Source: a virus. From it: a DNA stretch of 22,975 nt. A program made the position numbers and the translations under genes. The stretch is taken from positions 1 through 22,975 of the IMG/VR virus record IMGVR_UViG_3300035698_006115, one strand, 5' to 3'. Shown here piece after piece: positions 1 through 22,975 of this stretch (position 1 is the first letter of the stretch; every line of letters begins with the position of its first letter). Under the pieces are notes generated by a model, which saw only the letters and a program-made list of their open reading frames with translations, searched no databases and was not told the DNA's origin.

Positions 1-1
1 A

Positions 2-103
2 GGTCTTGATAATATAATGGATGAATCCACTGTCGAAATCTCCTGTGAAGGTAAGACTGTTACAATCAGCAAAGAATCTGCTAAAGCTCTTAACCTTATT
101 TAA
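2..103 (+). CDS. Small protein or 3' end of a larger gene entering from the left edge
   Basis: The frame is open from the first bases of the window to a TAA at 101-103. An internal ATG at 17 would give a 28-residue peptide, but the frame is also open upstream of it, so this may be the C-terminus of a gene that starts outside the window. The peptide is charged and looks protein-like, with VEISCEGKTVTI suggesting a strand and SKESAKALNL a helix. The competing frame starting with ATG 21 reads as hydrophobic low-quality sequence until position 123, so I prefer this frame. Function is unknown. It lies 20 nt ahead of the next gene in the same direction. Confidence 0.45.
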   Translation, partial: GLDNIMDESTVEISCEGKTVTISKESAKALNLI

Positions 104-122
104 TCCCTTTCCAATCTATGTT

Positions 123-305
123 ATGAATGATCAAGAAGTTGCACAATTAGTTGAATCAGAAGGGCTTGGATATGCCATCCAGTGCTATACAGATGGCGAA
201 GAATTTAAGAATGAAGAACTCAAAAAGAAATGGCAAGTGGCCAGCAAGCTCTTAAATGAGATAGAGAAGATGCTTCCTGAGCTTGAAGAGGATGACGATT
301 CCTAG
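123..305 (+). CDS. Hypothetical acidic 60-residue protein
   Basis: The protein starts MNDQEVAQLVESEGLG and ends in an acidic run (PELEEDDDS). The first half could form a small helix-turn-helix-sized unit (VAQLVESEGLGYAIQCY) and the second half a charged helix (EELKKKWQVASKLLNEIEKM). The frame is open upstream to position 21, but the segment before 123 overlaps the gene ending at 103 and looks non-coding in this frame, so ATG 123 is chosen. A pyrimidine-rich stretch (ATCCCTTTCCAATC) precedes it and there is no Shine-Dalgarno sequence. I do not recognise a family. By position it is one of the small genes before the portal. Confidence 0.6.
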   Translation: MNDQEVAQLVESEGLGYAIQCYTDGEEFKNEELKKKWQVASKLLNEIEKMLPELEEDDDS

Positions 306-324
306 CCCCCTACCCATTAGAGAT

Positions 325-483
325 ATGAAGTGTAAAGAATGCAAAGTTGTTCCGAAGTTCGCAGCGCATCAAAATGCAGATGGCTTTTTGTGGTTTGAAT
401 GTCCCAAGTGTGGGATGAAATACTCTACTGAAGATGTTAATATCCCAGAGGATTACTGTGTTGGATTTAATACTACTGCCTAA
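325..483 (+). CDS. Small zinc-ribbon protein (52 residues)
   Basis: The sequence starts MKCKECK and has a second pair in ECPKCGMKY, so two CxxC knuckles about 20 residues apart (residues 3-6 and 24-27) can bind one zinc ion, as in zinc ribbons. A further Cys follows near the end (DYCVGF). Starts at ATG 292 or TTG 283 are possible and would overlap the previous gene. ATG 325 is preferred because zinc ribbons commonly begin right at the first CxxC. Such ribbons are common beside terminase and portal genes in phages, where their role is usually unknown. Nucleic-acid binding is an inference only. Confidence 0.65.
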   Translation: MKCKECKVVPKFAAHQNADGFLWFECPKCGMKYSTEDVNIPEDYCVGFNTTA

Positions 484-487
484 ACCT

Positions 488-676
488 ATGGATGAATTAC
501 TACGAAACAGCTACCAGCACATCAAGATAGTCGCCTCAATCGACAATCACTTTAATGAAGCTCATAAGAAGCTAAGGTCTGGTACAGGAAGGATAGATGA
601 GTTTTTATGGAGAGAGGAGTCATTGGAGAACGAAAGGAAAATAGCATTTACTAAACTGCGGAATAGGCTTGTATGA
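488..676 (+). CDS. Hypothetical 62-residue helical protein
   Basis: The protein starts MDELLRNSYQ and is rich in charged helix-forming residues (EESLENERKIAFTKLRNRLV). It begins 4 nt after the stop of the zinc-ribbon gene, and its TGA overlaps the ATG of the next gene (ATGA), so it is part of a tightly packed operon. The frame is open upstream to 434, but that segment lies inside the previous gene and reads poorly. No signal peptide, membrane segment or known motif is visible. Function unknown. Confidence 0.6.
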   Translation: MDELLRNSYQHIKIVASIDNHFNEAHKKLRSGTGRIDEFLWREESLENERKIAFTKLRNRLV

Positions 677-819
677 TTTATTACTACGAAAAGAATGGCA
701 AACAAATTGAAAGAGAATTTCCTATGGGAGAAGCCCCAGAAGAGGTTGATGGATACAAGCGTTTAATCGTTGTACCACCCATACACTTCAAAGGCAAAGG
801 CTGGACTACTAAGGAATGA
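673..819 (+). CDS. FmdB-like (zinc-ribbon family) 48-residue protein lacking all cysteines
   Basis: The protein begins MIYYYEKNGKQIEREFPMGE and ends with IHFKGKGW near its C-terminus. FmdB/CxxC ribbon proteins typically begin PxYEYxCxxCGxxFE and end in (P)AIHFKGSGWY, so the length, the start and the C-terminal motif all match that family. Both CxxC pairs are absent: the first is replaced by KNGK and the second by the DGYK region. Zinc binding is therefore unlikely. It overlaps the previous gene by ATGA and precedes the portal gene. The family assignment is by remembered motif. Function in phages is unknown. Confidence 0.6.
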   Translation: MIYYYEKNGKQIEREFPMGEAPEEVDGYKRLIVVPPIHFKGKGWTTKE

Positions 820-857
820 TGCAATTCTCCCGCAGTCAATGTACAATGCTCAGGTAA

Positions 858-2150
858 ATGCCTAGCATACTTAATCGAATCAAAACGGCAGGGAATGTTC
901 TCCTTGGAAGGAGTATTGCGCCTTTTGATACAAACTGGTACCCATCTGGCATATCGCATCTGTTCAAACCCAAAGAGTCGCTTGATGTCTATGGTGATAA
1001 TGCTTGGCTCTATTCAGCAGTCAATGTGATTGCAGCAGAGGTTGCGCGTACCAACTTTAGACTCGCTATAAGAGATGGAGAGGAGCTTGAATACATAGAG
1101 GAGCACCAAGCTCTTGAACTATTGAAGCACCCGCAACCAATCAAGGGCGGGAAGTCGATGCTTACAGGAATGGACTTGAAGCTCATTACCACAGACCACC
1201 TTTTGCTTAACGGTGAAGCGTTCTGGCTCAAGAGTGGAACATATACGCAGACTGGTGCTCCTGCTTACCTTGACCCACTATTGCCTGAATACATGAAGGT
1301 TGAGGTAGACAAGCTCGGTCAAGTTACGAAGTATGTCTACGATACACAATCACGCACAGTTGATCTCGACCCGCTAGATGTAGTTCATTTCAAGCAGCCA
1401 GACCCGCGAAACTGGTACAGAGGACATTCACCAACAAAGAGTATCCGCTTCTCTCTCGACTCCCACAAAGAAGCAGACACACTCAACTTTAACAAGCTAT
1501 CTAGGGGTGCAGTTCCTTCGGGTATTCTCTCAACTGAGAGCGCACTTACTGAGAGTCAGATTAAGCAAATACGCGACCAATGGCAAACAACGTATGGTGG
1601 AGGAAAGAACGCAGGAAAGACCCCTGTACTACCAAAGGGTGTTACATGGCAGCAAATACAGGAATCAAATGCAGAGATGCAATGGGTGGAAGGCAAAGAA
1701 GTAACGCGAGATGAGATACTAGCGAACTATCGTGTCGGTATGGAGATGCTCGGACGCACAGAAGACCAGACGAGAGCAAATGCTGAGTCGTCTATATTTA
1801 CCTTCATGCGCTTTGGCATCCTCCCACTATTGGAAAAATACGTGGACACGCTCAATAATGATTACCTAGTTATGTTTCCAGAGAGTGAGGAATTGGAGTT
1901 TGTCTTTGACGACCCTGTACCAGAGAACATGGAAGAGAAGCGTTTGAATATTACAACACTCATGGAAAGCACAGCTCTAACACCAGATGAGGCAAGAACA
2001 ATGATGGGACTAGAGCCACTAGAGCAAGCAGGAATCACAGATGTTCCTTATATGTCTTTCAACAAAGTCCCAGCTGGGCAAGTAATGGCAGAAGAGAAAG
2101 AGCCACCAAAAGATGAGAAGCCACCACCAGAGGACAAAAATTTAGAATAG
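858..2150 (+). CDS. Portal protein (HK97 family)
   Basis: The 430-residue protein has the pattern of HK97-type portals: DNAWLYSAVNVIAAEVA near the N-terminus, a LLNGEAFWLK segment, DVVHFKQPDP(R)NWYRGHSP, a loop with RGAVPSGIL, and a late region with EDQTRANAE and FMRFGILPLLEKY. Portals form the dodecameric ring at one vertex through which the terminase pumps DNA and to which the neck attaches. The last 25 residues are a Pro/Glu/Lys-rich linker (EEKEPPKDEKPPPEDKNLE). Two codons before the stop lies a canonical -1 slippery heptamer, A_AAT_TTA at 2138-2144, and the downstream MuF gene is in the -1 frame, so a portal-MuF fusion is possible. The start ATG follows a TAA directly. Confidence 0.95.
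   Translation: MPSILNRIKTAGNVLLGRSIAPFDTNWYPSGISHLFKPKESLDVYGDNAWLYSAVNVIAAEVARTNFRLAIRDGEELEYIEEHQALELLKHPQPIKGGKSMLTGMDLKLITTDHLLLNGEAFWLKSGTYTQTGAPAYLDPLLPEYMKVEVDKLGQVTKYVYDTQSRTVDLDPLDVVHFKQPDPRNWYRGHSPTKSIRFSLDSHKEADTLNFNKLSRGAVPSGILSTESALTESQIKQIRDQWQTTYGGGKNAGKTPVLPKGVTWQQIQESNAEMQWVEGKEVTRDEILANYRVGMEMLGRTEDQTRANAESSIFTFMRFGILPLLEKYVDTLNNDYLVMFPESEELEFVFDDPVPENMEEKRLNITTLMESTALTPDEARTMMGLEPLEQAGITDVPYMSFNKVPAGQVMAEEKEPPKDEKPPPEDKNLE
2138..2144 (+). promoter_or_regulatory. Candidate -1 ribosomal frameshift site A_AAT_TTA between portal and MuF
   Basis: In the portal frame the codons read GAC AAA AAT TTA GAA TAG. AAATTTA fits the X_XXY_YYZ rule exactly (AAA, TTT, A) in the zero frame. 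Slippage by one base moves both tRNAs onto AAA TTT. The -1 frame is open from 2117 through the portal stop and into MuF, with no ATG until 2204 (GTG at 2198). The fusion would be 429 portal residues plus 258 residues, 687 in total. A modest hairpin (TCGG/CCGA with inner GATT/AATC, 2170-2193) lies about 25 nt downstream, farther than the usual 5-9 nt spacer, so a stimulator is not demonstrated. Confidence 0.5.
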
Positions 2151-2197
2151 TACAAACACACAAACAAACTCGGCAGATTGAAACAATCCCCGAAGAT

Positions 2198-2920
2198 GTG
2201 GAAATGCTCTACGATGAGGAAGAGGAGCAGAAGATTTGGGCTGCGCTCTTTGCTACATATATGATTCTTGGATACAAGCAAGGAGTGAATCTCTATGCAA
2301 CGACAGTCAATCCTACCGATCTATTTACACAGAGCGCATTGAGATCAATCCAAGCCAAGAGTTTCAAACATGCTGCGCTCGCTTTGAATACAACGAAAGA
2401 AGAACTACAAAAGCTAATGACTACAGCCATAAAGCAGGGAAGCAGTATTCAAGGACTTGCGAAGGATATAAACGAAATGTATGGCGAATCAATGGGCTAT
2501 AGAAGCAAGATGATTGCTCGTACAGAGATTACAGAAGTTGTAAATGATGGTTCGTTTCAAGTGCTCAAAGCAGAGGGGGCAACTCATAAAGAATGGCGGT
2601 CTGTTATTGATGGAAGGCAGAGAGATAGTCATGGAGCAATGCACGGTGAGACTGTTCCTATGAATCTTCCGTTTGTGCTTCCTGACTATGGAGGAGGCGG
2701 TGGGGTATGTATGAGTCCAGGCGATTCCTCGCTACCACCAGGCGAAAAAATAAATTGTAGGTGCAGAATGGTGAATGCGAAAACGCCTCAGTACAGCAAA
2801 GAGGTTCTTGACGTTCTCTTCCTGCGCTTGCATTCTTCGTTAGAACAAAACTTTGTGGTACAATTGCGTAGAGCTTTTCAGGAACAGCGCAATCGCGTTC
2901 TCTCCCATTTCCCATCCTGA
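2198..2920 (+). CDS. MuF-type head morphogenesis protein (phage Mu F-like)
   Basis: The C-terminal half carries the MuF signature in order: ARTE (107-110), KEWRSVIDGRQRDSHGAMHG (131-150), SPGD (173-176) and INCRC (185-189). MuF/SPP1 gp7-like proteins bind the portal and enter the procapsid in few copies, affecting packaging or ejection. The N-terminal half is helical. Starts available are GTG 2198 and ATG 2204, neither with a Shine-Dalgarno sequence. The frame is open further upstream to 2117 and the 5' extension reads plausibly (QTHKQTRQIETIPEDVE), which fits entry by -1 frameshifting from the portal gene as an alternative or addition to internal initiation. Confidence 0.88.
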   Translation: MEMLYDEEEEQKIWAALFATYMILGYKQGVNLYATTVNPTDLFTQSALRSIQAKSFKHAALALNTTKEELQKLMTTAIKQGSSIQGLAKDINEMYGESMGYRSKMIARTEITEVVNDGSFQVLKAEGATHKEWRSVIDGRQRDSHGAMHGETVPMNLPFVLPDYGGGGGVCMSPGDSSLPPGEKINCRCRMVNAKTPQYSKEVLDVLFLRLHSSLEQNFVVQLRRAFQEQRNRVLSHFPS

Positions 2921-2921
2921 T

Positions 2922-4121
2922 ATGAATAATAGAATCGCAAACACCGCAGAAGTACGCGCAGTAGATCGTAACTCGCGTACCGTTGATGTTATCGCATCGA
3001 CTCCAGCTATTGACAGTTATGGTACTCGTATAGATCAGTCGGGGTGGATGCTGGAAGACTTTCGTAGGAATCCAGTCATTACTTGGGCCCACGATGACAG
3101 AGGGTTCACAGCCTCAGGCGGCCGTCCTATCGCGAAGGCTCTTTCTGAGACTATTCGCGTTGAAGATGGCAAACTCAAAATGCGACTGAAGTTTCCCGAC
3201 AAGGGTAAATTTAGATTTGCAGATGAGGTATATGATTTGCTCGCGGATGGCTTCCTGAATGCTGTTTCTGTTGGCTTCGAGCCTTTGGAAGAACCAGAGA
3301 TGGTGCAAGAAGGTGAGTCAGAAGTGCCAACATATCGAAAGCAGAACCTACTCGAAGTCGCAGTCGTGACAATCCCAAGCAACTCCGAAGCACTCGCAGA
3401 GAGAGCCAAAGCCCTTAATTGTGATGCGAAAGAGATACGAATGAGAGCAGAAGTTATTGAGAAGATGGCAGAGGAGGAGGAAGCAGAAGTAAAGGAAGAA
3501 GTAGCGGAGGTGGTTGAGGAAGCAGAAGAGAAAGAACCAGTAAAGGTAGAAGTAACAGGGGCTTCCCTCTCCGACAAGGAGGAGCAGGAAGCAGTTGAAG
3601 CAGAATCTACAGAGTCAGTAAAGATAGTGGAAGACCCAGATGAAGATGCACGAAAGTACCAAGAATACTTCGAGAAGAAGCAGCCAGTAAATAAGGTATC
3701 AGCTAAAGTGCTTGAAAAGTTCTTCAAGCGCATCCTACTTGATAAGCCCCCAGCAGATGAAATAGAAGCATGGACGAGGGTGGCAGAAGCAATAGATGAC
3801 CTCGCAGCAACAGCAGATGTTGAAGTTGAGGAAGAGAAAGAAGAGGTGACAGAGACAGTAACAACTGAGGTGTCCGAAGAGACACCACCCAAAGAAGAAC
3901 CCAAAGCCGAGGTTGAGGAAGCCCCTCAGCCAGAACAGAAAGCCTCTGTTCAAGTTCCCTTATCAGCCTTTGCCAATCTCTCGGATGGACTCCGAGACAT
4001 TTGTGTAGAAGCAGCCGTGAAAGCCTCACGCAAGGGAGTTCCAATTAAGGACTTGGGTAAAGTCATAGATGCTACAGGTGAAACATTCCTGAGCAATATA
4101 TTTACTAACCAATCTAAATAA
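2922..4121 (+). CDS. Prohead maturation protease (S78, HK97 gp4 type) with long acidic C-terminal extension
   Basis: Residues 1-165 are the protease: DSYGTRIDQSGW (31-42), TWAHD with the likely catalytic His57, the nucleophile in LNAVSVGFEP (Ser116), and LLEVAVVTIPSN (143-154) with Glu145 as a probable third residue. It cleaves the capsid scaffold domain and other procapsid proteins before DNA packaging. Residues about 175-345 are an extreme Glu/Lys/Val/Ala-rich stretch, and a compact C-terminal end follows (LSDGLRDICVEAAVKASRKG). Usual HK97-type proteases are about 200-250 residues, so the extra part resembles a fused scaffold. ATG 2922 is chosen over an upstream in-frame start at 2853 because the latter overlaps MuF and has no protease homology. 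The stop overlaps the capsid ATG (TAATG). Confidence 0.9.
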   Translation: MNNRIANTAEVRAVDRNSRTVDVIASTPAIDSYGTRIDQSGWMLEDFRRNPVITWAHDDRGFTASGGRPIAKALSETIRVEDGKLKMRLKFPDKGKFRFADEVYDLLADGFLNAVSVGFEPLEEPEMVQEGESEVPTYRKQNLLEVAVVTIPSNSEALAERAKALNCDAKEIRMRAEVIEKMAEEEEAEVKEEVAEVVEEAEEKEPVKVEVTGASLSDKEEQEAVEAESTESVKIVEDPDEDARKYQEYFEKKQPVNKVSAKVLEKFFKRILLDKPPADEIEAWTRVAEAIDDLAATADVEVEEEKEEVTETVTTEVSEETPPKEEPKAEVEEAPQPEQKASVQVPLSAFANLSDGLRDICVEAAVKASRKGVPIKDLGKVIDATGETFLSNIFTNQSK

Positions 4122-5518
4122 TGGATGAAGAAAAGAAACCAACGGAGGAAACTAAAGTCGAGGAAGCTAGAGACGCTGAACTTATCAGAAGCATGAAAGG
4201 TAAGTCCAGAGAAGAAAAGGCTGCCATTCTCCATAAGCACATGGAGAAAGACCTCGGTGTAAAGTTTCAAGAGCCAGTGGTTGAACTCACTGACGACCAA
4301 GTTCGCATGATAATTGGTGGCGCAACTAAGGAAGCCAAAGAGGTTCAAGCAAAGGCAGCAGTAGAAGTCGAACGCAAGTACGACATCTCTACAAGCGAAG
4401 CAAACGCTCGCGCAGAGGAGCATATTAACTCAGCTCGCGTAAAGCATGAGCATAGGCTTCAAGACTGGAAAGAATGTGCAAAGGTTCTTCGAGCGATTAC
4501 ACGCACCGCAAAGGGTAGTGCGCAGTCGGGCGAACTACACGCAGCATACGACGCAGAAAAACAGTATATGAAAGCAACAGGTCGTGAAGCCCGATATATG
4601 GACATGGGTACTGATACGAGTGGTGGTTACTTGGGAGGAGAGCTATTCGAGACGATGCTCTACGAGAACATCTCTCGTTACTCCTACGCTCGCAAGTATT
4701 GTACGTTGATTAACATGGAGAAAGAGATTCTCCGTATTCCTAAACTCACCGCTACAGTCACCGCAGAGCAGACCGCTGAGGCAGGTGAAATCACACAAAG
4801 CCAGCCAACATTCGATCAGTTCACACTCAGCACAAAGAAACTCGCTGTGCTGACCAGGCCTTTCTCGATGGAACTGTTTGAAGTAGCAGACCCAGCACTT
4901 GTTCCTGCTCTTATTGAGTTTGCAACAAGGGAGATCAAGAAAAAGGAAGATGATCTTGTCTTCGGCACAGCAGCACCAGGCTTGCTTTCCCACACCACGA
5001 ATAACGTGATAATGGGAGGCAGTACATCTTCTGGTTCAAAAGCAATCACCGACCTAACCTTCGATGATATGCTGAATACGCTGTACGAACTCGACCCACA
5101 CTACATCCCAGATGAGGATATTACAGGCTCACGCCTCTTCTCTTCTGGCGCAGCTAGGTTCTGGATGCCACAGTCGGCACTCCTCGCTCTAGCTAAGTCT
5201 AAGGGTAATGACAATTACCACTGGGCTAGTGTGCAAGAGTTGAAGCACGACAAACGTGTACATGGCTACGACATCAAGAGGTGTCCAGGCATGACCGCAG
5301 CTCCAGCAGTAACAACTCGAACAGGTGTCTTTGGTGACCTTGGCTACATGGTATGTGGAGTCCGTCCAGGCTTCCGTATCGAGCTACAGTCCCAAGGCTC
5401 AGTTGATTCCGTCAACCTGAATGAGACAGGAAGCTACGCAATTCGTGTGGCTGAATTCTTCGACAATGATTCCATTGACGACGATGCCTTCTCCATTCTC
5501 AAAACATCAACTACCTAA
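4121..5518 (+). CDS. Major capsid protein (HK97 fold)
   Basis: The 465-residue protein has an N-terminal charged helical region (about 1-150) that behaves like the HK97 delta (scaffold) domain. A typical start of the mature shell domain follows, GTDTSGGYLGGELFETML (163-180), and then the E-loop/N-arm type sequence ILRIPKLTATVTAEQTAEAG and the later GFRIELQSQGSVD. It builds the icosahedral shell, and the preceding protease probably removes the N-terminal part near the DMGTDTSGG junction. Translation is coupled to the protease gene by TAATG. A strong hairpin follows immediately, which could limit readthrough and make this the most abundant product of the head operon. Confidence 0.94.
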   Translation: MDEEKKPTEETKVEEARDAELIRSMKGKSREEKAAILHKHMEKDLGVKFQEPVVELTDDQVRMIIGGATKEAKEVQAKAAVEVERKYDISTSEANARAEEHINSARVKHEHRLQDWKECAKVLRAITRTAKGSAQSGELHAAYDAEKQYMKATGREARYMDMGTDTSGGYLGGELFETMLYENISRYSYARKYCTLINMEKEILRIPKLTATVTAEQTAEAGEITQSQPTFDQFTLSTKKLAVLTRPFSMELFEVADPALVPALIEFATREIKKKEDDLVFGTAAPGLLSHTTNNVIMGGSTSSGSKAITDLTFDDMLNTLYELDPHYIPDEDITGSRLFSSGAARFWMPQSALLALAKSKGNDNYHWASVQELKHDKRVHGYDIKRCPGMTAAPAVTTRTGVFGDLGYMVCGVRPGFRIELQSQGSVDSVNLNETGSYAIRVAEFFDNDSIDDDAFSILKTSTT

Positions 5519-5528
5519 GAGTCTTCAC

Positions 5529-5550
5529 AATGCTCCCTTCGGGGGGCATT
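5529..5550 (+). terminator. Hairpin with cUUCGg tetraloop after the capsid gene (terminator/attenuator)
   Basis: A 9-bp stem (AATGCTCCC / GGGGGCATT, one G-U pair) closes a TTCG loop through a C-G pair, the extra-stable tetraloop type. A TTTT run occurs only 8 nt after the stem (5559-5562 region), so it may be a partial terminator, an attenuator, or an mRNA 3' end stabiliser. It sits 10 nt after the capsid stop and ahead of the serine-repeat gene. Confidence 0.75.
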
Positions 5551-5576
5551 GATGAGAACTTTTCCCCTTCTCTCTT

Positions 5577-6431
5577 ATGGCTTCAAGCTCAGAATCACCT
5601 TCAGAATCACCAAGCGAATCGCAATCGCGTTCGCCTAGCTCTACAGAATCACCTTCTCAGTCGCCATCTGAGAGCGTAAGCGAATCCCCTTCTGATTCGC
5701 CTTCTAGTTCTGAAAGTCCAAGCCAATCTCCTAGTGAATCGGTAAGCGAATCACCATCAGTTTCGCCTTCGTCTTCTGAATCTGTCTCTGAGTCACCTTC
5801 ACTTAGTCCTTCATCTTCGGAGTCTCCTTCGGAGTCTCCTTCGCGCTCGCCTAGTTCTACGGAGTCTCCATCAAATTCTCCCTCGCTTTCACCTTCAACA
5901 TCAGAAAGTCCCAGCGAGTCTGTGAGCGAATCTGTCTCCGAGTCACCATCTTTAAGTCCTAGTTCTAGTGAAAGTCCTTCGGAGTCTGTAAGCGAGAGTC
6001 CTTCCGAATCGCCCTCTGAGTCTGTAAGCGAAAGTGTAAGCGAGTCTGTGAGCGAATCTGTGAGCGAAAGTGTTTCCGAATCTCCTTCGGAATCTCCGTC
6101 AGAGAGTCCTCCTGCTGCTAATCCATTAGAGTTGATACAAGGCAAGAGACTGCACAAGGTCACCGAAACTAGAGTGCTTGCGGTTGCTGCTTATGTCGTA
6201 ACACTACATTGCGGAGGTTGCAGGAAGATCGAGCTACTTAATAGAGGAGCAAATACAGCATATTTCCGATGTGATGGAACAACACCTACGGTTGCAAAAG
6301 GCGACCAGATTCTTATAGATAGCACCACTCGCAATGGAAGAGTTGTAATTGAGGATGGTAAAATAGAGAATATCAAGTTCATCTGTGATACAGGTGAAAC
6401 AGCCACAGTCTTTGTCCGTATGTACTCCTAA
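5577..6431 (+). CDS. Virion surface/decoration-type protein with serine-alternating N-terminal repeat
   Basis: Residues 3 to about 178 consist of Ser (rarely Thr) at every second position, alternating with E, P, V, L, Q, R, D, N or T (units such as SESPS, SESVS, SPSSSES). The remaining about 101 residues (LELIQGKRLHKVT onward) look like a compact beta domain with NRGANTAYFRCDGTTPTV, a pattern common in small phage head- or tail-surface domains, and end in ATVFVRMYS. Position after the capsid gene suggests a head decoration or fibre protein. The repeat would be an extended, unstructured, acidic projection or an acceptor of glycosylation or phosphorylation (inference). The leader is pyrimidine-rich (TTTTCCCCTTCTCTCTT then ATG) without Shine-Dalgarno. 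Function is not established. Confidence 0.8.
   Translation: MASSSESPSESPSESQSRSPSSTESPSQSPSESVSESPSDSPSSSESPSQSPSESVSESPSVSPSSSESVSESPSLSPSSSESPSESPSRSPSSTESPSNSPSLSPSTSESPSESVSESVSESPSLSPSSSESPSESVSESPSESPSESVSESVSESVSESVSESVSESPSESPSESPPAANPLELIQGKRLHKVTETRVLAVAAYVVTLHCGGCRKIELLNRGANTAYFRCDGTTPTVAKGDQILIDSTTRNGRVVIEDGKIENIKFICDTGETATVFVRMYS
5580..6110 (+). repeat. Coding repeat: period-2 serine (S-x-S-x) low-complexity region
   Basis: The 6-nt periodicity encodes Ser-x dipeptides. All six serine codons occur (AGC, AGT, TCA, TCC, TCG, TCT) and are mixed throughout, for example TCTGTGAGCGAATCTGTG next to AGTCCTAGTTCTAG. This heterogeneity argues that the amino-acid pattern is maintained while the DNA has diverged, rather than being a very recent slippage expansion. 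Similar sequence recurs at 11244-11321 in the tail tube gene. Confidence 0.9.
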
Positions 6432-6436
6432 TCCTT

Positions 6437-6634
6437 ATGCCTAAATATACTACTTCCATCTGTTACTTCTTCCGAGAGAATGGCAAACGCTATGAAGCAG
6501 GAGAGGAAGTTGAACTCACCGAGGAGCAAGCCAGAGAACACAACAGGGTTCATCCTGGTCTTCTCAAAGCAGAACGTATCACAACAAAGGGCAATCCCTC
6601 AAAGGTTGTTCGCACTTCTCGCAAGAGAAAATAG
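6437..6634 (+). CDS. Small basic-tailed protein of the head region (65 residues)
   Basis: The N-terminal part (MPKYTTSICYFFRENGKRYEAGEEVELTEEQAREHN) has a YExGEEVELTEEQA pattern that occurs in small proteins found between capsid and neck genes of many phages, perhaps a small beta-rich unit. The C-terminus is strongly basic (RTSRKRK). It starts 5 nt after the previous stop with no Shine-Dalgarno sequence. Function is unknown. A role in head completion or DNA contact is only a guess from position and charge. Confidence 0.65.
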   Translation: MPKYTTSICYFFRENGKRYEAGEEVELTEEQAREHNRVHPGLLKAERITTKGNPSKVVRTSRKRK

Positions 6635-6638
6635 CGTG

Positions 6639-6647
6639 TGATATAAT
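6639..6647 (+). promoter_or_regulatory. Extended -10 promoter TGATATAAT
   Basis: A perfect TGn-TATAAT (TATAAT 6642-6647) lies in the 40-nt gap before the gene at 6675. No good -35 is seen, which is normal for extended -10 promoters. Transcription would begin near 6654 and give a leader of about 20 nt that is almost all C and U (TTCTTTCTAACTTTTTC). Confidence 0.65.
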
Positions 6648-6674
6648 GTCCTTACTTCTTTCTAACTTTTTCAA

Positions 6675-7262
6675 ATGGCTAAATTACGAGATCAAAAGGT
6701 AAACATGACAGGACGAGTCGTCTTGAGCGCAGCAGGGCTAATAGCTGCGGGTGCAATCGGTGGTGGACTCCTCTTGAATGAATTTACCGCTGAAGACACT
6801 CCGACCAATTCCACATTCGTCGCCCAAGATGAACTGAATATAGCATTCACTCAGACTGGTGGACTCGTTTCAAGCGTTGCCAAGTATGACAACTTATTTG
6901 TGATGAATCCTCTTAGCCTAATGAGGCAGTATCCTGCTGACGGTGATTCTGCTACAGGAGCAGTAATCGGAGGTTCTGGTACTGTTATTCGACTCACATA
7001 TGAGAACTACAAGAACCCAGAAGAGGCGAGCTTCGATTGTTTCTTCGCTACATCAGCCAATGCTGGTTCTGGCGCAGCTCTCGGAGATTTGATTCTTGAA
7101 AACACTGGAACAGCTACAGGAGCACTCGCAAGCTACACAACTGGAACAGCGGTGTGGCCAGGCGATTCATACCTTATCTGTGTAACCTCCACAACTATCG
7201 CAGAAGATAGCCCATTCGAGGCTAGGCTGCGGGTAACATACGAAGACCGATACGGAGAATAA
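6675..7262 (+). CDS. Putative membrane-anchored or virion beta-rich protein (195 residues)
   Basis: Residues about 13-35 form a hydrophobic segment (VVLSAAGLIAAGAIGGGLLL) preceded by basic residues, consistent with a signal anchor. The remaining 160 residues are Thr/Ser/Gly-rich with alternating hydrophobics (TVIRLTYENY, FEARLRVTYEDRYG), suggesting a beta-sandwich. It has its own extended -10 promoter and a CU-rich leader, and a terminator follows, so it forms a single transcription unit within the late region. It could be a surface protein of the infected cell or a minor virion protein. I do not recognise the family. Confidence 0.65.
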   Translation: MAKLRDQKVNMTGRVVLSAAGLIAAGAIGGGLLLNEFTAEDTPTNSTFVAQDELNIAFTQTGGLVSSVAKYDNLFVMNPLSLMRQYPADGDSATGAVIGGSGTVIRLTYENYKNPEEASFDCFFATSANAGSGAALGDLILENTGTATGALASYTTGTAVWPGDSYLICVTSTTIAEDSPFEARLRVTYEDRYGE

Positions 7263-7278
7263 ATTTAGAATCAGCATA

Positions 7279-7306
7279 GGGGTTAGTGCTCGCACTAGCC
7301 TCTTTT
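7279..7306 (+). terminator. Rho-independent terminator
   Basis: A 10-bp stem (GGGGTTAGTG / CACTAGCCTC with two G-U pairs) closes a CTCG loop and is followed directly by TTTT (7303-7306). It lies 17 nt after the stop of the preceding gene. The rest of the 203-nt gap to 7466 is A/T-rich (a run of TA steps near 7365-7375) and contains the promoter at 7395-7423. Confidence 0.8.
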
Positions 7307-7394
7307 GCGTATAAGTAGCAAATTCTGAGAGTATAGAGCTATTCACTGCTATATTATTATAATACATATATATATAAAAGTCTTTACAATTTGC

Positions 7395-7423
7395 TTGCAC
7401 TCCACTATACCTTTCTATATACT
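7395..7423 (+). promoter_or_regulatory. Promoter TTGCAC-N17-TATACT
   Basis: TTGCAC (7395-7400) and TATACT (7418-7423) are separated by exactly 17 nt, and AT-rich DNA lies upstream. Transcription would start near 7430, giving a leader of about 35 nt that ends in a C/U-rich block (TTACTTCTTTCACC...TTTCACTC) before the ATG at 7466. Confidence 0.6.
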
Positions 7424-7465
7424 AAAGACAGTTAATAAGTATTACTTCTTTCACCCCTTTCACTC

Positions 7466-7663
7466 ATGGACACGAAGCTACTAAAGGACATTGATGAATT
7501 ACTACTAAGTCCTAACCATTGTAAAGAATCTATTCATAAAATGTTAGCTTGGCACTGCTCTAACCCTGCCGCACTTCAAGTCTTAAAAGAAATTGATAAA
7601 TATTTAGATAGTAAAGTCTGTACCGTTCCTAATTGCTTTGCGTTAAAGCGATTTTACAATTAG
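7466..7663 (+). CDS. Hypothetical 65-residue protein in moron-like cassette
   Basis: A small helical protein (MDTKLLKDIDELLLSPNHC...) with four cysteines and two histidines spread through it (HCKES, WHCSN, VCTVPNC). The spacing does not match a standard zinc ribbon. It is the first gene of a three-gene unit bounded by its own promoter (7395-7423) and flanking terminators. The start has a CU-rich leader and no Shine-Dalgarno. I do not recognise a family. Its placement suggests an accessory function unrelated to virion assembly. Confidence 0.6.
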   Translation: MDTKLLKDIDELLLSPNHCKESIHKMLAWHCSNPAALQVLKEIDKYLDSKVCTVPNCFALKRFYN

Positions 7664-7689
7664 TTTTTATTCTCTTTCCTCTTTATGCA

Positions 7690-7884
7690 ATGGTAGATGA
7701 CACTACATTATTGACTCACACCCCTTGGAATATACTTGCCAATGCTCCTGAGCTTTTAAGGGCTTGTGAGTGTGCAAGTGAAGACCTAAGCACCATTTTA
7801 AGTGGTGCGGAATACCACAAAAGCGCAGTACAGGAAACGCTTGATATTCTTGCCGAAGCAATTAAGAAAGCCAAAGCTAAATAG
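7690..7884 (+). CDS. Small protein of the 'PW...NAPELL' phage family (64 residues)
   Basis: Residues HTPWNILANAPELLRACECA followed by a helical tail (ILAEAIKKAKA) look like a shortened version of a common phage and prophage family whose members read PGPWHV...NARLIAAAPELLEAL...AIAKA. The middle beta-rich portion of that family is missing here, leaving the N-terminal TPW and the C-terminal NAPELL helix joined. Function of the family is unknown to me. ATG 7690 is chosen because the upstream part of the frame overlaps the previous gene. A TACAAT at 7655-7660 could drive it. A related longer protein is encoded on the minus strand at 22119-22640. Confidence 0.6.
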   Translation: MVDDTTLLTHTPWNILANAPELLRACECASEDLSTILSGAEYHKSAVQETLDILAEAIKKAKAK

Positions 7885-7909
7885 TCCTACCTTTTACCTC
7901 TTTAATCTT

Positions 7910-8044
7910 ATGAGTGACACCGAACGCGCCAACTACTACAAGAACATGCTTGAATGGCTGCTGTATCAGGCAGGGCATAAGGATGGGCATATTCCCGAAG
8001 CTGAATGTGAGCTTATAGAGAAGTGCCTTGCAAAAGGAGCATAG
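7910..8044 (+). CDS. Hypothetical 44-residue protein
   Basis: The short protein begins MSDTERANYYKNMLEWLLYQ and continues AGHKDGHIPEAECELIEKCL. It is acidic and helical, with a His/Cys-containing second half. A longer in-frame reading upstream overlaps the previous gene and is unlikely. The start is preceded by a pyrimidine-rich stretch (CCTACCTTTTACCTCTTT) and no Shine-Dalgarno. It is the last gene before the hairpins at 8055-8137. Function unknown. Confidence 0.55.
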   Translation: MSDTERANYYKNMLEWLLYQAGHKDGHIPEAECELIEKCLAKGA

Positions 8045-8054
8045 CCACTACCTA

Positions 8055-8077
8055 CAGCCCTCCTAGCCAGAGGGCTG
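8055..8077 (+). terminator. GC-rich hairpin (part of terminator region)
   Basis: A perfect 8-bp stem CAGCCCTC / GAGGGCTG with a 7-nt loop lies 11 nt after the stop of the small gene at 7910. There is no U-run directly after it. It may stabilise the 3' end of the short mRNA or act together with the second hairpin. Confidence 0.55.
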
Positions 8078-8099
8078 CATGGTATTGGCCATACCCATA

Positions 8100-8137
8100 G
8101 GGGAGAGTTAGGAGTGAAAGCCTACTGCTCCCCTTTT
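8100..8137 (+). terminator. Rho-independent terminator before the neck/tail operon
   Basis: An outer stem GGGGAG / CTCCCC (8100-8105 with 8128-8133) and an inner stem TAGG / CCTA, separated by a 3x3 internal loop, enclose an 8-nt loop and are followed directly by TTTT. It closes the three-gene unit 7466-8044 and lies just upstream of the promoter at 8145. Confidence 0.7.
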
Positions 8138-8144
8138 AAGAACG

Positions 8145-8153
8145 TGGTACAAT
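8145..8153 (+). promoter_or_regulatory. Extended -10 promoter TGGTACAAT for the neck/tail operon (leaderless)
   Basis: TGn-TACAAT (hexamer 8148-8153) lies 8 nt after the terminator U-run. The ATG at 8160 follows the hexamer by 6 nt, which is where transcription normally begins, so the mRNA for the connector gene would start at or within a base or two of its AUG. Confidence 0.65.
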
Positions 8154-8159
8154 ACTGTC

Positions 8160-8888
8160 ATGGCTAGTAAAACAACTGCTTTGACAACATTGGCGCACTT
8201 CAAAACTCGCAATGGACTTGCACCAACTACAGGAACAGACGATCAACTCATTGAGCAGATCATTGACTCTGTTTCTGATTGGATTGAATCACAAACGCAA
8301 AGGAAGTTGAAGCGCAGAGAATACAATGGCGGAAGCGAAACTCATCCAACAACAGGAGTCGCAGATGAGGCTTACATTTACTTCAATGGTTCTACGAAAG
8401 ACAGGGGGGGCGATACAGTATTGGATGAGGCTGGGTATGGACTGTTTTACCTCCCCGCTTGGCCTGTAGCAGCTAACGATGACGAGGTTACTTTTAAGAT
8501 TGATCCATTATCAACTCGCGGCTCATCGGTATCAGGTAATGAAGAATGGGACACAGATGGCCTTACGGAGTGGGACGACTACATTGTAGACCGCGAAAAT
8601 GGAGTTTTAAGGCGGCTAGGAGGCGCGTTTAGTGCTGGCTTTAGGAACTATCGCATCACGATGGCTGCGGGCTACCTAGAGGGTACTACGCATCCATTCA
8701 TGCCTGATGATTTAGAGCAGCTATGTCTAAGGCTTGCAAGTGATCGGTACGACGACAGATCGAACCTAGCAAGTGAGAAGATAGGAACATGGAGCAGGAC
8801 TTACGATACGCAAGGAAAGGATGGAGCGAAGAGAGCCGACCCATTTGTTGAAGATACGTTGATGCACTATAAAAGAATAACTCTATGA
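8160..8888 (+). CDS. Head-tail connector (adaptor, HK97 gp6-like)
   Basis: The 242-residue protein has the usual adaptor start with a helical N-terminus (DDQLIEQIIDSVSDWIESQTQRKL). It also has the YLPAWPV loop, a YIVDRENGVLRRLGG segment, the RITMAAGYLEG strand and the C-terminal helix DDLEQLCLRLASDRYDDR. These features are characteristic of gp6-like adaptors that form a ring under the portal and open the neck. It is the first gene of the neck and tail operon and appears to be transcribed as a leaderless message from 8145-8153. The next gene overlaps its stop (ATGA). Confidence 0.88.
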   Translation: MASKTTALTTLAHFKTRNGLAPTTGTDDQLIEQIIDSVSDWIESQTQRKLKRREYNGGSETHPTTGVADEAYIYFNGSTKDRGGDTVLDEAGYGLFYLPAWPVAANDDEVTFKIDPLSTRGSSVSGNEEWDTDGLTEWDDYIVDRENGVLRRLGGAFSAGFRNYRITMAAGYLEGTTHPFMPDDLEQLCLRLASDRYDDRSNLASEKIGTWSRTYDTQGKDGAKRADPFVEDTLMHYKRITL

Positions 8889-9196
8889 GATTGATACCAC
8901 CTGAAATTACACAGGCGGTGTCGGTGTATCATCTTCCTGCTACAGCACCACAAACCTATCCTTTAACTCCGAGTGAAACGATAAGCGCAGGTTTCCTTCC
9001 TATGGACAGACACGCGCACGCGCTCGAAGGGGGGGAATATGTAGACCCCTATGAACTCTATTGTGAACCCGATGCAGATATTCGTGTTACTGATAAGGTT
9101 GTGATACTCGAAACAACTTACTTCGTCAAAAAAGTATTCAATGGCATCTATGGTGGCCTAGCCCACAAGAGAGCATCCCTTTCCAAAGATACTTAA
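8885..9196 (+). CDS. Head closure/stopper-like neck protein
   Basis: A 103-residue protein with a beta-rich pattern (SVYHLP..., SAGFLPMD, YELYCEPDADIRVTDKVVILETTYFVKKV) typical of the small head-closure proteins encoded between adaptor and tail-completion proteins (SPP1 gp16 or HK97 gp7-like). These plug the portal after packaging and bind the tail. Assignment rests on gene order, size and the IRVTDKVV...TYFVKKV motif. Starts with an ATGA overlap and ends with TAATG into the next gene, so it is translationally coupled on both sides. Confidence 0.75.
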   Translation: MRLIPPEITQAVSVYHLPATAPQTYPLTPSETISAGFLPMDRHAHALEGGEYVDPYELYCEPDADIRVTDKVVILETTYFVKKVFNGIYGGLAHKRASLSKDT

Positions 9197-9618
9197 TGCA
9201 AGTTTCAATAACTACCAGTGGCGCAGACATCGCAAGGGATATGGCGAAGTATGGAAGAAATGCTGTACGAGAATATGACAAAGGAGTGCAGATGGCAGGA
9301 GATCAATACAATAATTTCGTTCGTAGGATGAATCCAGTCTCAGCAAAGACGACAGGTTACGGTACGAAAGGCTTTCCAGTTGATACAGGAAGAATGCAAG
9401 GCTCGATGCGTAAGCGCAGAGTTGAATTGCTTGCAGCAGGAGTCGGTCCCGCTGTTGGCATGAGCACAAAGGGTGGAGGAGAGTATGGACTGCATGTACA
9501 TGAAGGAACGAGCAGGATGCCAGCGCGTCCGTTCTTACGATGGGGCTTGGATATGGGAGCTGAAAAATTGATTGATGATATACTGAAGGGCGTATCGTAT
9601 AAACTTCGCAACTCTTAA
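9196..9618 (+). CDS. Neck/tail completion protein (HK97 gp10-like)
   Basis: The sequence GEYGLHVHEGTSRMPARPFLRWGLD in the second half is the hallmark of HK97 gp10-like proteins, and FPVDTGRMQGSMRKRR precedes it as in the family. At 140 residues it has the usual length. It helps join the tail to the head-neck complex. Coupled to both neighbours by stop-start overlaps (TAATG at 9194-9198 and 9616-9620). Confidence 0.9.
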   Translation: MQVSITTSGADIARDMAKYGRNAVREYDKGVQMAGDQYNNFVRRMNPVSAKTTGYGTKGFPVDTGRMQGSMRKRRVELLAAGVGPAVGMSTKGGGEYGLHVHEGTSRMPARPFLRWGLDMGAEKLIDDILKGVSYKLRNS

Positions 9619-10037
9619 TGAATGATTCAGCATCATCCATTCGTACACAACTACTCTCTGATCTAGGAGATGTCACAGAACTAAAACAAGTTGTCTTAGG
9701 GCATACGATAGAGCTAACAGGCTTTCCTGCTTGTCGAGTCTATCTGAGTGGTATTCAGAATACGCTTCTTGATAACGCTCCAACGCAAGAAAGAACATAC
9801 GTCTATGCTATCGAGATCATCCAAGAGCAGACAGCTATGGCGAAAGTAACCGCAGAGGCAGCTTTTGAAGATGCGATTGATTCTACACTAGACAAATTGC
9901 ATACCGAATGGACGATCAGTGGCAACGCTGAGATCAGTTTTGTTAATAGCGGGGCAATAAAGATTGAGCAGGGTTCACAAGGTGCTGTTTCATCTGCTAT
10001 AATTCTCCTTGAAGTTACCACTTTCATTGATGCCTAA
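9618..10037 (+). CDS. Tail terminator-like protein
   Basis: At 139 residues, it has an N-terminal helix (SIRTQLLSDLGDV), a central TYVYAIEIIQEQ strand, and a helix followed by a terminal strand (AIILLEVTTFID). This is the layout of tail terminators (lambda U, SPP1 gp17). These form the ring that stops tail tube growth and joins the head. Gene order (after gp10-like, before tail tube) supports this. The start overlaps the previous stop (TAATG). The next gene's ATG lies inside its last codons. Confidence 0.78.
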   Translation: MNDSASSIRTQLLSDLGDVTELKQVVLGHTIELTGFPACRVYLSGIQNTLLDNAPTQERTYVYAIEIIQEQTAMAKVTAEAAFEDAIDSTLDKLHTEWTISGNAEISFVNSGAIKIEQGSQGAVSSAIILLEVTTFIDA

Positions 10038-10257
10038 ATTCTATTTTTCACAGACTAACGAATCAATAAAGGCTAAGAACATCGAAGAAGCCAAACTGAT
10101 TCAGGCGAGAAGGGCGCGCAAAGCAAGGAAGAAAGCAAGGAGTTTGGCTAAGAAGCAATCGCCAGTAGCAATTAAGAAAGCACCACCCTTTCCAAAGAAA
10201 AGCACACCAGTTAAAAAAGTGGTAAAATCTCCATCAGTCACTACCCCTTCTAAATAA
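10030..10257 (+). CDS. Highly basic 75-residue protein (Lys/Arg/Ala/Pro-rich)
   Basis: The protein begins MPKFYFSQTNESIKAKN and is then dominated by basic residues (RRARKARKKARSLAKKQ) and a Lys/Pro/Ser/Thr tail resembling histone H1-type tails (KKAPPFPKKSTPVKKVV). ATG 10030 lies 7 nt inside the previous gene's end (ATGCCTAA overlap). Its stop overlaps the tail tube ATG (TAATG). An extended -10 box lies near its 3' end. Function is unknown. A DNA- or RNA-binding role or a small structural role is possible from composition only. Confidence 0.65.
   Translation: MPKFYFSQTNESIKAKNIEEAKLIQARRARKARKKARSLAKKQSPVAIKKAPPFPKKSTPVKKVVKSPSVTTPSK
10220..10228 (+). promoter_or_regulatory. Extended -10 promoter TGGTAAAAT for the tail tube gene
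   Basis: TGn-TAAAAT (hexamer 10223-10228) lies inside the end of the basic protein gene. The predicted start near 10235 would give a leader of about 22 nt ending in CACTACCCCTTC before the tail tube ATG at 10257. The same arrangement of a 25-29-nt distance and a CU-rich leader is seen at 6639 and 20427. Confidence 0.5.
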
Positions 10258-11324
10258 TGGCCAATACAGTAGGCGCACTACGCAACATCGGAATGGCAAT
10301 TGAATCCGAATCTGGAACTGCCGATGATATTACTCACTGGATTCCAATCTCAAGCGGAAAAGCAATCCCAGAGACAGAGTATGTTGAGGATGAATCAAAC
10401 TTTGGTCGCATGGAAGCACCTGTTGGCTCTGACGTTGTTACGGAGAACACACTTATCGAATTTACAGCACCAGCACGAATGGACTGGATGGGCTTGCTAT
10501 TCGCCAGTCTCATTGGAGAGCCTTCAAGCGAACTTACAGAGGCAGATGTTTATTATCACACTTATACGTTCGTAAATTCACCAGTACATGACACACTGAC
10601 AGTTAATTATGATGATGGAACAGCAGATGAGAGCGCAACATATTGTTTACCGACTGCGGTTTCTCTATCTTGCGAAGCGAAGGGTAAACTAATGGCAGAT
10701 GTATCGCTTAGGGGACAATCCCTTGCCACTGATACAGAAACACCAGCATATACTTCCTTCCAGAAGATAATGGGGTCTGGCGTGGCGATTAAAGTTGCAT
10801 CAGATATATCTGGCCTCGGTGCAGCGGGAGTAGTTGCTTTCCATGAATTCAAGCTCGACTTTGACCCGAACATTCTCAGCCATCAGGCGTTCGGGACTGG
10901 TACTCTGACAAAGAATCTCACTCAGTCAATGCGAATTACAGGTGAGCTAAAATTTCTGCGCGATGGGAATACATACCGTGATTATGTGACGGATGGTTCG
11001 ACTATGGCAATGCAGATTAAATGTACAGGAGCAACACTTATCGGTGCTACCGAGTATCCGTACATTCAGATCAATCTAGCCAATGTAAGTTTTGAGAGCT
11101 ATGACGTAACAGATTCTAACCGTGAAGCAGTCGTAGAAACAATCGGCTTCACCGCTCAATTCGATGCGGATGAAAGTACCCCAGCAATGATAGGTGTCGT
11201 TATTCAGAACTCGGAGAGCGGTGGGTACTACCAGTCGGTAGACAGTTCCTCGTCTGAATCTTCCTCTGAGTCACCATCAGCCTCGCCATCTTCATCAGAG
11301 AGTCCATCAGTATCTCCTAGTTGA
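10257..11324 (+). CDS. Major tail tube protein with serine-alternating C-terminal tail
   Basis: The 355-residue protein has typical tail tube features: the N-terminal segment MANTVGALRNIGMAIESESG, a PVGSDVVTENTLIEF strand, the middle FDPNILSHQAFGTGTL, and MRITGELKFLRDG followed by a beta-rich C-terminal region. Copies stack as hexameric rings around the tape measure. The last 26 residues consist of Ser at nearly every second position with E, P, A or V between, the same low-complexity type as in the protein at 5577-6431. Many tail tubes carry a C-terminal surface domain; here that place is taken by this tail. The start overlaps the previous stop. Confidence 0.88.
   Translation: MANTVGALRNIGMAIESESGTADDITHWIPISSGKAIPETEYVEDESNFGRMEAPVGSDVVTENTLIEFTAPARMDWMGLLFASLIGEPSSELTEADVYYHTYTFVNSPVHDTLTVNYDDGTADESATYCLPTAVSLSCEAKGKLMADVSLRGQSLATDTETPAYTSFQKIMGSGVAIKVASDISGLGAAGVVAFHEFKLDFDPNILSHQAFGTGTLTKNLTQSMRITGELKFLRDGNTYRDYVTDGSTMAMQIKCTGATLIGATEYPYIQINLANVSFESYDVTDSNREAVVETIGFTAQFDADESTPAMIGVVIQNSESGGYYQSVDSSSSESSSESPSASPSSSESPSVSPS
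11244..11321 (+). repeat. Serine-alternating low-complexity tail of the tail tube gene
   Basis: The sequence encodes SSES/SPSS units at the very C-terminus of the tail tube protein. Codons are again mixed (AGT, TCC, TCG, TCT, TCA). It is a second, independent copy of the repeat type at 5580-6110. It would project from the tail surface in every subunit (inference). Confidence 0.85.
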
Positions 11325-11326
11325 TA

Positions 11327-11355
11327 TTGACTTGATTTTGCTAATCGGATAAGGT
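11327..11355 (+). promoter_or_regulatory. Promoter TTGACT-N17-TAAGGT upstream of the tail chaperone
   Basis: TTGACT (11327-11332) and TAAGGT (11350-11355) are 17 nt apart. The ATG at 11362 follows the -10 by exactly 6 nt, so the transcript would be leaderless. TAAGGT is a weak -10 (T1, A2 and T6 match), so the call rests partly on the good -35 and on the shared spacing to ATG. The AAGG overlaps a weak Shine-Dalgarno-like match. Confidence 0.45.
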
Positions 11356-11361
11356 CGTTCT

Positions 11362-11835
11362 ATGGAAATCATACTACCTTATTGCGAAAAGAAAGTTGTA
11401 CTCAAGAAGTACATACCTCATGGCGTTTCTACGCGCTTTCAACAGACAATGTTTAAGGGGGTGAAAACCAATCTCGGTTCTCTCAACCCAGACAGGGGAG
11501 ATTTGGCTGAGAGATTTGGTAAGAATCGTATGAAGGCATTGGATAAGCTGAAAGATAAGGAATACGAAGCTGAGCTTAGGAAGATGCAGTCTGAATATGT
11601 TACTGCAAAGATGGAATTGGAAGATGCTGGTATAGGCAATATGGAAGAAGCCAATATGGTGAAGATTCTTGGAATGGTAATCTCTATGAATGGCAAGCCA
11701 GCAGAAAGAGAGGCAATCGAAGACTTACATGAGCTTGATTACACAGCAATTCAAGATGCTATTGCTGAAATTGAGAACCTCCCTTTAGAAAAGCCATCAT
11801 CGAAGGAATCTGGGAGCACGTCGAAGGAGGAGTAA
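11362..11835 (+). CDS. Tail assembly chaperone, G-like (zero-frame product)
   Basis: A 157-residue protein between the tail tube and tape measure, in the position of lambda gpG. The N-terminal part has MEIILPYCEKKVVLKKYIPHGVSTRFQQ and the middle is helical (MKALDKLKDKEYEAELRKMQ). A Glu/Ser-rich end follows. A CCCTTTA heptamer near codon 141 allows a -1 shift into a second open frame, producing a longer GT protein. Such G and GT proteins hold the tape measure and recruit tail tube subunits, and are not in the finished virion. A promoter may lie just upstream. Confidence 0.82.
   Translation: MEIILPYCEKKVVLKKYIPHGVSTRFQQTMFKGVKTNLGSLNPDRGDLAERFGKNRMKALDKLKDKEYEAELRKMQSEYVTAKMELEDAGIGNMEEANMVKILGMVISMNGKPAEREAIEDLHELDYTAIQDAIAEIENLPLEKPSSKESGSTSKEE
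11781..11787 (+). promoter_or_regulatory. -1 ribosomal frameshift site C_CCT_TTA for the G/GT tail chaperones
   Basis: Zero-frame codons are CTC CCT TTA GAA, so CCCTTTA matches X_XXY_YYZ (CCC, TTT, A) exactly in the reading frame. The -1 frame is open from 11775 to the stop at 12029 and encodes protein-like sequence (the gene before the tape measure in all lambda-like tails). The G and GT organisation is established for many long-tailed phages. No clear downstream hairpin was seen, though a GTCGAAGGAGG repeat follows. Confidence 0.82.
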
Positions 11836-12029
11836 GCGATGAAATGGCAGCATGGGAAGTAAGAGGATTTCTGCTAAGGCAAGAGGTTTATCATTGTACA
11901 AGAAAGGAGCTAGAGGAAATGAACACTGATGATGTTCTGATTGATTGGAATACGCGAGAGGCAATGCGTATCGCAAACAACAAAGCACAGGATGACAAAA
12001 AACGGTACAATAAGCGTAAGTTACCTTAG
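11787..12029 (+). CDS. Tail chaperone T extension (part of the G-T frameshift fusion protein)
   Basis: This -1-frame segment joins the G protein at the CCCTTTA site to give a fusion of 222 residues: 142 from G and 80 here. The segment reads RKAIIEGIWEHVEGGVSDEM followed by AAWEVRGFLLRQEVY, then DDVLIDWNTREAM, and ends in a basic tail (KKRYNKRKLP). The W...RGFLLRQEV motif fits the T-domain of tail assembly chaperones. An independent ATG at 11844 could also be used, with no Shine-Dalgarno in a normal position beyond an incidental GGAGG in the G gene. The gene ends 6 nt before the tape measure start. Its basic helices may bind the tape measure (inference). Confidence 0.75.
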   Translation, partial: RKAIIEGIWEHVEGGVSDEMAAWEVRGFLLRQEVYHCTRKELEEMNTDDVLIDWNTREAMRIANNKAQDDKKRYNKRKLP

Positions 12030-12035
12030 CATTAA

Positions 12036-14378
12036 ATGGCTCTCCTTGATTCCAAAACAATCGAATATGTTATTCGCGTCAAAGACGAGGCGAGCAAGGA
12101 ATTTCGCAATCTATCCAGTACAATCGAGAGGTCACAGGCAGATTTGAGAAGGGCTGGAATGGCCATGACTGCAATGGGGGTGGCAGGAGCGTTTGCAATT
12201 AAGACGCTTGGGGGAGCAGCAGGAGAACTACAGCAGACTACTAGGGCATTTGAATCACTGACTGGTTCAGTATCAGTCGCAAAATCCCTTCTCTTGGATT
12301 TGTCAAACTTCGCTGCGAAGACACCATTCACATTGCAAGGTGTACGAGATGCAGGAAAGCGTATGCTTGCGTTTGGCTTCGAGGCACAACAAATCTTACC
12401 GATATTGAAAGACGTTGGTGACATATCAGCAGCAGTCGGACTTGATGATGCTGGATTCAGACGAATCATTTGGAACTTGGGACAAGTACAGGCAAAGGGA
12501 AAGCTAACAGGTGTTGAAATAAAAGACTTCGCAAACAATGCAATCCCACTTGTCGATCAGTTGGCAGAATCGTATGGAAAGACAAAGGCAGAGATTTACG
12601 CAATGTCAGAAGCGGGAGAGATTTCTTCTGATATGGTAATGAAATCTTTTCAAGATATGGCAGGAGAGGGAGGGCGATTTGAAGACTTTATGGCGAAGAA
12701 CTTAGGAACACTTCCGCAGATGGTATCTAACTTAGGTGACTCCCTCGCTATTCTTGGAGAGAAGCTAGGCGCACCGCTTGTCGCTCCACTTAGTATGTTG
12801 GCAGAGAAGATAACTGTTTTAGCAGACGCAGTAGGGGCATTTGTAGAACATAATCCAATGGTAGCAACTATAGGAGCATCGTTGCTTCTTATCGGTACAG
12901 CACTTCTACTTATAGCTGGCCCATTGGCAATGATGATTTCAATGCTACCACTTTTCATAAAGGGATTGGCTGCATTAAAGGGATTGGCAATTATTGCTGG
13001 GGGGGCTTTATCTGGGATGCTATGGCCGATAACTCTTATCATAGCAGCCACCGTTGCACTTGGGGTTGCGGTCTATGCGCTCTACCAGTTATGGGATGAG
13101 AACTTCTTAGGAATGAAAGACCTCACCCAGCAATGGGCTGACTTTGTGGTGGTACTTGTTGGTGATGTGATAGCTATTTGGCAGGGCTTTCAAGAATACT
13201 TCGGTATTCTTTGGGAGAATGTAAAATTCCTTGTGGGCGGTGCGAGTGAATATCTTTTCAATCTATTGCCCTCAACGATGCAGGGGATAGTTACGATGAT
13301 GGTGGCAATATGGAATGGATTTGCAGTTTTCTTTGGTGGGATATGGCGAGCAATGTCGGGAACAATAATTGGTGCGCTCGCTCTTATTCATGGCATCTTT
13401 ACTGGTGCAGGAAAGGCAGCACTTGAACAGGCTTGGTGGACTATGCTTAGTGGCATAGGAAATATCTCACTTGGTATTACAAATGGAGTAATCTCAATTG
13501 TAGAAGGTATGGTCAATGCCATTATTGGCATAATCAACAGCCTACTTAAAAGTATGAATGTGCTTCTGAGTCTTATGCCTGATTGGGCTATTAAGAGCAT
13601 ATTTGGTGGGAACCGAAAATTGGAATTCGGGAAAGTAGAATTTGGAAGGATGGAATACTATGAAACTCCTTCTCTTGCATCATTGATAGATCAGAACAAG
13701 AAAGGAGCAGAGAATCCCTTTAACAAGATGCTAGATAAAATGAAAGATGTTGTTGATACTGGTGGAGCAGGAGGAGGTGGAGGGGGAGGTGGAGGGGGAG
13801 GTGGAGGAGGCAAGAAAAAGACTGCCAGTGATGCAGACCAGCGCACATGGCTTGAAAAGAAAGTAGACGAGATTGCAGCAGGTGGACAAGATCAATCGGG
13901 GCCGCTTTCATTTTCAAGAGGATTGCAGAGGAGATTGGAGCAGAGAGCAGCCGAAGAGGAAAAGCAGCGGGAAGCAACCGAAGCAGCCGAAGTTGCAGAG
14001 AAAGCGCGAATCATTCAGAGATATGGAGAAGCGCGATACAACAAGACAAGGCAAGATGAAACTGATGCAGCTATTTATAGAGCAGAAGGTGAACGTGCAA
14101 GCGAAACAATTACCAGAATACTTGCAGATGATGCACAGAAACGAGCAGCGTATGGAGATATGGATGGTCAAGTAAGTGGCTTGTCGCAGCAGGGGCAGGG
14201 CTACTCGTATTCCAATCAATACGATTCAAGTACGCAGGCAGTAAAAGAAGAATTGCGAGATGTGGGAATAACTATCAATGTTGATGGCTCTATTATTGGT
14301 GCAAGCAAAGAAGATTTGGCTCAGTTGATTGGTGATGAGTTGATGAAGCAACTTGGATTATTAGTACCGGCTAGATAA
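12036..14378 (+). CDS. Tape measure protein
   Basis: The 780-residue protein begins with the tape-measure N-terminal pattern (YVIRVKDEASKEFRNLSSTI, then MAMTAMGVAGAFAIKTLGG). The conserved core is VRDAGKRMLAFGF...GVEIKDFANNAIPLVDQLA. Hydrophobic segments near 285-355 (LLLIGTALLLIAGPLAMMIS, LWPITLIIAATVALGVAVYAL) and more helices follow. A pure Gly run (about 578-592) precedes a basic, charged coiled-coil end. It sets tail length (at roughly 0.15 nm per residue, about 115 nm, an estimate) and is released during DNA entry. The stop overlaps the next ATG (TAATG). Confidence 0.93.
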   Translation: MALLDSKTIEYVIRVKDEASKEFRNLSSTIERSQADLRRAGMAMTAMGVAGAFAIKTLGGAAGELQQTTRAFESLTGSVSVAKSLLLDLSNFAAKTPFTLQGVRDAGKRMLAFGFEAQQILPILKDVGDISAAVGLDDAGFRRIIWNLGQVQAKGKLTGVEIKDFANNAIPLVDQLAESYGKTKAEIYAMSEAGEISSDMVMKSFQDMAGEGGRFEDFMAKNLGTLPQMVSNLGDSLAILGEKLGAPLVAPLSMLAEKITVLADAVGAFVEHNPMVATIGASLLLIGTALLLIAGPLAMMISMLPLFIKGLAALKGLAIIAGGALSGMLWPITLIIAATVALGVAVYALYQLWDENFLGMKDLTQQWADFVVVLVGDVIAIWQGFQEYFGILWENVKFLVGGASEYLFNLLPSTMQGIVTMMVAIWNGFAVFFGGIWRAMSGTIIGALALIHGIFTGAGKAALEQAWWTMLSGIGNISLGITNGVISIVEGMVNAIIGIINSLLKSMNVLLSLMPDWAIKSIFGGNRKLEFGKVEFGRMEYYETPSLASLIDQNKKGAENPFNKMLDKMKDVVDTGGAGGGGGGGGGGGGGGKKKTASDADQRTWLEKKVDEIAAGGQDQSGPLSFSRGLQRRLEQRAAEEEKQREATEAAEVAEKARIIQRYGEARYNKTRQDETDAAIYRAEGERASETITRILADDAQKRAAYGDMDGQVSGLSQQGQGYSYSNQYDSSTQAVKEELRDVGITINVDGSIIGASKEDLAQLIGDELMKQLGLLVPAR
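13761..13812 (+). repeat. Poly-glycine coding run with tandem GGAGGTGGAGGG units
   Basis: Gly codons GGA, GGT and GGG follow each other in a partly tandem 12-nt unit, giving about 15 Gly in a row in the tape measure (residues about 576-592). It is a flexible hinge between the membrane-active middle and the charged C-terminal part. Such G-rich repeats are prone to slippage, so its length may vary between isolates. Confidence 0.8.
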
Positions 14379-17110
14379 TGGCCACTACTATTTACGTCAA
14401 TGGCGCAGATCAGACTGATGATGTTGAATACAAGTCAGTTCGCTTTCGTAGAGAGACGGGTTTCAAGCCTTCGACGCTGCGCTTTCGGATGCGGAATCTA
14501 ACCACTCTTCTTAGTGAAGGCGATTTGGTGGAGCTATGGGAGGACACGACGCTCATGTTCTCTGGGCTGATAATGGCGATGAATACAGATTCCCCACTAC
14601 CAGAGAAGCGTATGCAGGTCGATGTTGTGGATTGGTTCGATGCACTCGCTCAACGCTTCGTGAGAACAACATACGAGAATAAAACTCTTACAGAGATCGT
14701 GCAGAATATCATTGCGGAAAGGGTACTGGATGAAGACCTGCGTATCATGCTGCAATTCGAGGATGGCTCTGGTGCCGTTGTCACAGACTCATCTCAACAC
14801 CTAAATCATGGATCAGTCGAGGGGGCAGGATATACATGGGGCAACTATTACTTGGAATTGGACGGTACTTCGGGGCTGTTTGTAAGCATCCCAGACGACA
14901 ACTCAATTGATCTGGGTAACTATATGTCTCTCTGTATCGAAGTAAACCTTGATGCTCTGACGCGCACACTCATTGAAAAGGAACAGGGGGATAGCCCATA
15001 CAAGGTAGAAGTAGACGCGGCTGGCGAGATTATCTTCACGGTAGCTGACAGCATTACAACCTACAATGTTACCACAGCCACAGCCCCTATCTCAACTGGG
15101 ACTGCTTATACAATCGTATGCACATTCAATCGCTCGACGGGACTCGGAAAGATTTATGTGGATGGAGCACTTGTAAAGTCTGGCACATTGACTACCAACC
15201 CCCTACGTGCATCCACAGGAGCATTGGAGCTAGGCGAAGACGCGAATGATCTTGACGGAAAGATTTATCGTTTCTCTGCCTATGCGCGCGACTTGAGTGC
15301 AAAGGAGGTGCGAAGATGGCACATCGATGTACTCGAAGCCAAAGCACCAGCGAGGGTTCTAAGTGACTTTGCTACCAGCAATTTCGACAGGATAACTTTC
15401 AGCTATAAGTTCCCCACCGATTGCTTCACTGACATGGCAAAGACTCTGGGATTGTCATGGTACATAGACGAAGAGATGTATGTGAATTTTACTTCATTGA
15501 CTGGAACATCGGTTGCCACTTTTGATGAAGATGATGGGACAATAACAAAGGGCGCGAGTGCAGACACATTTCTCTCCGATGTGAAGAATCGTATTTTCGT
15601 GCGGGGTGGTACATATCTCGGGACTTGGCGATCTGATGTGATGAAAGCGAATGGTAGCGACACGGTGTTTTCTCTGCCTTACAAGTACAGTAGATTTGAG
15701 CTTTTCACAGACACCGTTGGATTGTGTGGTAGTATACAGTCATGGTACAAGATGGACGAAGTCTCTGGCAATCTAGCAGACGCATTTGCAGTCAATACCT
15801 TAACTGCTGCCAATCTCACTTATGGGGAAACAGGACAACTCGGTGACGCAATTGATTTTAATGGCACTAACAGTTCAGCCCGAAAGACTGGAGCAACGCA
15901 TGACACTGGCAATACGGCTCATTCTATCACGGCATGGATCAACGCAGACACTCATGATACTACGCAACGCATCGTTGCGGGATTCGGCGATTTTGCAGGA
16001 GGTCACAGCAAACTATCCCTCATAGTTGTCGGTGGTTCTTATTATCTAAGACATGATTTTGGTGATGCCATTACTACTGATCTATTGTCAGGTGATCTTT
16101 CAGGTGGTTTTCATCTTCTTGGGATGTCCTATGACCCCGACTTAGATGCTGGCAAGACCTTGCGTATGTATGTGGATGGAGCACTAGGAAGTACAACTGT
16201 TCTTTCTTCCACACCAGATATTGACGCGGGAGTGATTGAGATAGGCGGTAACAATGGCTCGAATGTAACGGATGGAGATATTGATGATGTTACTTTCTTC
16301 CAGTATGCGCTCTCAGATCAGGAGCAGGAAGCGATTTACAACATGGGAAACACCTCAAAGCTTTCGATGGCCATGATTCGTTCTGGTGTTGAGTTCTTGA
16401 ATACGACTGGATACGATGGCTATTACAACTACCAAGAGAAGAACTACAGCTTTGATACAGCTCCTTCCGATGGCGACGTCCTGTACCCAACAGGCGAGCC
16501 TGAAGTGCCAGCAATCGCAGTTCGGAGTGATGGAGTTTCACAGGAGGCTTATGGTACGCGCGATATACAGATTATAGACAGCACTATCGAATCACAGACG
16601 CTTGCGCGGGCGCGCGCGGAGGCAGAACTCGCGAAGAGGAAAGACCCGAAGACGACAATAAATCTCTCAACATACGTTGCAGGGATAAATCCAGGCGATA
16701 CCGTGACTCTTACAATGACTTCCTATGGCATTTCGGGAACGTACTTTGTGCAGAGAGTGAATACTACTGCATATTTGCCAGTGACATCGGGTACAAAGAA
16801 GTGGCTCTACGATTTACAGTGTACAAATTCTGAGTCAAGAGATTGGATTGATTTCTTAAGGGATAGCTTCGAGGCAGGGCGAGTGAGGCCAGTACCGTTG
16901 GAAGATGTGATTGAAGATGCTGTAGACCATGCCGAAAACATCGAGGTTTCTGATACGCAGACTATCAAAACACCGACAGATCATGCCGAAGATTTTACTG
17001 TGGACGATTCGACAAGTTTGAATGTCGTGACCAGTGGGAACTATAAATGGTCTAACGACGCAGAGAATACAGTGGACAGGCTGAGATACGGGCTGGGCGA
17101 CTGGGGCTAA
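14378..17110 (+). CDS. Tail hub/tip protein with two inserted LamG-like (concanavalin-fold) domains
   Basis: The 910-residue protein has a hub-like core: MATTIYVNG to about residue 117 (ITFSYKF-type hubs have KTLTEIVQNIIAE), then 321-448 (ITFSYKFPTDCFTDMAKTLG, NRIFVRGGTYLG) and 658-840 (YGTRDIQIIDSTIESQTLAR, NPGDTVTLTMTSYGISGTYF). Two insertions interrupt it. One, at 118-318, contains a LamG pattern (SSQHLNHGSVEGAG, IYVDGALVKSG, GKIYRFSAYARDLSAKEV). The second, at 451-657, repeats it (SWYKMDEVSGN, AWINADTHDTTQRIV, MYVDGALGSTT, DIDDVTFFQYALSDQE). LamG-like domains often bind glycans, so the tip may contact host surface polysaccharide (inference). The hub core resembles the lambda/T4 gp27-like or gpD family. 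The last region (about 841-910) has repeats around DHAE. Its stop overlaps the minus-strand gene. Confidence 0.8.
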   Translation: MATTIYVNGADQTDDVEYKSVRFRRETGFKPSTLRFRMRNLTTLLSEGDLVELWEDTTLMFSGLIMAMNTDSPLPEKRMQVDVVDWFDALAQRFVRTTYENKTLTEIVQNIIAERVLDEDLRIMLQFEDGSGAVVTDSSQHLNHGSVEGAGYTWGNYYLELDGTSGLFVSIPDDNSIDLGNYMSLCIEVNLDALTRTLIEKEQGDSPYKVEVDAAGEIIFTVADSITTYNVTTATAPISTGTAYTIVCTFNRSTGLGKIYVDGALVKSGTLTTNPLRASTGALELGEDANDLDGKIYRFSAYARDLSAKEVRRWHIDVLEAKAPARVLSDFATSNFDRITFSYKFPTDCFTDMAKTLGLSWYIDEEMYVNFTSLTGTSVATFDEDDGTITKGASADTFLSDVKNRIFVRGGTYLGTWRSDVMKANGSDTVFSLPYKYSRFELFTDTVGLCGSIQSWYKMDEVSGNLADAFAVNTLTAANLTYGETGQLGDAIDFNGTNSSARKTGATHDTGNTAHSITAWINADTHDTTQRIVAGFGDFAGGHSKLSLIVVGGSYYLRHDFGDAITTDLLSGDLSGGFHLLGMSYDPDLDAGKTLRMYVDGALGSTTVLSSTPDIDAGVIEIGGNNGSNVTDGDIDDVTFFQYALSDQEQEAIYNMGNTSKLSMAMIRSGVEFLNTTGYDGYYNYQEKNYSFDTAPSDGDVLYPTGEPEVPAIAVRSDGVSQEAYGTRDIQIIDSTIESQTLARARAEAELAKRKDPKTTINLSTYVAGINPGDTVTLTMTSYGISGTYFVQRVNTTAYLPVTSGTKKWLYDLQCTNSESRDWIDFLRDSFEAGRVRPVPLEDVIEDAVDHAENIEVSDTQTIKTPTDHAEDFTVDDSTSLNVVTSGNYKWSNDAENTVDRLRYGLGDWG

Positions 17111-17574
17111 GATAAGCCATAATCAGGGGTATTGATCTTATGCCATTCCATATGATGAGTATGACATAGGAAACGAACTTCTAATGGCATTGAGTAATCA
17201 TCATGGTGAGCTTCGGTCTTCCAATGCCCACACTTTTCACATGGGAATCTTCTCCATTTGCCACTTCTTATTTTTTGATTCAATGCACTATGGGCTTTTG
17301 CTTGGGCTGCTATTTTTGGATCACTCTTCCTGCGAGCAAGAATTGATATATTATTATCAGAATAATAGTGTTGCTTATAATGATTATGACATAGCTTATT
17401 GCAGTAATGGGGCTTATTACATCCGTCAATGCTACATCCAACAAATCCTCTATTGATTCTCAGTATTAAATCTCCATTCAATCTCCATCTGGAATAATGT
17501 GTTATACATAATCCTCTCCCATGCACCTTTTTAATGCATCCATCTGCCGAACAATGTAGTATCGTTTTACTCAT
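17107..17574 (-). CDS. HNH-like zinc-finger protein, probable homing endonuclease
   Basis: The 155-residue protein has two Cys/His fingers (C8-C13-C23-H26 and C47-C52-C62-H65) and a C-terminal module CEKCGHWKTEAHHDDYS...LCHTHHMEWH. That module matches the phage HNH/zinc-finger pattern CxxCG...EAHHxDYxxPLxVxxLCxxHHxxWH. Such genes are often free-standing homing endonucleases inserted between phage genes. It lies in antisense orientation inside the rightward tail operon. The 3' end overlaps the hub gene stop by 3 nt. The gene is more A/T-rich than the neighbours. It has its own minus-strand promoter (17587-17615). The catalytic metal-binding His residues look intact, but activity is unproven. 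Confidence 0.75.
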   Translation of the reverse strand: MSKTILHCSADGCIKKVHGRGLCITHYSRWRLNGDLILRINRGFVGCSIDGCNKPHYCNKLCHNHYKQHYYSDNNISILARRKSDPKIAAQAKAHSALNQKIRSGKWRRFPCEKCGHWKTEAHHDDYSMPLEVRFLCHTHHMEWHKINTPDYGLS

Positions 17575-17586
17575 TTGGACATGAGT

Positions 17587-17615
17587 ATCTTATACCTTCT
17601 CTATTTACTTGTAAA
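17587..17615 (-). promoter_or_regulatory. Minus-strand promoter TTTACA-N17-TAAGAT for the HNH gene
   Basis: Reading the minus strand, TTTACA (plus 17610-17615) and TAAGAT (plus 17587-17592) are 17 nt apart. The hexamer ends 12 nt before the ATG at 17574, so the leader would be about 5 nt. It is divergent to the promoter at 17637-17645. Confidence 0.5.
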
Positions 17616-17636
17616 TATGTGAAGGTATTTGATATA

Positions 17637-17645
17637 TGGTATTAT
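17637..17645 (+). promoter_or_regulatory. Extended -10 promoter TGGTATTAT (leaderless) for the gene at 17652
   Basis: TGn-TATTAT (hexamer 17640-17645) is followed by 6 nt (AGTCGC) and then ATG. This geometry is the same as at 8145-8160. A leaderless transcript is predicted. It restarts rightward transcription after the antisense HNH gene. Confidence 0.55.
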
Positions 17646-17651
17646 AGTCGC

Positions 17652-18224
17652 ATGTTTCCACAGATTATATTGCCGCGCCAAATAGGAATGGGAATGACTG
17701 GCTACCATACCTTTCATCAATTCCGTCCTCTTACAGCACAAGATGAAAAGCGTATGATGGAGTTAGGGAAATATTACGAAGATGGAAGAGGACATATCTA
17801 TTTGCCGAAGTGCCTCGATCTTCTTATTAAGAAAGTCACACGGAAGAACCTTACCACTACAGACGGAAGGGAATTTCTGGCAAAGATACTTTGCAATACC
17901 GCAAGTGAAACTAACAAATACATCAATTATTTTGCTATCGGTGATGATAATACGGCAGCTACAGAGGGGGATAGCACACTCGGAAACGAAGTCTTCCGCA
18001 AGGCAATTGCAAGTGCAGCAGAGAGCAGTAACACCGCAAACATATCTGCCTTCATAGCAGCAAGCGAAGCGAATGATGACTGGGAGGAGTGGGGACATTA
18101 TGTAGACGGAGGAGCAGGAGCAGATTCGGGTACATTATTTTCACATCACATTGATTCCACTATCAGCAAATCTTCACCCGATACAGTGACCGTTGATTCT
18201 GTCTACACTATCGCAGATGCTTAA
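17652..18224 (+). CDS. Tail appendage/structural protein
   Basis: ATG 17652 gives 190 residues (GTG 17619 would add 11). After a short N-terminal part (MFPQIILPRQIGMGMTGYH) the sequence has YINYFAIGDDNTAATEGDSTLGNEVFRK and later AANDDWEEWGHYVDGG-like residues, ending TVTVDSVYTIADA. The (N)YxAIGDGxxxxxxGDxxLxxExxRK pattern is seen in many phage tail-tip proteins encoded after the hub. It may be part of a fibre or adhesin base. The stop overlaps the next ATG (TAATG), so it and the Gly-rich protein are coupled. Confidence 0.68.
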   Translation: MFPQIILPRQIGMGMTGYHTFHQFRPLTAQDEKRMMELGKYYEDGRGHIYLPKCLDLLIKKVTRKNLTTTDGREFLAKILCNTASETNKYINYFAIGDDNTAATEGDSTLGNEVFRKAIASAAESSNTANISAFIAASEANDDWEEWGHYVDGGAGADSGTLFSHHIDSTISKSSPDTVTVDSVYTIADA

Positions 18225-19303
18225 TGCCATTCTCTAGTTCTGTCAGCGCGGGCGATACGGCTACTGCCACTCAATACAACAACTTGAGGAAAGATGTGTG
18301 GCTTGCAGGGCTTGGCGATGGCTCAGATGGAACTTATACGCTAAACGGTACACAGGCTACAGTTGGTGGAGTATTCACAAAGGTGGATGGTACTAATTAC
18401 ACACTCGATAAAGATGCAGAGTTTGCTGATTTGACAATAAGTAACGGAGTGACATTCGACACCAACGGATATGTATTGCGAGTCAATGGAACTCTTACAT
18501 TGAGTGGAGGAACAAATCTTGCAAGTGATGGTGGTGATGGTGTTGCTGGTTCGGCAGGTGTAGAGGCAACCCTTGGTGCTAAAGGAACTGGTGGAGCAGC
18601 AGCGCATACAGGAGGAACAATCCCAGATTCATTAGCAGGGAAAGATGGTGGCAACGGGGGGCAAGGTGGATTTGATGACAATAGCGCAGAAGATAATGGT
18701 GGTGCTGGCGTTGCTGGGACTGCTGCTGACCCGACATTCGCTAGTAATAGCGGAGCTGGAACAGCAGGAGCAGCAGGAGCAGCAGGTGGGGGGTCAGGCA
18801 CGACTGGTGGAGCAGCTGGGGCTGCGGCAAACGCAACCGAACCAGTTGCGGGTGTACTATTCAGCCAAGTAATCGCACATATATTAGGAACAGATATGAC
18901 ACAACTTGATATAGAAGCTGCGCCCTCTGGTGGTGGAGGTGGAGGAGGAGGTGGTGGTGGGGCAGGAGCAGGGGAAACAGGTGGAGGTGGAGGTGGAGGT
19001 GGAGGAAGTGGCGCACCAGGAGGTCGTATGATAATTAAAACGAACATCATTACTGGCACTGGTAACATTACTGCCAAGGGTGGGAATGGCTCCGACGGAG
19101 GAGCAGGAGCAGCAGGAGCATCGGGTGGTGGTACTGGTGGTACTGGTGGAAAAGGTTGCACAGGAAACGGAGGTGAGATTGATCTGTTCTATCAGACTGG
19201 TACTGGTTGGTCAGGCGCAGCTACAGCAGCAGTAGGTACAGGCGGTCAGGCTAATGGTTCAGCAGGAACTGTCCGTACTCATAAGATTACTAACACCATA
19301 TAG
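18224..19303 (+). CDS. Glycine-rich tail fibre/adhesin-like protein
   Basis: A 359-residue protein. Its N-terminus (SAGDTATATQYNNLRKDVW) matches a motif seen at the start of many phage fibre proteins. The middle has Gly-rich blocks (GGNGGQGGFDDNSAEDNGG, GTAGAAGAAGGGSGTTGG) and two near-pure Gly runs (about 236-246 and 252-261). The C-terminal part continues with GxGxxG-type repeats. Gly-rich adhesins of phages (for example T-even gp38 type) can pack glycine stretches as polyglycine II helices. A receptor-binding role is likely from position and composition. No homology can be proven here. Confidence 0.7.
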   Translation: MPFSSSVSAGDTATATQYNNLRKDVWLAGLGDGSDGTYTLNGTQATVGGVFTKVDGTNYTLDKDAEFADLTISNGVTFDTNGYVLRVNGTLTLSGGTNLASDGGDGVAGSAGVEATLGAKGTGGAAAHTGGTIPDSLAGKDGGNGGQGGFDDNSAEDNGGAGVAGTAADPTFASNSGAGTAGAAGAAGGGSGTTGGAAGAAANATEPVAGVLFSQVIAHILGTDMTQLDIEAAPSGGGGGGGGGGGAGAGETGGGGGGGGGSGAPGGRMIIKTNIITGTGNITAKGGNGSDGGAGAAGASGGGTGGTGGKGCTGNGGEIDLFYQTGTGWSGAATAAVGTGGQANGSAGTVRTHKITNTI

Positions 19304-19305
19304 TT

Positions 19306-19539
19306 ATGACCCCCGCAAAACCTCATGAAATTCTCTTGGCAAAACTAGAAACAAGATTCGATGACATGATGACATTTATGGGAAAAGAATTTGATGACAT
19401 AAAAATTCGACAAGACGCAACCAATGGAAATGTTCTAAAAAATACAAAATGGAGATGGATGAGCTTGGGTTTTTGTTCAATCTCTACGCTAATATTGCTG
19501 CCGATAGGTTTCATAGTCTTCGCGGGATTGATTGGTTGA
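19306..19539 (+). CDS. XhlA/holin-like small membrane protein (one TM segment)
   Basis: The 77-residue protein has a charged N-terminal helix (ILLAKLETRFDDMMTFMGKE) that can form a coiled coil, followed by one strongly hydrophobic segment near the C-terminus (MSLGFCSISTLILLPIGFIV). This is the layout of XhlA-type phage or prophage lysis-associated proteins. It starts 2 nt after the previous stop. It may act with the two-TM protein at 20461. A tail-tube or fibre chaperone role is less likely. Confidence 0.65.
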   Translation: MTPAKPHEILLAKLETRFDDMMTFMGKEFDDIKIRQDATNGNVLKNTKWRWMSLGFCSISTLILLPIGFIVFAGLIG

Positions 19540-19547
19540 GTTGGGAG

Positions 19548-19553
19548 TATAAT
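19548..19553 (+). promoter_or_regulatory. -10 hexamer TATAAT, possible leaderless promoter
   Basis: TATAAT lies at the end of the 19306 gene's 3' flank. ATG 19561 follows it by 7 nt. No TGn or clear -35 is present. The ATG at 19552 lies inside the hexamer and has a weak GGGAG upstream, so a normally initiated start there is a competing reading. Confidence 0.4.
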
Positions 19554-19560
19554 GAGTGAC

Positions 19561-19740
19561 ATGCCACTCTCCACATTCGCAGAGGAGCTAAAGAAAGAGA
19601 TTGCTGAATCGCCAGAGGAAGACCGTGTGATATTAAAGCAGAGAGTACAGGCTGAGTTTATCTTTGAAGAAATTTCCAGAGAGGAGCGCGATTACTTATT
19701 TAGACTACTTGATGAATGTAGCAGACCCACTATTGCATAA
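19561..19740 (+). CDS. Hypothetical small acidic protein (59 residues)
   Basis: The protein starts MPLSTFAEELKKEIAESPEE if ATG 19561 is used. ATG 19552 would add MSD. It is helical and acidic. Its C-terminal part (FEEISREERDYLFRLLDEC) resembles the end of the following protein (DLDLTTRNEIFAILDAH), so the two may be diverged duplicates. The gene overlaps the next by 29 nt. No membrane segment. Function unknown. Confidence 0.55.
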   Translation: MPLSTFAEELKKEIAESPEEDRVILKQRVQAEFIFEEISREERDYLFRLLDECSRPTIA

Positions 19741-19900
19741 GGCGCAAGCAGCAATCGAAGAGAATGATATAGCCCTTCTACAGCAAGTACGAGCCGAAGC
19801 TATGGAACAATACATGCTTTACGATCTTGATTTGACTACCCGAAATGAAATCTTTGCTATACTGGATGCCCATGTTATACGACAAAAGGAATCGCGATGA
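19712..19900 (+). CDS. Hypothetical small protein (62 residues)
   Basis: The protein starts MNVADPLLHKAQAAIEENDI and ends IFAILDAHVIRQKESR. It is predicted to be all helical, and similar in layout to the preceding protein. ATG 19712 is chosen over the upstream TTG 19664. It overlaps the previous gene by 29 nt and the endolysin gene by 35 nt, so the three genes are packed with shifted frames, each one base on. Function unknown; a link with the lysis unit is suggested only by position. Confidence 0.55.
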   Translation: MNVADPLLHKAQAAIEENDIALLQQVRAEAMEQYMLYDLDLTTRNEIFAILDAHVIRQKESR

Positions 19901-20429
19901 GATTCTGTTTCTTGACCCTGTAGTGGCGAAGATTGCTTCTATCCTGCTAGACAGGTTGGAAGACATGGGCGAAGAAGTCCTCATTGTAGATGGGAGGCGT
20001 ACTTCTGAGGAGCAAGATGCTCTCTATAGGAGAGTACCGAGAGTGACTCATGTAAACGATTCAAATAGTTATCATGTTCACGGCATGGCAATAGACGTTG
20101 TTCCGATTGGTATGTTTGGGAGGTGTTGTTGGAACGCTACTAAGAGATATGAAGCCATAGCAAGGGAAGCAAGGATGCTAGGATTTGACTGGGGCTATGA
20201 ATTGTGGTGTTTTGACAGGCCACATTTTCAATATACTGGTGGGCTATCTATTGAAGACCTTAAAAATGGAGCTGTGTTGCGTTCTAAGGAGTTTTCGTAT
20301 GCTCGTAGGGATAATATGACAGAGAGCAGGATTAGAATGCTTAAACGTAAGATGAATCGTGTAACAGGGAACGTGCGCTTGATAGTTGAGGGCGAGCTGC
20401 GTAGACTGCTTGCCAGAAGAAAATCGTGA
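19866..20429 (+). CDS. Endolysin: L-alanyl-D-glutamate (M15/VanY-like) peptidase
   Basis: In 187 residues the M15 zinc-peptidase motifs are present: SYHVHGMAIDV (residues 68-78, matching SxHxxGxAxD) with ligands His70 and Asp77, and FDRPHFQ (116-122) with Asp117 and His120. VDGRRTSEEQDALYRR (41-56) upstream is the usual helix before the first motif. This class cuts between L-Ala and D-Glu of the peptidoglycan stem. The C-terminal 60 residues are strongly basic (RRDNMTESRIRMLKRKMNR) and may bind the cell wall. Starts at 19866 and 19872 are both possible. There is no signal peptide, so a holin is expected to release it. Confidence 0.85.
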   Translation: MPMLYDKRNRDEILFLDPVVAKIASILLDRLEDMGEEVLIVDGRRTSEEQDALYRRVPRVTHVNDSNSYHVHGMAIDVVPIGMFGRCCWNATKRYEAIAREARMLGFDWGYELWCFDRPHFQYTGGLSIEDLKNGAVLRSKEFSYARRDNMTESRIRMLKRKMNRVTGNVRLIVEGELRRLLARRKS

Positions 20430-20435
20430 TATACT
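20427..20435 (+). promoter_or_regulatory. Extended -10 promoter TGATATACT for the holin-like gene
   Basis: TGn-TATACT (hexamer 20430-20435) overlaps the end of the endolysin gene. Transcription would start near 20442, leaving a leader of about 19 nt that is C/U-rich (CTACTTACCCGTTTCACTT) before ATG 20461. The last part is almost identical to that at 7460 (TTTCACT[T/C]ATGG). Confidence 0.6.
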
Positions 20436-20460
20436 TTATATCTACTTACCCGTTTCACTT

Positions 20461-20733
20461 ATGGATATTGTCGCCACTATCGCAGGAAACCCAATCACAC
20501 TTGGAGCAGTTGCTTCATGTGTAGTCTTACTTCTGAAAAAGACTCCTTGGTTCCCGCTTTGGGTAGATCAGCCATTGCGTAGCCGAACAACTGTTGCGGT
20601 AATTTGTGTAGTTTTCTCTGCTCTCGTCCAATACATTGAGGGCGGTGTGATTATAGATACTGCCACAGCGTTCAATGCTTTCCTTTCGTATGTAACCGCA
20701 GCGGCTACCTACGATCATTTGTTTAAGTCTTGA
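20461..20733 (+). CDS. Holin-like two-TM membrane protein
   Basis: The 90-residue protein has two hydrophobic segments (about 9-25, NPITLGAVASCVVLLL, and 42-58, TTVAVICVVFSALVQYI) linked by a basic turn (WVDQPLRSRT). A third moderately hydrophobic stretch follows near the end (FLSYVTAAATYDHL). Size, position beside the endolysin and the two-TM plan fit a class II holin. It uses its own extended -10 promoter, so lysis timing may be set independently (inference). Confidence 0.7.
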   Translation: MDIVATIAGNPITLGAVASCVVLLLKKTPWFPLWVDQPLRSRTTVAVICVVFSALVQYIEGGVIIDTATAFNAFLSYVTAAATYDHLFKS

Positions 20734-20825
20734 TGCGATGCTTTCCCATTGTAGTAATGATAATCATAATGATTATCTTGCTCCTGCTTACTGAACCACA
20801 TACCGCTTCGCTTGCTCTTATATAA
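20733..20825 (+). CDS. Small hydrophobic membrane peptide (30 residues)
   Basis: The peptide starts MRCFPIVVMIIIMIILLLL and ends TEPHTASLALI. It has a basic start, one hydrophobic segment of about 16 residues, and a polar tail. The ATG overlaps the stop of the holin-like gene (TGATG), so it is translationally coupled to it. A stop-start overlap with such a clear membrane segment is unlikely by chance. It could be an accessory lysis peptide, antiholin or signal-like membrane peptide. Too short to assign a family. Confidence 0.55.
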   Translation: MRCFPIVVMIIIMIILLLLTEPHTASLALI

Positions 20826-20828
20826 GTG

Positions 20829-20834
20829 TATGAT
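20829..20834 (+). promoter_or_regulatory. -10 hexamer TATGAT, possible leaderless promoter
   Basis: TATGAT lies 6 nt upstream of ATG 20841. TG directly precedes it (TGTATGAT). No clear -35 was found, but the spacing to the ATG equals that at 8145 and 17637. AT-rich TATATAA lies just upstream. Confidence 0.4.
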
Positions 20835-20840
20835 ATGGGT

Positions 20841-21242
20841 ATGGATGAAGAGTGGACTCAGTTCGATATGAACAGTATGCCTAACAGTGTGCCATCACGC
20901 TCTGAGGTGGATGATATTATTGAAGCTACTGTCGCACTACATCACAAGGTAGTGGCGAGCTTGCAGGTTGAATTCCAAAAGAAGCGCGAGGAAACAGAAA
21001 AGAATGTTTCCACATTTGGTGAACAGGTCTTCTATGCCTGTCCTAATGTATCGGTAGACTCCGCAGAGGCTATGGCATATCACCACTCACACAGAATAAT
21101 AGAAGGAGAGCGCAAGATGTTAGAGCTTTCCATTCACGCTATGGAAGGAGTAACAGCAGGAAGAATCCAAGATGTAATGGAGCACTATGGTATTGATGTT
21201 GAAGAGACAGCCGATGAGGTGTTTGCTGATTGGGAGGAATAA
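20841..21242 (+). CDS. Hypothetical helical protein (133 residues)
   Basis: With ATG 20841 the protein begins MDEEWTQFDMNSMPNSVPSR. ATG 20835 and GTG 20826 are also in frame. The middle is a long helix rich in Glu/Gln/Lys (VASLQVEFQKKREETEKNV), and a second helical half follows with AYHHSHRIIEGERKMLELS. It ends acidic (EVFADWEE). It is the last rightward gene, converging on the leftward operon. No motif is recognised. Confidence 0.6.
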   Translation: MDEEWTQFDMNSMPNSVPSRSEVDDIIEATVALHHKVVASLQVEFQKKREETEKNVSTFGEQVFYACPNVSVDSAEAMAYHHSHRIIEGERKMLELSIHAMEGVTAGRIQDVMEHYGIDVEETADEVFADWEE

Positions 21243-21248
21243 TCTCTA

Positions 21249-21310
21249 AAACTATCAGTGGAGGCGTATTTGGGTTTAGCTCGCCAGCATAACTTCACCA
21301 CCGATAGTTT
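21249..21310. terminator. Large hairpin between convergent operons
   Basis: AAACTATC (21249-21256) pairs perfectly with GATAGTTT (21303-21310). After one mismatch GTGG pairs with CCAC (21258-21261 with 21298-21301). Inside lies a further GGCG / CGCC pairing. On the minus strand a TTTT follows the stem (AAAA at 21248-21251), fitting a terminator for the leftward operon. Its location between two converging stops suggests bidirectional use. Confidence 0.6.
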
Positions 21311-21316
21311 CAAAGA

Positions 21317-21559
21317 TCATCTCCCATCAAAGTCCTCAACATATTGCCTAATGTAGCGGTCAATCGTAGGAGTATCTTCTATCAGATTCCAGAAATCGTG
21401 CTCATTAACAGGAAATCCCATACGCCACTTCTTCATACACATACGCACTACGAGCCTCTTATGTGAACAGCTACGGAGTGATGGGTTCTCGTCTAAGACT
21501 TGGTAGACAGTTTGTTTTAGATTCCTCTTGGAAGTTTCCCAGCCGCCATCAATCTTCAT
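21317..21559 (-). CDS. Hypothetical 80-residue protein
   Basis: Reading leftward, the likely start is the ATG at 21559 (MKIDGGWETSKRNLKQTVY), overlapping the stop of the upstream gene by 11 nt. An ATG at 21571 would add MTQQ. The sequence is rich in basic residues in the first half (RLVVRMCMKKWRMG), and ends DRYIRQYVEDFDGR. The helix with TIDRYIRQYVEDF resembles small phage proteins with a conserved RxxRxxE-type end. Function unknown. It is the last gene of the leftward unit before the hairpin at 21249-21310. Confidence 0.55.
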   Translation of the reverse strand: MKIDGGWETSKRNLKQTVYQVLDENPSLRSCSHKRLVVRMCMKKWRMGFPVNEHDFWNLIEDTPTIDRYIRQYVEDFDGR

Positions 21560-21953
21560 CTGTTGGGTCATCGGTGTTGAGTGGTAGTGGATAAGTGCTG
21601 ACAAGCCAATTGTCTGAGAAGATCATGTAGGCTTTGTCGTTATCGTTAAGCTCATACGTCCCAAGTCCGATTGCATTGAATGTGCGCTCTCTTGCTACGC
21701 GGAGGAAGAGTCTCTGCATTTCCTCACTGTCTCTGTACGGCCCCTTATGTATGTCTCTAATGATCGGAACAGAATTCAATACAGAGGAGAATGTCGCTCT
21801 GTCATAGTGCTTTGTGCCGATTCCGTGTGCATAGCCTCTCCCAAGAATGTGCTGCATGTCTACAAATTCATATCGCAACGTGAGAATGCAGATTGGCAGA
21901 TCGCCCCACACTCTACGCAGGTCGTCTTCTCTGAATTTGGCGGGGTCAGTCAT
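21549..21953 (-). CDS. Hypothetical 134-residue protein starting MTDP
   Basis: The protein starts MTDPAKFREDDLRRVWGDLP and contains HILGRGYAHGIGTKHYDRAT in the middle, and YMIFSDNWLVSTYPLPLN near the end. ATG 21953 is preceded by CU-rich TTCTTTTTCAATCC and is identical in its first ten bases (ATGACTGACC) to two neighbours. The ATG overlaps the end of the 57-residue gene. No membrane segment or known motif is visible. The upstream in-frame stretch to 22049 belongs to that other gene's reading frame and looks wrong. Confidence 0.6.
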   Translation of the reverse strand: MTDPAKFREDDLRRVWGDLPICILTLRYEFVDMQHILGRGYAHGIGTKHYDRATFSSVLNSVPIIRDIHKGPYRDSEEMQRLFLRVARERTFNAIGLGTYELNDNDKAYMIFSDNWLVSTYPLPLNTDDPTDED

Positions 21954-22119
21954 TGTAGGATTGAAAAAGAATAGAAACATGTCTGGGGAAAGTCCAAAAT
22001 CTATCATCATTGTGGCAAAGTTGTATTTGTACAGCTCCGCAATCGCCAACTTGGGCTACTACCTCATAGATTGTCATACCACTGCCATGCCTTACTTTTT
22101 TTCCTATAAGGTCAGTCAT
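21946..22119 (-). CDS. Small 57-residue protein, DUF2158/YodC-like
   Basis: The protein starts MTDLIGKKVRHGSGMTIYEV and contains IQLCHNDDRFWTFPRHVSIL. Its layout, KVRHxSGMTVxEV followed by Cys and an aromatic stretch, resembles the DUF2158 (YodC-like) family GDxVxxKSGGPxMTVxxV...CxWF...F...L, but the GGP turn is shorter. The ATG overlaps the upstream stop (TAATG), and its TGA overlaps the next ATG. It starts with the same ATGACTGACC as its neighbours. Too short for a usual ORF cut-off. Function unknown. Confidence 0.6.
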   Translation of the reverse strand: MTDLIGKKVRHGSGMTIYEVVAQVGDCGAVQIQLCHNDDRFWTFPRHVSILFQSYND

Positions 22120-22640
22120 TAGTAGTCATTGGAAGTGTAAATAGATAGTTGTTTCTTTAGCTCCTCGTTCTCCTGAGTGAGTTGTATGTAGGATTGGGCT
22201 ATGTCGGGGAAGCTATTTACAAGGGAGCAAATAATAGCTTGATCTCTTCCCCATTCGACCTCAGCAACAAGGCAACCGTCAGCAGCATCTATATCAGCTA
22301 ATTCACTTATTCTTCCATCATCTCTACCAGCTTCACTAATATGACCTATGTGCCAAGGTGAGGTGCTTGCGCTTTTATAAACTTTCATAAGTGATCGCAC
22401 CTTCTCCATTACATCAGTTGTTTCCATTTTGGAAATAACTGGACTCTTGCCTTCGGTAGGGTAGAATTTTTTTTGAGATAAGCTATATACAAAACGATGA
22501 TTGCAATCTCTACACGTATAATCATTACAATAGTTTTTTCCGTTAGCCCAAAAAACTGTCAGATTTTCTGAGTTGCAGATTGGGCATAAAGGGATTTGCT
22601 TCTTCTCCATTATGTCGTTGGTGTCTTTGGGGTCAGTCAT
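22119..22640 (-). CDS. Zinc-ribbon plus PWH-family domain protein (173 residues)
   Basis: The ATG at 22640 (MTDPKDTND) is chosen. Residues 19-46 form a zinc ribbon (CPIC and CRDC pairs). Residues 94-160 (SPWHIGHISEAG..., VAEVEWGRDQAIICSLVNSF) match the phage family with PWH(V/I)G at the start and a conserved (A)xxIxxxVNSF/APELL helix near the end. A coiled-coil-like helix (QLTQENEELKKQL) follows. It may be a fusion of a zinc ribbon to that family. The stop overlaps the start of the next gene by TAATG. Function of the family is unknown to me; it is common in phages and prophages. Confidence 0.7.
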   Translation of the reverse strand: MTDPKDTNDIMEKKQIPLCPICNSENLTVFWANGKNYCNDYTCRDCNHRFVYSLSQKKFYPTEGKSPVISKMETTDVMEKVRSLMKVYKSASTSPWHIGHISEAGRDDGRISELADIDAADGCLVAEVEWGRDQAIICSLVNSFPDIAQSYIQLTQENEELKKQLSIYTSNDY

Positions 22641-22641
22641 T

Positions 22642-22968
22642 TTAGTATGTTTTTGTGATAGGAGTATCGTCTGGAATTCCACCAACTTCGGCTACAATCT
22701 GTCCTGCTATCGTATGAATTTCTTCAAGCCTAATTCGCAAGTCTTTTTTCCTTGAGAATTGAATTTCAATAATACTGGATAATCTTTGTATTGATCCTGC
22801 AAAATTCTCTACTTGTACAAGTGTCAGTGCTTGTTCATGGCCACCATGCTCCAACTCCTCTATCCTCTTCTGTTGTTGTACTACGAATTTACACATAGTT
22901 ATAAAGGCTTCATCCTCTTTACCTACTCCTCTTTCGTGGAGTTGGATAAGCAGTTTCACCTTCTCCAT
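22642..22968 (-). CDS. Hypothetical coiled-coil-rich protein (108 residues, possibly truncated at the right edge)
   Basis: Reading leftward it starts MEKVKLLIQLHERGVGKEDE at 22968, 7 nt from the window edge. The frame stays open to the edge, so the true start may be outside. Two helical regions with heptad-like leucine/isoleucine spacing (FVVQQQKRIEELEHGG and LSSIIEIQFSRKKDLRIRLEEI) suggest a coiled coil. It precedes the 22119 gene by one base. An identical ATGGAGAAGGTG start sequence occurs inside that gene (22398-22409). Function unknown. Confidence 0.55.
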   Translation of the reverse strand: MEKVKLLIQLHERGVGKEDEAFITMCKFVVQQQKRIEELEHGGHEQALTLVQVENFAGSIQRLSSIIEIQFSRKKDLRIRLEEIHTIAGQIVAEVGGIPDDTPITKTY

Positions 22969-22975
22969 TGTCTCC

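Follow-up and report, generated by a model that had tools for sequence, protein, structure and literature searches.

Portal and MuF genes at the locus

The window, i.e. the whole stretch of DNA analysed here, is an IMG/VR record of 22,975 bases from a virus of bacteria. The features relevant to the analysis are:

858-2150 (+): portal gene, HK97-type portal; zero-frame product of 430 residues with the C-terminal residues KNLE
2138-2144 (+): A_AAT_TTA, a slippery heptamer in frame with portal, two codons ahead of the stop
2144-2197 (+): -1-frame segment RIVQTHKQTRQIETIPED, from the slip site to the first possible start; linker of the predicted fusion
2144-2920 (+): MuF moiety of the predicted fusion, 258 residues, -1 frame relative to portal
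2148-2150 (+): zero-frame portal stop TAG
2198-2206 (+): candidate internal MuF starts GTG 2198 and ATG 2204, the first start codons of the -1 frame, without a Shine-Dalgarno (SD) sequence
2922-4121 (+): prohead protease/scaffold gene (PF04586, 1.8e-7)
11781-11787 (+): tail-chaperone slippery site C_CCT_TTA (G/GT-type), with GAA following TTA as at the portal end; T frame open from 11775

The portal protein matches Pfam PF04860 (Phage_portal, 4.1e-57) and is of the HK97 type, scoring 126.8 bits against TIGR01537 (portal_HK97; cut-off 112.05); in PHROGs it matches phrog_12 and phrog_2662. MuF matches PF04233 (Phage_Mu_F, 4.3e-17) with 63.3 bits, above the curated cut-off of 29.6, as well as phrog_2468 and, again, phrog_2662. 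The latter is a portal-MuF fusion family that takes in both halves of the window locus; it is annotated as portal, and its C-terminal part matches MuF.

A slippery heptamer in the portal-MuF overlap

The portal gene ends GAC AAA AAT TTA GAA TAG, and the MuF frame is uninterrupted between 2117 and the end of MuF at 2920, overlapping portal at 2117-2150. An X_XXY_YYZ heptamer is thus read in the zero frame where two ORFs overlap, as expected for a -1 frameshift site. The first-pass annotation had described this heptamer in the portal frame with MuF in the -1 frame, the first -1-frame starts at GTG 2198 and then ATG 2204, a fusion of 687 residues (429 + 258), and a second heptamer that also has TTA in the A site; all of this was confirmed on the sequence.

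In-frame X_XXY_YYZ heptamers occur at 18 of the 5741 codon pairs in the window (0.3%), a rate at which the expectation for the 11 overlapping portal/MuF codon pairs is ~3%. A_AAT_TTA itself is found in frame once in the whole window genome. Similarly, in-frame T_TTA is found once in 4571 codon pairs of the relative L009 and once in 2448 of the relative L090, both times at the portal end. TTA occupies the A site of just one further in-frame heptamer in the window, C_CCT_TTA at 11781. The tail-chaperone overlap spans 11775-12029 in the window, and its counterpart in L009 has G_GGA_AAA at 14120.

Conservation of the site and the -1 frame in relatives

The relatives are uncultivated viruses, only a handful of which are close enough for comparison. 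Searches with single-protein patterns from the window MuF and portal recovered no relative, and no DNA similarity of the window to the phage collection was found; L009 was found via its capsid protein, and is 49%, 44% and 56% identical to the window in portal, MuF and capsid, respectively. Counted from the slip site onward, the window MuF is 44-45% identical to those of L009 and L090. The gene order portal-MuF-protease-capsid is kept in the window, L009, L090 and L127. In L009, the prohead protease/scaffold ORF (5620-7977) contains an AAA+ ATPase domain (PF00004, 7e-18) between its protease and scaffold parts; this insert is absent from the corresponding ORFs of the window, L090 and L127.

The first-pass annotation had proposed conservation of the heptamer and of a gap-free -1 frame as checks on frameshifting. 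The portal genes of L009 (GCA AAT TTA GCC GCG TAG) and L090 (portal 51% identical; GCA AAT TTA GCC GCG TGA) end with an identical in-frame A_AAT_TTA at 4859-4865 and 2776-2782, respectively, 2-3 codons from the portal stop and with MuF in -1. By contrast, conservation is partial in the other members: L127 and L128, from two metagenomes (portal 55%), end CCA TCT TTA GCG GCG TAG, keeping T_TTA and losing the XXX (A_TCT_TTA), and L091 (portal 46%), whose MuF is likewise in -1, lacks a canonical heptamer and instead has CAA AAG, i.e. an A_AAG tetramer. Among tetramers, A_AAG is the one on which E. coli shifts most efficiently (PMC4066793). All five clade members have an uninterrupted -1 frame.

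These comparisons also bear on the explanation that the heptamer is a chance occurrence, or that a sequencing or assembly indel has split one fused gene. The close outgroups are single-ORF fusions, and one indel in the DNA read would yield the picture seen in the window; however, the identical split site is present across contigs of different metagenomes (window, L009, L090, L127 with L128, and L091 with L112) at ~45-55% protein identity, and the stop lies 2-3 codons past the site in the window, L009, L090 and L127. We therefore regard an artefact or chance as very improbable.

The unshifted portal proteins of three relatives end in LAA (ANLAA at 4863-4874 in L009, ANLAA at 2780-2791 in L090, and SLAA at 6237-6248 in L127), and that of the window in NLE. 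The LAA ends resemble the ssrA degradation tag; this may simply follow from conservation of the slip site, or may make free portal unstable.

Protein-level constraint ahead of any MuF start codon

Reading on from the portal stop, the MuF frame reaches its first ATG, GTG or TTG after 140 nt in L009, 83 nt in L127 and 38 nt in L091. In all three, conservation of MuF sets in at the junction or shortly beyond it, upstream of the first start codon, with conserved N-terminal stretches such as KFSRVAT..GIGDIFDEGAE and IFSGVAT..GIGDIFDEDEE. Near the junction, L009, L127 and L091 thus have no MuF start; the exceptions are L090, in which GTG 2788 overlaps the portal TGA (GTGA) as a possible coupled start, and the window, with GTG 2198 and ATG 2204.

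Segment 2144-2197 was aligned with its counterparts in L009, L090 and L127, and pN was lower than pS in every pair (e.g. 0.20 vs 0.58 for L009-L127 and 0.44 vs 0.57 for L090-window), in line with the purifying selection that the first-pass annotation had suggested looking for. In permutation tests, the 18-residue extension of the window resembled those of the relatives (p = 0.009, modest taken alone). For L009, L090 and L127, control frames scored as somewhat similar too, owing to the remaining resemblance of the three at the DNA level; therefore, pN/pS and the missing start codons outweigh the permutation test. In total, the pattern of substitution indicates that the -1 product is under protein-level selection upstream of any start codon.

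These data can be set against the possibility that MuF is made alone by translational coupling, with ribosomes re-initiating on GTG 2198 or ATG 2204 (window), on the GTG within GTGA (L090) or on a non-standard codon elsewhere. GTGA and ATGA overlaps likewise put the next gene in -1; other lineages (L020, L069, L075, L086) have MuF as a gene of its own, starting with ATG or GTG where portal stops, and the starts available in L090 and the window make independent translation of MuF possible in both. However, L009, L127 and L091 have no ATG, GTG or TTG at or shortly past the stop, and the conserved protein starts upstream of those present. Moreover, coupling leaves the conserved A_AAT_TTA and T_TTA unexplained, and the 47 nt between the portal stop and GTG 2198 are unusual in a tightly packed gene row in which neighbouring genes mostly overlap or abut. 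We conclude that coupling is an unlikely explanation.

Single-ORF portal-MuF fusion in neighbouring lineages, a probable ancestral state

The nearest outgroup portals, those of L129 (47%) and L093 (35%), are fused to MuF in one ORF, as confirmed by Pfam. Single-ORF portal-MuF genes are also found in the neighbouring lineages L158, L023, L028 and others, and with most of the further portals at ~30% identity. In a quick tree of 87 portals, with SH-aLRT as the only support measure, the five -1 members (window, L009, L090, L110 = L127, and L091) group together with support of 94, beside L129 and L093. The portal domain followed by the MuF domain in one polypeptide is thus present in L129 and L093 as single ORFs and would be present in the window only if the frameshift occurs. 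Because this polypeptide is encoded by one ordinary ORF in L129 and L093, a portal-MuF fusion is the expected product.

In an AlphaFold model of the L129 single-ORF fusion, the portal part matches the GTA and HK97 portals; the model is of low confidence (pLDDT 62) and uninformative on the linker and the position of MuF. In the related phage L147 (3253-4983), a portal ORF that is 39-43% identical runs on, but the stretch that follows is shortened and no MuF domain can be recognised in it.

A programmed -1 frameshift as the preferred reading

Altogether, these observations support the earlier reading of a -1 frameshift at the portal-MuF junction. We consider it probable (~0.83) that programmed -1 ribosomal frameshifting makes portal together with a minor, 687-residue portal-MuF fusion. 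The majority of ribosomes would stop at TAG 2148, giving the 430-residue portal. A minority would slip back one base at A_AAT_TTA, with tRNA-Asn re-pairing on AAA and tRNA-Leu on TTT, and would read past the portal stop in the -1 frame to give the fusion, with the joint ...EDKNL-RIVQTHKQ.... Because it carries a full portal subunit, the fusion could enter the portal dodecamer, and the shift rate would then set the number of MuF domains on the ring. We infer the frameshift itself, its rate, the portal:fusion ratio and the co-assembly of the fusion with plain portal.

The same heptamer, beside a stop, is used by Rous sarcoma virus. As a bare tetramer in E. coli, U_UUA shifts at just 1.8-3.6 times the background level even when a pseudoknot is present (PMC4066793). 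Stimulatory RNA structures and SD-like elements often accompany -1 sites without being required. RNA folding downstream of the window site gave no structure beyond shuffled sequences (z about -1.1), and over the stretches examined z for a downstream pseudoknot or hairpin ranged from -1.8 to +1.9, except in L127 (-2.7 over 120 nt). In L127, a hairpin carries the slip site in its loop; the window shows nothing comparable. Immediately ahead of the window slip site is an AGAGGA run, with no visible counterpart in L009. With UUA-type sites performing poorly in E. coli and no stimulator detected, the shift rate is likely low.

Other lineages with MuF out of the portal frame

In L027, L041 and L045, MuF is in the -1 frame, which opens at GCA AAA AAA AAC (A_AAA_AAA/C) and has its first start codon 86-128 nt beyond the end of portal; L085, the sister of these three, has the fusion in a single ORF. 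In the pre-start segment of L027, L041 and L045, dS is saturated and dN is 0.20-0.41, again in line with protein-level constraint. L029 has C_CCT_TTT followed directly by TAG and groups with the single-ORF fusion L018; an ATG is also present upstream. L072, L074 and L082 have T_TTT_TTT and a first MuF start 116 nt past the stop; their position in the tree is unsure (long branch), and they are probably prophages of sequenced bacterial genomes, as their IMG record numbers do not belong to the metagenome series.

Of the 24 loci whose MuF is not in the portal frame, 10 lack an early MuF start and 14 have one; a heptamer is present in the overlap in 7 of those 10 vs 2 of those 14, related loci being counted separately and thus not independent. 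On the portal tree, the -1 arrangement adjoins single-ORF fusions at least three times. The arrangement has apparently arisen several times, with at least two further unrelated groups beyond the window clade.

Some of these runs could also be slipped on by RNA polymerase, whose stutter would alter the frame in the mRNA: L027, L041 and L045 have nine A, and L072 and L082 seven T. However, AAATTTA in the window, L009 and L090 is not a homopolymer and suits tandem re-pairing of tRNAs, and for the window we see little chance that transcriptional slippage accounts for the arrangement. As to ribosomal slippage at the portal-MuF junction, we lean towards the view that it is a recurrent, unrecognised device of tailed phages that arose at least three times from single-ORF fusions, each origin bringing a different slippery run (A_AAT_TTA; A_AAA_AAA/C; C_CCT_TTT; possibly also T_TTT_TTT in the prophages of sequenced bacteria), and that would turn a portal ring with MuF on all twelve subunits into one with one or few MuF domains.

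Relation to known systems

The first-pass annotation had been aware of no published portal-MuF frameshift, and our full-text literature searches, which covered open-licence papers, also found no described case combining portal, MuF and a frameshift. Each element is already known, portal-MuF fusion from single-ORF genes and -1 shifting from tail chaperones; no report of both combined was found. Portal is not mentioned in the available part of a 2016 review of recoding (PMC5009743), and the PRFect paper lists MuF-like genes among 'false positive' frameshift calls, tied to VIP2-MuF fusion genes and not to portal slippage.

The single-ORF fusions (phrog_2662; Geobacillus phage GBK2, Bacillus phage Silence, and Microbacterium phage DickRichards with its 'portal and MuF-like fusion protein'; PMC7302621) match the predicted product in both domains, their order and their place. 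They put MuF on every portal subunit, whereas in the window two frames are used and the fusion would come from shifted ribosomes only. The lambda G/GT-type tail-chaperone -1 frameshift (PMC5009743) also has a counterpart in the window genome, at 11781. However, tail chaperones are absent from mature virions, whereas portal and MuF are structural head proteins; both gene and purpose differ.

Frameshifted virion proteins are also known, namely the major head protein of Lactobacillus phage A2 (-1) and SPP1 gp17.1/17.1* (+1; PMC6316719); in these, a small, fixed share of a structural protein receives a C-terminal extension by recoding, as proposed for the window. The recoded proteins of A2 and SPP1 belong to the capsid or the tail tube, whereas the proposal here concerns the portal ring. 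In SPP1, gp7 of the MuF family is encoded by a separate gene and binds portal gp6 non-covalently (PMC6316719); by contrast, attachment in the window would be covalent and set by recoding.

In other phages, MuF carries toxins or helps in DNA delivery. If the proposed frameshift is true, recoding in the portal gene itself would tie the copy number of the internal head protein MuF to the twelve-subunit portal and would explain how a ring that is symmetric can receive just one or two copies of MuF. Annotated MuF starts in many phages would then also need correction.

Initiation signals and other features of the window

The first-pass annotation had taken the missing SD of MuF as a sign of frameshifting. 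MuF indeed lacks one; however, none of the gene starts tested in the window has a convincing SD, with a weak match at 11362 alone, and therefore the argument was rejected as uninformative. Many gene starts in the window are preceded by pyrimidine-rich leaders. Together, the absent SDs and these leaders point to a host with SD-independent initiation, as judged from the window genome. A scan of genome contigs for the host gave a best match of only 19%, and no tRNA genes were found in the window.

A Ser/Pro/Glu repeat (SPSESVSES...) without a Pfam match makes up most of one structural-region protein (5577-6431) and recurs at 11250-11324, the C-terminal end of the tail gene at 10257-11324. Finally, a Cys/His-rich ORF of 155 residues (17107-17574, -) lies inside the tail module on the opposite strand; it has the look of an HNH-type endonuclease by eye, and Pfam gives just a sub-threshold zinc-finger match.
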